DNA from: Burkholderiales bacterium 8X
GTDB lineage: Bacteria; Pseudomonadota; Gammaproteobacteria; Burkholderiales; Burkholderiaceae_C
Direction of reading: 5' to 3'
Assembly: GCA_902506565.1 (NCBI GenBank)
Contig: LR732703.1
Location: forward strand, 4,420,883-4,484,882
DNA: 64,000 nt
In this document: positions 1 through 64,000 of the stretch, in pieces
Layout of the letters: every line of letters starts with the position of its first letter
How positions within the stretch are numbered: position 1 is the stretch's first letter
Position numbers and translations under genes: made by a program
Notes under the pieces: generated by a model
What the model was told of the DNA's origin: nothing
What the model saw: only the letters and a program-made list of their open reading frames with translations
Databases searched by the model: none

Positions 1-184
1 GGAAGATCGCCGTGCCTTCGGCAGTGTTGTAGGCCCGCACGCCCTCGAAGGCGCCGCAGCCGTAGTGGAGGGTGTGGCTGAGCACATGCACCTTGGCATC
101 GCGCCAGTCGACCAGTTCGCCGTCCATCCAGATCTTGCCGTCGCGGTCGTCCAGGGACGGAACGGGCGGAACGAGTGTGCTCAT
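1..184 (-). CDS. ilvE: Branched-chain amino acid aminotransferase, N-terminal part (cut by window edge)
   Basis: Reading leftward from an ATG at 184-182 gives about 61 residues open to the window edge. The translation contains [20 protein letters not shown] followed by [16 protein letters not shown], which is the N-terminal signature of class IV PLP-dependent branched-chain aminotransferases (IlvE), where the substrate-binding GxGxFEG(V/I)RAY loop sits near residue 35-45. The enzyme transfers the amino group between glutamate and the 2-oxo acids of Val, Leu and Ile in the cytoplasm. The catalytic lysine lies outside the window. It is divergent from rdgC with a 127-nt gap. Family assignment is strong; the rest of the gene is not visible. 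Confidence 0.88.
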
Positions 185-311
185 GGTGTGGGTCCTTCGG
201 GCGCAGGGAAGTCGCAAAAGCTTTCCATTTTAGGGGCCCCGAAACGGCCGCGCACCGGGCGCGCGCAACGACAATCCACCGCTTTTGCAGATCCGTCAGA
301 AAAGGGAATCA

Positions 312-1331
312 GTGTCCGTCTTCAAGAACGTCATCGTCTATCGCATCGAACCCACCTGGGTCGCCACGCTCGACCAGATCGAGCAGGCGCTCGGCACCGA
401 GCGCTTCGCACCCTGCAGCCCTTCGCAGGAGCGGTCGGCCGGCTGGACCGAACCACGGGGCCAGGCCAGCGGCCCGCTGGCGGAGTCCATCGGCGGCCAA
501 TGGCTGCTCGAATACATGATCGAGAGCAAGACGCTGCCGGCATCGGTGGTGCGTCGCAAGGTCGAGGAGCGGGCCGCGCAGATCGAGGCCACCACCGGCC
601 GCAAGCCGGGCAAGAAGGAAAAGAAGGAACTCAAGGAAGACGTCACGCACGAGCTGCTGCCGCTCGCCTTCACCCGGCATGCACGGGTCGCGGTCTGGAT
701 CGACTCGAACGCACGCCGTCTGGTCGTGAACGTCAGCAATCCGGCGCGCGCCGACGAGATCGTGAGCAGCCTGGTCAAGCTGCTGGACGGTTTCGCGGTC
801 GCGCTGATCAACACCCAGGTCGAGCCGGCGGTCGCGATGTCCGACTGGCTGTCCACGCAGGAGCCGCCGGCCGGCTTCACCATCGATCGCGAATGCGAAC
901 TCAAGGCAACCGACGATTCGAAAGCCGTGGTGCGCTACGCCAAGCATCCGCTCGACATCGAGGAGATCAAGCAGCATATCGCCGATGGCAAGCGGCCGAC
1001 CCGCCTCGCGCTCACCTGGGAAGACCGGGTGTCCTTCGAGCTGACCGAGGGCATGCAGCTGCGCAAGATCGTGTTCCTCGAAGGCACGCTCGACGATGCG
1101 GGCGGCTCGGGCCATGGCGATACGAAGGAAGACGACTTCGACGCGAACGCGGCGATCGCGACCGGCGAGCTCGGCCAGCTGGTGCCGGACTTGCTCGAAG
1201 CCCTGGGCGGGGAGATGCAACTCGGCACGGCCGCGCCGGCCGAGAAGGCAGGGCCAGGCAGCGCTTCGGCGGGCGCGGCAGGCGGACCGTCGGACATCGA
1301 CCAGCTCGCCGACGAATCGGCGCCGTTCTAA
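312..1331 (+). CDS. rdgC: Recombination-associated protein RdgC
   Basis: The 339-residue protein starts VFKN-VIVYRI after a GTG, matching the N-terminus of RdgC, a ring-shaped DNA-binding protein of the nucleoid that limits RecA loading. I chose GTG at 312 rather than an ATG at 285 because homologues begin M(x)FKN(L/V)xVYR and an AAGGGA ribosome-binding sequence lies six bases upstream. Family features seen: a GWxxPRG-like segment near residue 40-50 and a conserved middle with ALINTQVEP. The C-terminal tail after about residue 295 is Gly/Ala-rich and probably disordered. The stop codon sits inside a tandem repeat (1319-1402). Confidence 0.92.
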   Translation: MSVFKNVIVYRIEPTWVATLDQIEQALGTERFAPCSPSQERSAGWTEPRGQASGPLAESIGGQWLLEYMIESKTLPASVVRRKVEERAAQIEATTGRKPGKKEKKELKEDVTHELLPLAFTRHARVAVWIDSNARRLVVNVSNPARADEIVSSLVKLLDGFAVALINTQVEPAVAMSDWLSTQEPPAGFTIDRECELKATDDSKAVVRYAKHPLDIEEIKQHIADGKRPTRLALTWEDRVSFELTEGMQLRKIVFLEGTLDDAGGSGHGDTKEDDFDANAAIATGELGQLVPDLLEALGGEMQLGTAAPAEKAGPGSASAGAAGGPSDIDQLADESAPF

Positions 1332-1402
1332 GAGCGCCGTTCCAAGAGCGCCGTTCGTTGCAAGGGCGCCGTTCCAGCGGCGCCGCTTTGAAAGCGCCGT
1401 CC
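1319..1402. repeat. Imperfect tandem repeat of a GCGCCGTTCC-like unit over the rdgC stop codon
   Basis: Five near copies of (A/G)GCGCCGTTC(C/T) begin around 1319, 1334, 1348, 1364 and 1391, spaced about 14 bp on average. The rdgC stop codon TAA (1329-1331) falls inside the first unit. Copy changes would alter the RdgC tail or the trailer RNA. The 10-mer also occurs at 2005-2014 and in a palindrome at 21522-21547. Confidence 0.7.
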
Positions 1403-1414
1403 TGGCGCGTCCTT

Positions 1415-1942
1415 CTAGACCGGCGGGCGCAGCGCGTCGGCAGCGCCGGGCCGCACGGCGTCGGCGCTCGACCTGCTGCCCGCGGCTCCGCCGGCACCAT
1501 CGGCTTCGACGCCGATGCCCTGCTCGGCCGCCAGCGCTTCTTCTTGCAAGGCCGGATCGGGCCGCACCAGGCGCCATTCGGTCAACTTGCCGCCGACGAA
1601 GGTGGCATCGACCCACGATCCGCCGGCGTCCGCCCAGCGGAATACTTCGGGCTGCTGGTCCTTGGGCGAACGTTGCTCGCCGAGCGCGCGCGTCATGGCG
1701 ATCACGTGCAGCAAGGTCATCTTCGGCTTGAGCTTGGCGTTGAGCATCACCGAGCTGGCGACCGTTCCGATCGGCCGGTCGGTCGCTCGCTTCAGGACCT
1801 GCATGGTGCGGTTGAGGTGCATCAGCAGGAACATGACGATGGCGCCGGCCGCCAAGGCGACGCCGCCCCAACCGTAGGCCCGATAGGCGCCGACCAGCAA
1901 CAGGAGGCCGGCGAGCGGAACGAAGATTCTTCCGAGATTCAT
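1415..1942 (-). CDS. Small inner-membrane protein of unknown function downstream of radA
   Basis: A 175-residue protein starting MNLGRIFVPLAGLLLLVGA. Residues 1-20 and about 25-45 form two hydrophobic segments, so the protein is probably anchored at its N-terminus with a cytoplasmic remainder. The middle carries charged and hydrophilic sequence including LNAKLKPKMTLLHVIAMTRA, and the C-terminal 35 residues are Ala/Gly-rich. An alternative start three codons upstream (1951) exists. It follows radA on the same strand after 107 nt, so it may be read through from radA. I do not recognise the family and assign no function. Confidence 0.65.
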   Translation of the reverse strand: MNLGRIFVPLAGLLLLVGAYRAYGWGGVALAAGAIVMFLLMHLNRTMQVLKRATDRPIGTVASSVMLNAKLKPKMTLLHVIAMTRALGEQRSPKDQQPEVFRWADAGGSWVDATFVGGKLTEWRLVRPDPALQEEALAAEQGIGVEADGAGGAAGSRSSADAVRPGAADALRPPV

Positions 1943-1980
1943 GATTCGCATTGTCGCTTCGCGCCCGTGGCCGAGCAGCG

Positions 1981-2008
1981 CCGGCCGCTCACCGGCCGCT
2001 CACCGGCG
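1981..2008. repeat. Short 11-bp tandem repeat downstream of radA
   Basis: Two full copies of CCGGCCGCTCA (1981-1991 and 1992-2002) plus a partial third lie about 40 nt past the radA stop codon. GC-rich and able to pair, but with no T-tract, so it is not a clear terminator. Confidence 0.5.
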
Positions 2009-2049
2009 CCGTTCCCCGGCTGCCCCGCCTGCGCTCGCCGGCGAGGCCA

Positions 2050-3441
2050 TCAGGACAGGGTCCGCACCACGTCCATCGCCTCTTCGATCCGTTCGACCGC
2101 GTGAATGGTCAGGCCTTCGATTTCCTTGGCGCCCTTGCGCGGACTGTTGGCCTTGGGCACCACGGCCACGCTGAAGCCGAGCTTGGCCGCTTCGCGCAGC
2201 CGCTCCTGGCCGCGCGGCGCCGGGCGCACTTCGCCGGCCAGCCCGACCTCGCCGAATGCGATGAAGCCCTTGGGCAGCGGCTTGCCGCGCAGGCTCGACG
2301 TGATCGCCAGCATCACCGCGAGGTCGGCCGCCGGCTCGCTGATGCGCACGCCGCCGACCGCGTTCACGAACACGTCCTGGTCCATGCAGGCGATGCCGGC
2401 ATGCCGATGCAGCACCGCCAGCAGCATCGCCAGCCGATCGCGATCGAGGCCGACCGACAGGCGCCGCGGGCTCGGTCCGCCGTCGTCGACCAGCGCCTGG
2501 ATCTCGACCAGCATCGGCCGCGTGCCTTCGAGCGTGACCAGCACCACGCTGCCGGGCACCGGTTCGGCATGCTGGCTGAGGAAGATCGCACTCGGATTCG
2601 CGACGCCCTTCAGGCCGCGTTCGGTCATCGCGAAGACGCCGATCTCGTTGACCGCGCCGAAGCGGTTCTTGATGGCGCGCACCAGGCGAAAGCTCGAATG
2701 CGTGTCGCCCTCGAAGTACAGCACCGTGTCGACCATGTGCTCCAGCACCCGCGGGCCGGCCAGCGCGCCTTCCTTGGTGACATGGCCGACCAGCACGATC
2801 GCGGTGCCGCTCGCCTTCGCGAATCGCGTGAGGTGCGCGGCACATTCGCGCACCTGGGCGACCGAGCCGGGCGCAGAGGTCAGTTGGTCCGAATAGACGG
2901 TCTGGATCGAATCGATCACGGCGATCGCCGGCCTCGTCGCGTCCAGCGTGGCGATGATCTTCTCCAGCTGGATCTCGGCCAGCACCTGCACCTGCGAATG
3001 GTCGAGGCCGAGCCGGCGCGAACGCAGCGCCACCTGGGCGCCGCTTTCCTCGCCGGTGACGTAGAGCGAATTGCGGCCGGCGCGTTGCAGCGCATCGACC
3101 GCCTGCAACAGCAGGGTCGATTTGCCGATGCCCGGGTCGCCGCCGATCAGCGTGACGCCGCCGTCGACGATGCCGCCGCCCAGCACGCGATCGAGTTCCT
3201 CGATGCCGGTCGGCGTGCGCTCGATGTCGGTCGCCTCGATCTCCGACAGGGTCGCCAGCTCGGACGCGCCCGCCAGCGCGGCGAAGGTATTGCCGAAACG
3301 ATTGTTCGCGGCGCCGCCGGCCGGCGCGGCAGCCTGCTCGACCAGCGTGTTCCAGGCATTGCAGTTCGGGCACTTGCCGAGCCAGCGCGGGCTGGTGCCG
3401 CCGCACTCGGTACAGACATAGACGGTTTTTTCCTTGGCCAT
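2050..3441 (-). CDS. radA: DNA repair protein RadA (Sms)
   Basis: The 463-residue protein begins MAKEKTVYVC and has the RadA domain order: a C4 zinc finger (Cys10, Cys13, Cys24, Cys27), a RecA-like ATPase with Walker A GDPGIGKST at 101-109, the RadA-specific KNRFG motif at 258-262, and a C-terminal Lon-protease-like domain with VGGVRISEPAADLAV. RadA processes branched recombination intermediates and promotes branch migration during repair and transformation. The open frame extends to 3888 upstream, but that part is non-conserved and antisense to hpaR, so I start at 3441. It is divergent from hpaR. Confidence 0.95.
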   Translation of the reverse strand: MAKEKTVYVCTECGGTSPRWLGKCPNCNAWNTLVEQAAAPAGGAANNRFGNTFAALAGASELATLSEIEATDIERTPTGIEELDRVLGGGIVDGGVTLIGGDPGIGKSTLLLQAVDALQRAGRNSLYVTGEESGAQVALRSRRLGLDHSQVQVLAEIQLEKIIATLDATRPAIAVIDSIQTVYSDQLTSAPGSVAQVRECAAHLTRFAKASGTAIVLVGHVTKEGALAGPRVLEHMVDTVLYFEGDTHSSFRLVRAIKNRFGAVNEIGVFAMTERGLKGVANPSAIFLSQHAEPVPGSVVLVTLEGTRPMLVEIQALVDDGGPSPRRLSVGLDRDRLAMLLAVLHRHAGIACMDQDVFVNAVGGVRISEPAADLAVMLAITSSLRGKPLPKGFIAFGEVGLAGEVRPAPRGQERLREAAKLGFSVAVVPKANSPRKGAKEIEGLTIHAVERIEEAMDVVRTLS

Positions 3442-3516
3442 CGACCGAGTGTAGGGAGCCGGTCGGGGCATGCGGGAAAACCCCGAACAGAAGGCTCCGT
3501 CGAGGTCTTGCAGAAA

Positions 3517-3532
3517 ATTTAACATGTTAAAT
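3517..3532. promoter_or_regulatory. Perfect 16-bp palindrome, probable HpaR operator
   Basis: ATTTAACATGTTAAAT is a perfect palindrome, AT-rich against a GC-rich background, 25 bp upstream of the hpaR start and in the radA-hpaR divergent gap. MarR-family dimers typically bind such 14-18-bp palindromes over their own promoter. That HpaR binds here is inference from position and symmetry. Confidence 0.65.
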
Positions 3533-3556
3533 AATCGAGCGCTTCGCCGCATCGAC

Positions 3557-4060
3557 ATGAGCACGCCCTTCGTCCATCGCAACCTGCCCCGCCTGCTCCT
3601 GCAGGCGCGCGAAGCCGTCATGGCGCACACCCGGCCGAGCCTGCGCGAGCACGGCCTGAGCGACCAGCAATGGCGGGTGCTGCGGGTGCTGGGCGAACAC
3701 GGCGCGGTCGAGACCGGGCGGGTGGCGCGAGAGGCCTTCATCCTCGGCCCGAGCCTGACCGGCGTGCTGGCCCGCATGGAGCGCGACGGCCTGATTCGCC
3801 GAGAGCGCGATCCGGCCGACCAGCGCCGCACGGCGGTCGAGGCCACCGCCAAGGGCAAGCGCCTGGTCGCGCGCCTGTCGCGCGCCATCGAGGCGCACTA
3901 CGCCTGGATGGAAGAAAGCCTGGGCGAACAGAAGCTGTCGCAGCTCTATCGCCTGCTCGACGAAGTGATCGAGCTCGAAAAGCCGGGCACCGAAGAAGCG
4001 GCCGGCGACTCGGACCACGAAACCGAGTCCATCCAACCCGACACCGAGACCACCCCATGA
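3557..4060 (+). CDS. hpaR: MarR-family repressor of homoprotocatechuate degradation, HpaR
   Basis: A 167-residue winged-helix protein. It opens MSTPFVHRNLPRLLLQAREA and carries the MarR core with LTGVLARMERDGLIRRERDP in the recognition helix and wing (about residues 75-95), characteristic of the HpaR subgroup that represses 4-hydroxyphenylacetate/homoprotocatechuate operons and is relieved by the aromatic substrate. An upstream in-frame start exists at 3470, but it lies before the palindrome and adds non-conserved residues. The C-terminal 25 residues are acidic and poorly conserved. The stop overlaps the next gene start (ATGA), so regulator and pathway are probably one transcript with autorepression. 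Confidence 0.9.
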   Translation: MSTPFVHRNLPRLLLQAREAVMAHTRPSLREHGLSDQQWRVLRVLGEHGAVETGRVAREAFILGPSLTGVLARMERDGLIRRERDPADQRRTAVEATAKGKRLVARLSRAIEAHYAWMEESLGEQKLSQLYRLLDEVIELEKPGTEEAAGDSDHETESIQPDTETTP

Positions 4061-4689
4061 GCTTCATGCCCACCGGCACCGTCTATGGCGTGCTGCTGAA
4101 CTTCCGCGCCGAGCAGGAAGCCTTGGCCGCGCAGATGACCCAGCCGCCCTACAAGGCGCCGCCGAAGGCGCCGGTGCTCTACGTCAAGACCGCGAACACC
4201 TGGAGCCCGCATGCCAGCCCGATCGCGCTGCCCGCCGGCGTCGCCGAGGTCGAGATCGGCGCCACGGTCGGCATGGTGATCGGCGCCGACGGCGACGTCG
4301 AGGGCTTCGTGCTGATGAACGACCTGTCGATCCCGCACGCAAGCTTCTTCCGGCCTCCGGTCAAGTTCAAGTGCGTCGACGGTTTCCTCGGAATCGGGCC
4401 GGCCACCACCGATGCGCAGGACATCGCGGACCCCGCCGGCATCACGCTCGAAGTTCGCATCAACGGCGAGCTCGCGCAAACCATCTCGTTCGAGGGCACG
4501 GTCCGGAGCGCCTCGCAGCTGTTGTCGGACGTGAGCGACTTCATGACCCTCGCCCATGGAGAGGTGCTGATGCTGGGCTGCGACCTCGGCCGACCGAAGG
4601 CCCGAGCCGGCGACCGCATCGAGATCAGCGCGCCGGGCTTCGAAACGCTCTCGAACACGCTGGTATCCAGCCCGGAGGATCGCGCATGA
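4057..4689 (+). CDS. hpaG1: 4-hydroxyphenylacetate degradation bifunctional isomerase/decarboxylase, N-terminal half (HpaG1)
   Basis: A 210-residue FAH-superfamily protein. It matches the N-terminal half of HpaG, which in enterobacteria is a single fused chain; here the two halves are separate genes, as in many Burkholderiales. HpaG decarboxylates 5-oxopent-3-ene-1,2,5-tricarboxylate and isomerises the product to 2-oxohept-3-ene-1,7-dioate. Conserved stretches include VYGVLLNFR at the start and GFLGIGPA in the middle. It overlaps hpaR by four bases at its start and hpaG2 by four bases at its end, implying translational coupling. Confidence 0.88.
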   Translation: MSFMPTGTVYGVLLNFRAEQEALAAQMTQPPYKAPPKAPVLYVKTANTWSPHASPIALPAGVAEVEIGATVGMVIGADGDVEGFVLMNDLSIPHASFFRPPVKFKCVDGFLGIGPATTDAQDIADPAGITLEVRINGELAQTISFEGTVRSASQLLSDVSDFMTLAHGEVLMLGCDLGRPKARAGDRIEISAPGFETLSNTLVSSPEDRA

Positions 4690-5441
4690 AACACGCCCGC
4701 GTTTCGCTGGAAGGCCAGGTGCACGACGCGGTCGAGCGCGACGGCCGCCTGCTGCTGGGCGATGGCCGAAGCCTCGACTTCGACCAGGTGCAATGGTTGC
4801 CGCCGCTCGCGCCGACGCCACGGCCGCGAACCATCCTGGCACTCGGCCTCAACTATGCCGACCATGCCAAGGAACTCGAGTTCAAGGCGCCCGAGGAGCC
4901 GCTGGTGTTCGTCAAGGGCGAGAGCACGCTCATCGGCCACCGCGCCATCACCGAGCGGCCGGCCGGCGTCGAGTTCATGCATTACGAATGCGAGCTCGCG
5001 ATCGTCATCGGCAAGACCGCCCGCCAGGTCGCGCGGGCCGATGCCTACGATTTCGTCGGCGGCTACACGGTCGCCAACGACTACGCGATCCGCGACTACC
5101 TCGAGAACTGGTATCGGCCCAACCTGCGGGTGAAGAACCGGCCGACCTGCACCCCGATCGGCCCTTGGCGGGTCGATGCGGCGGACGTGCCCGATCCGAT
5201 GTCGCTCGACCTGCGCACCACGGTCAACGGCAAGCTCACCCAGTCGGGCAACACGCGCGACATGATCTTCGACGTGCCGTTCCTCATCGAGTATTTCTCG
5301 CGTTTCATGACGCTCTCGCCGGGCGACCTGATCCTCACCGGCACGCCCGACGGCGTGGTCGACTGCCGGCACGGCGACACCGTCGTCACCGAAATCGAGG
5401 GCATCGGCGCCCTCGTCAACACCATCCGGGAAATTGCATGA
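4686..5441 (+). CDS. hpaG2: 4-hydroxyphenylacetate degradation isomerase/decarboxylase, C-terminal half (HpaG2)
   Basis: A 251-residue FAH-family protein. It contains LGLNYADHAKE, the metal-ligand region HYECELAIVIGK (E-x-E motif near residues 100-102) and the terminal SPGDLILTGTPDGV, all typical of the FAH/HpaG catalytic fold with a bound Mg2+ or Mn2+. It acts with HpaG1 on the product of ring cleavage and semialdehyde oxidation. Start ATG at 4686 overlaps the hpaG1 stop; the longer open frame upstream is antisense-type sequence and not conserved. Confidence 0.9.
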   Translation: MKHARVSLEGQVHDAVERDGRLLLGDGRSLDFDQVQWLPPLAPTPRPRTILALGLNYADHAKELEFKAPEEPLVFVKGESTLIGHRAITERPAGVEFMHYECELAIVIGKTARQVARADAYDFVGGYTVANDYAIRDYLENWYRPNLRVKNRPTCTPIGPWRVDAADVPDPMSLDLRTTVNGKLTQSGNTRDMIFDVPFLIEYFSRFMTLSPGDLILTGTPDGVVDCRHGDTVVTEIEGIGALVNTIREIA

Positions 5442-6895
5442 AAGTCGATCACCTGATCAACGGCAAGGCGGTCGCGGGCCGCGACTACTTCCAGACCGTC
5501 AACCCCGCCACGCAGGAAGTACTGGCCGAGGTCGCCGCCGGCGGCGAGCAGGAAGTCAACGCCGCGGTCGAGGCGGCCAAGGCGGCCTTTCCGAACTGGG
5601 CCGCCACGCCGGCGCCGCAGCGCGCCAAGCTGATTCGCAAGCTCGGCGACCTGATCGCCGCCCACGTGCCGGAGATCGCGCGCACCGAGACCGACGACTG
5701 CGGCCAGGTCATCGCGCAGACCGGCAAGCAGCTGGTGCCGCGGGCGGCCGACAACTTCTACTACTTCGCCGAGATGTGCACCCGGGTCGACGGCCACACC
5801 TACCCGACCGAGACGCACCTCAACTACACCCTGTTCCATCCGGTCGGCGTCTGCGCGCTGATCTCGCCCTGGAACGTGCCTTTCATGACCTCCACCTGGA
5901 AGGTCGCGCCCTGCCTCGCCTTCGGCAACACCGCGGTTCTGAAGATGAGCGAGCTGTCGCCGCTCACGGCCGCGCGGCTCGGCGAACTCGCGCTCGAGGC
6001 CGGCATTCCGCCGGGCGTGCTCAACCTGGTACACGGCTATGGGCAGGAGGCCGGCGAACCGCTGGTGTCGCACCGCGACGTGCGCGCGATCTCGTTCACC
6101 GGATCGACCGCCACCGGCAACCGCATCGTGAAGAGCGCGGGCCTCAAGAAGTTCAGCATGGAGCTCGGCGGCAAGAGCCCCTTCGTGGTGTTCGAGGATG
6201 CCGACCTCGCCCGTGCGCTCGATGCCGCGGTGTTCATGATCTTCAGCAACAACGGCGAGCGCTGCACCGCCGGTTCGCGCATCCTGGTGCAACGCTCGAT
6301 CTATGCCGACTTCGTGTCGAAGTTCGTCGAGCGTGCCAAGCGCATCGTGGTCGGCGATCCGCTCGACGAGAAGACCATCGTCGGCCCGATGATCTCGCAG
6401 GCCCACCTGGCCAAGGTGCGCAGCTACATCGAGCTCGGCCCGAAGGAAGGCGCCACCCTGCTCTGCGGCGGGCTCGGCACGCCCGAGCTGCCGGCACGTG
6501 TGCAGCAGGGCAACTACGTGCTGCCGACGGTGTTCGCGGATGTCGACAACCGCATGAAGATCGCGCAGGAAGAGATCTTCGGGCCGGTCGCCTGCCTGAT
6601 CCCGTTCGACGACGAGGCCGATGCGATCCGGCAGGCGAACGACATCGACTACGGCCTCTCCAGCTACGTCTGGACCGAGAACATCGGCCGCGCCCACCGG
6701 GTCGCCGCCGCGGTCGAGGCCGGCATGTGCTTCGTCAACAGCCAGAACGTGCGAGACCTGCGCCAGCCCTTCGGCGGAACCAAGGCCTCGGGCACCGGAC
6801 GCGAAGGCGGCACCTGGAGCTACGAGGTCTTCTGCGAACCGAAGAACGTGGCGGTGTCGATGGGTTCGCACCACATTCCGCACTGGGGCGTCTAG
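5438..6895 (+). CDS. hpaE: 5-carboxymethyl-2-hydroxymuconate semialdehyde dehydrogenase
   Basis: A 485-residue NAD-dependent aldehyde dehydrogenase. It shows the nucleotide-binding FTGSTATG segment, the general-base glutamate in MELGGKSPF and the catalytic cysteine in NNGERCTAGSR. Position between hpaG2 and the ring-cleavage dioxygenase identifies it as HpaE, which oxidises the ring-cleavage semialdehyde to 5-carboxymethyl-2-hydroxymuconate. Length matches the family (about 485-490). The ATG overlaps the hpaG2 stop (ATGA). Confidence 0.93.
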   Translation: MKVDHLINGKAVAGRDYFQTVNPATQEVLAEVAAGGEQEVNAAVEAAKAAFPNWAATPAPQRAKLIRKLGDLIAAHVPEIARTETDDCGQVIAQTGKQLVPRAADNFYYFAEMCTRVDGHTYPTETHLNYTLFHPVGVCALISPWNVPFMTSTWKVAPCLAFGNTAVLKMSELSPLTAARLGELALEAGIPPGVLNLVHGYGQEAGEPLVSHRDVRAISFTGSTATGNRIVKSAGLKKFSMELGGKSPFVVFEDADLARALDAAVFMIFSNNGERCTAGSRILVQRSIYADFVSKFVERAKRIVVGDPLDEKTIVGPMISQAHLAKVRSYIELGPKEGATLLCGGLGTPELPARVQQGNYVLPTVFADVDNRMKIAQEEIFGPVACLIPFDDEADAIRQANDIDYGLSSYVWTENIGRAHRVAAAVEAGMCFVNSQNVRDLRQPFGGTKASGTGREGGTWSYEVFCEPKNVAVSMGSHHIPHWGV

Positions 6896-6902
6896 GTCTG
6901 CC

Positions 6903-7238
6903 ATGAGCCTCTATGCGATGCAGAAATTCCTGTTCGCGATGAACCGCGAACCCGAGGTGCAGCGCCGCTATCTCGAAGGCGGCGAGGCGCGTGCGGCGCT
7001 GCTCGCCGGCTTCGACCTCGAGGACGAGGAGCGCGCCGCGATCGACCAGGGCGACATCGGCAAGCTCTACGTGCTGGGTTGCAACGGCCAGCTGCTGATG
7101 CACTTCGCGCCGCTGCTCGGCATGCCGTGGGCCGACTACATCGCCGCCATGCGGGAGGGCGTGCGGCAGTACGGCCCGGTGCGTGCCGGCATCTACGCCA
7201 TGACCACCGCGCAGGACCAGAAGGTGGCCGGCGTATGA
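6903..7238 (+). CDS. LigA-like small subunit beside the homoprotocatechuate dioxygenase
   Basis: A 111-residue helical protein. MSLYAMQKFLFAMNREPEVQ resembles the alpha (LigA) subunit of protocatechuate 4,5-dioxygenase, which caps the active site of the catalytic LigB-type subunit. E. coli-type HpaD works without such a subunit, so its place directly before hpaD (19-nt gap) is noteworthy. It probably forms a complex with the 7258-8085 product. No catalytic residues are expected. Assignment rests on the recognisable LigA-domain pattern (helix, then NGQLLMHFAP and a MREGVRQYG end) and on neighbourhood. Confidence 0.78.
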   Translation: MSLYAMQKFLFAMNREPEVQRRYLEGGEARAALLAGFDLEDEERAAIDQGDIGKLYVLGCNGQLLMHFAPLLGMPWADYIAAMREGVRQYGPVRAGIYAMTTAQDQKVAGV

Positions 7239-7257
7239 ACACCATCCGGAGACTTCG

Positions 7258-8085
7258 ATGAGCCTCGTATTCGCCGGCGTCTGCAGCCACGCCCCCGGCA
7301 TCACCGGCCGCGCGCACCTGGCCGAGGCCGCCATCAAGGACGAGTTCCACGCGCAGTTCCATCGCCTCGGCGAAGCGATGCGCGCGAGCCGCCCGGATGC
7401 GGTGATCGTGGTCGCGGCCGAGCACTTCGCGAACTTCTTCATGAACAACATGCCGGCCTACGCGATCGGCATGGCGGACCACTACGAAGGTCCGATCGAG
7501 GATCCGAAATGGCTCGGCATCGAACGCACCCGGATCCCGGGCGATGCAGCGCTCTCGCAGCGGCTGATCCGCGAAGTGATGCAGACGGTCGACGTCGCCT
7601 ACGCCGAGGAATGGAAGTTCGACCACGGCATCATCGTGCCGCTCAATTTCCTGACGCCGAAGTTCGACACCACGGTGATACCGGTCAACATCAATTGCCA
7701 GGGGCCGCCGCTCACGCCGCTGCACCGCGCCTGGGCCTTCGGCGAGGCGCTGCGCCGCGCCTGCGACCAGGCGCCGGAGCGCATCGCGCTGATCGGCACC
7801 GGCGGCATCTCGCATTGGCCGGCCACGCCGGATTCGGGCAAGGTGAACGAAGCCTGGGACCGCGAGTTCATGGACAAGTGGTGCGCCAACGACCGCGAGG
7901 CGCTGCTGTCGATGGACCGCTACAACGACGAGGCCACCTACCGCGAAGCCGGGCAAGGCGGCTTCGAGATCCGCACCTTCCTCACCGTGGCGGCAGCCGC
8001 CCGCGGCAAGGGAGAGATCTTCCACATGAAAGCCATTCCGATCTTCGCGGTGACCTGCACGGCCGCCGCGATGTCGGTGGAGTGA
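7258..8085 (+). CDS. hpaD: Extradiol dioxygenase, LigB type: 3,4-dihydroxyphenylacetate 2,3-dioxygenase
   Basis: A 275-residue class III extradiol dioxygenase. Residues match the LigB active site: iron ligands His11 (in CSHAPG), His56 (in AEHFANFF) and Glu237 (in GGFEIRTF), with second-sphere His123 (FDHG) and His186 (GISHWP). It opens the homoprotocatechuate ring using non-haem Fe(II) and O2. Context in a full hpa operon gives the substrate; sequence alone would also fit a protocatechuate or gallate enzyme. The LigA-like gene just upstream suggests a two-subunit enzyme. Confidence 0.87.
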   Translation: MSLVFAGVCSHAPGITGRAHLAEAAIKDEFHAQFHRLGEAMRASRPDAVIVVAAEHFANFFMNNMPAYAIGMADHYEGPIEDPKWLGIERTRIPGDAALSQRLIREVMQTVDVAYAEEWKFDHGIIVPLNFLTPKFDTTVIPVNINCQGPPLTPLHRAWAFGEALRRACDQAPERIALIGTGGISHWPATPDSGKVNEAWDREFMDKWCANDREALLSMDRYNDEATYREAGQGGFEIRTFLTVAAAARGKGEIFHMKAIPIFAVTCTAAAMSVE

Positions 8086-8089
8086 AGCC

Positions 8090-8497
8090 ATGCCCCACCT
8101 GGTGATCCTGTACACCCCGAACATCGAGCTGCACACCGACATGCCGGCGCTGTGCCGCGCGATGGCGGACGGCATGCTGGCGCAGAAGGACGACGGCGGC
8201 AGGCAGGTGTTCCCGACCGGCGGCACGCGCGTGCTGGCCTACCCGGCCGCGCATCACGCGGTGGCGGACGGCAGCGGCGACCACGGCTTCGTCTACCTCA
8301 ACCTGCGGATCGCGCGGGGTCGGCCCGCCGAACTTCAGCAGCGGATCGGGGATGCGCTGCTGGCGATCGCGCGCCGGCATTTCGAGCCGCTGCTCGCATC
8401 CCACAAGGTCGGCATCACGCTGCAGATCGACGAGAGCCCGGGGCAGGTGTACGACGGCAAGTGCGGCAACCTGCATCCGCTTTTCAACGCGGGATGA
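8090..8497 (+). CDS. hpaF: 5-carboxymethyl-2-hydroxymuconate delta-isomerase
   Basis: A 135-residue protein starting [13 protein letters not shown]. The conserved Pro2 is the catalytic base of the tautomerase superfamily, exposed after loss of Met1. Length and the NLRIARGR and VGITLQIDE segments match CHMI (HpaF/HpcD), a trimeric cytosolic isomerase that converts the enol product of HpaE to its oxo form. It lies four bases after hpaD and overlaps hpaH by four bases. Confidence 0.92.
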
Positions 8498-9300
8498 ACA
8501 TGCTCGACAAGGATCTGATCGGCCGACTGGCCGCCGAACTGCACCAGAGCGAGAAGTCGCGGGTGCAGGTCAGGCATTTTTCGCAGCGCCATCCCGAAAT
8601 GACGATCGAGGACGGCTACGCGATCTCGCGCGCCTGGGTCGCGGCCAAGCTGGCCGAGGGCCGGGTGGTGCGCGGCCACAAGATCGGGCTGACCTCGCGC
8701 GCGATGCAGCAGTCGAGCCAGATCGACGAGCCCGACTACGGGACGCTCCTGGACGACATGTTCTTCGAGCAGGGCGACATCCCCTTCGACCGCTTCATCG
8801 CGCCGCGGGTCGAGGTCGAGCTCGCCTTCGTGCTCGGCCGCCGGCTGCAAGGCCCGAACGTGACGCTCTGCGACGTGCTGGCCGCCACCGACTACGTGCT
8901 GCCGGCCATCGAGATCATCGACGCCCGCATCGAGCAGTTCGACCGCGATACGCGCAAGCCGCGCCGCGTCTTCGACACCATCGCGGACAACGCCGCCAAT
9001 GCCGGCATCGTGACCGGCGGACGCCCGGTCAAGCCGGACGCGGTCGACCTGCGCTGGGTCGCGGCGCTGCTCTACAAGAACGGCGTCATCGAGGAATCGG
9101 GCGTCGCCGCGGCGGTGCTCAATCACCCGGCCACCGGCGTGGCCTGGCTGGCCAACAAGCTGGCGCCCTGGGACGAGGCGCTGGAGGCCGGCGAAGTGGT
9201 GCTGGGCGGATCGTTCACGCGGCCGACCACGGCGGTGCGCGGCGACACCTTCCATGCAGACTACGGTCCGCTCGGTTCCATTTCCTTTCGATTCACCTGA
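8494..9300 (+). CDS. hpaH: 2-oxohept-3-ene-1,7-dioate hydratase
   Basis: A 268-residue member of the hydratase/decarboxylase (MhpD/HpaH) family. It contains [12 protein letters not shown], the metal-binding [12 protein letters not shown] (acidic residues near 105-109) and a [13 protein letters not shown] end, all diagnostic. The enzyme adds water to the enol diene to give 4-hydroxy-2-oxoheptanedioate. Start at 8494 overlaps the hpaF stop; a second ATG two codons downstream is possible. Confidence 0.93.
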
Positions 9301-9314
9301 AGCGGCCACCCTCC

Positions 9315-10136
9315 ATGCAAACGCCCGTCAATCCTTTCAAAGAAGCCCTCAAGGCCGGCCAGGCACAGATCGGCCTCTGGGTCGGCCTGGCCGACGGCTA
9401 TGCCGCCGAACTCATCGCCGGCACCGGCTACGACTGGCTGCTGCTCGACGGCGAGCATGCGCCCAACGACGTGCGCTCGATCCTGCGGCAGCTGCAGGCG
9501 GTCTCGAGCGCCTGGTCGGCCGGCGGCCCGCGCTCGCATCCCGTGGTGCGGGTGCCGGTCGGCGAGACGGCGCTGATCAAGCAGGTGCTCGACCTCGGCG
9601 CGCAGACCGTGCTGGTGCCGATGGTCGACACCGCCGAGCAGGCCACGCAGCTGGTGCAGGCAATGCGCTACCCGCCCGAGGGCATCCGCGGCATGGGAAG
9701 CGCCCTGGCACGCGCCTCGCGCTGGCAGGCCTATCCGAACTACCTGCACGAAGCCAACGCCCAGGCCTGCCTGCTGGTGCAGGTCGAGACCGTGGAAGCG
9801 ATGCGCAACATCGACGCGATCGCCGCGACGCCGGGTGTCGACGGCGTCTTCATCGGGCCGGCCGACCTGTCGGCATCGATGGGCTTCGTCGGGCAGCCGA
9901 ACCATCCGGAAGTGCAGGCGGAGATCGCACGCGGCATCTCGCGCATCAAGGCGGCCGGCAAGGCGCCCGGTATTCTCTCGACCACCGACGAGCAAGCGCG
10001 CAAGTGGCTGGCCGCTGGCGCGCTCTTCGTCGCGGTCGGCGTCGACACGATGCTGCTCGCCGCGGCCGCGCGCCAACTGCTCGCCGGCTTCCGCGACGAC
10101 GTGCCGAAGACGGCACCGGGGCCGAATGGCTACTGA
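9315..10136 (+). CDS. hpaI: 4-hydroxy-2-oxoheptane-1,7-dioate aldolase
   Basis: A 273-residue class II metal-dependent aldolase of the HpcH/HpaI family. It shows [12 protein letters not shown], the arginine region VVRVPVG, the metal ligand glutamate in VQVETVEAM and the aspartate in [11 protein letters not shown]. It splits the last C7 intermediate into pyruvate and succinate semialdehyde, closing the homoprotocatechuate pathway. It is 14 bases after hpaH and followed by a short tandem repeat. Confidence 0.94.
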
Positions 10137-10143
10137 ACGAAGA

Positions 10144-10167
10144 CCGACAACCGACAACCGACAACCG
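10144..10167. repeat. 7-bp tandem repeat between hpaI and the dehydratase gene
   Basis: Three copies of CCGACAA (10144-10150, 10151-10157, 10158-10164) and a partial fourth fill most of the 39-nt gap, eight bases after the hpaI stop and just before the next start codon, so copy number could alter the spacing or the ribosome-binding region. Confidence 0.6.
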
Positions 10168-10175
10168 AGATCCGA

Positions 10176-11930
10176 ATGAACGACGACACCGCCGACAAGC
10201 CGGGCCCGAGCGGCTTCCGCTCGGCCATCATCCGCGACGGCACGATCCGCGCCACCACCCGCAGCTTCCTGCACGCGCTCGGGCAGGACGACGAGGACAT
10301 CGCCCGCCCGCACATCGGCGTGTTCCACACCGGCGGCGAGATGAGCCCCTGCAACCTCAACCTGCGCGAGCAGGCGCAGCATGCCAAGACCGGCATCTAC
10401 GCGGGCGGCGGCACCCCGCACGAATGCCCAGTGGTGTCGGTGAGCGACGGCCTCACGATGGCGCATTCGGGCATGCGTTTCTCGCTGATCTCGCGCGAAC
10501 TCATTGCCGACAGCGTCGAGGCCTCGACCCGCGGCCACCAATGGGACGGCATCTTCGCGATCGGCGCCTGCGACAAGAACCTGCCGGGCTTGATGATGGG
10601 CATGGTGCGCTGCAACGTGCCGAGCGTGTTCGTGCACGGCGGCTCGGCGCTGCCGGGCCAGATGCCGGGCCCCGATGGCCGCGACCTGAACGTGGTCGAC
10701 ACCTACGAAACCATCGGCCAGGTGCTGGCCGGCACCGCGACCGCGGACGAGCTCGAGCACATGAGCCGCGCCTGCCTGCCGACCGCCGGCGCCTGCGCCG
10801 GGCAGTTCACGGCCAACACCATGGGCATGGTGTCGGAAGCGCTCGGGCTGGCGCCGATCGGCTCCAGCATGGTGCCGGCCGTCTTCAGCGAACGGGCACC
10901 CTTGATGCGGCGCGCCGCCCGCACGCTGATGAAGGCGGTGATGGCGAGCCGCGACGGCGGCGGTCCGCTGCCGCGCGACATCGTGACCCGCAAGGCGCTC
11001 GAGAACGCCTGCGCGGTGGTGTCGGCCACCGGCGGATCGACCAACGCGGCGCTGCACCTGCCGGCGATCGCGCACGAGGCCGGCATCCGCTTCCACCTGG
11101 ACGACGTGGCCGAGGTGTTCGCCCGCACGCCGCTGGTCGCCGACCTGCGGCCGGGCGGCAAGTACCTGGCGCGCGACGTGTTCTACATCGGCGGCGCCGG
11201 GGTCATCCTGCGCACCCTGCTCGAGCAAGGCTTCCTGCATGGCGACGCCCTCACCTTCACCGGCCGCACCCTGGCCGAGGAAGTCGCGGATGCCGCCGAG
11301 CCGGACGGCCGGGTGGTGCGCAAGCCGGGCGAGCCGCTCAGCCGCGATGGCGGGCTGGCGGTGCTCAAGGGCAACCTCTGCCCCGATGGCGCGCTGCTCA
11401 AGACCGCCGGCCTCTCGACCCTGGTGCACCGCGGGCCGGCCCGGGTCTTCGATTCGGAGGAAGAAGCGCAGACAGCGGTGCAGAACCGCCGCTACGAAGC
11501 CGGCGACGTGATCGTGATCCGGAACGAGGGCCCCAAGGGCAGCCCCGGCATGCGCGAGATGCTGGGCATCACCGCGGTACTGTACGGGCAGGGCATGGGC
11601 GACAAGGTCGCGCTCCTGACCGACGGCCGCTTCTCCGGCGCCACCCGGGGCCTTTGCATCGGCTACGCCGGGCCCGAGGCGGCGGACGGCGGGCCGATCG
11701 CGGCCTTGAAGAATGGCGACATCGTGTCGATAGACGCGCGGCCGCAGGCCCGCAGCATCGCCGTCGAGCTGAGCGATGCCGAAATTGCCGGCCGGCTGGC
11801 GCAACGTGAGGTAAACGCGGGGGTACGGCTCGGCGGCTTGCTGGAAAAATACGCCCTGACCGTGCGGCCGAGCCACCAGGGTGCGGTGACGCATTCGGGC
11901 GCCGTGACCTGGCTGCGCGACGAAAGCTGA
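10176..11930 (+). CDS. IlvD/Edd-family dehydratase of unknown substrate
   Basis: A 584-residue Fe-S dehydratase. The three cluster cysteines are present: Cys59 in SPCN, Cys132 in GACDKN and Cys207 in TAGACAG. SVSDGLTMAHSGMRFSLISR and TDGRFSGATRG are family signatures. IlvD makes 2-oxo acids for branched amino acids; Edd and relatives dehydrate sugar acids. Several positions depart from typical IlvD (HTGGEMSPCN instead of NxWNExxPCN), and it sits in a catabolic cluster rather than with ilv genes, so a sugar-acid or similar hydroxy acid is a reasonable guess, not shown. It lacks an overlap with hpaI, so it may be a separate module. Confidence 0.8.
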   Translation: MNDDTADKPGPSGFRSAIIRDGTIRATTRSFLHALGQDDEDIARPHIGVFHTGGEMSPCNLNLREQAQHAKTGIYAGGGTPHECPVVSVSDGLTMAHSGMRFSLISRELIADSVEASTRGHQWDGIFAIGACDKNLPGLMMGMVRCNVPSVFVHGGSALPGQMPGPDGRDLNVVDTYETIGQVLAGTATADELEHMSRACLPTAGACAGQFTANTMGMVSEALGLAPIGSSMVPAVFSERAPLMRRAARTLMKAVMASRDGGGPLPRDIVTRKALENACAVVSATGGSTNAALHLPAIAHEAGIRFHLDDVAEVFARTPLVADLRPGGKYLARDVFYIGGAGVILRTLLEQGFLHGDALTFTGRTLAEEVADAAEPDGRVVRKPGEPLSRDGGLAVLKGNLCPDGALLKTAGLSTLVHRGPARVFDSEEEAQTAVQNRRYEAGDVIVIRNEGPKGSPGMREMLGITAVLYGQGMGDKVALLTDGRFSGATRGLCIGYAGPEAADGGPIAALKNGDIVSIDARPQARSIAVELSDAEIAGRLAQREVNAGVRLGGLLEKYALTVRPSHQGAVTHSGAVTWLRDES

Positions 11931-11970
11931 CTTCCCCGATCCACATCACTTCCAACCAACGGAGATATCC

Positions 11971-12960
11971 ATGAACTTCACCCGCCGCCACCTGCTGCAG
12001 ACCACCGGCGCCACGGCGCTGCTCGCCAGCATCGGCCAGCAAGCCTTCGCGCAGAACCTCGATACCGCCACCATCGTGACCGGCTTCGCGGCCGGCGGAA
12101 CCTCCGACACCACCTGCCGCAGGCTCGCCACCAAGCTTAGCCCGGGCTACGCCAAGTCGGCCGTGGTGGTCGAGAACCGCACCGGCGCCGGTGGCCGCAT
12201 CGCGGTCGAGTACGTGAAGGGCCGGCCGGCCGACGGCGCGACCATCCTGCAGACGCCGACCTCGATCCTCACCATCTACCCGCACATCTACAAGAAGCTC
12301 TCGTACGACCCGGTCAACGACATCACGCCGGTCAGCCTGGCCTGCGTGTTCGACTTCGGCTTCGCCGTGGGCCCGGCGGTGCCGGCGAGCGTCAAGACCG
12401 TCCCCGAATTCCTGGCCTGGATCAAGGCCAACCCGGGCAACGCCAACTTCGGTTCGCCCGCCGCCGGCTCCACGCCGCACTTCATCGGAGCGCTGCTCGG
12501 CAAGCAGGCCGGCGTCGACTTCAAGCATGCCGCCTACCGCGGCACCCAGCCGGCGATGCTCGACCTGCTCGGCGGCAACATCTCGGCGGTGTCCGGCCCG
12601 ATCGGCGACATCACCCAGCACTTGCCGACCGGCAAGATCCGCATCCTGGGCGTCTCCGGCGAGAAGCGCAGCCGCTTCGCGCCCGACGTGCCGACCTTCG
12701 AGGAACAGGGCGTTAAGAACGTGTCGCACAGCGAATGGTTCGCCTTCTTCCTGCCGGCCAAGGCCTCGCCCGAAGTGGTCGGCCGCCTGAATGCCGCAAT
12801 GAAGACGGCGCTCGCCACCAAGGAAGTCATGGACGGGCTCGGCACCTTCGGGCTCGAAGCCATGTCCTCGTCGCCCGCCGAACTGACCGAGCTCCTCAAG
12901 AAGGACACCGCGAAGTGGGCGCCCATCGTCAAGGAAGTCGGCTTCACCGCAGAAGGCTAA
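11971..12960 (+). CDS. Bug-family (TctC-like) periplasmic solute-binding protein
   Basis: A 329-residue secreted protein. The N-terminus MNFTRRHLLQTTG has a twin-arginine-like pattern and is followed by a hydrophobic stretch and an AFAQ cleavage site near residue 28. The mature part has the Bug signature of GFAAGGTSD, VENRTGAGG and GSPAAGSTPHF. Such receptors bind organic acids and normally serve TctAB membrane partners; none is in this window, as is common for the many orphan Bug proteins of Burkholderiales. It probably captures the substrate degraded by the neighbouring enzymes. Confidence 0.88.
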   Translation: MNFTRRHLLQTTGATALLASIGQQAFAQNLDTATIVTGFAAGGTSDTTCRRLATKLSPGYAKSAVVVENRTGAGGRIAVEYVKGRPADGATILQTPTSILTIYPHIYKKLSYDPVNDITPVSLACVFDFGFAVGPAVPASVKTVPEFLAWIKANPGNANFGSPAAGSTPHFIGALLGKQAGVDFKHAAYRGTQPAMLDLLGGNISAVSGPIGDITQHLPTGKIRILGVSGEKRSRFAPDVPTFEEQGVKNVSHSEWFAFFLPAKASPEVVGRLNAAMKTALATKEVMDGLGTFGLEAMSSSPAELTELLKKDTAKWAPIVKEVGFTAEG

Positions 12961-12974
12961 GGAACCATCCCGTC

Positions 12975-13766
12975 ATGAACATGCTTGCCGAAGCGCCGCC
13001 AGCGGCGCTGGTCCATCCCAACCTGCATCCGGACGAGCGCGCAGCGCGGCTGCAGCTGGCCGCCTGCTACCGCGTCTTCGCGATGCTGGGCTGGACCGAG
13101 ATGATCTACAACCACATCACCGTGCGGCTGCCCGACAGCGTGACCGGCGGCGAGAAGCAGTTCCTGATCAACCCGTTCGGGCTCCACTACAGCGAGGTCA
13201 CGGCCAGCAACCTGGTCAAGATCGACCTGCAGGGCAAGGTGCTGGACGGCTCGACCCATCCGGTCAACCCGGCCGGCTTCACGGTGCACGCGGCCATCCA
13301 CGACGGACTGCCGGGTGCCCACTGCGTGATGCACACCCACACCACCTCGGGCGTCGCCGTGGCCTGCCTGCAGGGCGGGCTGCAGCAGACCAACTTCTAT
13401 ACCGCCCAGCTGCATGGCATGGTCGCGTACCACGAGTTCGAGGGCATCACGATCCATGCGGACGAAGGCCCGCGGCTCCTGGCCAGCATCGGCGACAAGC
13501 ATGCCGTGATCCTGCGCAACCACGGCCTCCTGGCCTGGGGCCACACGCTGCCGCAGACCTTCGCGATCCTCTGGACGCTGCAGCGCGCCTGCGACATCCA
13601 GCTCGCGACGCTGTCGATGGGCGCACCCATCCCGATCCCGGCCGCGGTGGCCGAGCGCTGCACGCAGGACGCGCTGCAGTTCAACCCGAACCACGGCGCC
13701 GGCCAGGACGTGTTCGACGCGCTGGTGCGCCAGGTCGAGCGGCTGGACGACTCCTACAAGCATTGA
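12975..13766 (+). CDS. Class II aldolase/adducin-family protein
   Basis: A 263-residue zinc-dependent aldolase-fold protein. It opens MNMLAEAPPAALVHPNLHPD and contains FGLHYSEVTASNLVKIDLQG, the zinc-ligand region HCVMHTHTTSGVA and RNHGLLAWG, the standard order for fuculose-phosphate-aldolase relatives and adducin-like decarboxylases. The substrate cannot be told from sequence. The stop of the Bug gene lies 14 bases upstream, so they are probably co-transcribed. Confidence 0.82.
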   Translation: MNMLAEAPPAALVHPNLHPDERAARLQLAACYRVFAMLGWTEMIYNHITVRLPDSVTGGEKQFLINPFGLHYSEVTASNLVKIDLQGKVLDGSTHPVNPAGFTVHAAIHDGLPGAHCVMHTHTTSGVAVACLQGGLQQTNFYTAQLHGMVAYHEFEGITIHADEGPRLLASIGDKHAVILRNHGLLAWGHTLPQTFAILWTLQRACDIQLATLSMGAPIPIPAAVAERCTQDALQFNPNHGAGQDVFDALVRQVERLDDSYKH

Positions 13767-13800
13767 GCCGGCCTCGACGCCGCTCTACACGAATCGACGG

Positions 13801-14778
13801 ATGAAAGTCACGATCTACGGCGCCGGCGCCATCGGCGGCTGGCTCGGCGTCGCGCTGGCGCAGGCCGGCTGCGACATCAACGTGGTGGCACGCGGCGCCA
13901 CGCTCGACGCCTTGAAGCAAAACGGCCTCGTGGTCATGCGTGGCGAAGCGGCCAGCCGCGTCTCCGTGCACGCGGTCGAAGACCCGGCCGAGCTCGGGCC
14001 GCAGGACCTGGTGCTGGTCGCCGTCAAGGCGCCCTCGCTCGCAGCGGTGGCGGCGCGCATCGGCCCGCTGATCGGTCCCGACACGATGGTCCTGACTGCG
14101 ATGAACGGCGTGCCCTGGTGGTTCCTGGACGGCGGCTTCGGCGGGCCGATCAGCGGCCACCGGCTGGCCGCGGTCGACCCCGACGGCGCGATTGCCCAGG
14201 CCATCCCGACCCGCCACGTGCTGGGCGGCGTGGTGCATGCCAGCTGTTCGCTCGATGCGCCCGGCGTGGTGCGGCATCACTTCGGCAACGGCCTGATCGT
14301 CGGCGAGCCTTCGGGCGAGAGCACCCCGCGGGCAACGGCGCTGGTCGAGCTGCTGCTGCGCGCCGGCATCGACGCACGGCTTTCGCCGCAGATCCAGAAG
14401 GACGTCTGGTACAAGCTCTGGGGCAACATGACGGTCAACCCGATCAGCGCGCTGACCGGCGCCACCACCGACCTGATCCTCGGCGACGACCTGGTGCGCA
14501 ACTTCATCTCGGCCGTGATGCTCGAGGCCAAGGAGATCGGCGCGCGCATCGGCATACCGATCGCCGACAGCCCGGAGGACCGGCATGCGGTCACGCGCAA
14601 GCTGGGCGCCTTCAAGACCTCGATGCTGCAGGACGTGGAAGCGCGCCGGCCGGTCGAGCTCGATGCGCTGGTCACGGTGGTGCGCGAGCTGGGCGAGTTG
14701 ACGCGGGTGCCGACGCCCTTCACGGATGCGCTGCTCGGCCTGTCCCGATTGCAAACCCGCGGACTCGGGCTCTACTGA
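13801..14778 (+). CDS. 2-dehydropantoate 2-reductase-family oxidoreductase (PanE/ApbA-like)
   Basis: A 325-residue NADP-dependent reductase: Rossmann GAGAIGG at 7-13, and the catalytic lysine in [10 protein letters not shown] with the following Asn, as in ketopantoate reductase. Burkholderiales carry several PanE paralogues in catabolic clusters, so this one may reduce another 2-oxo acid rather than make pantoate. It ends convergently with alr, with a 7-nt overlap of the two coding ends (14772-14778). Confidence 0.82.
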
Positions 14779-15875
14779 GCCCGGCCCTCATCGAGCGCGA
14801 ACGGCACGCGCGGCGCCACCGCGCAGAGCAGTTCGTAGCCGATGGTGCCGGCCGAAGCGGCGACCTCGTCGATCGACAACTCGGCGCCTTTCGAGGAACG
14901 GCCCCACAACACGACTTCGCTGTCGATGCCGGCGGACGGCAGCGGCGTCAGGTCGACCGCCACCATGTCCATGCTGACCCGGCCGACGAGGCGGGTTCGC
15001 ACGCCGTCGACCAGCACCGGCGTGCCGGTGTTGCAATGGCGCGGGTAGCCGTCGCCGTAACCCACCGCCGCAATGCCGATCCGAAGCGGCCGGTCGGCAA
15101 CGAAGTTCGAGCCGTAGCCGACCGTGTCGCCCACCGCCAGTTCCTGCGTGGCGATGAGACGGGTGGCGAGCGTCATCGCGGGCTGCAATTGCCAGTGCGC
15201 CGCGTCGTGCGCCGGAAAGTCGGGCGCGCTGCCATAGAGAAGGATGCCGGGCCGAACCCAGTCGGCGCGCGTCTGGCCGGCATGCCGGAGCACGGCGGCG
15301 CTGTTGGCCAGGCTCCGCTCGCCCGGCAGGTCTTGCGTGGCGCGCTCGAAGACTTCGATCTGCTGCGCGATGCCGCGCGGCCCGTCGGCATCGCTGAAAT
15401 GCGTCATGAGCGAGATCTCGTCGACCTGCGGCAAGGCATTGAGCCGCGTCCACGCGGCGGCGAAGCGCGCCGGCGGGAAGCCGAGCCGGTTCATGCCCGA
15501 GTTCATCTTGAGGAAGACGCGATGCGGCACCTGGGTCTTGTGGGCGGCCAGCATGTCGATCTGCGCATCGCAGTGCACGGTGTGCCAGAGGCCGAGGCGC
15601 GAGCAGAGCTCGAGATCGCGCGGCTCGAAGACGCCTTCGAGCAGCAGGATCGGGCCTCGCCAGCCGAGCGCCCTCACCCGCTCGGCTTCGGCCAGGTCGA
15701 GCAGCGCGAAGCCGTCGGCCGCGCGAAACGACTCGAACACCCGCTCGATGCCATGCCCGTAGGCATTGGCCTTGACCACGGCCCACACGCGCGCATCCTG
15801 CGCGGCCCGGCGCGCCCGGTCGAGGTTGTGCCGCAGCGCTTCGGCGTGAACGGTGGCAAGGATGGGACGGGGCAT
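14772..15875 (-). CDS. alr: Alanine racemase
   Basis: A 367-residue fold-type III PLP enzyme starting [10 protein letters not shown]. The PLP lysine is Lys35 in [10 protein letters not shown] and the second catalytic base is Tyr254 in [16 protein letters not shown] and [11 protein letters not shown] are further signatures. It supplies D-alanine for peptidoglycan. The open frame extends 26 residues upstream without conservation, so I start at 15875. It is divergent from lplT. Confidence 0.95.
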
Positions 15876-15963
15876 GCGCGAAACGGCGGGAGGTTGTTGA
15901 AAACATTGACACGAACAGGCCCTCGCCGTGCGTGGACAACGCCATTTTGGCACTGCACCCCCA

Positions 15964-15972
15964 TGCTATAAC
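15964..15972 (+). promoter_or_regulatory. Possible extended -10 promoter element for lplT
   Basis: TGCTATAAC matches a TGn-TATAAT extended -10, about 84 bases before lplT in the 180-bp alr-lplT divergent gap. No good -35 at 17-bp spacing is present, so it is only a candidate. Confidence 0.3.
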
Positions 15973-16055
15973 CGCGAGACCGTCCCGGGGGCGGACCCAC
16001 CTTCTCTACTGCCAGCAGCCCCACTATCCGGCCCCAATCGGCCAGCCAGCCATCG

Positions 16056-17360
16056 ATGAAGCGCGGTTTCTACACCATCATGTCGGCCCAGTTCTTCTCG
16101 TCGCTGGCCGACAACGCGCTCTTCGTCGCGGCGGTGGAACTGATGAGGACCGCAGGCGCACCCGAATGGCAACGCGCCGCGCTGGTGCCCATCTTCACGA
16201 TCTTCTACGTGGCGCTCGCGCCCTTGGTCGGCGCCTTTGCCGATGCGCTGCCGAAGGGCCGCGTGATGTTCGTGAGCAACTTCATCAAGGTGGCCGGCTG
16301 CCTCCTGATGTTGTTCGGCACCCATCCGCTCTTGTCCTATGCGGTGGTCGGGCTCGGCGCCGCGGCCTACTCGCCCGCCAAGTACGGCATCCTCACCGAG
16401 CTGCTGCCCGCGTCGCAACTGGTCAAGGCCAACGGCTGGATCGAGGGCCTGACGATCGCATCGATCATCCTCGGCATCGTGCTCGGCGGACAACTGGTGG
16501 GCCATGCGCTGTCGAGCCAGCTGCTCGCGCTCGACTTCCCGATCATCGACACCGGGGTCGACACGGCCCCCGAGGCCGCGATCGCGGCGCTGATCCTGGT
16601 CTACCTGATCGCGGCCTGGTTCAACACCCGCATTCCGCACACCGGCGTCGAGATGCGGCCGCTGCGCGCCAATCCGCAGCACGGCATCCTGCGCAACATG
16701 GCGGCCCTCCTGCCCGACTTCTGGCATTGCAACTCGCGCCTCTGGCGCGACAAGCTCGGGCAGATCTCGCTCGCCACCACCACCCTGTTCTGGGGCGCGG
16801 GCGGCAACCTCAAGTACATCGTGCTGGCCTGGGCCTCGCTCGCGCTCGGCTACAGCACCGCGCAGGCCTCGGCGCTCACCGGCGTGGTCGCCATCGGCAC
16901 CGCCATCGGCGCGATCGTGGCCTCGATGAAGATGCGGCTCGACATGGCGACCCGCGTGATACCGCTCGGTATCGCGATGGGGCTGCTCTTGATCGGCATG
17001 AACTTCATCGGCAACCTGTGGGTGGCGATTCCGTTCCTGATCCTCCTGGGCGGGCTCGGCGGCTTCCTGGTGGTGCCGATGAATGCGCTGCTGCAGCATC
17101 GCGGCCACAACCTGATGGGCGCCGGCCGCTCGATCGCGGTGCAGAACTTCAACGAGAACGCGAGCATCCTGCTGCTCGGCGCCTTCTACAGCGCCTGCAC
17201 CGGCTTCGGCTTGTCGGCCTATTCGGCCATCACGGCCTTTGGCGTGGTGGTCGCCGGCTTCATGTGGCTGATCCGCGGCTGGCACCTGCGCAACTGCAAA
17301 CGGCATCCTGAAGAAGTCGCGCACTTGCTGGCCATTGCGCGCAGCGACAAGCATCATTGA
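16056..17360 (+). CDS. lplT: Lysophospholipid transporter LplT-like MFS protein
   Basis: A 434-residue major facilitator protein. It opens MKRGFYTIMSAQFFSSLADN and has about 12 hydrophobic segments, with SPAKYGILTELLP in the family-conserved loop after helix 4 and GGFLVVPMNALLQHRG later. LplT flips lysophosphatidylethanolamine across the inner membrane for reacylation, usually with the Aas acyltransferase, which is not adjacent here. Family length is about 400-430. Confidence 0.88.
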   Translation: MKRGFYTIMSAQFFSSLADNALFVAAVELMRTAGAPEWQRAALVPIFTIFYVALAPLVGAFADALPKGRVMFVSNFIKVAGCLLMLFGTHPLLSYAVVGLGAAAYSPAKYGILTELLPASQLVKANGWIEGLTIASIILGIVLGGQLVGHALSSQLLALDFPIIDTGVDTAPEAAIAALILVYLIAAWFNTRIPHTGVEMRPLRANPQHGILRNMAALLPDFWHCNSRLWRDKLGQISLATTTLFWGAGGNLKYIVLAWASLALGYSTAQASALTGVVAIGTAIGAIVASMKMRLDMATRVIPLGIAMGLLLIGMNFIGNLWVAIPFLILLGGLGGFLVVPMNALLQHRGHNLMGAGRSIAVQNFNENASILLLGAFYSACTGFGLSAYSAITAFGVVVAGFMWLIRGWHLRNCKRHPEEVAHLLAIARSDKHH

Positions 17361-17464
17361 CGCTCCGGATACCTGCGGGCGGCGCAGGGCGGGGCGCTGC
17401 GCAGCCCATCCGCGCTCGCGACTCGATGTCCGCTGAACACAACCCGCCGCCGAGGAGATGAGCC

Positions 17465-17956
17465 ATGAACAGCGTCTACGACTTCGAGGCACGCCGCATC
17501 GACGGCAGCACGGTCCCTTTGTCGAGCTTCAAGGGCCGGGTGCTCTTGATCGTGAACACCGCGAGCAAATGCGGTTTCACGCCGCAGTTCGAGGGGCTCG
17601 AAACCCTCTACAAGACCTACGCGCCGCAAGGGCTCGAGGTGCTGGGCTTTCCGTCCAATCAGTTCGCCAATCAGGACCCGGGCAGCAACGACGAGATCGG
17701 CGCTTTCTGCACCAGGAACTACGGCGTCAGCTTTCCGATGATGGAGAAGATCGAGGTCAACGGCCCGGGTGCCGCGCCGCTCTATCGCTGGTTGGCGAGC
17801 AGCGCGCCGGGCCTTCTCGGCACCAAGGCGATCAAGTGGAACTTCACCAAGTTCCTGGTCGGGCGCGACGGCCAGGTCATCAAGCGCTACGCGCCGATGG
17901 ACACGCCGGCCTCGCTCGGCCGCGACATCGAGGCGGCACTGGCCGCGTCCGCCTAG
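17465..17956 (+). CDS. Glutathione peroxidase-family thiol peroxidase
   Basis: A 163-residue thioredoxin-fold protein. The peroxidatic cysteine is Cys36 in NTASKCGFTPQ; Gln66 (FPSNQF) and the Trp-Asn of IKWNFTKFLV complete the catalytic tetrad. Bacterial enzymes of this type reduce H2O2 and organic peroxides, often with thioredoxin rather than glutathione. A GGAG-type ribosome-binding sequence precedes the ATG. No signal peptide, so it is cytosolic. Confidence 0.92.
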   Translation: MNSVYDFEARRIDGSTVPLSSFKGRVLLIVNTASKCGFTPQFEGLETLYKTYAPQGLEVLGFPSNQFANQDPGSNDEIGAFCTRNYGVSFPMMEKIEVNGPGAAPLYRWLASSAPGLLGTKAIKWNFTKFLVGRDGQVIKRYAPMDTPASLGRDIEAALAASA

Positions 17957-18004
17957 CCGCAACCCAGCGTTCGATCGCGGCGCCGGCAACCAGCGCGCGC
18001 CAGC

Positions 18005-18895
18005 TCAACGCTCGCCGCTGACTTCGATCTCGACCCGGCGATTCGGCGCCAGGCATTCGATGAGCAGGATGCGGCTGGACGGCGCGCATTGCACCTTCGG
18101 CTCGCTCATGCCGCGCCCGAAGGTTTGCATGTTGTGCGCCGGGATGCCGCTTTGCGCCAGGTAGTCGCGGGTGCTGATCGCCCGCGCCAGCGACAGGCTC
18201 TGGTTGAAGCTCGGCGAGCCGAGCCGATCGGTGTGGCCGGTGATCTTGAGCTTGGCGGTGTCGCGTGCATCGCCGAGGCTTGCGGCCAGGCCGTCGAGTT
18301 CGCGGCGGCCCTCGTCCTGCAGGCTGTCCGTGCTCGACTTGCCGAACTTGAAGAGCGCGTCGGCCGAAAGCTCGATGCGCCGGCGCTGCGGCGGCAGCGC
18401 CTTGGCGGTCGGTGCGGCCGCCACGATCGGCAGGGCAGCCGGTCGCTCGGCGATCCGCGGCGTTGGCGGCACCACGGCCGGCTTCAGCCGATCGGCGCAG
18501 GCAGCCGGTGCCCAGTGAAAGCTCTGCGCCCGCGCGTCCTTGTCGAAGATCGCCTTGAATTGGCAGGTGACGACCCCGCCGCTCGGCTCGCGAAAGTTGA
18601 AGACATAGTCCCACTCCCGCACCGCGATGGCGCCTTCGCGGAAATGGGGTCGTCCGATCAGGTCGTAGAGCTGGTCCTTGCTGGCGCCGGCGCCGACCAG
18701 GCGCAGGTTGTCGAGGTTCGGGAAGGTGCCTTCCTTCTGCCAGGCGCTCCGGGCCACGTCCGGGAACACCACCTCGGTGGCCCGGCCGTCGTCCGAGATG
18801 CCTTTGCTCAGGCTGCTCGCACAGCCGGCGAGGACGAGGGTGGCGGCGCTCGCGAGCGCGACCGCGAGTACGCGGCATGCAGGTCTGGTTTTCAT
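18005..18895 (-). CDS. TpgA-like OmpA-family lipoprotein, partner of the adjacent trimeric autotransporter
   Basis: A 296-residue lipoprotein: signal peptide with lipobox LAGC (Cys25), an SmpA/OmlA-like region (about 35-125, with LIGRPHFREGAIAVREWDYV), a Pro/Ala linker, and a C-terminal OmpA-like peptidoglycan-binding domain (about 180-290) with KITGHTDRLGSPSFNQSLS and NRRVEIEV. This domain order is that of TpgA, the lipoprotein that binds and localises the trimeric autotransporter AtaA in Acinetobacter. It lies 46 nt downstream of the adhesin on the same strand, supporting the pairing. Confidence 0.82.
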   Translation of the reverse strand: MKTRPACRVLAVALASAATLVLAGCASSLSKGISDDGRATEVVFPDVARSAWQKEGTFPNLDNLRLVGAGASKDQLYDLIGRPHFREGAIAVREWDYVFNFREPSGGVVTCQFKAIFDKDARAQSFHWAPAACADRLKPAVVPPTPRIAERPAALPIVAAAPTAKALPPQRRRIELSADALFKFGKSSTDSLQDEGRRELDGLAASLGDARDTAKLKITGHTDRLGSPSFNQSLSLARAISTRDYLAQSGIPAHNMQTFGRGMSEPKVQCAPSSRILLIECLAPNRRVEIEVSGER

Positions 18896-18941
18896 GTTCG
18901 TCTTGATGATGGAGGGATGGGCTGCCAGGGTTGCGTCCGGC

Positions 18942-21035
18942 TTACCAATGGAATCCGGCGCCGGCAGCCAGGCCGACCTTGCCGCGCGAGTTGGCGGTGC
19001 CGCTCAGCTTGATGACCCAGCGGCCGTTGTCCGACAGCTTGGAAAGACCGACCGCCAGGGCCGCCTGGCCGTCGTAGCCCGCAACGCCGGCCGACACCAT
19101 GCTCTTGCCCGGGATGAAGGCCTGCGGCAGGTTCGCCATCGCCATCGCGCCGGCGGTGCCCGCGCTCGCGTCCTTGGCAAATTGGTCGACCTTGCTCTGG
19201 ACTTCGGCGACCAGCCGTTCCGCATGCTGGTTGGCGTTGGCGAGGCCGGTGTTCAGCTGGTTCAGGTTGACCGCATCACTGCCCTGCACGCCGGGTGCGA
19301 CGTTGGATACCGTGGTGCCGTTCGGCGCGTTGCCCTCGCCGAGCACCACGTTGCCGTGGTTGACCGAGCCGTCCGCGTTCGACGCGTACTGCACGCTCGC
19401 GGCCTGCACCGCCCGCAGCTGCCGGAGGTTGACCGCGTCGGTCGCCTCGGTGCCGCCCGCCACGTTCGTGATCTGGCGCTCGCTGCCGGCGCTGCCGACC
19501 GCGACCGCGCCGCGGGACGAGGTGATGGCCGTGTTCGAGATGGCCTCGAGCTGGCCGTTCATGCCGGTGCGGCTGGCGACGCTGCCCGAGCCGAGCGCCA
19601 CGCCGTCCTGCACGCTCACCACCGCGGCGTTGCCGACCGCCGTGCCGCGGATCGTGCCGATCGCGATCGCGTTGTCGCCGAAGGCCGCGCCGCCGCCGCC
19701 GGCCTGGGCACCCGCGCCCACCGCGACCGAGTTGGTCGCGACCGCGAGCGCCTGGCTGCCGCCGGCTTTCGAGTTGGCGCGGAAGTACTTGGTACCGCCG
19801 AGATCGATGTCGTTGACCGTGGTGCTGAGCGTGCTGACCCGGCCATCGACGATGGTGACGCGGTTGTCGACGCCGGTGACTCGGTTGTCGACGGTGGTGA
19901 CGCGGCCGTCCACAGCGGTCACCCGGCCGTCTACCGTGGTGACTCGCGCATCGACATTGGCGACATCCTGGTTGGTGGTGAACAGCTGGCTGCCGTTGAC
20001 CGCGTCGGTGCTGCCGGCAGTCAGGTCGCCCGCGGTGACCTGGGTGATCTTGGTGGTGTTCGCGCCGTTCGGATTGCCGCTCAGCGTGACCGTCGCGTGG
20101 GTATCGTCGTCGTACTGCACCGCGCGATCGGTGGCGGTCTCGAGCGCGGACTGCACGGCGAACAGCTGGCTTCCGTTGATGCCGTCGGTGCTGGAGCGGG
20201 ACACTTCGCCCGGTGCCACGAACTTGAGCTGTCGCGTCTGGCTCGGCTTTCCGAAGCTGACGACCGGGGACAGCGGGTCCGCTCCCGCGTAGCTGTAGGT
20301 GTTGCCGTTGATCACGGTATTCGGGGTGTAGACGGATTCGACCGTCCGCGCCTCGAAACCGATGGCGACTGAATCCCTCGAAGTGGCCTGTGCCCGTTGA
20401 CCGATCGCGATACCGCCGGGCGCCGTCGAAACCTGCGTATCGAAGCCGATCGCGATGCCACCGCCAGAATCTGCGGCGACGCCGCCTTCGGCAGTCGTCC
20501 CGATCGAACTGCCACCGAGCGCGATGGACGATCGGGCCAATGCCTGGCTTTGCGCGCCGATTGCCGTTGAATCGACACCGGTGGCGACCGAATTCTTTCC
20601 GATGGCCAATTGATCGCCGCTCCATGCACTCGCAATGGCGTTCGGTCCGATCGCAATCGAAGTGCCTGCGCTATCGACAGAAGTCATTGCCTGGGCGCCG
20701 GCGCCGATTGCGATATTGGTTGCATCGGTCGTCTTTGCGCAGCCGATGGCGATCGAGCCGCGCGTGGCAGTCGCTGCGCTCGCCTGGCCGGTCCCGGAAT
20801 TGAAATTGGCGCATTCCGCTGCCGATGGCGAAATGGCGGTCCCGCTTCCATCGCTGGTTCCTCCGCCGACGGCTTGCGCCCACCCGGCCCCGGAACCGAA
20901 CGCCAGCGTCAATCCGGTCAATGCCGTCGCGACCGACCCTGCGCGGGCTTTCTTGCCGCACGACTTGCCAATTTCGGAAATGGCGACCCAGGCACCCAAT
21001 GCCTCATTCCAAAGGGTGCGATACGACTTATTCAT
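18942..21035 (-). CDS. Trimeric autotransporter adhesin (YadA/Hia type)
   Basis: A 697-residue type Vc adhesin. An extended signal peptide region (MNKSYRTLWNEALGAWVA) leads to a cleavage site near Ala55. Residues about 95-230 hold YadA-head repeats (SIAIG, TAIG, SVAIG patterns). Neck/HIM motifs with DAVNGSQLF and DGINGSQLF occur near 285 and 345, a heptad coiled-coil stalk at 361-402, a second head block at 430-520, and a YadA anchor from about 595 to the terminal GAGFHW. Trimers insert in the outer membrane and mediate adhesion or autoagglutination. It forms a likely operon with the TpgA-like gene. Confidence 0.94.
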   Translation of the reverse strand: MNKSYRTLWNEALGAWVAISEIGKSCGKKARAGSVATALTGLTLAFGSGAGWAQAVGGGTSDGSGTAISPSAAECANFNSGTGQASAATATRGSIAIGCAKTTDATNIAIGAGAQAMTSVDSAGTSIAIGPNAIASAWSGDQLAIGKNSVATGVDSTAIGAQSQALARSSIALGGSSIGTTAEGGVAADSGGGIAIGFDTQVSTAPGGIAIGQRAQATSRDSVAIGFEARTVESVYTPNTVINGNTYSYAGADPLSPVVSFGKPSQTRQLKFVAPGEVSRSSTDGINGSQLFAVQSALETATDRAVQYDDDTHATVTLSGNPNGANTTKITQVTAGDLTAGSTDAVNGSQLFTTNQDVANVDARVTTVDGRVTAVDGRVTTVDNRVTGVDNRVTIVDGRVSTLSTTVNDIDLGGTKYFRANSKAGGSQALAVATNSVAVGAGAQAGGGGAAFGDNAIAIGTIRGTAVGNAAVVSVQDGVALGSGSVASRTGMNGQLEAISNTAITSSRGAVAVGSAGSERQITNVAGGTEATDAVNLRQLRAVQAASVQYASNADGSVNHGNVVLGEGNAPNGTTVSNVAPGVQGSDAVNLNQLNTGLANANQHAERLVAEVQSKVDQFAKDASAGTAGAMAMANLPQAFIPGKSMVSAGVAGYDGQAALAVGLSKLSDNGRWVIKLSGTANSRGKVGLAAGAGFHW
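19830..19955 (-). repeat. Six 21-bp repeats encoding the adhesin coiled-coil stalk
   Basis: Codons for residues 361-402 form six heptads of VD(A/G/N)RV(T/S)x. The DNA units are related at the nucleotide level, so slippage could add or remove whole heptads without a frameshift and change stalk length. Confidence 0.8.
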
Positions 21036-21343
21036 GCTAATTCAATCCTTGGTGACAGCGCGATGAGCTCGAAACTAAGAGATGCGCGCGCCGTACGCAA
21101 ACTCTTGTATTAACTCTTAAGGTTGCGGATGGTGCCGAGCGATGAACTGCGCTCGATTGGCACGCAAGAATTCGTCAGCATTGGACGGTTCTAGAACCGC
21201 GAACTTGCGACTTACATCACGGGCCGGGGAGTGAATGCCCGAAGCACGAAATGAAACCCGAACGACGGCCTCGGGAAATCGGTCGAATCGTCGAGTTAGT
21301 TCAAAAGAACTACTGCAATGCACGTTGGACGTTAAGGGGCGCC

Positions 21344-21360
21344 GAATTGCGGCAATTCGT
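21344..21360. promoter_or_regulatory. 17-bp perfect inverted repeat upstream of the adhesin gene
   Basis: CGAATTGC and GCAATTCG flank a single G, about 310 bp upstream of the adhesin start. Symmetry fits a dimeric regulator site; no binding protein can be named. Confidence 0.35.
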
Positions 21361-21521
21361 CAGATTTGCGCGTGAATTCCAGCGCAAAAATTGCGCCGTT
21401 GTCACACAACAAGAAGCGCAACGGGGTGAGTCCGATGCCACGCATCGCGAAAATCGCCCGACGAGAGAGGCGCAGGCCCGACAGCAAAGCGGCCTGTGAA
21501 AAAAATCAAGCAAAAGAGGCC

Positions 21522-21547
21522 GGCGCCGTTCCGATCGGAACGGCGCC
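21522..21547 (-). terminator. Rho-independent terminator for the 21582-22004 gene
   Basis: A perfect 26-nt palindrome (GGCGCCGTTCCGA and its complement) begins 34 nt after the stop codon of the leftward gene. Read on the minus strand it is followed by TCTTTTGCTTGATTTTTTT, a T-rich tract. The T-tract is interrupted, so efficiency is uncertain. Confidence 0.6.
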
Positions 21548-21581
21548 TTGTGCCGCAGGCGTTGCGCCTGGGCTCCCAGCA

Positions 21582-22004
21582 TCAAAACCTGAAATCTGCG
21601 GTCTTGGACCCGCCTCCGACCGACACCTTCTGCTGCTTCGTCACGCCTTCCGACATCGCTTCGACCGTGTATTGCCCGGCAGGCAAATCGACGAGGCACA
21701 CCGGGCCGGACGCCTTCAATGCCATCGCCGGACGGCCGTCCGAGCCCTTGATCGAAACCGCGACCTCTGCCAGATAGGCCCCATCGGCCCGTGCAAACAG
21801 GAGGGCCAGCGGATGGTCTTTCATGGCGGCCCGCATGGCGGTCGACTCGTCCGAGCCGATGCCGCCGCAGACGTACTGCCCGGCACCCTGCTTGACCATG
21901 GCAGGCATGCTCGACGGCTGCGCCTCGGCCGCCACGGTTGCAAACAGGCCGATGGCCGCCAGTGCGGCTGCTCGCCATGTCGTCGCCAGTTGGTTGTGGT
22001 TCAT
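21582..22004 (-). CDS. Small secreted protein of unknown function
   Basis: A 140-residue protein. The N-terminus MNHNQLATTWRAAALAAIGL is a signal peptide with a likely AEA cleavage near residue 28. The mature part begins with a Cys-containing segment (YVCGGIGSDE), and its end (VCLVDLPAGQYTVEAMSEG) looks like a carboxypeptidase-regulatory-like beta-sandwich strand. It is probably periplasmic. An in-frame ATG three codons upstream (22013) is possible. Nothing links it to glcF, 87 nt upstream. Confidence 0.65.
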   Translation of the reverse strand: MNHNQLATTWRAAALAAIGLFATVAAEAQPSSMPAMVKQGAGQYVCGGIGSDESTAMRAAMKDHPLALLFARADGAYLAEVAVSIKGSDGRPAMALKASGPVCLVDLPAGQYTVEAMSEGVTKQQKVSVGGGSKTADFRF

Positions 22005-22090
22005 TCTCAGCATCCGGTTGTTGAAACCGGATCAGCTTGGCTGCTTCGAGCTACAAGCCCGGTCGGACCACGGCGCTCGCCGCTGTGCGA

Positions 22091-23320
22091 TCAATCCGCC
22101 GAAATCGCCTCGTCGAGCAGTTCGACCCAGTGGCGCACCGGCAGGTCGCTGCCGCTTTGCAGGTGCGTGATGCAGCCGATGTTGGCGGACACGATGGCGG
22201 TGGGCTGCAATCGGTCAAGATGCCCGAGCTTCCGGTCGCGCAGCGAATAGGCGATGTCCGGCTGCAGCACCGAATAGGTACCAGCCGAACCGCAGCACAG
22301 ATGTGCCTCGTTCATGGCGACCCGCACGTCGAAGCCGAGGGCGCGCAGGTGGGTCTCGACCCCGCCCCGCAGTTTCTGGCCGTGCTGCAGCGTGCAGGGC
22401 GGGTGGTAGGCGATCACGCCACTTGGCGGCTTGGCGCGGGCCTTGAGCGCGGGTACCAACTCCGGCAGCAATTCGCTCAGGTCGCGCGTCAGCTCGCTGA
22501 CGCGCGCGGCCTTTTCGGCGTAGGCGGCGTCGTCCTTGAGCAGGTGGCCGTATTCGCGAACCGTCACGCCGCAGCCGGAGGCGTTCATCACCAGCGCCTC
22601 GACCGAGCCGGACTCGATCGAAGGCCACCAGGCGTCGATGTTGGCGCGCATCTGGGCCCGCCCGCCTGCCTGGTCGTTCAGGTGATAGCGCACCGCGCCG
22701 CAGCAGCCGGCCTCGGGCGCGACGATGGTCTGGATGCCGGCCGCGTCGAGCACCCGTGCGGTCGCGTGGTTGATGTTGGGCGCCATCGACGGCTGCACGC
22801 AGCCAGCGAGCATCAGCATCTTGCGTGCGTGCTGCCGATGCGGACGCTTGCCCGAAGGCCGCGCCACCGGCACCTTGGCCTTGAGGCTGGCCGGGAGCAG
22901 CCCGCGAACCGCCTGCCCGATCTTCATCGCGGGGGCGAAAAGCGGCGAGGGCAGTCCTTCCTTCAAGGTCCAGCGCAGGGCCGCATCGAGCGGCGGGCGC
23001 GGCACTTTCTCGTCGACGATGCGGCGCCCGATGTCGACCAGGTGGCCGTACTGCACACCGCTCGGGCAGGTGGTCTCGCAATTGCGGCAGGTCAGGCAGC
23101 GATCGAGATGCAGCTGGGTGCTGCGGGTCGGCGTCTCGCCTTCGAGCACCTGCTTGATCAGGTAGATGCGGCCGCGCGGGCCGTCGAGTTCGTCGCCGAG
23201 CAGCTGGTAGGTCGGGCAGGTCGCGGTGCAGAAGCCGCAATGCACGCACTTGCGCAGGATGGCTTCGGCCTCTCGGCCTTCGGCGGTGTCGCGGAATTCG
23301 GGAGCGAGTTCGGTCTGCAT
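22091..23320 (-). CDS. glcF: Glycolate oxidase iron-sulfur subunit GlcF
   Basis: A 409-residue protein with two 4Fe-4S motifs near the N-terminus, CVHCGFCTATCP and CLTCRNCETTCP, and two C-terminal cysteine-rich CCG domains (EAGCCGAVRYH and LCCGSAGTYS). GlcF passes electrons from the FAD subunits of glycolate dehydrogenase to the respiratory chain. It begins six bases after glcE. The catalytic GlcD partner is not adjacent. Confidence 0.94.
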   Translation of the reverse strand: MQTELAPEFRDTAEGREAEAILRKCVHCGFCTATCPTYQLLGDELDGPRGRIYLIKQVLEGETPTRSTQLHLDRCLTCRNCETTCPSGVQYGHLVDIGRRIVDEKVPRPPLDAALRWTLKEGLPSPLFAPAMKIGQAVRGLLPASLKAKVPVARPSGKRPHRQHARKMLMLAGCVQPSMAPNINHATARVLDAAGIQTIVAPEAGCCGAVRYHLNDQAGGRAQMRANIDAWWPSIESGSVEALVMNASGCGVTVREYGHLLKDDAAYAEKAARVSELTRDLSELLPELVPALKARAKPPSGVIAYHPPCTLQHGQKLRGGVETHLRALGFDVRVAMNEAHLCCGSAGTYSVLQPDIAYSLRDRKLGHLDRLQPTAIVSANIGCITHLQSGSDLPVRHWVELLDEAISAD

Positions 23321-23326
23321 GGTTCT

Positions 23327-24484
23327 CTATGAGGCCTCGAGGAGCCGGCCGCGATCGAAGATGCCGTCGGGATCGAACTCGCGGGCCAGCGCCTCGTGGA
23401 TGCGGCGGATGGGCGGGCTGAGCGCATCGAAGCGCGAGATTTCTCGAGGCAGCGCGGGCGGCGCCACGAAGAGGGTGGCGTGGCCGCCGACCTTTTGGGC
23501 AGCCGTCCGCATCGAGTCGGCCTCGTCGGCTGGCGCCCAGGCCCAGCGTTGGCCGCCGTGCCACTCGACGAGCGGCGAGGTGCCCGCAGCGAGCACCGGC
23601 GCGGTCTGCGGCACCGAGAGCCGCCAGAGGCAAAGAGCGTGCGATCGATCGAAGGCCCAGCGCATGTCGCGCAGCTGGTCCCAGAAGGCCCGCGCGACCG
23701 CTTCGTCCACGCGCTCGCCGCCCAGGTGACTGCAAGCCGCCGAAACCGCGGCGACGGCTCCGCGCAGCCGCAGCCACAGCACGCCGCCGTCGCTGGCCGA
23801 GCCCCCGCGCGGTGGCGCAAGGTCTCGCGCCGAGCCGGCAGGCTCGAAACCGCCAGCGCCATCGGCAACCCAGCAGCTCGCATTCAGCGGCAGCGGCTGC
23901 CCGCCCCAGCCGTTCAGCAGCCGAAGCGCGTCGTCCTGGCTGCATTCGAAGCGCAGCGTGGCCTCGGCCGGGGCGATCGGCAGCACCTTCAGGCTGACCT
24001 CGGCGATCACGCCGAGGACGCCCATCGAGCCGGCGAGCAAACGGGAAACGTCGTAGCCGGCAACATTCTTCATGACCTGTCCGCCGAACCCGAGCCGTTC
24101 GCCGCGACCGTTGACGAGCGTCGCGCCGAGCACATAGTCGCGCACCGCACCGACGCTGGCCCGGGCCGGACCGCTGAGCCCTGCCGCCACCATTCCGCCG
24201 ACCGTGCCGCCGGCGGCAAAACGCGGCGCCTCGAAGGCCAGGCACTGGCCGCTGGCTGCGAGCAACGCCTCGAGTTCGACCAGCGGCGTCCCGGCGCGCA
24301 CCGTCACGACGAGTTCGCTCGGCTCGTAGCTGCTGACGCCCTGCAGCCCGGCGGTGGAAAGGATTTCGCCTGTTGGCGGCTCGCCGTAGAAGTCCTTGGT
24401 GCCGCCGCCTCGGATGCGAAGCGGCAGGCGGTCGGCGGCAGCGGCTCGGATGCAGTCGGCGACCTGGCGAAAAGCGGAATCCAT
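23327..24484 (-). CDS. glcE: Glycolate oxidase FAD-binding subunit GlcE
   Basis: A 385-residue FAD-linked oxidase-type protein starting MDSAFRQVADCIRAAA. It has RIRGGGTKDFYG, the PP-loop-type FAD site APRFAAGGTVGGMVAAGLSG and VMKNVAGYDVSRLLAGS, typical of GlcE. The open frame runs upstream to 24817 but is non-conserved there. It is divergent from glgX. Usual operons are glcD-glcE-glcF; glcD is absent from this locus. Confidence 0.92.
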   Translation of the reverse strand: MDSAFRQVADCIRAAAADRLPLRIRGGGTKDFYGEPPTGEILSTAGLQGVSSYEPSELVVTVRAGTPLVELEALLAASGQCLAFEAPRFAAGGTVGGMVAAGLSGPARASVGAVRDYVLGATLVNGRGERLGFGGQVMKNVAGYDVSRLLAGSMGVLGVIAEVSLKVLPIAPAEATLRFECSQDDALRLLNGWGGQPLPLNASCWVADGAGGFEPAGSARDLAPPRGGSASDGGVLWLRLRGAVAAVSAACSHLGGERVDEAVARAFWDQLRDMRWAFDRSHALCLWRLSVPQTAPVLAAGTSPLVEWHGGQRWAWAPADEADSMRTAAQKVGGHATLFVAPPALPREISRFDALSPPIRRIHEALAREFDPDGIFDRGRLLEAS

Positions 24485-24674
24485 TGGGCCGATCGTACCG
24501 GCTGCACGTCGGCTGCCGGCGCGGGTTTTCATTGGCCGCCGTCCGCTGGAAGACCGGGCACCCCCTTGGCTGAGCATTGCGCCTACGTCCGGGCGCGGAA
24601 CTTGGATGCCGCCCGAAGCCGACCGTGACGAAACAATGGTTTCCCCGCCTGCGCGTCTTACAACCTTCGAATCC

Positions 24675-26856
<2,182 letters not shown>

Positions 26857-26879
<23 letters not shown>

Positions 26880-27063
26880 GTGCCGGCTTGCGCTCGTAGA
26901 GAGGCTGCAACCAATGTGTCGCGGCCTGTCTCGGCGGGAGCCTGCGCAGCTGCTCGTCGCGCCATAGATCCGCTGCCACTTCGTCCAGCTGCTCGGGCGC
27001 GACGGTGCGCCAATGCCGCTGGAGCTGGTGCGCGCAAATTGAAATCCAATCGTCTTGTTCCAT
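26857..27063 (-). CDS. Small protein of unknown function, possibly LexA-controlled
   Basis: A 68-residue acidic, Trp-rich protein starting MEQDDWISICAHQLQRHWRT. It starts 20 bases after a LexA-type box in its own direction, so it is a candidate SOS gene. Good codon bias and a compact helical look (DLWRDEQLRRLPPRQAA) support it being real. It overlaps the glgX 3' end by 23 bases. I do not recognise the family. Confidence 0.6.
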
Positions 27064-27083
27064 GTCGCCAGCATACCCAGAAG

Positions 27084-27099
27084 CTGTATATTCGTACAG
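27084..27099. promoter_or_regulatory. LexA-type SOS box
   Basis: CTGTATATTCGTACAG fits the CTGT-N8-ACAG consensus of LexA boxes in beta- and gammaproteobacteria, with the AT-rich centre expected. It lies between two divergent small genes. Binding is inferred from the consensus only. Confidence 0.65.
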
Positions 27100-27110
27100 T
27101 GTTTGCAATT

Positions 27111-27524
27111 GTGTATCGCTGTCGAAAAGAAGGACGCCTGCTGGACCGGCAGAGCATCCAGGCCGACCCGGTCCGGGGCGACCTGCAGGTGCACCGGAAG
27201 GGCATGAAGCGGGTCGCCGTGCTGCTCGGGGCCGATGGCGAGCGCTACATGCTGCCCCTGCTCGACAAGGTCAAGCTGCTCGCCATGAACGAGCGCGGCG
27301 TGCTGCTGTCCGGCAACGAACTGCATCCGCCGCGCGGCGCGAAGGGCAGCGGCCCGATGTACCCGCAGACCTGGTGGTGCGTGCTGCGTGGTGCGGTGGA
27401 TCGGGATGCCGATCCGGCCCGGGCCCGGGCCCGCGAGCAGGAGCGTCTGGCCCAGCAGTTCGGTGCCTCGATGGCGAGCCACCCGGCCCGGCGCGGCAAG
27501 TTCAGCCCGGTCGAGAACTCGTAG
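27111..27524 (+). CDS. Unknown protein to the right of the LexA-type box
   Basis: About 137 residues from a GTG at 27111, or 106 from the ATG at 27204, which has a GGAAGGG ribosome-binding sequence. A GTG at 27099 would fall inside the box. Both halves look protein-like (GRLLDRQSIQADPVRGDLQV, then MLPLLDKVKLLAMNERGVLL), and residues after 90 contain PMYPQTWWCVLRG. The C-terminus is basic. No known family recognised. Start and function are uncertain. Confidence 0.6.
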   Translation: MYRCRKEGRLLDRQSIQADPVRGDLQVHRKGMKRVAVLLGADGERYMLPLLDKVKLLAMNERGVLLSGNELHPPRGAKGSGPMYPQTWWCVLRGAVDRDADPARARAREQERLAQQFGASMASHPARRGKFSPVENS

Positions 27525-27580
27525 CGCTCGCGGGCTGCGGCAGAGCTCGCCGCCGTCTTCGTGCGGGGTAGAGTCGGCGA

Positions 27581-28660
27581 ATGAGTCAACGCGCCCCCAT
27601 CCGCCCGCGCGACCGGCACGACTTCGATACCGTCATCGATGCACGCTCGCCGTCCGAATTCGCGCTCGACCACATTCCGGGCGCCATCAACTGCCCGGTG
27701 CTCGACGACGAGGAGCGCCGCATCGTCGGCACGCTCTACAAGCAGACCGGTGCCTTCGAGGCCCGACGGGTCGGCGGCGCGATGGTCGCCGCCAACCTGG
27801 CGCGGCACCTGCGCGAACGCTTCGCCGACCGCCCGGCCCAATGGAAGCCGCTGGTCTATTGCTGGCGCGGCGGGCTGCGCAGCGGCTCGATGGTCAATTG
27901 GCTGCGGCTGGTCGGCTGGGATGCGCAGCAGCTCGCCGGCGGCTACAAGAGCTTCAGGCACGAGGTGGTCGCGCTGATCGACCGCCTGAGCCCCACGCTC
28001 GACCTGCGCGTCGTCTGCGGCGCCACCGGCAGCGCCAAGACCCGGGTGCTGCAGGCGCTCGCGATGCGCGGCGAGCAGGTGCTCGACCTGGAGCATTTCG
28101 CGAGCCACAAGGGTTCGCTGCTCGGCGCCATTCCGGATGTGCCGCAGCCTTCGCAAAAGCGCTTCGAGACCCAGATCGCGCACGTGCTCGAACATCTCGA
28201 TGCGAAGCGCCCGCTCTATGTCGAAGGCGAGAGTGCGCGGATCGGCCGCCTGTCGCTGCCGCTCGCGTTGCTGGCCCGCATGCGCGAGGGCCGCTGCATC
28301 GAGATCGAGGCGAGCTCCGATGCGCGCCTCGCCTACCTGCTGCGCGACTACGCCTACCTCGGCGACGACACCGAGGCGCTCGCCAAGCAGCTCGGCCTGC
28401 TCAAGGAGCTGCAGGGCAAGGAGATCGTGCAGCGCTGGCAGTCATGGGCCCACGAAGGCTCGCTGCCGCCGCTCTTCGCCGAACTGATGGCCTTGCACTA
28501 CGACCCGCACTACCAGCGCTCGCAGGAGCGGCACTTCAGCCGCTGGGCGGAACGGCTGCGCATCGAGACGGGCGACTTGTCGGATGCAGGCATCGACCGG
28601 TTGGCCGATGCGTTGATCGAACTCGAACGCACGCAAGTCGCGGCGGCGTCCAGCGTCTAG
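27581..28660 (+). CDS. selU: tRNA 2-selenouridine synthase
   Basis: A 359-residue protein (SelU/MnmH). An N-terminal rhodanese domain carries the active Cys94 in VYCWRGGLRSGS; a C-terminal P-loop domain has GATGSAKT at 147-154. It exchanges sulfur for selenium at the wobble uridine of certain tRNAs, via a geranylated intermediate, using selenophosphate. Its presence implies selenophosphate synthetase (selD) elsewhere. Length is typical (about 360). The stop codon touches a tandem repeat. Confidence 0.93.
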   Translation: MSQRAPIRPRDRHDFDTVIDARSPSEFALDHIPGAINCPVLDDEERRIVGTLYKQTGAFEARRVGGAMVAANLARHLRERFADRPAQWKPLVYCWRGGLRSGSMVNWLRLVGWDAQQLAGGYKSFRHEVVALIDRLSPTLDLRVVCGATGSAKTRVLQALAMRGEQVLDLEHFASHKGSLLGAIPDVPQPSQKRFETQIAHVLEHLDAKRPLYVEGESARIGRLSLPLALLARMREGRCIEIEASSDARLAYLLRDYAYLGDDTEALAKQLGLLKELQGKEIVQRWQSWAHEGSLPPLFAELMALHYDPHYQRSQERHFSRWAERLRIETGDLSDAGIDRLADALIELERTQVAAASSV

Positions 28661-28685
28661 GGCCCAGGGCCCAGGGTCCAGGGCC
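28660..28685. repeat. 7-bp tandem repeat at the selU stop codon
   Basis: Units GGGCCCA, GGGCCCA, GGGTCCA and GGGCC run from the last base of the selU stop codon. It is GC-rich and self-complementary within units. Confidence 0.6.
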
Positions 28686-28724
28686 GCGAGGCGCGTGCCC
28701 GCGCATGCGCCGATGTCCTCGGCC

Positions 28725-29987
28725 TCAGCTCTTCTTCGCGAACGCGCAGGTCGACTTGTCCATCGGCTGGAAGGCCTCGGCGGCCGGGATGGTCGCGACC
28801 CGCTTGTAGTAGTCCCACGGATACTTCGACTCGGCCGGCTTCTTCACCTGCATCAGGTACATGTCGTGCACCATGCGGCCGTCCTCGCGGATCTGGCCGT
28901 TCTTGGCGAAGAAGTCGTTGATGCGGGTCGCCTTCATCCGCGCCATGACTTCGCCGGTCGCATCGGTCTTCGCGTCCTGCACGGCGCGCAGGTAATGCAG
29001 GGTGGCCGAGTAGTTGGCCGCATGGATCGCGGTCGGCATCTTCTTCATGCGCTCGAAGAAGCGGCGGGACCATTGGCGGGTCTCGTCGTTGCTGTCCCAG
29101 TAGTAGGCCTCGGTCAGCATCACGCCTTGCGCGGCCTTGAGGCCGACGCCGTGGATGTCGGTGATGAACACGGCGAGCCCGGCCAGGTTCTGCTTGGCCG
29201 GATCGATGCCGAATTCCTGCGCCGACTTGATTGCATTGATGGTGTCGCTGCCGCCGTTCGCAAGGCCGATGATCTTGGCGTTCGACTGCTTGGCGGCCAG
29301 CATGAAGGACGAGAAGTCGCTCGCGTTGAACGGATGACGCGAGGCGCCCACTACCTTGCCACCCGCGCCCTTGACCACCTCGGTCACATCGCGTTCGATC
29401 TGCTGGCCGAAGGCATAGTCGGCCGTCAGGAAGTACCAGCTGTCGCCGCCGCTCTTCACGATCGCGCGGGCCGTGCCGTTGGCCATCGCATAGGTGTCCC
29501 AGGCGTAGTGAACGGTGTTCGGGCTGCAGTTCTCGTTGGTGAGCCGGGTGGTGCCGGCGCCGTTGACGATCGCGATGCGGTTCTTCTGCTTCGCCATGTC
29601 CGAGGCAGCGAGCGCCACGGCCGAATTGGTGAGGTCGGTGATCATGTCGACCTTCTGCACGTCGAACCATTCGCGCGCCTTGTTGGCGGCGATGTCGGCC
29701 TTGTTCTGGTGGTCCACTTCGAGCACCTCGATCGGCGCGCCCAGCACCTTGCCGCCGAAGTCTTCGACCGCCATTCGCACCGCCATCGCCGAGCCGCGGC
29801 CGGACAGCTCGGAGAGCGCGCCGCTCATGTCGGTGATGACGCCGATGCGGACTGCGTTGTCGCTGATGCCGGCGGGCTGGGCCGGAGCGGGGGCTTGAGC
29901 TTGCGCTTGGACGCCTGCAGCCAAGGTTGCCGCCACGGCAAAGCTGATCGCGAGCGGCGCTGCCCTGCGGGATGCGAATCGGTTCAT
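28725..29987 (-). CDS. Branched-chain amino acid-type ABC transporter substrate-binding protein
   Basis: A 420-residue periplasmic receptor. The signal peptide (MNRFASRRAAPLAISFAVAA, cleavage near AQA, residue 30) is followed by a Leu/Ile/Val-receptor-like type I fold: VRIGVITDMSG, LTADYAFGQQIERDV, and a terminal CAFAKKS. No permease or ATPase gene is adjacent. It is last in a four-gene leftward operon (28-nt gap after the SDR gene) with CoA-activation and beta-oxidation enzymes, so its ligand is probably the acid those enzymes degrade. Confidence 0.88.
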   Translation of the reverse strand: MNRFASRRAAPLAISFAVAATLAAGVQAQAQAPAPAQPAGISDNAVRIGVITDMSGALSELSGRGSAMAVRMAVEDFGGKVLGAPIEVLEVDHQNKADIAANKAREWFDVQKVDMITDLTNSAVALAASDMAKQKNRIAIVNGAGTTRLTNENCSPNTVHYAWDTYAMANGTARAIVKSGGDSWYFLTADYAFGQQIERDVTEVVKGAGGKVVGASRHPFNASDFSSFMLAAKQSNAKIIGLANGGSDTINAIKSAQEFGIDPAKQNLAGLAVFITDIHGVGLKAAQGVMLTEAYYWDSNDETRQWSRRFFERMKKMPTAIHAANYSATLHYLRAVQDAKTDATGEVMARMKATRINDFFAKNGQIREDGRMVHDMYLMQVKKPAESKYPWDYYKRVATIPAAEAFQPMDKSTCAFAKKS

Positions 29988-30015
29988 GGGAATGTCTCCA
30001 GGTTCTTGCTGCTGT

Positions 30016-30792
30016 TCAGATCACGTTGCGGGTCAACCCGCCATCGACGCAGATGTTCTGCCCGGTGATGTACGCCGCATGCACCGACGCGAGAAAGGCG
30101 CACAGGCCGCCGAAGTCGTCTGCGGTGCCGAGTCGCTGCATCGGGATGCTCTGCGCCATGTCCTCGCGCACCGCCGCTTCGGTCTTGGATTGGCGGCGGG
30201 TGCGATCGGCGATGACCCGGCCGAGCGCGCCGGTGTCCATCAGGCCGGGCAAGAGGCCGTTGACCGTGATGCCATCGGCCGCGACCTCGCGCGCGATCGA
30301 GCCCATGGCGCCGGTCAGTCCGACCCGGAGGCTGTTCGACAAGGCCATGTTCGGATAAAGCTCCTTCACCACGAAGGACGTGATGTTGAGGATGCGGCCG
30401 AAGCGCTCGGCACGCATTGCCGGCAGGAAGGCGCGCACGATCTCGAGCGGGCCGAGCAGGTTGGTCTCGTGGCTGCGCCGCCAGTCGGCCAATGCCGTTT
30501 CCTCGAAAGGCGCGGCAGGCGGTCCGCCCGCGTTGGTCACGATGATGGACGGCGGGGCGCCGAGCCGCGCCACCTCCGCGATCAACGCGCTGCGCTCGGC
30601 CTCCGCGCCGATGTCGCCGCCAACGAACACCGCGCCCTCGAGCGAGCTTGCCGCGGCTTCGCCGTGCGCCCGGTCGCGCCCGTTGAGCAGCACCCGAACG
30701 CCCGCTTCGGACAGATGTCGGGCGCAGGCAAAGCCGAGCCCTCGCGTGCCGCCGAGGACCAGCGCCGTTCGTCCTGCAATGCCGAGATCCAC
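30016..30792 (-). CDS. Short-chain dehydrogenase/reductase
   Basis: A 258-residue SDR with the cofactor site GGTRGLG near residue 14-20, a NAGG-type motif ([10 protein letters not shown]) and an active-site region with serine in [14 protein letters not shown], where the canonical Tyr is [15 protein letters not shown] and the following catalytic Lys is not in the standard YxxxK position, so activity should be regarded as atypical. It lies ten bases after the enoyl-CoA hydratase gene in the operon. Confidence 0.82.
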
Positions 30793-30802
30793 CGCCGGCT
30801 CC

Positions 30803-31630
30803 TCAGAACGGGCAGTTCGGATCGAAGGACGGATTGCGCTTTTCGCGCAGGGAGGCGATGCCCTCTTTCACGTCCGGTCCCGAGAAGCCCATGAACTCCA
30901 GCGCGAGCGAGCTGTCGAAGGTCGGCCCCGCCAGCCGCAGCCAGTTGTTGAGCGCGTACTTGGTCCAGCGGATCGCCGTCTGCGAGCCGGCCGCGAGCTT
31001 GCCGGCGACCTCGAAGGCCTTGGGCACGAGCTGGTCCTGGGGCACGCTGAGCGACACCAGGCCGATGCGTTCGGCCTCCTGGCCGGAGACCGCTTCGCAC
31101 AGCATCAGGTAGTACTTGGCCTTGGCCATGCCGCACAGGAGCGGCCACACGATCGCCGCATGGTCGCCCGCCGCCACGCCCAGCCGCGTATGGCCGTCGA
31201 TGATGCGTGCGTCGTGGCTCGCGATCGAGACGTCGGCCAGCAGCCCGGCGACCAGGCCCGCGCCGACGGCCGGGCCGTGCATCGCCGACACCACCGGCTT
31301 GGAGCAGTTGATGACGTTGTAGACCAGGTCGCGCGCCTCGCGCCAGACGCGGGCCCGAACGCTGAAGTCGTTGGCCATGTCCTCGACCAGGCCGAGGTCG
31401 CCGCCTGCCGAGAAGCCCTTGCCTTCGCCGCGGATGATTGCGACCCGGACTTCGGGATCGCGATCGATATCGGTCCAGATGGTCGAGAGTTCGCGATGCA
31501 GGTTGTGGTCGGCGGTCGAGAGCTTCTTGTTGGCGCTCTGCGAAGCGCCCATCACAATCTCGAGGATGCCGTTCGGATGCCGGTTGAGGGTGAGGGAGCG
31601 GTAGGCTGCGTAGACGTTGTCGGTGGACAT
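30803..31630 (-). CDS. Enoyl-CoA hydratase/isomerase family protein
   Basis: A 275-residue crotonase-fold protein starting [20 protein letters not shown]. The oxyanion-hole segments are visible: [13 protein letters not shown] and [20 protein letters not shown]. The typical hydratase glutamates are replaced in part ([20 protein letters not shown]), so it may be an isomerase or hydrolase. The open frame extends to 31780 without conservation; a start at 31630 leaves a 28-nt gap to the ligase gene. Confidence 0.85.
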
Positions 31631-31658
31631 GCGGTGGTCTCGAAAAAAATGGAATGAA

Positions 31659-33221
31659 CTAGATCTTCTTCCTGCCGACCCAGTAGGGTTCGCGCAGCAG
31701 GTTCTTCTGGATCTTGCCGATCGGCGTCTTCGGAAACTCTTCGACGAACTGCACCAGCCGCGGCCGCTTGAGGCGCGCAAGCTTCTGCTCGCACTGCGCG
31801 ACCACCCGCTCTTCGGCCAGCGTGCAACCCGGCTTGAGCTGGATGTAGGCGGCCGGCACCTCGCCCCACTTGTCGTCCGGAATGCCGAACACCGCGCACT
31901 CGGCCACCTCCGGCAGCTCGTAGAGCACCTGCTCGATCTCCTTAGGGTAGACGTTCTCGCCGCCGGAGATCAGCATGTCCTTGGCGCGGTCGACCAGCGT
32001 GATGTAGCCGTCGGCATCCACCACGCCGACATCGCCCGACAAGCCCCAGCCGTTGCCGAGCTTGAAGAACGCAGCGGTCTGCTCCGGCTCGCCGTAGTAA
32101 CCCATCATGAGGTTGTCGCCGCGGGACGCGACCTCGCCCATTTCGCCGACATCGCAAGGAGAGCCATCCGGCCGCAGCACCGCGACATCGACGTTGTAGG
32201 GCTGGCGGCCGACGCTGCCCAGCTTGGCGCTGGCCTGCTGCCAGGGCAACGCAGCGATGACGCCCATTTCCGATTGGCCGTAGATCTGCGTCAGGCGCAG
32301 GCCGGGCAGGCGGCGCATCAGCTCGACCTGCACCCAGTCCGGCATCGGCGCGCCGGCGAACGACAGCTTGGTCCAGCTGCCGAGTGAACGCTCTTCGAGC
32401 CCGGGCAGCATCGCCAGGGCGTTGGCCTGGGTCGGCACCATGAAGCAGGCGGTGATGCCTTCGGCCTCGACCGCGTCGACGAACGCGGCGGCCGACCAGG
32501 GCGTGACGAACACCGTCGTCGCACCCACCAGGATCGCCGGCTGAAACATGATGTTGAGCGCTGCGACGTGGAAGAGCGGCGTGACGATGGCGATCACGTC
32601 GCTCGCCTCGAGATGCTCCTCGACCACCACCGTGTGCGCCGTGATGTTGCGGGCGCGATGGTTCATCAGCACACCCTTGGGGTGGCCGGTGGTGCCGCCG
32701 GTATAGGTCATGCAGAAGGCATCGGTCTCGGCGATCTCGACCTGCGGCTGGCCGGCGGGCGCGCCACCGACGAAGCGCTCGAAAGGCAGCGCACCGGCGA
32801 CCGACGGCACCTTGCCGGCGCCGCCGATCTCCACGAAGTGGCGGATGCCGGGACAACGCTCGCGCACCGCCGCCACCTTGTCCGCGAATTGCGCGTCGTA
32901 GATCAACACCTGGGTCTCGGACTTGCCCAGCACGTAGCCGAGTTCGTCCGGCGCGTAGAGGATCGAAATGTTGTTGACGACAGAGCCCGAGCGCGCAACG
33001 CCGAAGAACACCGCGCCGTAGGCCGGGAGGTTGCGGCACAGCATCGAGACGATCGCGCCCTTGGCGAGACCCAGCGCGAGCACGGCCTGGGCGACGCGGT
33101 CGGCCATGGCGTCGAGCTCGCCATAGCCGATGCGCTCGACGCCTTGCGGCCCGCGAAAGACGATCGCCGGCTTGCCCGGGAAGCGGCGCGCCGAGCGCCG
33201 AAGCATGTCTCCAGTCAGCAT
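31659..33221 (-). CDS. AMP-dependent acyl-CoA ligase
   Basis: A 520-residue ANL-superfamily enzyme starting [15 protein letters not shown]. The P-loop-like [11 protein letters not shown] motif, the [11 protein letters not shown] region (A5), [17 protein letters not shown] (A7) and the terminal lysine motif [12 protein letters not shown] (A10) are present. It activates a carboxylic acid to its CoA thioester. A GGAG-type ribosome-binding sequence precedes 33221; the longer frame (to 33599) is not conserved. First gene of the leftward operon, divergent from the IclR regulator. Confidence 0.93.
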
Positions 33222-33423
33222 CCTGATGCCTTCTCCAGCCTGATCCGGTCTTGTCTCGACAATTTGCGAAATGCAGAATACGTTTTTGTTTAGCGTAAAT
33301 GGCGAGCTGGCGATCGTCAATCCCGGGGGATACCCCGAGGCGCGATCTCGTACATTCGTCGACAGCACGTGTCGAGCTCTCTTCTGTTGCTCGCTCGTGT
33401 GCTCATGACAGGACAGGACCGAC

Positions 33424-34203
33424 ATGGACAAGCGCGCACAGGCTGGTGTGCAATCGGTGGAGAACGGGCTCGATCTCATGCTGATCGTGGCCCACCATCG
33501 CCGGCCGATGAAGATCACGGAGATAGCAGAGCGGGCCGGTATCTCCCCGAGCAAGGCGCATCGATATCTGGTGAGCTTCTTGCGCACCGGCTTCATCACG
33601 CAGGATCCGGAAAGCGGGCTTTACGGCATGGGCTCGGTGGCGCTCGAATTCAGCTTGTCGTGCCTTGCCACCATCGAGCCGATTTCACTCGCCACGCGCG
33701 AGGCCGAGCGCCTGGCGGTCGAGCTGGGTCACACGGTCGCTGTCTCGGTTTGGGGCAGTTTCGGCCCGACGGTCGTGCGGTGGGAGCAACCGGCTCGACC
33801 GGTGATGGTGAACGTCGGCCTGGGGTCGGTCTTTCCGCTGTACCGATCCGCCACGGGGCGGGTGTTCGCGGCCTACATGCCGCAGGAGCAGATGAAGTTG
33901 TATCTCGACACGGTCGCGGCGCGCGAGCAGAAGGCCGAGGCGGCGAGCGAAACCACCGACCAGGTACGGGAACGCGGCATGGCACGAGCCGTCGGCGACT
34001 TCATGGACGGCATGAGCGCCTTCGCCGCGCCGGTGTTGGATGACCGCGGGCGGTTGGTGCTGACGATGACGGTGCTGGGGTACAAGGCCGGCTTCGATCA
34101 CCGGTGGAGCGGGCCGGTTGCGGGGGCGCTGCGAGAGGCGGCGGTGAAGCTGTCTCGGACGCTGGGGTGGGAGCATGAGAGGTTGGCGTTGCGGGAAGGG
34201 TGA
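33424..34203 (+). CDS. IclR-family transcriptional regulator
   Basis: A 259-residue regulator. The N-terminal winged HTH spans about residues 10-70 (MKITEIAERAGISPSKAHRY), followed by the effector-binding domain (GHTVAVSVWGS, LYRSATGRVFAAYMP). It is divergent from the acyl-CoA ligase operon with a 202-nt gap and probably controls it in response to an aromatic or aliphatic acid. Its stop abuts the broken end of the haemagglutinin remnant. Confidence 0.9.
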   Translation: MDKRAQAGVQSVENGLDLMLIVAHHRRPMKITEIAERAGISPSKAHRYLVSFLRTGFITQDPESGLYGMGSVALEFSLSCLATIEPISLATREAERLAVELGHTVAVSVWGSFGPTVVRWEQPARPVMVNVGLGSVFPLYRSATGRVFAAYMPQEQMKLYLDTVAAREQKAEAASETTDQVRERGMARAVGDFMDGMSAFAAPVLDDRGRLVLTMTVLGYKAGFDHRWSGPVAGALREAAVKLSRTLGWEHERLALREG

Positions 34204-36173
34204 CGAGGGTTCGAGTTGATGTCCCTGGTGATTACGACTGCTGCACCGCCGACTCCCGACGCCACTTCGATGATGTGCGGGTTGCCCGGGCCGCTGCCCG
34301 GAACACCCGGGCCGCTCTTGCGAACGAAATCACCGCCCACGCCGAACGGCGCGTCCACGCGGCTCGCGCCGACCTCGGATGTCGTGACGCTGACCACCGG
34401 CGGGATCAGCACGCCGATACCTGCCTCCTTCGGGTCTGCCGGCATGAAGAACGCCAGGCCATCCGATGTAACGATCGTCTGGGCCTGAGTCGGCGTGTTC
34501 ACCAAGTTGGCGGGTGCCATGACGAGCTGCCCGCCCGCGATGAGTTGGCTGTCGCGATTGACCAAGGCGCCGGTCACCTTGATGTCACGGCCCGCGACGA
34601 TCTGGCCCGGGTCGGGTGGGTTCTCGGTGTCGTTGCGCACCGACCCGGCGCCGATCGAGATGTAGTCGCCGTAGATGCGGCCGGTGCCGATGTTCAGGAG
34701 CGACGCAGCGTCGATCTGGGTGTCGTTGCCGTCGATGACGCCTCGGTTGGTCAGGGTGCCGGGGGTTCGCAGCTTGGTGACGCCACCGGACAGGTCACCT
34801 GATGCGGTGTTGTCGATCGCGGCGGCGCTGACGTCCAGGGTCTGGGCTGCGGTCAGCTTGCCGGCGTTGGTGAGGGTGCCAGCAGCGCTGTAGCTGAGGT
34901 CGCCACCAGCGCGGACCGTGGTGCGGTTGATGCTGTCGCCTTGAACCGCGATGCCGACGTTGCGGGTTGCCTCGATCTGGCCTTCGGCTGCGAACGAAGA
35001 CGCGTCAAGGCGCAGGTCACGATTCGCGAGAAGGCTGCCGCCTGCGTTCTCGACAACACCCGCTTCGACGCGCAGGTCCGTGCCTGCGAGAACCTGGCCG
35101 CCTCGGTTGTCGAAGAGGAAGCGAGCCGGGCCGGCGGGCGAATTGCCGTCACCATCGATTGCCGCGCCATTCGCCACCTTCGAATGAATGGCAACCGACG
35201 ATTGGCCGGCAATGCGTCCGCCTCCGGCGTTCACCAGGCTCAGCGTCTTCAACGTCATTGCGCCTTCTGCGCCGATCAGACCCGCGGTGTTGTCGATGCT
35301 CGCGGCCTCGAGACTCAGAGTCCCTGTGGTCGCGATGCTGCCGCCGCGGTTGTCGATGGCGGTATCGGCAGCACTGGCGATGTTGGCGCCGTTCGCGCCG
35401 TTCACGTCGTTGACAGCGCCGGCGCGAAGCAGTGCTTCGCCTGCACGGATGGTTCCTTTGGTGTTGTCGATGCGCTCGGCGTTGATCGCGAGGCGCTTGC
35501 TTGCGCTGAGGGTTCCGCCTGCATTCACGATCGCACCAGCAAGTGCCGCGTCCGAAACTTGGATGCTTCCCCCTGCGTTGTTCAGCTGCTGTGCTTGCAG
35601 CGTGATCGCACCACCGTGGTAGATGCGGCCGGCTTCGTTGAGGAGCGTTCCCGCGGTTTCAATGTGACCGGGCGTCGTGGCGGGCGGAGGTGCTGCGGGT
35701 GCCACTTCCTCGACCACAGGTTGTGCGCCGTTGCCCTGACCGGCGCCACCGCCTGCGCCGTTGCCTCCGGCTCCACCGGCTCCACCGGCGCCGTTGCCAG
35801 CGTCGCTACCGCCTCCACCAGCCCCATTGCCACCGGGCGCATTGCCGTTCGGCGTTGGCGGTGGGCGCACAGGCTCCGCGCCGATCGTGCCGCCCGCGTT
35901 CTGCAGGTTCGCCGCAGCGATGGAGAGGCCCAGCGCTTGCGTCTGCCGGATCGTGCCGCCCTGGTTGTCGATGCCTTCGGCGCTCTTGATCTTGACGCTA
36001 GCCGCCTCGATCGTTCCCTTGTTCACCAGCTTGCCGTCGCTCGTGAGGATCGTTGCTCCGAACCTCGTTGAGGATGACTCGAGCCGCGCCATTCGCAAGC
36101 CACGGGTTCGCACCCACCGCGCCGCCCAGATTCGTCTGCGCCCCGGTCCTGCTGTTGTTCAGGATCGCCCCTT
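34204..36173 (-). pseudogene. Filamentous-haemagglutinin-like (two-partner secretion) gene remnant
   Basis: Leftward sequence encodes FHA-type repeats (SIDNTAGLIGAEGAMTLKTL, DNRGGQVLAGTDLRVEAGV and similar) with a Gly-rich linker. The first part, 36173-36065, reads in a different frame and has the conserved secretion-domain segment AILNNSRTGAQTNLGG and ARVILNEV; the frame then changes near 36055-36070 to continue as SDGKLVNKGTIEAASVKIKS. The 5' end is fused to an inverted repeat arm and lacks a signal peptide, and the 3' end runs without its own stop into antisense of iclR (next stop at 34098). So three boundaries are broken; this is a remnant, not a working adhesin. The uninterrupted frame is 34098-36113. 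Confidence 0.78.
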
Positions 36174-36372
36174 GCACAAGCACATCCCGACCTCGCACCA
36201 GTTCAAGAGATTGATCGCTGCTCGAGAACAGCATGGACTGAGCAAGCGAGACGTTGCTAATTCGCGCCGCCAACAGCGGCGCGAATTAGCAACGTCTCGC
36301 TTGCTCAGTCCATGCTGTTCTCGAGCAGCGATCAATCTCTTGAACTGGTGCGAGGTCGGGATGTGCTTGTGC
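36174..36372. repeat. Perfect 97-bp inverted repeat with a 5-nt centre
   Basis: Bases 36174-36270 and 36276-36372 are exact reverse complements around the loop CAACA (36271-36275); pairing fails at the next base outwards (36173/36373). The right arm is coding sequence of the protease at 36312, in the same frame as its paralogue; the left arm is an inverted copy fused to the haemagglutinin remnant. It could extrude as a cruciform in DNA. It may be a fold-back duplication or an assembly/amplification artefact. Confidence 0.93.
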
Positions 36373-37922
36373 TGGCAACAGTGACAAGTTCGGATCCACA
36401 AGAGGCGACGCCGCCAGGGCGCTTGGTGGTGCGTACTTTCAGCGGCGGGACGCTCTTCGAGACCCCCATGACACCGCCCCAGGGCGCCTTGCCAGCAAGT
36501 GTCTCTGCGTCAGCGGCGCCTACCCTCGCGGGCAACTATTGGGCCAGCGTGCCGTCGACGTTCGTGTTCCCCGGAATTTCGATCGCCGTCGAGCTCAAGG
36601 CCGGCGCTGAAGTGCGCAGCCTGCGCCCCAAGGTCGCGGCAGCTCAGCGCATCCGGCTGGTGTTGGTGCCCGTCCGGATCGGCAATCAGGTCGGCAAGGT
36701 GTACGCCCCCAGCGCCGAGGAAGTACGCTTGCGCACACCGCTTTCCAGCGTCGAGTCGCGCGCCCATGTCGACCTCACCTCGACTGTGGTCCGTGCCATA
36801 CCGGCAAATGACGACGCTTGGGCAGACGCGATGCACGACGTGCTTGGAGAAATCGCCGAGTTGCGCGCGCTGGAGCGTGCCGACGAGCGGACTTACTACG
36901 TCGGTTTTGTGCCGAAGCGAACAGAGGGGTCGAGCGGGGTGGCGTTGGTCGATGGCCATTCGGCAGTGCTGGGCGACTTCTCGAACTTCGAAGAGGCCGT
37001 TGTGCGCGACACGCTGATTCACGAGATTGGCCACAACCTGGGTCTCGAGCACGCGCCCTGTGGGGGCGCAAGTGATACCGATCCCCAGTATCCGTATGCC
37101 AACGCCGCACTGGGTTCGGGTAGCCGATACATCTGGGGCTGGCGCAGCGACAGCAGCACCTTCGTCGACCCGCGCGACCGTGACAGGCACGATGTGATGA
37201 GCTACTGCGCAGGCGACACCTTCTCGGACTACAACTACCGAAAGATCCAGCTCAATCTGCAGCGCGCAGCTTCCCGAACGCCGGCGCTCACGCCGGCCGA
37301 TCTCTCCACCCCGCCGGAGCCGTTGCTGTCGATCGTCGGAACGGTCAGCGGCGACAAGGTCGATGTTCGACCGGTCAAGAGCTTCGCCGGCCGCGCGGCG
37401 CCGGAGTCGAGCGGCAGCTACGTGTTGCGCCTGGAAGGCACGAACGGGCGCGTCGAGCATCGCTTCGAGCCGAAGCCGGTTGCCGATGCGCCCGGGCGAG
37501 CGATGTTCGCGCTGGCCGTTCCGGCGGCCGGCTCGCTTTCGCGGCTGCAGATCCTGCAGGGCGACCGGGTCGTGTTCGAGCGAGTCGCCAAGCCCGAGGC
37601 GGCGGCTGCGGCCCCGCAGTCGCAGCCGGCGCAGCAGCCACCGCAGCAAGGACAACCCCTGCAGCAGCAAGCCTTGCAGGCCGCGGCCGCGCAGCAGGTC
37701 GCCCTCGAGGAACAGGGCGGAAGCGTCCTCCTCACCTGGAACGCGGCCGCCTATTCCTCCGCCACGCTGACCCACGTCGGCGCCAGCACCCGCACCACCC
37801 TCGCCCGAGACCTCGATGGCGGCAGCGCCAGGGTTTCGACTGCGCAGCTCGAGCCGGGCGGCAGCTTCGAGATCGGTCTTTCGGACGGCCTCAACAGCAC
37901 CCACATCTTGCGATCTCGATAG
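36312..37922 (+). CDS. Metzincin-like metalloprotease, N-terminally truncated
   Basis: A 536-residue protein if started at the ATG at 36312; the frame is open back to 36276, the edge of the inverted repeat. The zinc motif HEIGHNLGLEH is at 237-247 and a Met-turn (DVMSYC, Met296) follows, together the metzincin signature. Residues about 435-475 are Gln/Pro/Ala-rich, then an Ig-like end. Compared with the paralogue at 37938 it lacks the signal peptide and about 90 residues, and no ribosome-binding sequence precedes the ATG. It is probably not expressed or secreted as such. Confidence 0.75.
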   Translation: MLFSSSDQSLELVRGRDVLVLATVTSSDPQEATPPGRLVVRTFSGGTLFETPMTPPQGALPASVSASAAPTLAGNYWASVPSTFVFPGISIAVELKAGAEVRSLRPKVAAAQRIRLVLVPVRIGNQVGKVYAPSAEEVRLRTPLSSVESRAHVDLTSTVVRAIPANDDAWADAMHDVLGEIAELRALERADERTYYVGFVPKRTEGSSGVALVDGHSAVLGDFSNFEEAVVRDTLIHEIGHNLGLEHAPCGGASDTDPQYPYANAALGSGSRYIWGWRSDSSTFVDPRDRDRHDVMSYCAGDTFSDYNYRKIQLNLQRAASRTPALTPADLSTPPEPLLSIVGTVSGDKVDVRPVKSFAGRAAPESSGSYVLRLEGTNGRVEHRFEPKPVADAPGRAMFALAVPAAGSLSRLQILQGDRVVFERVAKPEAAAAAPQSQPAQQPPQQGQPLQQQALQAAAAQQVALEEQGGSVLLTWNAAAYSSATLTHVGASTRTTLARDLDGGSARVSTAQLEPGGSFEIGLSDGLNSTHILRSR

Positions 37923-37937
37923 CGACTGGAGCATTTC

Positions 37938-39197
37938 ATGACGAGCGACCGCAACTTCACTTTGCTGCGCGACGTCGGCATCGGACGCCGACTTCGAACG
38001 GGCCTCGGCGCGTTCGCGGCGGCGCTGCTCGTGGCTTGCGGCGGTTCGTCTTCGGACGGCGATGCGGGAGGCGGCACGAGCCTCTCGCGTCCGCCATCGA
38101 CCTTCGCGCTCGGAGAGGCGCCTCAAGCTTCGGCAGGCACGCCGGCGGCCTCCGGCGCAGCAGACGGACGCGTCGCTGCCGCTCCGACCTCGGCTCAGCT
38201 CGCGAAGGTGCTGCTCGCGCAATCGCTCGTGCAGGCTGCGGACGACCCGGAGCTCGCCTTGCTCGGCCGACGCGACTTGCTGGTGCTGGCCCAGGTCACC
38301 AACCCAGCGCGCGAGGAGCCGACGCCGGAAGGCAGCCTGAAGATCCTCGGCGCCTCCGGCGAGCTGCTGGCCAACCTGCCGCTCGAACCGCCGCGCGGCC
38401 CGGTGCCGATGCTGCTGCCGGACAGCCCCAGTTTCAAGACCGCCTATTCGGTGACGGTACCTGGCAAGCATGTCGTGCCTGGCATCAGGCTGGCGCTCGA
38501 CTTCGGCGGCGGCCAGGTCCAGCGGACCGTCGAACCGGTGATCGGGCCGGCGCACGCGGTCACGCTCGTGACCGTGCCGATCCGCATCGGCAACCAGACC
38601 GGCGAGGTTGCGGCGGACATGGGTGCGGCGGTGGCTGCCCGCCTGCCGTTCTCCTCGGTGCAGGAAGTCGCCCATCCGGTCCACACCTTGCAGTCCGCGT
38701 CCGAACTTCCTTCGACTGCGGCAGGCTGGGAAGCCCTCTTCAGGAAGGTCAACGCCGAACTGCTGCAATTGCAGATCGCAGAAGGCGCTGCCGACGACCT
38801 GCGCAGGTTCTACGTGGGCTTCGTCCCGGCGAGCGGCGCCGCCAGCTTCGGCAACTATGCGACCCGGGTGGCAGCCGTCGGCGACGAGCGAGGCCAGGCG
38901 CGGCCGATCGTCGTCAAGTCGGTGGTGCACGAGCTCGGCCACGCCTTGTTCCTGTCGGATGCGCCCTGCGGCGCGGTGCAGGATCCGGACAAGAGCTTTC
39001 CCTATGCGAATGGCCGCATGGGTGCCGGCAGCCGCTACACCTGGGGCTTCGTCGCCGACATCCAGGCCTTCATCGATCCGCGCGATACCGATCGACACGA
39101 CGCGATGAGCCGCTGCGCCGGCGACACCTTCTCGGACTACAACTATCGCAAGATGATGTCGACGCTCGCAACCGGCGGCTGGTTGGCGCTGCGTTGA
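37938..39197 (+). CDS. Metzincin-like lipoprotein with a changed third zinc ligand
   Basis: A 419-residue paralogue of the previous protein. The N-terminus has a signal peptide with lipobox LVAC (Cys34) and a Ser/Gly-rich linker. Instead of HExxHxxGxxH it reads HELGHALFLSD (331-341): Gly is Phe and the third His is Asp; the Met-turn is DAMSRC (Met390). Some metzincins (for example snapalysin) use HExxHxxGxxD, so zinc binding may persist. Shared flanking segments (DAPCG, SFPYANGRMG, DPRDTDRHDAMSRCAGDTFS) show common ancestry. It starts 15 nt after the first gene. Substrate unknown. Confidence 0.75.
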   Translation: MTSDRNFTLLRDVGIGRRLRTGLGAFAAALLVACGGSSSDGDAGGGTSLSRPPSTFALGEAPQASAGTPAASGAADGRVAAAPTSAQLAKVLLAQSLVQAADDPELALLGRRDLLVLAQVTNPAREEPTPEGSLKILGASGELLANLPLEPPRGPVPMLLPDSPSFKTAYSVTVPGKHVVPGIRLALDFGGGQVQRTVEPVIGPAHAVTLVTVPIRIGNQTGEVAADMGAAVAARLPFSSVQEVAHPVHTLQSASELPSTAAGWEALFRKVNAELLQLQIAEGAADDLRRFYVGFVPASGAASFGNYATRVAAVGDERGQARPIVVKSVVHELGHALFLSDAPCGAVQDPDKSFPYANGRMGAGSRYTWGFVADIQAFIDPRDTDRHDAMSRCAGDTFSDYNYRKMMSTLATGGWLALR

Positions 39198-39210
39198 ACA
39201 AGGGGTCCGA

Positions 39211-41532
39211 TCAGTGCACGAATCCCATGCTGCGGGACTCGCGCACCTCGGGCTTGATGCGGTGTTCCGCGCCCAGCTGCTCCAGGAACTCCTCGGCTGA
39301 AAATTCGGCATCGAGGATCTCGACCTGGCGCTTGACCGCAGCGAAGTCGCCGGGGCACAGCTGGGTCAGCCTGCCAAGACCGGCGCTCAGTTCCGCTGTC
39401 AGGCGAAGCGGATCGCCGCCCAGCGCCTCGGTCACGAACATCCGCTCCCGCTGCTCGGCGGTGAGCGGCATGAACTTGATCTTGAAGGTGAAGCGGCGCA
39501 GGGCCGCCTGGTCGAGTCGATCGATCAGGTTGGTGGTGCAGATGAAGATGCCGTCGAAGCGCTCCATGCCCTGCAGCATCTCGTTGACCTCGGTGACTTC
39601 GTAGGTCCTGATCGCTCCCCGGCGGTCCTGCAGGAAGCTGTCGGCCTCATCCAGCAGCAGGATGGCCTTCTCGGCTTCGGCCTCGCGGAACATGGCCGCC
39701 ATGTTCTGCTCGGTCTCGCCGATGTACTTGCTCATGAGGTCGCTCGCCTGCTTGACGAGCAAGGGCCGGCCGATGGCCTTGGCGATGTGCTCGGCCAGCG
39801 CGGTCTTGCCGGTGCCGGGTGCGCCGTAGAAACACAGCGTGCCGTGTCCCCGCGACCGAAGCGCCTCGGCGATGCGCGGTATCTCGAAGCGGCTTTCGAC
39901 ATGGAGCATGTCGAGGTCGTAGTGCGTGACGCTGCGCCGCACGCCGGTCGCATCGAGCGTGCCGAGTGCCATGTCGGCATTCTTCAGCTGCCGATCGATC
40001 AGCGCCTCGATCGATTCGCCCTCCGTCATCGCGAGATCCGCAAAGCGCACGGCGGTCCGGATCTGGGCCGGCGTGAGCCCCTTGCGGGCCGCCAGCCGGG
40101 AAGCGAACGCGTCGGACACGCTCACGCCTTCGAGCGTCTTGCGCACCAGTTGCTCCCGCGCGCCAGGAGGCGGCGACTTGAGTTCGAGGTGATAGGCGAA
40201 GCGTCGGCGAAACGCCGGGTCGATCTGCTCGATGCGATTGGTGACCCACAGGGTCGGTACCGGGTTGGATTCGAGGATCTGATTGACCCAGGCTTTGCCG
40301 CTCACGCTGCCGCTGGCCGACGATGCGATCTGTTCGGCCCGCGCCATGAGCTGGGCCGCCTCGGTGCTGATCGGCGGGAACACGTCCTCGACCTCGTCGA
40401 AGAGCAGCGCGGCGCGGGCGCTTCCCTTGAGGAAGACTTGCGCGATCTGCAAGGAACGGTAACGGTCTCGCCCGGAGAGCGAATTGCCGTCGCGGTCCGC
40501 GTACTCGACCTCGAAGAGCTCGAGGCCCGCGGCCTGCGCCACCACCTTGGCGAGTTCGGTCTTGCCGGTCCCGGGCGGCCCGTAGACCAGCACGTTCACG
40601 CCGACTTCATTGCGCGCGACCGCGGCCGCCAGCAAGGTCACGAGGACCCGGGTGTCCTCGTCGACGAAAGCGAAGTCGCGTGCCGTCAGGTCGCTCTTGG
40701 CGGAAGGCCGCGTGAACACCGCCATCAGTTCGGCCTGGTCGCGGTATTCGCGCATCAGCACCGGCGGAAGCTTCTCGCTGACCTTCATCAGGTCGGCGAG
40801 GTCGGTGATGTTGTGCTCCGAGATCAGGTTCTCGACCAGGCCGATGCGCTCGAGCCGCGAGCCGGCCCGCAGCGCCTCGCCGACCTCGGTCGCATTGACG
40901 CCCGCCACCTCCGCGATGGCCGCATAGGCCTCGGGCGCATTGTTGACCTTGAACTCCACCAGCAGCGACCGGAGGTCGCGCTGGTAGCGTGCCAGCGTGC
41001 CGTAGAGCAGCAGCGCGCGCTCGGCCTTGTTGAGTTGCAAAAGGCCTGCGAGCGAGTCGATATTCTTCTCGACCAGGGTCGACTGCTTGCGCAGCGCATG
41101 CGTGAGGAAGTCGCGCGTGGCGGCCAGCACCGACAGCAGGTCCTTGGGCTGGTCCTTGGCGTATTCGTCGAGGTAGAAGAAGAGCGTGCCTTCCTCGTAC
41201 GGGCCGCGCCAGACGCCATGGCGCTCCAGCAGGGCACGCCCGTCGAGACGGTCGACGCCCTTCCAGACCTCGTTTCCGGCGCATCGGCGCGCCAGGTATT
41301 CGGCGAGCCGCTGGAGCACGTGTTGCGGCCAGACCAGATGGCGGCCGGTCAACGACAACAGCCCGTTGAGGTCGCGCCGGACGTTGAACCGGGGCCCCTG
41401 CTTGGCTGCGAGCGTGAGCACGAAATGCGAACACATCAGTTCGAGGACCGGCGCATCCTTGAGGCCTGGCGACGGCAATGCCGGTGCGCGGTTCGCGGCG
41501 GGCAGTACATCGACAGTGGAACGCTTGACCAT
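39211..41532 (-). CDS. Double AAA+ ATPase of unknown function
   Basis: A 773-residue protein. An N-terminal all-helical region (1-285) is followed by two AAA+ domains: Walker A GPPGTGKT (318-325) with Walker B ALLFDEVED (375-383), and Walker A GAPGTGKT (570-577) with Walker B ILLLDEAD (624-631). Both retain the ATPase residues. No protease or zinc-finger domain is fused. It resembles Cdc48/SpoVK-type remodelling ATPases in layout. It converges with the 37938 protease gene, stops 13 bases apart. The long frame upstream to 41685 is unsupported; GGAGGG precedes 41532. Confidence 0.8.
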   Translation of the reverse strand: MVKRSTVDVLPAANRAPALPSPGLKDAPVLELMCSHFVLTLAAKQGPRFNVRRDLNGLLSLTGRHLVWPQHVLQRLAEYLARRCAGNEVWKGVDRLDGRALLERHGVWRGPYEEGTLFFYLDEYAKDQPKDLLSVLAATRDFLTHALRKQSTLVEKNIDSLAGLLQLNKAERALLLYGTLARYQRDLRSLLVEFKVNNAPEAYAAIAEVAGVNATEVGEALRAGSRLERIGLVENLISEHNITDLADLMKVSEKLPPVLMREYRDQAELMAVFTRPSAKSDLTARDFAFVDEDTRVLVTLLAAAVARNEVGVNVLVYGPPGTGKTELAKVVAQAAGLELFEVEYADRDGNSLSGRDRYRSLQIAQVFLKGSARAALLFDEVEDVFPPISTEAAQLMARAEQIASSASGSVSGKAWVNQILESNPVPTLWVTNRIEQIDPAFRRRFAYHLELKSPPPGAREQLVRKTLEGVSVSDAFASRLAARKGLTPAQIRTAVRFADLAMTEGESIEALIDRQLKNADMALGTLDATGVRRSVTHYDLDMLHVESRFEIPRIAEALRSRGHGTLCFYGAPGTGKTALAEHIAKAIGRPLLVKQASDLMSKYIGETEQNMAAMFREAEAEKAILLLDEADSFLQDRRGAIRTYEVTEVNEMLQGMERFDGIFICTTNLIDRLDQAALRRFTFKIKFMPLTAEQRERMFVTEALGGDPLRLTAELSAGLGRLTQLCPGDFAAVKRQVEILDAEFSAEEFLEQLGAEHRIKPEVRESRSMGFVH

Positions 41533-41665
41533 CAACACCCTCCAGCAGGGGAAAGGAACGCACTCGCATCCATGGTTCGATCGCGACCATAACGCAACCT
41601 TTTGGCTACGGGAAGTCCGCCCATGCGTAAAAACCCGAAGGCCGGTTAGCCAGCACAATCCCCCG

Positions 41666-42865
41666 ATGGTTGGAATCGACGACATCGAACGCGCTGCCGC
41701 AAGGCTCGAGGGTCAATTGCTCGAGACGCCCTGCGTCGAATCGCGCACCCTTTCGGAGATCGTGGGCGCGACGGTCTTCCTCAAGTTCGAGAACCTGCAG
41801 TTCACGTCGTCCTTCAAGGAGCGGGGGGCTTGCAACAAGCTGGTCGACCTGTCCGAGGGCGGGGCGACCGGGGTGATCGCCATGTCCGCCGGCAACCACG
41901 CACAGGGCGTGGCCTACCACGCCCAGCGGCTCGGCCTCCGGGCCACCATCGTGATGCCGCGCTTCACGCCGGGCGTGAAGATCGAGCGCACCCGCGGCTT
42001 CGGCGCCGAGGTGGTGCTGCATGGCGACACGCTCGATTCGGCCCGGGCCCACGCTTTGGAGCTTGCCGAGCGCCACGGACTCGCCTTCGTGCACCCCTAT
42101 GACGACGAGGCGATCATCGCGGGGCAGGGCACCGTCGCGCTCGAGATGCTCGACGCCGTGCCCGACCTGGACGTGCTGGTGGTCTCGGTCGGCGGCGGCG
42201 GCCTGATCGCCGGCATGGCCGTCGCCGCCAAGGCCCGGCAGCCGGGCATCCAAGTGGTCGGCGTACAGACCACGCGCTTCCCGGCGATGGCCAACGCGAT
42301 CCACGGAACCCGGCATCCGCAGGGAACCAGCACCATCGCAGAGGGCATCGCCGTCGGTACGCCCGGCGTGCTGACCCGGGAGATCATTGCCTCGCAGGTC
42401 GACGATCTCCTGCTGGTCGACGAGGGCGACATCGAGCAGGCGGTGCTGATGCTGCTCGAAATCGAGAAGACATTGGTCGAGGGGGCCGGGGCGGCGGGGC
42501 TGGCCGCGCTGATCCGGCACCCGGAACGGTTCAAGGGAAAACGTGTCGGCCTCGTGCTCTCGGGCGGCAACATCGATCCGCTGCTTTTGGCAGCCATCAT
42601 CGAGCGCGGCATGGTCCGGGCCGGTCGACTGGCGCGCGTGCGGGTCAGCGCACGGGACGTGCCGGGCTCGCTCGCGCAGATCACGGCCACCGTGGCCGAG
42701 GCGGGCGCCAATGTCGACGAGGTGCACCACCAGCGTGCCTTCACGATGCTGGCCGCGCAGAACGTCGAGATCGAACTGGTGCTGCAGACCCGCGGTCGAG
42801 CTCATCTGCAAGCCGTGCTGGACGCCCTGCACCAGGCCGGCTTCGAGGCGGTCGAGCAGCATTGA
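41666..42865 (+). CDS. Threonine dehydratase, ACT-domain type
   Basis: A 399-residue PLP enzyme. The PLP lysine is Lys51 in SSFKERGA, the phosphate-binding loop is SVGGGGLIAG, and an ACT domain occupies the last 75 residues (VSARDVPGSLAQITATVAEA). The single C-terminal ACT domain is typical of the shorter IlvA/TdcB-like form that converts threonine to 2-oxobutanoate and ammonia. It could alternatively act on serine. It is divergent from the AAA+ gene with a 133-bp gap. Confidence 0.9.
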   Translation: MVGIDDIERAAARLEGQLLETPCVESRTLSEIVGATVFLKFENLQFTSSFKERGACNKLVDLSEGGATGVIAMSAGNHAQGVAYHAQRLGLRATIVMPRFTPGVKIERTRGFGAEVVLHGDTLDSARAHALELAERHGLAFVHPYDDEAIIAGQGTVALEMLDAVPDLDVLVVSVGGGGLIAGMAVAAKARQPGIQVVGVQTTRFPAMANAIHGTRHPQGTSTIAEGIAVGTPGVLTREIIASQVDDLLLVDEGDIEQAVLMLLEIEKTLVEGAGAAGLAALIRHPERFKGKRVGLVLSGGNIDPLLLAAIIERGMVRAGRLARVRVSARDVPGSLAQITATVAEAGANVDEVHHQRAFTMLAAQNVEIELVLQTRGRAHLQAVLDALHQAGFEAVEQH

Positions 42866-42882
42866 GGGGCTGGCAAGCCCCT
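42865..42882 (+). terminator. Hairpin overlapping the threonine dehydratase stop codon
   Basis: AGGGGCT-GGCA-AGCCCCT, a perfect 7-bp stem starting on the last base of the stop codon. Followed by AGTTCG, with no T-tract, so weak as an intrinsic terminator. Confidence 0.4.
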
Positions 42883-42942
42883 AGTTCGTGCGCCGGGGCA
42901 GCGCCGGTAAAATGCCTCCAGTTTGAGAACCTAGGAACGCTC

Positions 42943-43095
42943 ATGGCCAACCCCACCCCCGTCGAGCCCGATCATTCGGCGCATATCGAGAAAGATGCCG
43001 TCGAAGGCATCGTCCACCTGATGCCGATCGTCCTGCCGCTCGCCGGCGGCGTCTTGATGCTGCTCTTGGCATCCATCGCGATTTACCTGGCCTGA
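42943..43095 (+). CDS. Small single-span membrane protein
   Basis: A 50-residue protein, too short for most gene callers. A hydrophilic start (MANPTPVEPDHSAHIEKD) leads to one hydrophobic helix (about 26-49, PIVLPLAGGVLMLLLASIAI). AGGAAC precedes the ATG. It sits alone between threonine dehydratase and pckG. Role unknown. Confidence 0.55.
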   Translation: MANPTPVEPDHSAHIEKDAVEGIVHLMPIVLPLAGGVLMLLLASIAIYLA

Positions 43096-43278
43096 CGCCC
43101 GGACGCGGCGCCGAACGACAGACGAGTCGCCGGCGCCGCCGCACCGTATGGCACCCTGGCCGGCGTCGGCTTTCCACTCAACCTCGAGTCCGGAAACGTT
43201 TTTCCCATCGGCTCTCGACTGCATGCACGCGCCGAGATCCGCTAGGAAAGACGATTTTTCAACTTAGGGGACATTGGA

Positions 43279-45126
43279 ATGAACGCAGTCTTGAAGGGCA
43301 TGGTCGTGGAGACCCCTGCCTATGTCAAAAACGCCAAGCTCGTGGCGTGGGTGAACGAAATGGCAGCCTTGTGCAAGCCCGACACCATCTACTGGTGCGA
43401 CGGCAGCACCGAGGAATACGACCGGCTCTGCCAGCTGATGGTCGATGCCGGCACCTTCAAGCGGCTCGACCCCGCCAAGCGACCCAACTCCTACCTGGCG
43501 ACTTCTTCGCCGAGCGACGTCGCCCGCGTCGAGGACCGCACCTACATCTGTTCCGAGCAGAAAGAGCACGCCGGCCCCACCAACAACTGGATGGCGCCGG
43601 CCGAGATGCGCGCCACGCTGAATCCGCTCTTCGACGGTTGCATGCGCGGTCGAACCATGTACGTGGTGCCTTTCAGCATGGGCCCGCTCGGTTCGCCGAT
43701 CGCGCACATCGGGATCGAGCTTTCCGACAGCCCCTATGTCGCGGTCAACATGAAGATCATGACCCGGATGGGCCGCGCCGTTTACGACGTGCTGGGTGCC
43801 GACGGCGAATTCGTGCCGTGCGTCCACACCGTCGGCGCGCCCCTCGAGCCGGGCGAACAAGACGTGCCGTGGCCCTGCAACGCCACCAAGTACATCGTCC
43901 ACTATCCGGAAACCCGCGAGATCTGGAGCTACGGCTCGGGCTACGGCGGCAATGCCCTGCTCGGCAAGAAGTGCTTCGCGCTGCGCATCGCGTCCAACAT
44001 GGGCCGGGACGAGGGTTGGCTGGCCGAGCACATGCTCATCCTCGGCGTGACCAATCCGGAAGGAAAGAAGTACCACGTGGCGGCCGCTTTCCCGAGCGCC
44101 TGCGGCAAGACCAATTTCGCGATGTTGATTCCACCGGCCGGCTTCGATGGCTGGAAGGTCACCACCATCGGGGACGACATCGCCTGGATCAAGCCCGGCG
44201 CCGACGGCAAGCTCTACGCCATCAACCCCGAAGCCGGCTACTTCGGCGTCGCGCCGGGCACCAACATCCAGACCAATCCGAACTGCATGGCCAGCCTGGA
44301 CCGGGACGTGATCTTCACGAATGTCGCCCTCACCGACGACGGCGACGTCTGGTGGGAAGGCATGAGCGAGCCGCCAGCGCACGCCATCGACTGGCAGGGC
44401 AACGACTGGACCCCGCAGATCGCCAAGGAAACCGGCGCCAAGGCGGCGCATCCCAACGCGCGATTCACGGTCGCGGCAACCAACAATCCGGCGCTGGACG
44501 ACGCCTGGGACGACCCGAAGGGCGTGTCGATCGACGCGTTCATCTTCGGTGGTCGCCGCTCGACCACGGTGCCGCTGGTGACCGAGGCACGCGACTGGGT
44601 CGAGGGCGTCTACATGGCCGCGACCATGGGCTCGGAGACCACCGCCGCTGCCGCCGGCCAGCAGGGCGTGGTGCGCCGCGATCCGTTCGCAATGCTGCCT
44701 TTCGCCGGCTACAACATGAGCGACTACTTCCAGCATTGGCTGGACCTCGGCAAGAAGCTCGAGGCGGCCGGCGCCAGGCTGCCCAAGATCTACACCACCA
44801 ACTGGTTCAGGAAGGGCGAGGATGGCAAGTTCGTCTGGCCCGGCTATGGCGAGAACATGCGCGTCCTCAAGTGGATGATCGACCGGATCGAAGGCAAGGC
44901 CGACGGCGCCGAGCACGTCTTCGGGGTCAGCCCGCGTTACGAAGACCTCAACTGGACCGGGCTCGACTTCAGCGCGGCGCAATTCGATACGGTGACCAGC
45001 ATCGACAAGGCCGCGTGGCAGGCTGAATTGAAGTTGCACTCGGTCCTGTTCCAGCAACTCGCGCATCACCTGCCGAAGGAACTGCCCGAAACCAAGGCCG
45101 CGATCGAGCAGCGCCTCGCGGCTTGA
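43279..45126 (+). CDS. pckG: Phosphoenolpyruvate carboxykinase (GTP)
   Basis: A 615-residue GTP-type PEPCK. The kinase-1 (P-loop) motif [13 protein letters not shown] is at 271-283, and [10 protein letters not shown] near the N-terminus and [15 protein letters not shown] are further family markers. It converts oxaloacetate to PEP in gluconeogenesis, needed when growing on aromatic or organic acids such as those degraded by nearby operons. A GGGGAC sequence precedes the ATG. A strong terminator follows. Confidence 0.96.
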
Positions 45127-45155
45127 GCTTCGGTCCGGCGGCATTCGTCGCCATG

Positions 45156-45186
45156 AAAAAAGCCGCTTCGATCGAAGCGGCTTTTT
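45156..45186. terminator. Bidirectional intrinsic terminator after pckG
   Basis: AAGCCGCTTCGATCGAAGCGGCTT forms a near-complete palindrome flanked by A6 and T5 tracts, so it can stop both pckG and the leftward gene at 45250. Confidence 0.9.
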
Positions 45187-45249
45187 GTTGGTCCAGGTCC
45201 GGCGACGAGCTGGACCTGATTCGGTGGCCTCGAAGAGGCAGACGGCAAC

Positions 45250-45795
45250 TCAGTAGTACTTGCCGAGGTTGACGCGGCGCATGGCTTCGTAGAGCGTCGG
45301 CATGCGGGTGGCTTCCGAGCGCTTCGCGACGATCGAGATCGAAGCTTGCTTGGCCGCGATCGGCGCTTCCGAAGACTCTTCTTCTTGCCGGCCGGCAGCT
45401 GCCACCAGGTCCATCATGATCCGCGAATCACGCTGAGCGAAGGCCAGGAACTGCGCGTCCGCGCGGTTCGCGGCGCGGCGCTCGGCGACTTGCTTGAAGA
45501 ACCCGATCGTGCGCAACGACATCGAGCGGGCGGTGTCTGCGAAGAACGCCAGCGCGCCGAATGCAACCACCCAGAGCACTAGCCAACCTGCGAGCAGGCC
45601 GCCTTCGGCCGAGGTCGACATCAGCCGGTCGGCGACGACCAGCAGCGAAGAAACGATCGCCGCGAGCAGCAGGGCCGCCAGGCCGCGGGCGCCTTCGAAA
45701 TTGCGGCGAGCGCCGCGCGCCCAGCTGAAGAGCGCTTCTGCGCGATCGACGCCAGGATGAGAGGTCGGTTGGTCGACGTGAACAAAACTTGTCAT
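45250..45795 (-). CDS. Two-helix inner-membrane protein of unknown function
   Basis: A 181-residue protein starting MTSFVHVDQPTSHPGV, with GGAGGG upstream of its ATG. Two adjacent hydrophobic segments (about 43-62 and 72-93) are followed by a long charged cytoplasmic tail with ERRAANRADAQFLAFAQRD, likely coiled coil or helical, and a terminal NLGKYY. The open frame to 45891 is unsupported. It is divergent from the LysR gene (104-bp gap). I do not recognise the family. Confidence 0.65.
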   Translation of the reverse strand: MTSFVHVDQPTSHPGVDRAEALFSWARGARRNFEGARGLAALLLAAIVSSLLVVADRLMSTSAEGGLLAGWLVLWVVAFGALAFFADTARSMSLRTIGFFKQVAERRAANRADAQFLAFAQRDSRIMMDLVAAAGRQEEESSEAPIAAKQASISIVAKRSEATRMPTLYEAMRRVNLGKYY

Positions 45796-45899
45796 GGTGA
45801 ATCCCTCCAAAGGACGAAAGGCCGAAGCCGATGGAGTGATATTAGGGGTTACCCTAGTAGAACTCCACTTTATCTTTGTGATGTTTATCATTCACCAGG

Positions 45900-46883
45900 A
45901 TGATGGACGTCAACTTTCGCACGCTGGATCTCAACCTCCTCCGGGTGTTCGACGAGGTCATGGCGGAGCGGAACCTGACGCGCGCTGCGCGCAACCTGTC
46001 GTTGACGCAGCCCGCCGTCAGTAATGCGCTGCGGCGCCTGCGCGAAGTGCTGGGCGACGAGCTGGTCCGGCGAGCGGGCCCCGGTGTCGAACCGACGCCC
46101 CGGGCGCAGGCGATGTGGCCGGTGGTGCGCGACGCGCTGCGCCAGTTGCAGCACACGCTGGCGCCGAGCGGCTTCAACCCGGACGTGGCCGATACGACCT
46201 TCCTGTTGTCGATGGCGGACGCCACGGCCGCGGAGCTCGTGCCGGGCCTGGTGCAAATCGTCGAAGAAGAAGCGCCGGCGATTTCGCTGCGGGTGTTGCC
46301 GCTCACCACGCGTGATCCGCGGCCAATGCTCGAACGAGAAGAGGTCGACATGGCCATCGGATACTTTCCGGCGGTGGTGGCCAGCCTGGCTGCGCGAGGT
46401 CAGTCGGACGCTGCGGTGCCGTTCGAGACCCAGCGCCTTTATGTCGGCGAATATGTCTGCGTGATGCGGAAAGGCCATCCGCTCGAATCGAAAGCGCTGA
46501 CGCTCGACGAGTTCTGCGCGGCCCGCCACCTCTTGGTGAGCTTTTCGGGCAGGCCCTACGGTTTCATCGACCAGACGCTCGGCGCGCTCGGGCGGGAGCG
46601 CCGAATCGTGATCACGGTGAACCAGTTCTTCACGGCCGGGCGGGTGGTCGCCAACTCGGACCTGTTGACCGTGCTGCCGCGGCACTTCGTCAAGGTGACC
46701 GGTATCGACGAGCAACTGGTCTTCAGGACACTGCCTTTTGCGCAACCGCTGGTCCACGTGGACGCCATCTGGCATCGGCGGGCACAGCATGGGCACGCCC
46801 ACGAATGGTTGCGACAAGCCCTGGTGCGCTCGGCGGCGTCGGCTTTTTCGACCACCGACGCGGATCGCGACGAGCCCGGCTAG
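45900..46883 (+). CDS. LysR-family transcriptional regulator
   Basis: A 327-residue regulator. The N-terminal HTH spans about 8-66 (LTRAARNLSLTQPAVSNALR), and the effector domain follows with EREEVDMAIGYFP. It resembles the NodD/LinR-type subgroup. It is divergent from the small membrane protein gene at 45250, its most likely target; the interval contains TAGGG-N4-CCCTA (45843-45856). A second ATG one codon later is possible. Effector unknown. Confidence 0.88.
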   Translation: MMDVNFRTLDLNLLRVFDEVMAERNLTRAARNLSLTQPAVSNALRRLREVLGDELVRRAGPGVEPTPRAQAMWPVVRDALRQLQHTLAPSGFNPDVADTTFLLSMADATAAELVPGLVQIVEEEAPAISLRVLPLTTRDPRPMLEREEVDMAIGYFPAVVASLAARGQSDAAVPFETQRLYVGEYVCVMRKGHPLESKALTLDEFCAARHLLVSFSGRPYGFIDQTLGALGRERRIVITVNQFFTAGRVVANSDLLTVLPRHFVKVTGIDEQLVFRTLPFAQPLVHVDAIWHRRAQHGHAHEWLRQALVRSAASAFSTTDADRDEPG

Positions 46884-47062
46884 CGGATGACGCTCAGGTA
46901 GGCGGTTGCGGCTACGCGAAGCTCCTGCGCATGCTGGGCGTCGAGGCCGGTGCGAACGTCTGCGGCTTCCATGAGAACCTGGGCCGGCGACGGGGGTTGG
47001 ATCGACGGGTCGATGTGGATCAGGCGGCCGATGAAGACCTTGAAGGCGGATAAGCGTGACAT
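46880..47062 (-). CDS. Small unknown protein between the LysR and phosphoesterase genes
   Basis: A possible 60-residue gene, MSRLSAFKVFIGRLIHIDPS at its start, followed by AADVRTGLDAQHAQELRVAA. The helical, charged pattern and GC3 bias suggest it may be real, but nothing confirms it. The stop overlaps the LysR stop by four bases and it is divergent from 47180. Confidence 0.4.
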   Translation of the reverse strand: MSRLSAFKVFIGRLIHIDPSIQPPSPAQVLMEAADVRTGLDAQHAQELRVAATAYLSVIR

Positions 47063-47179
47063 GTTGGTGCGCGAGAACGCGGCTTGATGGACAGAAATCT
47101 CAGATTAAGGGTTTTCCCTGAGATTGGAAGAGGCGGCTCATGCGTGATTTGCATGTCGCGATTCACCTAGACTGCATCG

Positions 47180-47986
47180 ATGAAGCTCCAGTTGCTATCG
47201 GATCTGCATCTCGAGGTACATCCCAACTTCGTACCTGTGCCTGCACCGGATGCAGACCTGTTGGTGCTTGCGGGCGATGTGGGCTCTTACCAACTTGGGT
47301 CGATGCTCGCTTCGCCCGACTTCGGTCTGGAGCGGTTTTCACCGAAGGCTGGTTGGCCCACCCCGGTACTTTTTACGCCTGGGAACCATGAGTACGACAA
47401 CGCCGACTTCGATGAAACCCATGCGCGGCTTCGCGAAGCTTGCGAAAGGCTTGGCATCCAGTGGCTGGAACGGTCTTCGCTCGTGATCGATGGCATCCGG
47501 TTCATCGGCACGACGCTCTGGGCCGATTTCGACGCATTGGTGAGTCCGGAAGACGATCTGGCCCAGGCCTTGAAGAAGCGGGGCAAGGCGATGCGTGCCG
47601 CCGACTTCTATCTGCGGAAGGCCGGCACGTCCCGGAAAGGCGAACCCTTTCTCTCCAGCCAGTTATGTGAGCAATCACTTTCGTGCCAACAGTGGCTGCG
47701 GGCGGAACTCGAAAAAGAGTTTGCGGGAACGACGGTGGTCGTCACCCATTTCGCCCCCAGCTTGTCGAGCGCCGATCCTCGCTACGGACTCATTCCGGGA
47801 ACCGCCGGATTCTGCAATTCGCTGGACGAGTGGTTGCCGCGTGCTTCGCTATGGCTCCACGGTCATCTGCACCGGCAATTCGACTATCGGAAGGACGGCT
47901 GTCGGGTGGTCGCGAATCCGCTCGGCTATGCCGGCAAGGGTGAACAGGCAGATTTCAAGCCCCAGCTGATCATCGAGGTGAGTTGA
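47180..47986 (+). CDS. Metallophosphoesterase
   Basis: A 268-residue calcineurin-like protein. The motif series is complete: SDLHLE (D8, H10), LAGDVG, TPGNHEYDN, and the C-terminal HFAPS and GHLHRQFDY blocks supply the dinuclear metal ligands. No signal peptide; probably a cytosolic phosphohydrolase of unknown substrate. Its stop lies inside a pentamer repeat. Confidence 0.85.
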   Translation: MKLQLLSDLHLEVHPNFVPVPAPDADLLVLAGDVGSYQLGSMLASPDFGLERFSPKAGWPTPVLFTPGNHEYDNADFDETHARLREACERLGIQWLERSSLVIDGIRFIGTTLWADFDALVSPEDDLAQALKKRGKAMRAADFYLRKAGTSRKGEPFLSSQLCEQSLSCQQWLRAELEKEFAGTTVVVTHFAPSLSSADPRYGLIPGTAGFCNSLDEWLPRASLWLHGHLHRQFDYRKDGCRVVANPLGYAGKGEQADFKPQLIIEVS

Positions 47987-48009
47987 GCTGAGGTGAGGTG
48001 AGGTGAGTT
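47975..48009. repeat. 5-bp tandem repeat over the phosphoesterase stop codon
   Basis: Seven consecutive GAG(G/T/C)T units. The stop codon TGA (47984-47986) lies inside, and upstream units encode the last residues. Gain or loss of a unit upstream would shift the reading frame near the end. Confidence 0.7.
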
Positions 48010-48106
48010 GGGCTTTGCTGGGCAAGGCCGGGCTGGGCCCTGCTCGACGGTGGGGCAACCGCCGCCGCGATCGCCGACTGCCTCGGCAGCGTCGGCGACT
48101 GGCCGC

Positions 48107-49660
48107 TCAAGCCCGCCTCACACCGGCGCGCCCCGATTCGACGACGAACTCCGCCTGGGTCGCGAGCGTGGCGCTCTCCAGGGCCGGATGCGGCGTGGTG
48201 CGAAACCGGCAGCCCAAAAGCCCGGCCGAAAGCTCCAGCAAAGCGTAGCCGCGCTCGTCCCCCCTTGCGTGCCGCACATCGGGGTTGTCGCGCTGCATCC
48301 TGTTCATGGCTGCGGAGCTGGCGCCGCGGGATGTCACCGAGCCGCCGACGAACTCGCTGGCGACGATCGGCGAGGCGGAATCGTTCGGCCGCAGCCGAAG
48401 GTCGGCTGCGATCGTGCGATGGACGTCGCCGCCCAGCACGACCAGGTCCTGCACGCCGGCCTCGGATGCCGACTGCAACAAGCGCCGCCGTGCATCCGGA
48501 TAGCCGTCCCAGCCGTCGGTCCAAACCTCGCGCCCTTGCGGGGTGTCGATGCCGGTGCTGCTCATCTGGGTCGACTGCGCGAGGAGCTTCCAGCGTGCAG
48601 CCGAAGCAGCCAGGCCTTCTGCAAGCCACCGTTCTTGCGGCATTCCCAGCATGCTGCGCGACGGATCCTGAAGCTCTGCACAGTCCGCCACCATGCGGCC
48701 GACATCCCGGCCCGGGTCGGCGCAGGCGTGGGTGCTGCGATGCTGGCGGCAATCCAGCGTCCAGATTTCGGCCAGCGCGCCCCAGCGGAATCGATCGTGG
48801 ATCCGCATGCCGGAGCCGCTCGGCGGCAGCTCGATCGGCATGTGCTCGAAGTACGCACGGTAGGCGGCCGCCCGCCGACGCAGGAAGCGCCCCGGTTCGC
48901 TGTAGGCGGGATCGCGCTCGCCCGCATAGTCGTTGACGACCTCATGGTCGTCCCAGGTGAGGATCCACGGATGCGCTGCATGTGCTGCCTGCAGGTCGGC
49001 GTCCTGCTTGTAGAGCGCATGGCGGGCGCGGTAGTCGTCGAGCGAATGTGGCGTGTAGGTGCCGTGGCGCCGAATCGAGTAGTTCGGATTGCTGCCTTCG
49101 TAGATGTAGTCGCCGACGAAGACGACCAGGTCCAGGTCGCTGCCGGCGATCTCGCGATGCGCCGCGAAGAAGCCTTGCTCGTAGTGTTGGCAGGAGCCGA
49201 GCGCCAGGCGCAAGCTGGGCACGACCGCCGAGGCGGCGGGTGCGGTGCAGGTCCGGCCGATTCGACTGGCCGCGCTGCCGGAGCGAAAGCGATACCAGTA
49301 GCTTCGACCGGGCACGAGCCCCTGCACCAAGGCATGCACGCTGAAGCCGCGCGATGCATTCGTCTGGATCTCGCCGCGCGCGACTTCGTCGCGAAGGGCC
49401 TCGTCGGCGAAGACTTCGTAGCGCACCTCGAACTCGGAGCCCGACATGGCCTGCAGCTCGTCCAGGTCGGCCGGGAGCAGCCGGGTCCAGAGCACGACGC
49501 TCCGTTCCCGCGGCTGCCCGCTCGCGACGCCCAACGTGAACGGATCGTTCTTCCATCGCGGCGATGCCCGCACCGGCGGCGCGCTTGCAACCGCCGCGTT
49601 CCATCCGGTCAATGCCAGCGCAAGGGCGGCGTGGTTGAGGTGTCTTCGTCGCAAGGTCAT
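48107..49660 (-). CDS. PhoD-type alkaline phosphatase/phosphodiesterase
   Basis: A 517-residue secreted enzyme. The N-terminus MTLRRRHLNHAALALALTG is a likely Tat-type signal, consistent with PhoD-family export of folded metalloenzymes. An N-terminal Ig-like domain (about 45-135) precedes the catalytic core with ALGSCQHYEQGFFAAHREI, VFVGDYIYEG, WDDHEVVNDYAG and LGGDVH. It releases phosphate from monoesters and diesters in the periplasm under phosphate limitation. Confidence 0.88.
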   Translation of the reverse strand: MTLRRRHLNHAALALALTGWNAAVASAPPVRASPRWKNDPFTLGVASGQPRERSVVLWTRLLPADLDELQAMSGSEFEVRYEVFADEALRDEVARGEIQTNASRGFSVHALVQGLVPGRSYWYRFRSGSAASRIGRTCTAPAASAVVPSLRLALGSCQHYEQGFFAAHREIAGSDLDLVVFVGDYIYEGSNPNYSIRRHGTYTPHSLDDYRARHALYKQDADLQAAHAAHPWILTWDDHEVVNDYAGERDPAYSEPGRFLRRRAAAYRAYFEHMPIELPPSGSGMRIHDRFRWGALAEIWTLDCRQHRSTHACADPGRDVGRMVADCAELQDPSRSMLGMPQERWLAEGLAASAARWKLLAQSTQMSSTGIDTPQGREVWTDGWDGYPDARRRLLQSASEAGVQDLVVLGGDVHRTIAADLRLRPNDSASPIVASEFVGGSVTSRGASSAAMNRMQRDNPDVRHARGDERGYALLELSAGLLGCRFRTTPHPALESATLATQAEFVVESGRAGVRRA

Positions 49661-49677
49661 GGCGGCGATTGTGGTCG

Positions 49678-49722
49678 CGCAATTGGCGCCCCTGGCGCGA
49701 TTGGCGCAATTGGCGCCACCGG
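49678..49722. repeat. 9-bp degenerate tandem repeat between two leftward genes
   Basis: Five units of CGCnnnTGG/CGCnnCCGG type (CGCAATTGG at 49678 and 49705, relatives between). It lies about 55 bases past the PLD lipoprotein stop and 17 bases before the PhoD start. The minus-strand frame reads as repeated PIA/PVA, with no gene-like flank. Confidence 0.6.
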
Positions 49723-49777
49723 CGCATCGGCGGCGCTTCGGCGCGAAAGCGGGAGGCCGATCGCACCGCCGTCTTCG

Positions 49778-51370
49778 TCAGAGCAGGTGTTCGCCGACCC
49801 AGGGCAGCAGCAGCCAGTTCTTGAAGCGCAGCCAGGCGGAGCCGTCGGGTTCGTCCAGGTAGACGATGTCCTTGCCGTCTGAATCGGAGGCCAGCCATTG
49901 GACGCGTTCACCGCCCGGCGCGAGCCGCAGGCGGTAGGCGGCGTTGCCGTGCATCGACGACGTGACATGCCCGAAGGCTTCCACCAGCTCGGCGCTGTCG
50001 ATGAGCATCGCGGCCTCGGTATTGATCGCGGCGGAGCGGCGGTCGAGGTTCATCGAACCGATGAAGATCCGGCGCCTGTCGATGAAGGTCAGCTTGGCAT
50101 GCAGCCGGCTGATCGATTGGCCGAAGTCGCCGAAGTTGCCCGACTTGCCGGTGAGCACCGGCGCGATCTCGCGAATGATGATGCCCAGCTTCAACATCTC
50201 CGCCCGGTAGTTGGCATAGCCGGCGTAGACCAGCGGCTCGTCGGTCGCGCCCAGCGAGTTGGTGATGATCACGATCTGGCCGCCCTGCGCCATCGCCTGC
50301 CGCATGATGGCCATGCCGCGTTCCCCCGGGATGAAGTAGGGCGAGATGATGGCGGCCTCTCGGTGTGCCGCGCGCAGCGCATCGAGCGCGCCTTCGGTCA
50401 CGCTGCCGCGGAACGCTTCTTCCGGCGTGGCCCGGGCGATCTTGTCCGGCTCGTCCGCATAGAAGCGTGCCGGCGCCCAGGTCAGCGCCGGTCGCCCCGC
50501 GTCGATCTGCGGCCCCAGCGCGCCCTGGCCCATCACGTCGCGCTCGCGCAGGCGAATGTCCGGCGACGCGGCCGCGGCGCGTCGATCGAAGCGCCGCATG
50601 GCTTCGTCCTTGTCGCTCGACAGGGTGCCCGGAACCACTTCGCCGACGGCCCGCACGTGTTCGCTGTTCCAGTAGCGATCGAAGGCGTTCGACATGTCCT
50701 TCACCACCGGTCCGACCGAGAGCAGGTCGACATCGATGAAGTTGGCCGCGGTCGCGTTCATGAAGTATTCGCTCGCGATGTTCCGGCCACCCGACACGGC
50801 GAAGCTGCCGTCCGCCACCAGCAGCTTGTTGTGCATCCGGTGGTTGATTCGGCTGAACTCGTGCAGCGACCAGAGGATTCGCGCTCCGAGGGAAGTGCTT
50901 CGCGACGGCAGCGGGTTGAAGAGGCGCAGATCGATGTTCGGATGCGCGGCCAGGTCGCCCAGGAGCTGGTCCTTGCCGCCGGTGTAGAGATCGTCCATCA
51001 GGAGGCGCACCCGCACGCCACGCGCGGCCGCATCGCGCAGCTCGCGCAGGAACAGCAGGCCGACCTCGTCGTCCTCGATCAGGTAGTACTGGACGTCCAG
51101 CGTGGCCTCGGCGCGGCGGATCAGCGCGATGCGGGCATCGAAGGCGAAGGGCGCCTCGGGCAGCAGCCGGAAGCCGGATCGAATCGGCCATCCGGTCGAC
51201 TCGGGCGGCGCCGCCTGCAAGGCGGTGCGGGCGAGCGAAGTCCATTCGAGATCCGTGCGCGCGAAGCTCGGCTCGCGCGGCAATGGGGCCGGCAGCACGG
51301 TGCAGCCGACCAGGAGGCCGAGCCATGCGGCAAGCGCCGATGCGAGCTTCCAGCGATGCAGGTGGATCAT
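49778..51370 (-). CDS. Phospholipase D-family lipoprotein
   Basis: A 530-residue PLD-superfamily protein. A signal peptide with lipobox LVGC (Cys23) is followed by two complete HKD motifs: His180-x-Lys182-Asp187 (in HNKLLVAD) and His424-x-Lys426-Asp431 (in HAKLTFID). This resembles cardiolipin-synthase-like secreted PLDs. The lipid anchor implies periplasmic action on phospholipids, but it could be a nuclease. The frame runs upstream to 52192 as antisense; I start at 51370. Confidence 0.85.
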   Translation of the reverse strand: MIHLHRWKLASALAAWLGLLVGCTVLPAPLPREPSFARTDLEWTSLARTALQAAPPESTGWPIRSGFRLLPEAPFAFDARIALIRRAEATLDVQYYLIEDDEVGLLFLRELRDAAARGVRVRLLMDDLYTGGKDQLLGDLAAHPNIDLRLFNPLPSRSTSLGARILWSLHEFSRINHRMHNKLLVADGSFAVSGGRNIASEYFMNATAANFIDVDLLSVGPVVKDMSNAFDRYWNSEHVRAVGEVVPGTLSSDKDEAMRRFDRRAAAASPDIRLRERDVMGQGALGPQIDAGRPALTWAPARFYADEPDKIARATPEEAFRGSVTEGALDALRAAHREAAIISPYFIPGERGMAIMRQAMAQGGQIVIITNSLGATDEPLVYAGYANYRAEMLKLGIIIREIAPVLTGKSGNFGDFGQSISRLHAKLTFIDRRRIFIGSMNLDRRSAAINTEAAMLIDSAELVEAFGHVTSSMHGNAAYRLRLAPGGERVQWLASDSDGKDIVYLDEPDGSAWLRFKNWLLLPWVGEHLL

Positions 51371-51476
51371 GGGATGGGCAATGTACCTCCGACCCGCCGG
51401 CGCGAACAGCTCGAACAGCGCGCCGCCTATGATCGACCCGCTTTCCTGAAAGCAAAGGATCAAGGGGAACACGCGT

Positions 51477-52706
51477 TTGCTCAATGGTTTGTGGCTCGGC
51501 TTTTTCCTGACCGCGGCGCTGGCGGCCATGGTCCGCTGGCTGGTCGGCGGCGAGGCTGCCGTCTTCGCTGCCATGGTCGAGAGCCTGTTCGCCATGGCGA
51601 AGCTGTCGGTCGAGGTAATGGTGCTGCTGTTCGGCACGCTCACCCTGTGGCTGGGCTTTCTGCGGATCGCCGAAGCCGCGGGGCTCGTGGCGTGGCTCGC
51701 GCGCATGCTGGGTCCGCTGTTCCGGCGATTGATGCCGGGCGTGCCGGCGGGCCATCCGGCCCTTGGGCTCATCACGATGAACTTCGCGGCCAACGCGCTC
51801 GGGCTGGACAACGCGGCCACGCCGATCGGGCTCAAGGCGATGCGCGAGCTGCAGACCCTCAATCCCGAACCGCGAACGGCGAGCAACGCGCAGATCCTGT
51901 TCCTGGTGCTGAACGCTTCGTCGCTCACCTTGCTGCCGGTCAGCATCTTCATGTACCGGGCGCAGCAGGGAGCGGCCGACCCGACGCTGGTGTTCCTGCC
52001 GATCCTTCTTGCCACCAGCGCCTCGACCCTGGCGGGCCTGCTCGCGGTGGCGCTCGTGCAGCGCCTGCGCCTGTGGGATCCGGTGGTGCTCGCATACCTG
52101 TTGCCCGGCGCGCTCGCGTTGGCGGGGTTCATGGCCTTCCTGGGCACGTTGAGCGCAGCGGCGCTTTCGTCCTTGTCCTCGCTGCTCGGCAACCTGGTCC
52201 TGTTCGGACTGATCGTGGCGTTTCTCGCGATCGGCGCCTGGCGCCGGGTCGAGGTCTACGAGAGCTTCGTCGAGGGCGCGAAAGAGGGTTTCGATGTCGC
52301 CCGCAACCTGCTGCCGTACCTGGTCGCGATGCTGTGCGCGGTCGGCGTACTGCGAGCCTCGGGCGCGCTCGACATCGTGCTGGCCGGCATCCGTTTCATG
52401 GTCGAGTTCCTCGGCTGGGACGCACGCTTCGTGGATGCGCTGCCCACCGCGCTGGTCAAGCCGTTCTCGGGCAGCGCGGCCCGCGCGATGCTGATCGAGA
52501 CCATGCAGAGCCAGGGCGTGGACAGCTTTCCGGCCCGAGTCGCAGCCACCATCCAGGGCAGCACCGAGACCACCTTCTACGTGCTGGCGGTGTACTTCGG
52601 CGCCGTCGGCATCCAGCGCGCACGGCATGCGGTCGGCTGCGCGCTAGCGGCCGAACTGGCGGGCGTGCTCGCGGCGATCGCCGTCTGCTACTGGTTCTTC
52701 GGTTGA
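51477..52706 (+). CDS. Fused SpmA/SpmB-type nucleoside-recognition membrane protein
   Basis: A 409-residue membrane protein with about ten hydrophobic segments and two Gate-type nucleoside-recognition domains: the SpmA-like half (NFAANALGLDNAATPIGLKA) and the SpmB-like half (ALVKPFSGSAARAMLIETM, GSTETTFYVLAVYFGAVG). In Bacillus these are two proteins needed for spore core dehydration; here they are fused in a non-sporulating genome, so the role differs and is unknown. The start is TTG at 51477 with AAGGGG upstream. Confidence 0.82.
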   Translation: MLNGLWLGFFLTAALAAMVRWLVGGEAAVFAAMVESLFAMAKLSVEVMVLLFGTLTLWLGFLRIAEAAGLVAWLARMLGPLFRRLMPGVPAGHPALGLITMNFAANALGLDNAATPIGLKAMRELQTLNPEPRTASNAQILFLVLNASSLTLLPVSIFMYRAQQGAADPTLVFLPILLATSASTLAGLLAVALVQRLRLWDPVVLAYLLPGALALAGFMAFLGTLSAAALSSLSSLLGNLVLFGLIVAFLAIGAWRRVEVYESFVEGAKEGFDVARNLLPYLVAMLCAVGVLRASGALDIVLAGIRFMVEFLGWDARFVDALPTALVKPFSGSAARAMLIETMQSQGVDSFPARVAATIQGSTETTFYVLAVYFGAVGIQRARHAVGCALAAELAGVLAAIAVCYWFFG

Positions 52707-52759
52707 GCGGACGCGTGCAGCGCGGCACTCGATCGGCCAGAATCGACCTTCACTTTCCC

Positions 52760-53308
52760 GTGCCTGCCTTCGTGACCGTTCCAGCATCCGCCCCTGCCCC
52801 GACGACGCCGACCCAAGCCCAAGCGCCCGCGTTCACCATGGACGAGTTCCGCAAGGCGCTCGGCATGTTCGCGACCGGCGTCACCATCGTGACGGCGCGG
52901 GCCGCCAACGGAAGCCTGGTCGGCCTCACCGCGAATTCGTTCAACTCGGTTTCGCTCGATCCGCCGCTGGTGCTCTGGAGCCTGGCGCGCGGCGCCGCGT
53001 CGATGGTGGCGCTCAGCACCGGCTCGCACTATGCAATCAACATTCTTGCTGCCGACCAGAAGGCGCTGGCCGAACGCTTCGCCACCAAGGACGTCGACCG
53101 CTGGAGCGACGTCGCCTTCGATCAGGGCATCGGCGGCGCGCCGCTCCTGAAGGGCGCCGCCGCCACCTTCGAGTGCTTCAACCGGAGCCGGTACGACGAG
53201 GGAGACCACGTGATCTTCGTCGGCGAGGTCGAGCGTTGCATGCACGCGCCGGGCGCTTCGCCGCTGCTCTTTCATGGCGGGCGCTTCTATACCGAGCATC
53301 CGCTCTAG
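52760..53308 (+). CDS. Flavin reductase-family protein
   Basis: A 182-residue protein from a GTG at 52760, or 156 from an ATG at 52838. The conserved part opens MDEFRKALGMFATGVTIVTA and contains TANSFNSVSLDPPLVLWSL and HVIFVGEVERC, typical of the short-chain FMN reductase components of two-component monooxygenases (HpaC/RutF type). The Pro/Ala-rich N-terminal extension has coding bias but no clear ribosome-binding sequence. The oxygenase partner is not identified. Confidence 0.85.
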   Translation: MPAFVTVPASAPAPTTPTQAQAPAFTMDEFRKALGMFATGVTIVTARAANGSLVGLTANSFNSVSLDPPLVLWSLARGAASMVALSTGSHYAINILAADQKALAERFATKDVDRWSDVAFDQGIGGAPLLKGAAATFECFNRSRYDEGDHVIFVGEVERCMHAPGASPLLFHGGRFYTEHPL

Positions 53309-53319
53309 GCCAGCAGGCG

Positions 53320-54243
53320 CTACTTTTTCGAGCCGTAGGTCGAGTCGAAGCGCTGCTGGAGGTAGTCGCCCGCCAGGATGGGCGCATGGCGCGGCGCCGT
53401 TCCTTCGGCCACGCATGACGGGATCGCGCTCACCTGGGCATCCGGATTGGGGTCGAGGAAGAACGCGATCGAATAGCGCTCCTCGAGCGGTTCCCGCACG
53501 CGATGCGGCGTCGAGACGTAAATATCGTTGGTCCAGCGCATCAGGCAATCGCCGATGTTGCAGACGAAGGCGCCCGGAAGGGCAGGCACGTCGATCCATT
53601 CGCCGTCGCGCCGTCGCACCTCGAGGCCTGCCACCCGGTCCGTCGCCAACAGGGTCACGTTGCCGTAGTCGGTATGGGTGCCGGCGCCGAGTTGGTGGCC
53701 CGACGGCGCTGCCGAGCCCTTCGGGTAGTGCAAGAGGCGTAGCGTGGCCAAGGGCCGGTCGAGCTTGTCGGCGAAGAAATCCGGCGCCAGGCCGAGATCG
53801 CGGGCGAATACCGTGTGCAGCATCCGGCCGAGCGCCAGCACCCGATCGAAGTAGTCCTCCATGACCGCGCGGAAGCCCGGCAGCTCCGGCCATGCGTTGG
53901 GCGGACGGCTGCGACCATCGGTCCAGATCAGGTTGAAGGCCTCCTTGCGGTCGGCCGGCGTCTTTTCGTCGAGGGCCTCGATGCCGAGGCCCACATAGCC
54001 GCGGTTGCTGCCGAGCTTGCCGATCGCGAGTTCCTGCTTGCGCGCGAGCGGTTGCGCGAAGAAGGCGGCGCTCGCCCCGAAGGCGGCATCGACCAGCGAC
54101 TGCGGAATGCCGTGATTCATCAAGGCAAAGAAGCCGACCTCGCGGCAGGCGCTGCCAACCTGCACGGCCAGTGCCTGCCATGCTGCCTCGGTGCCGCCGC
54201 CGAGCGCCGAGGCATCGATGATGGGAAGCTCGGATTCGTTCAT
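53320..54243 (-). CDS. Isopenicillin-N-synthase-like 2-oxoglutarate/Fe(II) oxygenase
   Basis: A 307-residue double-stranded-helix oxygenase. Iron ligands are His190 and Asp192 (HTDYG) and His247 (STPHRV); the 2-oxoglutarate-binding Arg257/Ser259 pair is in ERYSIAFF. The N-terminal domain has REVGFFALMNHGI, typical of DIOX_N. The substrate cannot be inferred. It is convergent with the flavin reductase gene (11-base gap) and divergent from the EamA gene. Confidence 0.88.
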   Translation of the reverse strand: MNESELPIIDASALGGGTEAAWQALAVQVGSACREVGFFALMNHGIPQSLVDAAFGASAAFFAQPLARKQELAIGKLGSNRGYVGLGIEALDEKTPADRKEAFNLIWTDGRSRPPNAWPELPGFRAVMEDYFDRVLALGRMLHTVFARDLGLAPDFFADKLDRPLATLRLLHYPKGSAAPSGHQLGAGTHTDYGNVTLLATDRVAGLEVRRRDGEWIDVPALPGAFVCNIGDCLMRWTNDIYVSTPHRVREPLEERYSIAFFLDPNPDAQVSAIPSCVAEGTAPRHAPILAGDYLQQRFDSTYGSKK

Positions 54244-54334
54244 CGGGGCGATCCTAACCAAGGCGAGGCGGCCCGGGCGGCTACGATGCTCCCATCGGAA
54301 AATCCGAATGACGAATCCCAGACGATCGAGACGA

Positions 54335-55249
54335 ATGAGCGACCGCAAGACCCACCTCGACAGCCGAGCCACATCCATCCTCCTCGCCTGTTGCGCGTTC
54401 TGGGGCTTGCAGCAGATCCTGATCAAGACCACCGTGGTCGAGGTGCCGCCGCTCTGGCAGGCCACCATCCGCATGACGGGCGCCGTCGGCCTGCTCTGGC
54501 TCTGGTGTCGCTCGCGCGGCGTGCCGCTCTTCGAGCGCGACGGAACCCTGTGGGGCGGCCTGCTCGCCGGCGCGCTCTTCGCGGGCGAGTTCGTCTGCAT
54601 CTACCTCGGCCTGCAGCACACCACGGCTTCGCGACTCACCGTGTTCCTCTACACAGCGCCCTTCGTGGTGGCATTGCTGCTGCCGCGGCTGGTGCCGGCG
54701 GAACGGCTGCGCGGCCTGCAATGGCTCGGGCTGGCGATCGCCTTCGCCGGCGTGGTGGTCGCTTTCAGCGAAAGCTTCGGCCACGCGAGCTCGAGCCAGC
54801 TGAAGGGCGATGCGCTGGCCTTGCTCGCCGGCGTTTTGTGGGGGCTCACCACGTTGGCGATTCGCAGCACGCGCCTGGCGACCGCCAGCGCCGAGAAGAC
54901 GCTCTTCTATCAAATCGCGGTCACTGCCGTGGTGTCGCCGCTCATTTCTGCGGGGCTCGGCGAGCGCTGGAGCTTCGCCTACTCCGGCTATGCCTGGTTC
55001 TCGATCGGCTTGCAGACCTTTATCGGCGCCTTCGCCAGCTACCTTGCGTGGATGTGGCTGCTTCGGCACTACCCGGCCACCCGGGTGTCGTCCTTCACCT
55101 TTCTCACGCCGCTCTTCGCCCTCGCCTTCGGCGTCGTGCTGTTGTCGGAGCCGCTCACGCTGCAGCTCGTGCTCGCCCTCGCCGGCGTTGCGGTCGGCAT
55201 CGTGCTGGTGAATCGCCGCGTGGCCGAGAAGAAGGCCGTGCCGACGTGA
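54335..55249 (+). CDS. EamA-family (DMT) membrane transporter
   Basis: A 304-residue protein with ten hydrophobic segments in two EamA halves. It opens MSDRKTHLDSRATSILLACC; CAFWGLQQILIK and GALFAGEFVCIYLGLQHTTA lie in the first half, and SSFTFLTPLFALAFGVVLL in the second. Probably an exporter of amino acids or metabolites. An ATG at 54308 is a possible earlier start. Confidence 0.87.
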   Translation: MSDRKTHLDSRATSILLACCAFWGLQQILIKTTVVEVPPLWQATIRMTGAVGLLWLWCRSRGVPLFERDGTLWGGLLAGALFAGEFVCIYLGLQHTTASRLTVFLYTAPFVVALLLPRLVPAERLRGLQWLGLAIAFAGVVVAFSESFGHASSSQLKGDALALLAGVLWGLTTLAIRSTRLATASAEKTLFYQIAVTAVVSPLISAGLGERWSFAYSGYAWFSIGLQTFIGAFASYLAWMWLLRHYPATRVSSFTFLTPLFALAFGVVLLSEPLTLQLVLALAGVAVGIVLVNRRVAEKKAVPT

Positions 55250-55286
55250 CGAACGAGGCAAGGCTGCAACAAAGGGCGCGGGCGGC

Positions 55287-56207
55287 ATGACGATCGACTT
55301 CCAGGCGGTGCTCGAACGGATCGCGGCCGAGATGACGCCGCTCGCGGGTCGGAGCGGCACGGTGGCCAGCTACATCCCCGCGTTGGCAAGGGTGCCGGCC
55401 GCGCACTTCGGCCTGGCGCTTCGCACCCGCGAGGGGCTGGAAGCATCGGCCGGCGATGCGAACGTGCCGTTTTCGATCCAGAGCATTTCCAAGCTCTTCA
55501 CCCTGACCCTGGCCATGCGCCGGATGGGCGACGACCTGTGGGAGCGCATCGGCCGCGAGCCGTCGGGCAATCCGTTCAACTCGCTGGTGCAGCTCGAATA
55601 CGAGCAGGGCAAGCCGCGCAATCCGTTCATCAATGCCGGCGCCATCGCGATTGCCGATCGGCTCCTCGGCCATGGCGAAACCAAGGCCGAACTGCTGCAG
55701 CTCATGTCCGACCTGTGCGACGAGCCGATCGAATTCGACGCCGAGGTCGCGGCCTCGGAAGCGTCGACCGGCTACCGGAACTTCGCGCTGGCGAACTTCA
55801 TGAAGAGCTTCGGCAAGCTGGACAACGATGTCGACGACGTCCTCGACTTCTACTTCCATCAGTGTGCGATCCGCATGAGCTGCCTGCAGCTGGCACGTGC
55901 CGCCGGCTTCCTGTGCCGCGACGGCGCCCATCCGCAGGACGGACGGGGCGAAGTCACGTCGGAGCGGCATGCCCGCCGCATCAACGCCCTGATGTTGACC
56001 TGCGGCACCTACGACGCCGCCGGCGACGTGGCCTTCTCGATCGGCCTGCCTTGCAAGAGCGGCGTCGGCGGCGGCATCGTGGCGGTGGTTCCGGACCAGC
56101 TCACGCTGTGCGTCTGGTCGCCTGCGCTCGACGCCAGCGGCAATTCATACCTGGGCATGCTCGCGCTGGAGCGCTTCGCGGCAAGCACCGGCCTTTCCAT
56201 CTTCTGA
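55287..56207 (+). CDS. glsA: Glutaminase
   Basis: A 306-residue serine-dependent beta-lactamase-like glutaminase. The SxxK motif is Ser66-Ile-Ser-Lys69 in SIQSISKLF; FINAGAIAI and SGVGGGIVAVVP are conserved active-site blocks. It converts glutamine to glutamate and ammonia in the cytoplasm. It lies 37 bases after the EamA gene and eight before the next, so the three may be one transcript. Confidence 0.95.
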   Translation: MTIDFQAVLERIAAEMTPLAGRSGTVASYIPALARVPAAHFGLALRTREGLEASAGDANVPFSIQSISKLFTLTLAMRRMGDDLWERIGREPSGNPFNSLVQLEYEQGKPRNPFINAGAIAIADRLLGHGETKAELLQLMSDLCDEPIEFDAEVAASEASTGYRNFALANFMKSFGKLDNDVDDVLDFYFHQCAIRMSCLQLARAAGFLCRDGAHPQDGRGEVTSERHARRINALMLTCGTYDAAGDVAFSIGLPCKSGVGGGIVAVVPDQLTLCVWSPALDASGNSYLGMLALERFAASTGLSIF

Positions 56208-56214
56208 TCCTTTC

Positions 56215-56688
56215 ATGACCGAATCCCTTTCGATCCAGGAACCCACCCTCTGGTCCGACGGCCGCTGGACCGCCCGCGTCGTCAAGAACGAGGACGACGA
56301 CGGTTGGGCCGTCGCCATGACGCTGCAGGGCGAATCCGAACCGGCGCTGGTCGGGCCGTGGACCATGGGCCGCGACAAGAAGAATCCGAAGCCGCTCGAC
56401 ACCGCCGCGTTCCACACCTTGGTCAAGACCGCGAGCGAGGTCCTGCGGCGGCACGAGCAGCAATTGCACGCCCGCCTCAACAAGAGCGTGAGCGTCGGCC
56501 AGGGCTCGGAGCGCATTCGGGTCTCGCTCGAGATCGTGCCGGACGAAGACAACCCGCATGCCATCCTCCGCGCGCAGGATGAAGCCGGCGACGAGTTGGG
56601 GAGCGCGCGGGTCGCGCCCGATTTCAAGCTGGATGCCGAGCGGGCGCGTGCCTGGATCGAGGGCGGCTTCGAACAAAAGCCGCGCTGA
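56215..56688 (+). CDS. Conserved-looking cytosolic protein of unknown function
   Basis: A 157-residue soluble protein. No signal peptide or membrane segment. It is rich in charged residues, with RWTARVVKNEDDDGWAVAMT near the N-terminus and RIRVSLEIVPDEDNPHAIL later, suggesting a compact alpha/beta fold. It starts eight bases after glsA and is probably co-transcribed. I do not recognise the family. Confidence 0.7.
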   Translation: MTESLSIQEPTLWSDGRWTARVVKNEDDDGWAVAMTLQGESEPALVGPWTMGRDKKNPKPLDTAAFHTLVKTASEVLRRHEQQLHARLNKSVSVGQGSERIRVSLEIVPDEDNPHAILRAQDEAGDELGSARVAPDFKLDAERARAWIEGGFEQKPR

Positions 56689-56722
56689 ACGGTTGCCGAG
56701 CGGGATGAACTAGGCTCGCGCC

Positions 56723-57187
56723 ATGAACCTGCTCCCACTCGCCTTGCTCTTCCTCCACCTTGCGGCGGCCGCCTTCTGGGTTGGCGGCATGGCTGCCATG
56801 CATTTCGCGGTGCGCCCCGCAGCCGCATCGACCTTGGAGCCGCCGCTTCGCTTGCCGTTCATGGCGGCAGCGCTTTCGCGCTTTTTTGCCGGCGTCGTCG
56901 TGGCGATCGTCGTGGTGCTGGCGAGTGGCCTCGCGATGGTGATGCTTGCCGGCGGTTTTGCGCGGGTTCACTGGAGCGTGCACGCCATGTTCGGCATCGG
57001 GCTCTTGATGATGGCCATCTTCCTGCACCTGCGCTTCGCGCCCTTTCGGCAGCTGCAACGCGCCGTGGCCTCGCGCGAATGGCCGCTCGCCGCCACCCGC
57101 CTTGGCAGCATCCGGCGCCTCGTCGCGCTCAACCTGGGGCTGGGGGTGCTGGTGTTCGCGATCGCGATCATGGGGCGAGGCATGTGA
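56723..57187 (+). CDS. CopD-like small membrane protein
   Basis: A 154-residue protein with four hydrophobic segments. It resembles the CopD/copper-resistance-D membrane domain (LLFLHLAAAAFWVGGMAAMH; ARVHWSVHAMFGIGLLMMAI), with conserved His residues at the ends of helices. It may act in copper or haem-linked membrane processes; the family link is by pattern only. It is 34 bases after the preceding gene. Confidence 0.7.
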   Translation: MNLLPLALLFLHLAAAAFWVGGMAAMHFAVRPAAASTLEPPLRLPFMAAALSRFFAGVVVAIVVVLASGLAMVMLAGGFARVHWSVHAMFGIGLLMMAIFLHLRFAPFRQLQRAVASREWPLAATRLGSIRRLVALNLGLGVLVFAIAIMGRGM

Positions 57188-57214
57188 CTGCCCGGAACGC
57201 GTGAGCCCCGAATC

Positions 57215-58345
57215 TTAGAAATCGATCACGAGTTCGTAGCTCGTACTGCGTCCGCCCGAACCGGACCTCTGCAACACACCCAAGGCAAGCAATTCGTTGA
57301 TGTCGCGAAGGGCCGTGTCGGCGCTGCACTTGGCGATGGCGCTCCACTTGCTGCTCGTGAGCTTGCCGTCGAAGCCGTCGAGCAATCGATTGAGCAGCTT
57401 CACTTGGCGAGCGTTGAGCGGCACCGGCGCCCAGCGCTGCCAGAAACGATGGCGGGTCAGCACTTCCGACAGCAGGAGTTCGGCACCCTCCACGGCGCGT
57501 AGCAGGCAACCTGCGAACCAGGCAAGCCAGGGCGTCACGTCCATCGTTCCTTTTTGCGTTCGTTCGAGCATCTCGTAGTAATCGTTGCGCTCCCGCTGGA
57601 TCTGGGCAGACAGGCTGTAGAAGCGCTGCGCGCTTCCTTCCGCGCGTGCGAGGGCCATGTCGCCCACGACGCGCGCGATTCGGCCGTTGCCATCGTCGAA
57701 CGGATGCAGCGTGACGAACCACAGGTGCGCGAGCCCCGCGTGGACCACGGGGTCGTCGTCGGTTGCGCCTTCGAACCATCCGAGAAAGCGCGGCATCTCT
57801 TCCTCGAGGATGGCCGCGGGCGGCGCCTCGAAATGCACCTTGCGTCGACCGATAGGCCCGGACACCACTTGCATCGGACCGGACGCATCGTCGCGCCAGG
57901 CGCCCGTGCGAATGACGGACATTCCGCTATAGCCGGTCGGGAACAGCGCGGCGTGCCAGCCGAAGAGACGCTGCGCCGTGAGCGGGGCGACCGAAGCGGT
58001 CGTCGCATCGAGCACCATCTCGACCACGCCGTCGACGTGCCGGTCGGCAAGTGCCAGGGCGCCGATATCGATGCCCAGCCGCCGCGCGATGGACGATCGC
58101 ACGGCATTCGCGTCGAGCCTCTCGCCTTCGATCGCGCTGGTCTTGACGACATCGTCGGTCAGCACGCGGAGATTGGCTTGGGCCAATTGCGGCATGCCGA
58201 CGTCGGCCATCCGTCCGGCCAGCCGTCCGCGCGCCGCATGGACCAGCGCCAGTGGTGCAGCCAACCGGGAAAGGTCGTAGTGCAGGCGTGGCCAGGCGTC
58301 GTTCTGCCAGATGTAGAGATCCGAAGGGCTATCGCCGCTGTTCAT
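57215..58345 (-). CDS. Fic-family protein with N-terminal inhibitory motif
   Basis: A 376-residue Fic (AMP-transferase) protein. The active-site motif HPFDDGNGRIAR at 214-225 is complete. Thr69-x-x-x-Glu73-Gly74 (in KTSAIEGER) fits the [S/T]xxxE[G/N] inhibitory helix of class II Fic proteins, which self-inhibit until relieved. A DUF4172-like N-terminal region precedes it and a winged-helix-like C-terminal end (residues about 305-376, SADTALRDINELLALGVLQR) follows. Targets unknown. The open frame extends to 58393; MNSGD at 58345 is preferred. Confidence 0.88.
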   Translation of the reverse strand: MNSGDSPSDLYIWQNDAWPRLHYDLSRLAAPLALVHAARGRLAGRMADVGMPQLAQANLRVLTDDVVKTSAIEGERLDANAVRSSIARRLGIDIGALALADRHVDGVVEMVLDATTASVAPLTAQRLFGWHAALFPTGYSGMSVIRTGAWRDDASGPMQVVSGPIGRRKVHFEAPPAAILEEEMPRFLGWFEGATDDDPVVHAGLAHLWFVTLHPFDDGNGRIARVVGDMALARAEGSAQRFYSLSAQIQRERNDYYEMLERTQKGTMDVTPWLAWFAGCLLRAVEGAELLLSEVLTRHRFWQRWAPVPLNARQVKLLNRLLDGFDGKLTSSKWSAIAKCSADTALRDINELLALGVLQRSGSGGRSTSYELVIDF

Positions 58346-58456
58346 GCGGCGATTGTGCGCGGTATCGGGTGATTGAGCAGCTATTCGCCGCACGAAATGC
58401 GGTGAATAGCCGGTCCAATCTCCGCATCGACGCGAACGATCGATTCGAAAGAGCGC

Positions 58457-59704
58457 CTACAAGACCCCTGCAGCCCGCAAGGCGGCGCGTGCTTCCTCGC
58501 CGATGCCCATCTCCGCGAGCACCTCGTCCGTGTGCTGCCCGAGCGCAGGCGGCGCGTTGCGCAGCACCGGCGGGTTGCCCTTCAAGCGCAGCGGGCTCGC
58601 CACGCCGACGATCTCGCGAATGCCGTCGCCGGCGTCGCGCGGCATCGAGACCGCCAGTCCGCGCGCCTTGACCTGCGGATCGTCGAAGGCCTGCGCGATG
58701 TCGTTGATCGGGCCGCAGGGCACCGCCTTGTCTTCGAGCAATCCGATCCATTCGGCCGTGCCGCGCGTGCGGGTGACTTCTTCCATCTGCGCAATCAGGA
58801 TCTGCCGATGCCGCACCCGCAAGGTGTTGCTGGCGAAGCGCGGATCGGCTGCCCATTCGGGATGTCCGGCGGCGTCGCAGAAGCGGGCGAACTGGCCGTT
58901 GTTGCCGATGGCCAGCAACATCGAGCCGTCGCTTGTCTTGAAGTCCTGGTAGGGCGCAAGGCTCGGGTGGCTGTTGCCCTGGCGGCTCGGTGCGACGCCG
59001 GTGTTGAGGAAGGCGCTGGCCTGGTTGGCGAGGATCGCCATGCCGACATCGAGCAGCGCCATGTCGATGTGCTGGCCTTCGCCGGTGCGGTGCCGCACCT
59101 CGAGCGCGGCGAGGATGGCGGTGCTCGCGTAGACGCCGGTGAAAAGGTCGGTCAACGCCACGCCGACCCGCAGCGGCCCGCCGCCCGGCTCCTGGTCCGG
59201 CCGGCCGGTGATGCTCATCATGCCGCTCGTCGCCTGGATCATCAGGTCGTAGCCGGCCCGATGGGCGTGGGGGCCGTCATGGCCGAAGCCGGTGATGCTG
59301 CAATAGACGAGGCGCGGGTTGGCCGCGCGAAGGCTCGCATGGTCCAGGCCGTATTGCTCGAGCCCCCCGGTCTTGAAGTTCTCCACCAGGATGTCGCTTT
59401 CGGCGGCCATGCGTCGCAGCAGGGCCTGCCCGTCGGGCGTCGACATGTCGATGGTGACCGAGCGCTTGTTGCGGTTGCAGGCCGTGAAGTAGCTGGCCTC
59501 GGGCGTGTCGTTGCCTTCTGCATCCTTCAAGAAGGGCGGGCCCCAGGTGCGGGTGTCGTCGCCGACGCCCGGACGCTCGATCTTGATCACGTCGGCGCCC
59601 AGGTCCGCCAGGATCTGGGTGCACCACGGTCCCGCCAGCACGCGCGAAAGATCGAGCACCTTGATGCCCGCCAGCGCGCCCGGAGCCGAAGCAGACTGAT
59701 TCAT
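58457..59704 (-). CDS. gcdG: CaiB/BaiF CoA-transferase, probable glutarate CoA-transferase (GcdG)
   Basis: A 415-residue family III CoA-transferase. The catalytic Asp153 lies in AGYDLMIQATSG, and KVLDLSRVLAGPWCTQILAD and KSxx-type CoA-binding segments are in place. In Pseudomonas the gcdHG operon pairs glutaryl-CoA dehydrogenase with a CaiB/BaiF glutarate:CoA transferase (GcdG), and the order here matches. A start at 59704 leaves a 71-nt gap to gcdH; the longer frame continues into antisense. Confidence 0.85.
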   Translation of the reverse strand: MNQSASAPGALAGIKVLDLSRVLAGPWCTQILADLGADVIKIERPGVGDDTRTWGPPFLKDAEGNDTPEASYFTACNRNKRSVTIDMSTPDGQALLRRMAAESDILVENFKTGGLEQYGLDHASLRAANPRLVYCSITGFGHDGPHAHRAGYDLMIQATSGMMSITGRPDQEPGGGPLRVGVALTDLFTGVYASTAILAALEVRHRTGEGQHIDMALLDVGMAILANQASAFLNTGVAPSRQGNSHPSLAPYQDFKTSDGSMLLAIGNNGQFARFCDAAGHPEWAADPRFASNTLRVRHRQILIAQMEEVTRTRGTAEWIGLLEDKAVPCGPINDIAQAFDDPQVKARGLAVSMPRDAGDGIREIVGVASPLRLKGNPPVLRNAPPALGQHTDEVLAEMGIGEEARAALRAAGVL

Positions 59705-59775
59705 TCCAACTCCTCCAGAAAGCTTTCGGTGCCGAGGCGCCGTGCGCCGATCGGTCGCACGAATGGAAGATCGGC

Positions 59776-60972
59776 CTAGAAGGCCGCGATACCGGTCTGC
59801 GCGCGCCCGAGGATCAACGCATGGATGTCGTGCGTGCCTTCGTAGGTGTTCACCACCTCGAGGTTGACCAGGTGCCGGGCCACGCCGAATTCGTCGCTGA
59901 TGCCGTTGCCGCCCATCATGTCGCGGGCCAGCCGCGCGATGTCGAGCGCCTTGCCGCAGGAGTTGCGCTTGAGCAGCGAGGTGACTTCGACCGACGCCGT
60001 TCCTTCGTCCTTCATGCGTCCGAGCCGGAGGCAGCCCTGAAGGCCAAGCGTGATCTCGGTCTGCATGTCGGCCAGCTTCTTCTGGATCAGTTGATTGGCT
60101 GCCAGCGGCTTGCCGAACTGCTTTCGATCGAGCACGTAGCTGCGCGCCCGATGCCAGCAGTCCTCGGCCGCGCCGAGGGCACCCCACGAGATGCCGTAGC
60201 GTGCGCTGTTGAGGCAGGTGAACGGGCCCTTGAGTCCTTGCACCTCCGGAAACGCGTTCTCCTCGGGGCAGAAGACGCCGTCCATGACGATCTCGCCGGT
60301 GATCGAGGCCCTGAGGCCGACCTTGCCGTGGATTGCCGGCGCGGTCAGGCCCTTCATGCCCTTCTCGAGGACGAAGCCGCGGATCGGGCCGACCGCACCG
60401 CCTTCGCTCACCTCCTTCGCCCAGACCACGAAGACATCCGCGATCGGACTGTTGCTGATCCACATCTTGCTGCCGCTGAGCGAATAGCCCCCGGGCACCT
60501 TCTTGGCGCGGCTCGCCATGCTGCCCGGGTCGGAACCGTGGTCGGGCTCGGTCAGGCCGAAGCAGCCGATCCATTCGCCGGTGGCGAGCTTGGGCAGGAA
60601 CTTCTGCTTCTGTTCCTCGGTGCCGAATTCGTTGATCGGCACCATGACCAGCGAGCTTTGAACGCTCGCCATCGAGCGGTAGCCGGAATCGACCCGCTCG
60701 ACTTCGCGGGCGATCAGGCCGTAGCAGACGTAGTTGAGGGCAGGGCCGCCGTACTGCTCCGGAATGGTCGGCCCGAGCAGGCCCAGGGCGCCCATTTCGC
60801 GAAAGATGGCCGGGTCGGTGGTGCCGTTGCGAAAACCTTCGAGCACGCGCGGTGCGAGGCGCTCCTGGCAATACGCATTGGCCGCGTCGCGCACCATGCG
60901 CTCTTCGTCGGTGAGTTGCTGGTCGAGCAAGAGGGGGTCGTCCCAATGGAACTGGGCGTGCGCTTTGGCCAT
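59776..60972 (-). CDS. gcdH: Glutaryl-CoA dehydrogenase
   Basis: A 398-residue acyl-CoA dehydrogenase with the GcdH-type terminus [20 protein letters not shown], whose Glu (about 378) is the catalytic base. [14 protein letters not shown] and [16 protein letters not shown] are also characteristic. It oxidises and decarboxylates glutaryl-CoA to crotonyl-CoA in lysine, tryptophan and aromatic acid breakdown. First in the leftward operon, divergent from gcdR. Confidence 0.93.
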
Positions 60973-61165
60973 GTGCTGTCTCCGGAAGTGAGGCGCCGAA
61001 AGTTGCGGCGCCGGGGAAAGAGGATCGCTTCATCCTAAGCGCGCGAGAGCCTAGGCGCAAACGAGGATTGATCACCCAGTTATGCGTTTGGCGCACAACA
61101 TGCACAATTCTCTGGCACGTCGCCAACCGGGAGGCGTCCCATCAACTATGTAGCTCCGGCATACC

Positions 61166-62086
61166 ATGCGCCGAAAAATTCCATCGACCCAGTCGCTGAT
61201 CTGTTTCGAGGCCGCCGCCCGGCACGAAAGCTATACGCGTGCCGCGCAGGAGCTGTCGCTCACGCAAAGCGCCGTCTCGCGGCAGATCACGGCGCTCGAA
61301 ACCTTCCTCGGCATGCCGCTCTTTCGGCGCACCCGGCACGGCGTCGCGCTGACGCCCGCGGGGCTCGACTACGCGCGCCATATCGCGCGCCAACTCGACA
61401 CCATGGAACGCGACACGCTCGACGCCATGGCGCGCCAGGGAGCCGGCGGCTCGCTCCAGCTGGCGGCAGTGCCGACCTTCGCCACCCGATGGCTGATTCC
61501 GCGTCTGCCCGCCTTCGCGCAGCTGCACCCGGACATCACGATCCACATCGAGACTCGAACCCGTCCGTTTCTCTTCAACGACACCACTTTCGATGCGGCC
61601 CTCTACGCCGGCCTGCCATCGCAGACCGCGAGCTGGGCCGGCACCCAGGCAACCGAGCTGATGCGCGAAGACGTGGTGCCGGTCTGCAGCCCCGGCCTGC
61701 TGAAGGGCGGCAAGGCGCTTCGACCCGAGGAGCTCGCCGAGATGCCGTTGCTCCAGCAAAGCACGCGTCCGGACGGTTGGCGGCAGTGGTTCGACGCGCA
61801 AGGCGTCGACGCGCCGCGGGCTCGCAGCGGGCCACGCTACGAGCTCTTCTCGATGCTCGCCATTGCGGCAGCCCATCGGCTGGGCGTGGCCTTGATCCCG
61901 CGGATGCTGGTCGAGTCGGAACTCGCGTGCGGTGACCTGGTGGTTGCCTGCGATCGGCCGCTTCGGGGCGAGCGGGGCTACTACCTGGTGACACCGGACA
62001 CGCAGGTCGAACGGTCGGCCATGAGCCATTTCAGGGAATGGCTGATGGCGGAGGCCGGCGGTCGTCGAGCCGACCAGGCCGACTAG
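61166..62086 (+). CDS. gcdR: LysR-family regulator, probable GcdR
   Basis: A 306-residue LysR protein of the GcvA/GcdR-like subgroup. The N-terminal HTH (about 7-65) contains YTRAAQELSLTQSAVSRQIT; the effector domain has ATRWLIPRLPAFAQLHPDIT and VALIPRMLVESELACGDLVV. It is divergent from gcdH (193-bp gap), the arrangement seen for the glutarate operon. The C-terminal ADQAD and the stop codon lie in a 9-bp tandem repeat. Confidence 0.85.
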   Translation: MRRKIPSTQSLICFEAAARHESYTRAAQELSLTQSAVSRQITALETFLGMPLFRRTRHGVALTPAGLDYARHIARQLDTMERDTLDAMARQGAGGSLQLAAVPTFATRWLIPRLPAFAQLHPDITIHIETRTRPFLFNDTTFDAALYAGLPSQTASWAGTQATELMREDVVPVCSPGLLKGGKALRPEELAEMPLLQQSTRPDGWRQWFDAQGVDAPRARSGPRYELFSMLAIAAAHRLGVALIPRMLVESELACGDLVVACDRPLRGERGYYLVTPDTQVERSAMSHFREWLMAEAGGRRADQAD

Positions 62087-62129
62087 GCCGACCAGGCCGA
62101 CCAGGCCGACTAGGCCGACCAGGCCGACT
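62071..62129. repeat. 9-bp tandem repeat over the gcdR stop codon
   Basis: Six copies and a partial seventh of CGAC(C/T)AGGC. In the gcdR frame each CGACCAGGC unit encodes Ala-Asp-Gln, while a C-to-T variant (CGACTAGGC) gives Ala-Asp-stop; the second unit provides the actual stop (62084-62086). Unit gain, loss or conversion would change the C-terminus in steps of three residues. Confidence 0.85.
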
Positions 62130-62373
62130 CTTCCTACAGTCGCCGACGCGATCCACCGACTCCTCCGCTCAGGGTTAGTGCCGAAGCTGAAAGTACACAG
62201 AACAAAAAGACAAGGCCATCCATGAGACTCGATCCGCGAACTTTTCAGCGTATGCACCGATTGGGCGCTGGCTGAACCTGCTCTTTCTGGTTAAAACACG
62301 GGTCGCCGAAGGGTGCTGCTGTACGGGAGTCCTCGGCGCGTCGCCAAAAAATCAGTGGAGGGCAGCGACTGCC

Positions 62374-62940
62374 ATGGAAAACATCAGAAAGCTCAGGATC
62401 ACCGGTCCTGAGGAAGAAACCTATGTGCTAGGCGAGCCGATGCATATCCATCAAGGGGACCTTGCACTCGGACGATTCGACCCGGTGCTGGTCAGCCCGG
62501 ACGGCACCGAAGTTCATATCGAATATTTCATTCCCGCCCGCGCGGATGCCGAAACGGCCCGGCGCCTCGGCCGGCTGATCCTGCTCGAGGTGCTGGCGTA
62601 CATCGTGGACCACTTCGCCTCGATCCAGGCCGTCAGCTTCGCGCTCGGCCGCCAGATCGATATTCGCCGCGACGGCAGCCAGCTCGCGGTGGCTCGCTCG
62701 ATATTGCTGCAAAGCATCGGCGCGGCGCATGTCATGGTCCGGCCGCTGAGCGCCTATCACCGTTCCGGAGAGTTCGTGGTGACGGGGCTCTGGGAATACA
62801 ACCCACCAAACCTGCGCGCCTTCAACGAGGTGCTCGATGCCGAGCGCGCCACTTGCGAATCGGAAGAAGCTTCGATCGAGGCGCCGTCGCCGCGGCTGGA
62901 GCGCTGGCTGAAGCGCCTGTTGTCTCGCGCCACCTCCTGA
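62374..62940 (+). CDS. Unknown protein at the start of an ACP/ketosynthase cluster
   Basis: A 188-residue soluble protein starting MENIRKLRITGPEEETYVLG. It has no signal peptide or membrane span; middle segments SFALGRQIDIRRDGSQL and the tail SPRLERWLKRLLSR suggest a mixed fold with a basic end. A GGAG-like ribosome-binding sequence precedes the ATG after a 287-bp gap containing the repeat above. It is the first of four same-strand genes leading into a ketosynthase. No family recognised. Confidence 0.7.
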   Translation: MENIRKLRITGPEEETYVLGEPMHIHQGDLALGRFDPVLVSPDGTEVHIEYFIPARADAETARRLGRLILLEVLAYIVDHFASIQAVSFALGRQIDIRRDGSQLAVARSILLQSIGAAHVMVRPLSAYHRSGEFVVTGLWEYNPPNLRAFNEVLDAERATCESEEASIEAPSPRLERWLKRLLSRATS

Positions 62941-62979
62941 GTCGTTCGGCGCGCCCGGCGGGTGCGGCATGATGATCGG

Positions 62980-63684
62980 ATGCATTCGTCATCCGATCCG
63001 TCCTGGACCACCGACATCGGCTTGCGCATGAGGCGCATGTTCCTGCTGAAGCTGGTCGGCGTCACCGCGTTCACCTGGCTTTTCTTCATCGGCTACTTTC
63101 ATACGCTGCGCTTCCCGTCCGGCGAGATCACGGTCATGCCGCTGACCGCACTCGACCGGCTGATTCCGTTTCAGCCCGAGGCACTGATCGCCTACTTTTC
63201 GCTCTGGGTCTACGTCGGCATCGCACCCGGGCTGGAGCTGAGCTTTCGGGAGCTTCTGGCATATGGCTTGTGGGTGGGGGCCTTGTGCCTTGCAGGGCTC
63301 GGCTTGTTCCACCTGTTCCCGACCCAGGTGCCCGCCTCGATGGCGGTCAGCTCGGACTTCCCCGGCTTCGCGCTGATGCGGGGGGTCGATGCGGCCGGCA
63401 ATGCCTGCCCGTCGATGCACGTGGCAGTGGCCATCTTTACCGCGGTGCGAATCGACTGGGTGCTGCGTCGCGCCCGAACGCCGGGCGTGCTGCGCGCGTT
63501 GAACTGGATCTGGTTCGTGGCCATCGCCTATTCGACCCTCGCGATCAAGCAGCACGTGACGCTGGACGCGCTGGCGGGCGCGGTGCTCGGGCTGGCATTC
63601 GCGTGGCCGTCATTGCGCTGGCGCCCCGATCCGGCGCGCTCCCGCGTGGCGACTCATCAAGCTGCGGATATCATCGTCCGCTAG
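62980..63684 (+). CDS. PAP2-family phosphatase-like membrane protein
   Basis: A 234-residue protein with about five or six hydrophobic segments. The PAP2/inositolphosphotransferase-like signature is visible in NACPSMHVAVAIF and STLAIKQHVTLDALAGAVLG (conserved SMH and H...D). It probably acts on a lipid phosphate in the membrane. ATG at 62980 is preferred over GTG at 62962. It lies between an unknown gene and the ACP, hinting at a lipid or polyketide product. Confidence 0.78.
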   Translation: MHSSSDPSWTTDIGLRMRRMFLLKLVGVTAFTWLFFIGYFHTLRFPSGEITVMPLTALDRLIPFQPEALIAYFSLWVYVGIAPGLELSFRELLAYGLWVGALCLAGLGLFHLFPTQVPASMAVSSDFPGFALMRGVDAAGNACPSMHVAVAIFTAVRIDWVLRRARTPGVLRALNWIWFVAIAYSTLAIKQHVTLDALAGAVLGLAFAWPSLRWRPDPARSRVATHQAADIIVR

Positions 63685-63716
63685 TCTCGAGGCTCTCGAG
63701 ACGACAGGCAAAGCAA

Positions 63717-63956
63717 ATGAGTTCGCTGAAAGAATTACAGGACCTGATCCAAGAAAAGTACGGCATCGAGGCAGCCGCGCTCGACCCGCATGCCTCCATG
63801 CGCGACAAGGGCTTCGATTCGCTGGCTTTGGTGGAATTCGTCTTCGCGATCGAGGACCATTTCTCGATCTCGCTGCCGGACACCGACGTCAATGTCGACA
63901 CCCTGGCCGAATTGGCGGCGGTGGTCGACAAGGTCAGGCTGGCGCAGGCCAAGTGA
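63717..63956 (+). CDS. Acyl carrier protein
   Basis: A 79-residue acidic protein. The 4'-phosphopantetheine attachment serine is in the GFDSLALVEF motif (about Ser38), with a following helix (FAIEDHFSISLPDTD) as in fatty acid and type II polyketide ACPs. Separate from the housekeeping acpP by context. Its TGA overlaps the GTG of the next gene (GTGA), implying coupling with the ketosynthase. Confidence 0.9.
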   Translation: MSSLKELQDLIQEKYGIEAAALDPHASMRDKGFDSLALVEFVFAIEDHFSISLPDTDVNVDTLAELAAVVDKVRLAQAK

Positions 63957-64000
63957 GCGCCACCGAGGTCGTCGTCACGGGCCTCGGCGTGGTTTCGCCG
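63953..64000 (+). CDS. Beta-ketoacyl-ACP synthase, N-terminal start (cut by window edge)
   Basis: Sixteen codons from a GTG at 63953 give MSATEVVVTGLGVVSP, the classic N-terminus of FabF-type ketosynthases (VVVTGxGxVSP). It overlaps the ACP stop by four bases. The rest is outside the window, so subclass (fatty acid, aryl polyene, polyketide) cannot be told. Confidence 0.8.
   Translation, partial: MSATEVVVTGLGVVSP

Follow-up and report, generated by a model that had tools for sequence, protein, structure and literature searches.

Results

A long palindrome between two broken genes

The window, meaning the whole 64,000-nucleotide stretch of DNA analysed here, corresponds to G000:C1:4420883-4484882 in the genome of Burkholderiales bacterium 8X. 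This genome contains 4,787,691 bases in three contigs and is 99.99% complete; it is on the small side, because 88 of the 100 genomes drawn from the genus (its own included) measure at least 5.0 Mb.

The left side of the locus is occupied by the remnant of a filamentous haemagglutinin (FHA) gene on the minus strand. Its body (34098..36113) was recognised by the Pfam domain Fil_haemagg (PF05594) and by translation. A 127-bp FHA piece on the same strand (36047..36173) is joined to the rest of the remnant through a 5-bp overlap, GGATC (36047..36051). Compared with the four copies that are matched by both parts, 488 bp of FHA sequence are missing at this join, as computed by hand from the match coordinates. 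This length is not divisible by three, and the FHA frame is broken at the deletion.

On the right side, two genes of the Peptidase M66 family are arranged in tandem on the plus strand. Metzincin A (36312..37922; Pfam PF10462, E 4e-11, scanned from 36279) is truncated at its 5' end and lacks the N-terminal signal region and linker. Metzincin B (37938..39197) is a paralogue, 41–42% identical to Metzincin A, which has its own N-terminal part and extends 79 residues further in that direction. The plus strand is open from 36261 to the stop at 37922, with an in-frame stop codon of the metzincin frame at 36258-36260. The tandem pair occupies 36312-39197; in the genus draw of 100 genomes, a clear relative was found in 1 of the 99 others (a metzincin at 41%), together with two marginal matches.

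The two broken genes meet in the palindrome that the original prediction had described, a perfect 97-bp inverted repeat with a 5-nt centre. The left arm (36174..36270, minus strand) and the right arm (36276..36372, plus strand) are complementary at 97/97 positions (100%), and the centre between them is CAACA (36271..36275). The left arm directly adjoins the 127-bp FHA piece. With the composition of the window, a perfect match of 97 bp at one place has a chance of about 2e-54, so a chance origin is excluded. When folded as DNA, the 199 nt form a single uninterrupted 97-bp stem of −142.5 kcal/mol, compared with a mean of −34.6 for shuffled sequences.

A scan of ∼607 kb of the same genome, namely the window, seven 19.9-kb stretches around FHA copies, twenty evenly spread 20-kb control stretches and one 4.1-kb contig, looked for perfect inverted repeats with a minimum arm length of 14 bp and a centre no longer than 60 nt. 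Besides the 97-bp palindrome, two were found, one of 15 bp with a 0-nt centre in the window and one of 18 bp with a 10-nt centre in a control stretch. Palindromes of this kind thus number one in the ∼0.6 of 4.79 Mb scanned, with no recurrence there, and the metzincin arm sequence is without a further copy in the genome.

The centre of the palindrome matches metzincin homologues

The prediction had also placed a gene breakpoint at the edge of each arm. This was correct for the outer edge of the left arm, where FHA sequence begins (36173/36174), and wrong for that of the right arm: the metzincin frame passes 36372 unbroken, and the breakpoint on this side is at the centre of the palindrome (∼36264-36270). 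That both flanking genes are broken, the metzincin by 5' truncation and the FHA gene as a remnant, was confirmed.

A protein search with the metzincin returned 66 proteins, its own included, among the 8000 candidates scored. Metzincin homologues from named organisms, in this search and in a scan of named genomes, belong to Rhizobacter, Rhodoferax, Hydrogenophaga and a Burkholderiaceae bacterium. The right arm carries metzincin coding sequence, in which ARISNVSLAQSMLFSSSDQSLELVRGRDVLV aligns with the M66 homologues. Those homologues that reach far enough read approximately (P)TSAARIANVELAQSLLFPSGDSALVLVAGKDVLV after a linker that is often rich in Ala and Pro, and the window reads APPTAARISNVSLAQSMLFSSSDQSLELVRGRDVLV, beginning a few bases to the left of the centre. 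The frame APPTAARIS in the window matches the homologue consensus (P)TSAARIA, with the centre lying within Pro-Thr. Because of this match, the right arm and the centre are read as native metzincin sequence and as the source, and the left arm as the copy. The best homologue is 43% identical, and the frame across the centre was compared at the protein level. Other metzincins have a longer 5' part with a linker; their 5' ends are uninformative about this junction, because they are at most 43% identical.

The centre and its immediate flanks contain a 7-bp hairpin, GCGCCGC-CAACA-GCGGCGC (36264..36282, plus strand), which codes for A-P-P-T-A-A-R, in agreement with the Ala/Pro linker found before SAARI in the homologues. 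Judged by protein homology, this hairpin probably existed before the event, and it is the candidate primer of a fold-back.

The ancestral state was sought in three sets of genomes. Of 40 relatives compared by DNA, 12 gave matches, to FHA alone and at 68–83% identity, and a scan of named genomes yielded three metzincin loci at 38–39%. Neither among these nor among the 100 genus genomes is there a relative close enough to show the ancestral junction. No orphan copy resembling the N-terminus of Metzincin B was found in the genome. At 35998-36273 the inverted metzincin copy and FHA are read in one frame; the resulting chimera, to which we ascribe no function, measures 95 codons from stop to stop.

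The FHA breakpoint recurs at a second locus

The 127-bp FHA piece is matched at seven other places in the genome. It is 100% identical to one of them, G000:C1:3157370-3157496, and 90–95% identical to the six other copies. The identical fragment (L003/L030) is located 1.3 Mb from the window, starts at the same base and adjoins a truncated acs gene; the join between FHA and the left arm (36173..36174) is therefore at the very base that forms the junction with acs at the second locus. At the far end of the fragment beside acs, ordinary FHA sequence extends for another 23 bases before this fragment makes its own jump. The two fragments have one end in common and the other end different.

The second locus (G000:C1:3157370-3157522) joins acs and the FHA fragment head to head, at the FHA base that is also used in the window. 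Its acs has 641 aa from the first ATG and has lost ∼10 N-terminal codons to the FHA fragment. The acs loci of 11 relatives were compared, with five minus-strand loci left out; L050, L051 and L053 are directly comparable and carry 22 residues before AHVAG, of which ∼12 are left here before FHA begins. The N-terminal part differs in L054, L058 and L060. A homologue of acs, 69% identical, is present elsewhere in the genome.

Several further observations concern the FHA copies. In L034, near 10110 (G000:C1:4153509), the FHA 5' end jumps after 326 bp common to other copies; the sequence past the jump looks by eye like an inverted autotransporter-type gene, which makes this a further chimeric FHA junction. 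The frames that pass through the FHA signal-domain motif in L030–L036 measure 369–989 aa from stop to stop in seven copies, that of L030 being mostly antisense to acs. Since these frames are short in all seven copies, the genome's FHA family seems to be reduced or broken. Judged by its translation, the 4,118-base contig L084 of the same genome is part of a repetitive, Gly-rich autotransporter-like gene and lies outside the chromosome contig. By eye, the hexamer GATGTG stands 7 bases before the junction both in the metzincin arm and in one FHA copy.

Short hairpins at the FHA breakpoints

The breakpoint between FHA and the left arm lies in the loop of a 7–8-bp hairpin, or at most 1 base from it, in 6/6 other FHA copies; the hairpin is ggatcgc-AAAGGG-gcgatcc or a variant of it. 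The second FHA breakpoint, at GGATC, lies on its FHA 5' side in the loop of agcaacga-TCCG-tcgttgct, which has an 8-bp stem, in 3 of the 4 copies found; the seed left the breakpoint site unmatched in two copies on the 5' side and in three on the 3' side. In the fragment beside acs, which is the closest to the window piece, this second hairpin contains a mismatch (by eye).

At 20,000 genome positions taken as random junctions, a stem of at least 7 bp has a probability of 0.0106 and one of at least 8 bp a probability of 0.003. Unusual stems were found on two of the eight junction sides examined, the two just described. On the other six, which are the 3' side of the GGATC join, the outer end of the metzincin arm, the second join of L030, both sides of the L034 join and the acs side, no large hairpin was found, the stems being 2–4 bp. 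In sequence terms, these two sites are suggestive of hairpin loops as places of breakage, and do not amount to proof.

Searches for SbcCD, Ku and RecB

A profile search with SbcD (TIGR00619) gave no match in the genome. The same model exceeded its cut-off in 0/21 genomes of the relatives draw, 2/100 of the genus draw and 7/60 of the family draw, each draw including this genome. Any match at all, those over the cut-off counted in, was obtained in 10/21, 57/100 and 23/60, respectively, and in the 14 controls the model gave a match in 13 and exceeded the cut-off in 8.

For SbcC (TIGR00618), the sole match in the genome scored 25.3 bits against a cut-off of 478.5. This candidate was rejected, as its frame encodes UrtD, a urea transporter ATPase (TIGR03411, 374 bits). 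The SbcC model is a poor test, exceeding its cut-off in 1/14 controls, and for this reason the case for absence rests on SbcD. Ku (twice) and RecB (once) scored over the cut-off in this genome.

Discussion

A probable fold-back scar

The palindrome is probably the scar of an in vivo fold-back or template switch during aberrant repair or replication. Three features that belong to fold-back inverted duplications are seen here. There are two inverted copies with a small loop between them (97 bp, 5 nt, 100%). The native sequence beyond the centre is lost and replaced, the N-terminal part of the metzincin being gone and FHA standing in its place. The hairpin nuclease Mre11-Rad50/SbcCD appears absent or inactive, in that SbcD has no match and the SbcC match, from a weak model, is UrtD.

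In the sequence of events that we propose, a DNA end or a stalled strand within the 5' part of metzincin A would have exposed single-stranded DNA, whose 3' end could fold back on itself through the presumed native hairpin with its 7-bp stem and 5-nt loop. Self-templated synthesis of ∼90 nt would then have turned the small hairpin into the 97-bp perfect palindrome. The extended end would have quit its template and joined the FHA piece at a hairpin loop, the FHA piece would have joined the rest of the FHA remnant through GGATC, and the metzincin start and signal region would have been lost. In a cell with no recognisable SbcCD the hairpin would remain uncleaved and the palindrome could survive. 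We infer the order of these steps, the part that Ku or template switching may play in the joins and a causal role for the absence of SbcCD. The sequence can equally be read in the opposite direction, with a strand coming from FHA, entering the metzincin backwards and turning at the hairpin.

A broader proposal can be made from the same observations, one that we regard as speculative and rather unlikely to hold. Hairpin loops would be recurrent breakpoints in this lineage without recognisable SbcCD, with strands folding back or jumping at short native hairpins. The dispersed FHA genes, which carry the same 7–8-bp hairpin near their 5' ends, would serve as repeated landing sites. The outcome would be truncated neighbours, chimeric frames and long palindromes that other bacteria would destroy.

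Alternative origins

The original prediction had offered two explanations, a fold-back template switch and an assembly or amplification chimera. This was the right pair, and the evidence favours the biological fold-back for four reasons: the centre can be read as native metzincin sequence that contains a short hairpin; the FHA breakpoint, at the loop of a conserved hairpin, is used at a second locus too; no SbcCD is recognisable in the genome; and the lengths of the exact repeats between FHA copies have no spike of the kind that an assembly would leave.

The chimera deserves to be weighed with care, as a possible but fairly unlikely origin. It holds that during sequencing, amplification or assembly a strand snapped back in vitro on the short hairpin, was filled in, joined an FHA fragment and entered the assembly at a repeat-rich place. 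Snap-back of single strands occurs in vitro. Published accounts of library preparation and amplification include chimeric reads formed from single strands with microhomology, artefacts where sequences form structures (PMC8674242 and PMC10908179) and chimeric amplification products (PMC9484634). In this genome, the FHA copies have long exact repeats in common, and the metzincin cluster has one member on one contig, the protein search having found no independent assembly. One of the 20 control stretches contains a run of exactly 100 N that looks like a scaffold gap, and because of this run the chromosome contig may not be gapless.

Other properties of the data are difficult to reconcile with a chimera. 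Amplification artefacts are expected to recur, whereas one such palindrome is present in the ∼0.6 Mb scanned. The same FHA edge is joined to a different gene at the second locus, an outcome hard to obtain twice at random. An assembler needs long exact overlaps, and those at the joins are short, 5 bp at GGATC and, by eye, a few bases at most where FHA meets the left arm. With a completeness of 99.99% in three contigs, the genome is unlike those of most amplified single cells. The length of the FHA piece invited a more specific suspicion, since 127 is a common maximum k of assemblers. In the compared stretches, 28 exact matches reach 60 bp or more, and 26 of these link FHA stretches with one another or with the window; they measure 62–207 bp, and one has a length of 127. 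An artefact of assembler repeat length was dropped for lack of a spike at that value.

Recombination among FHA copies, or a moving FHA fragment with a fixed end, could have made the FHA junctions, the palindrome being a separate product of later quasi-palindrome correction. Such a history could draw on the exact tracts common to the FHA copies, which resemble those left by gene conversion, and on the left edge of the FHA piece, which is the same base at two loci. We nevertheless consider it improbable: the edge is found at two loci only, which have 127 bp in common and differ to the right of it, and stepwise correction leaves unexplained why the arm ends exactly at the start of FHA.

A selected element, for example a bidirectional terminator or a protein-binding palindrome between two units, would suit an extremely stable hairpin between head-to-head coding remnants, but is hardly credible given that the arms, which occur nowhere else in the genome, are simply coding sequence of the metzincin and that both flanking genes are broken. 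A plasmid origin was rejected, as a comparison of window positions 34000-38000 with plasmids returned four weak records with 2–3% covered.

Relation to known systems

Fold-back inverted duplication as such is already known, from engineered E. coli and from yeast deficient in the Mre11 nuclease. Among the matches listed in the open-licence literature, neither this locus nor a comparable scar in a natural genome lacking SbcCD is described. If the fold-back reading is true, the locus would be a natural, base-resolved bacterial example without recognisable SbcCD, and thus the same pathway in the wild. It also predicts that lineages that have lost SbcCD carry more long palindromes and more breakpoints in hairpin loops than sister lineages that keep it. 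Such a comparison is possible inside one family, because SbcD exceeds its cut-off in some of its genomes (2/100 in the genus draw and 7/60 in the family draw).

In E. coli, template-switch mutations at quasipalindromes usually alter a few bases, whereas here ∼90 bp would have been added and a non-homologous join would have followed. What the two have in common is a template switch at an imperfect inverted repeat, as described for the E. coli mutations in PMC7202029. A natural example in bacteria is the terminus of Lactobacillus delbrueckii ssp. bulgaricus, where PMC5345009 proposes that a short inverted repeat allowed fold-back synthesis and that the end was then repaired; unlike the present palindrome, the repeats described there are 38–76 kbp long, with copies separated by 1–8.8 kbp of unique sequence.

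On the E. coli chromosome, SbcCD cleaves hairpins, and in cells without SbcCD and RecA inverted duplications form at palindromes (PMC3315005). The resemblance to the inverted chromosome duplication of the sbcCD recA strain lies in the model of a hairpin-capped end, suppressed by SbcCD; the difference is that an interrupted palindrome of 85 or 246 bp is the cause in the case described there, whereas here the palindrome would be the product.

A further correspondence is with the fold-back duplications of yeast. In sae2 or Mre11-nuclease mutants, inverted duplications are centred on natural inverted repeats of 3–15 bp (PMC10622511), and in yeast deficient in Mre11 or Sae2, repeats of 5–9 bp with spacers of 3–12 bp suffice (PMC7999016). 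The locus studied here resembles the duplications described in PMC10622511 in its inverted copy, centred on a small loop and probably on a pre-existing short inverted repeat, in the missing hairpin nuclease, which would here be SbcCD, and in a secondary rearrangement at the end of the copy. It differs from them in that the copy is 97 bp rather than a chromosome arm, that it ends on a dispersed repeat, and that it stands in a natural bacterial chromosome and is known from its sequence alone.
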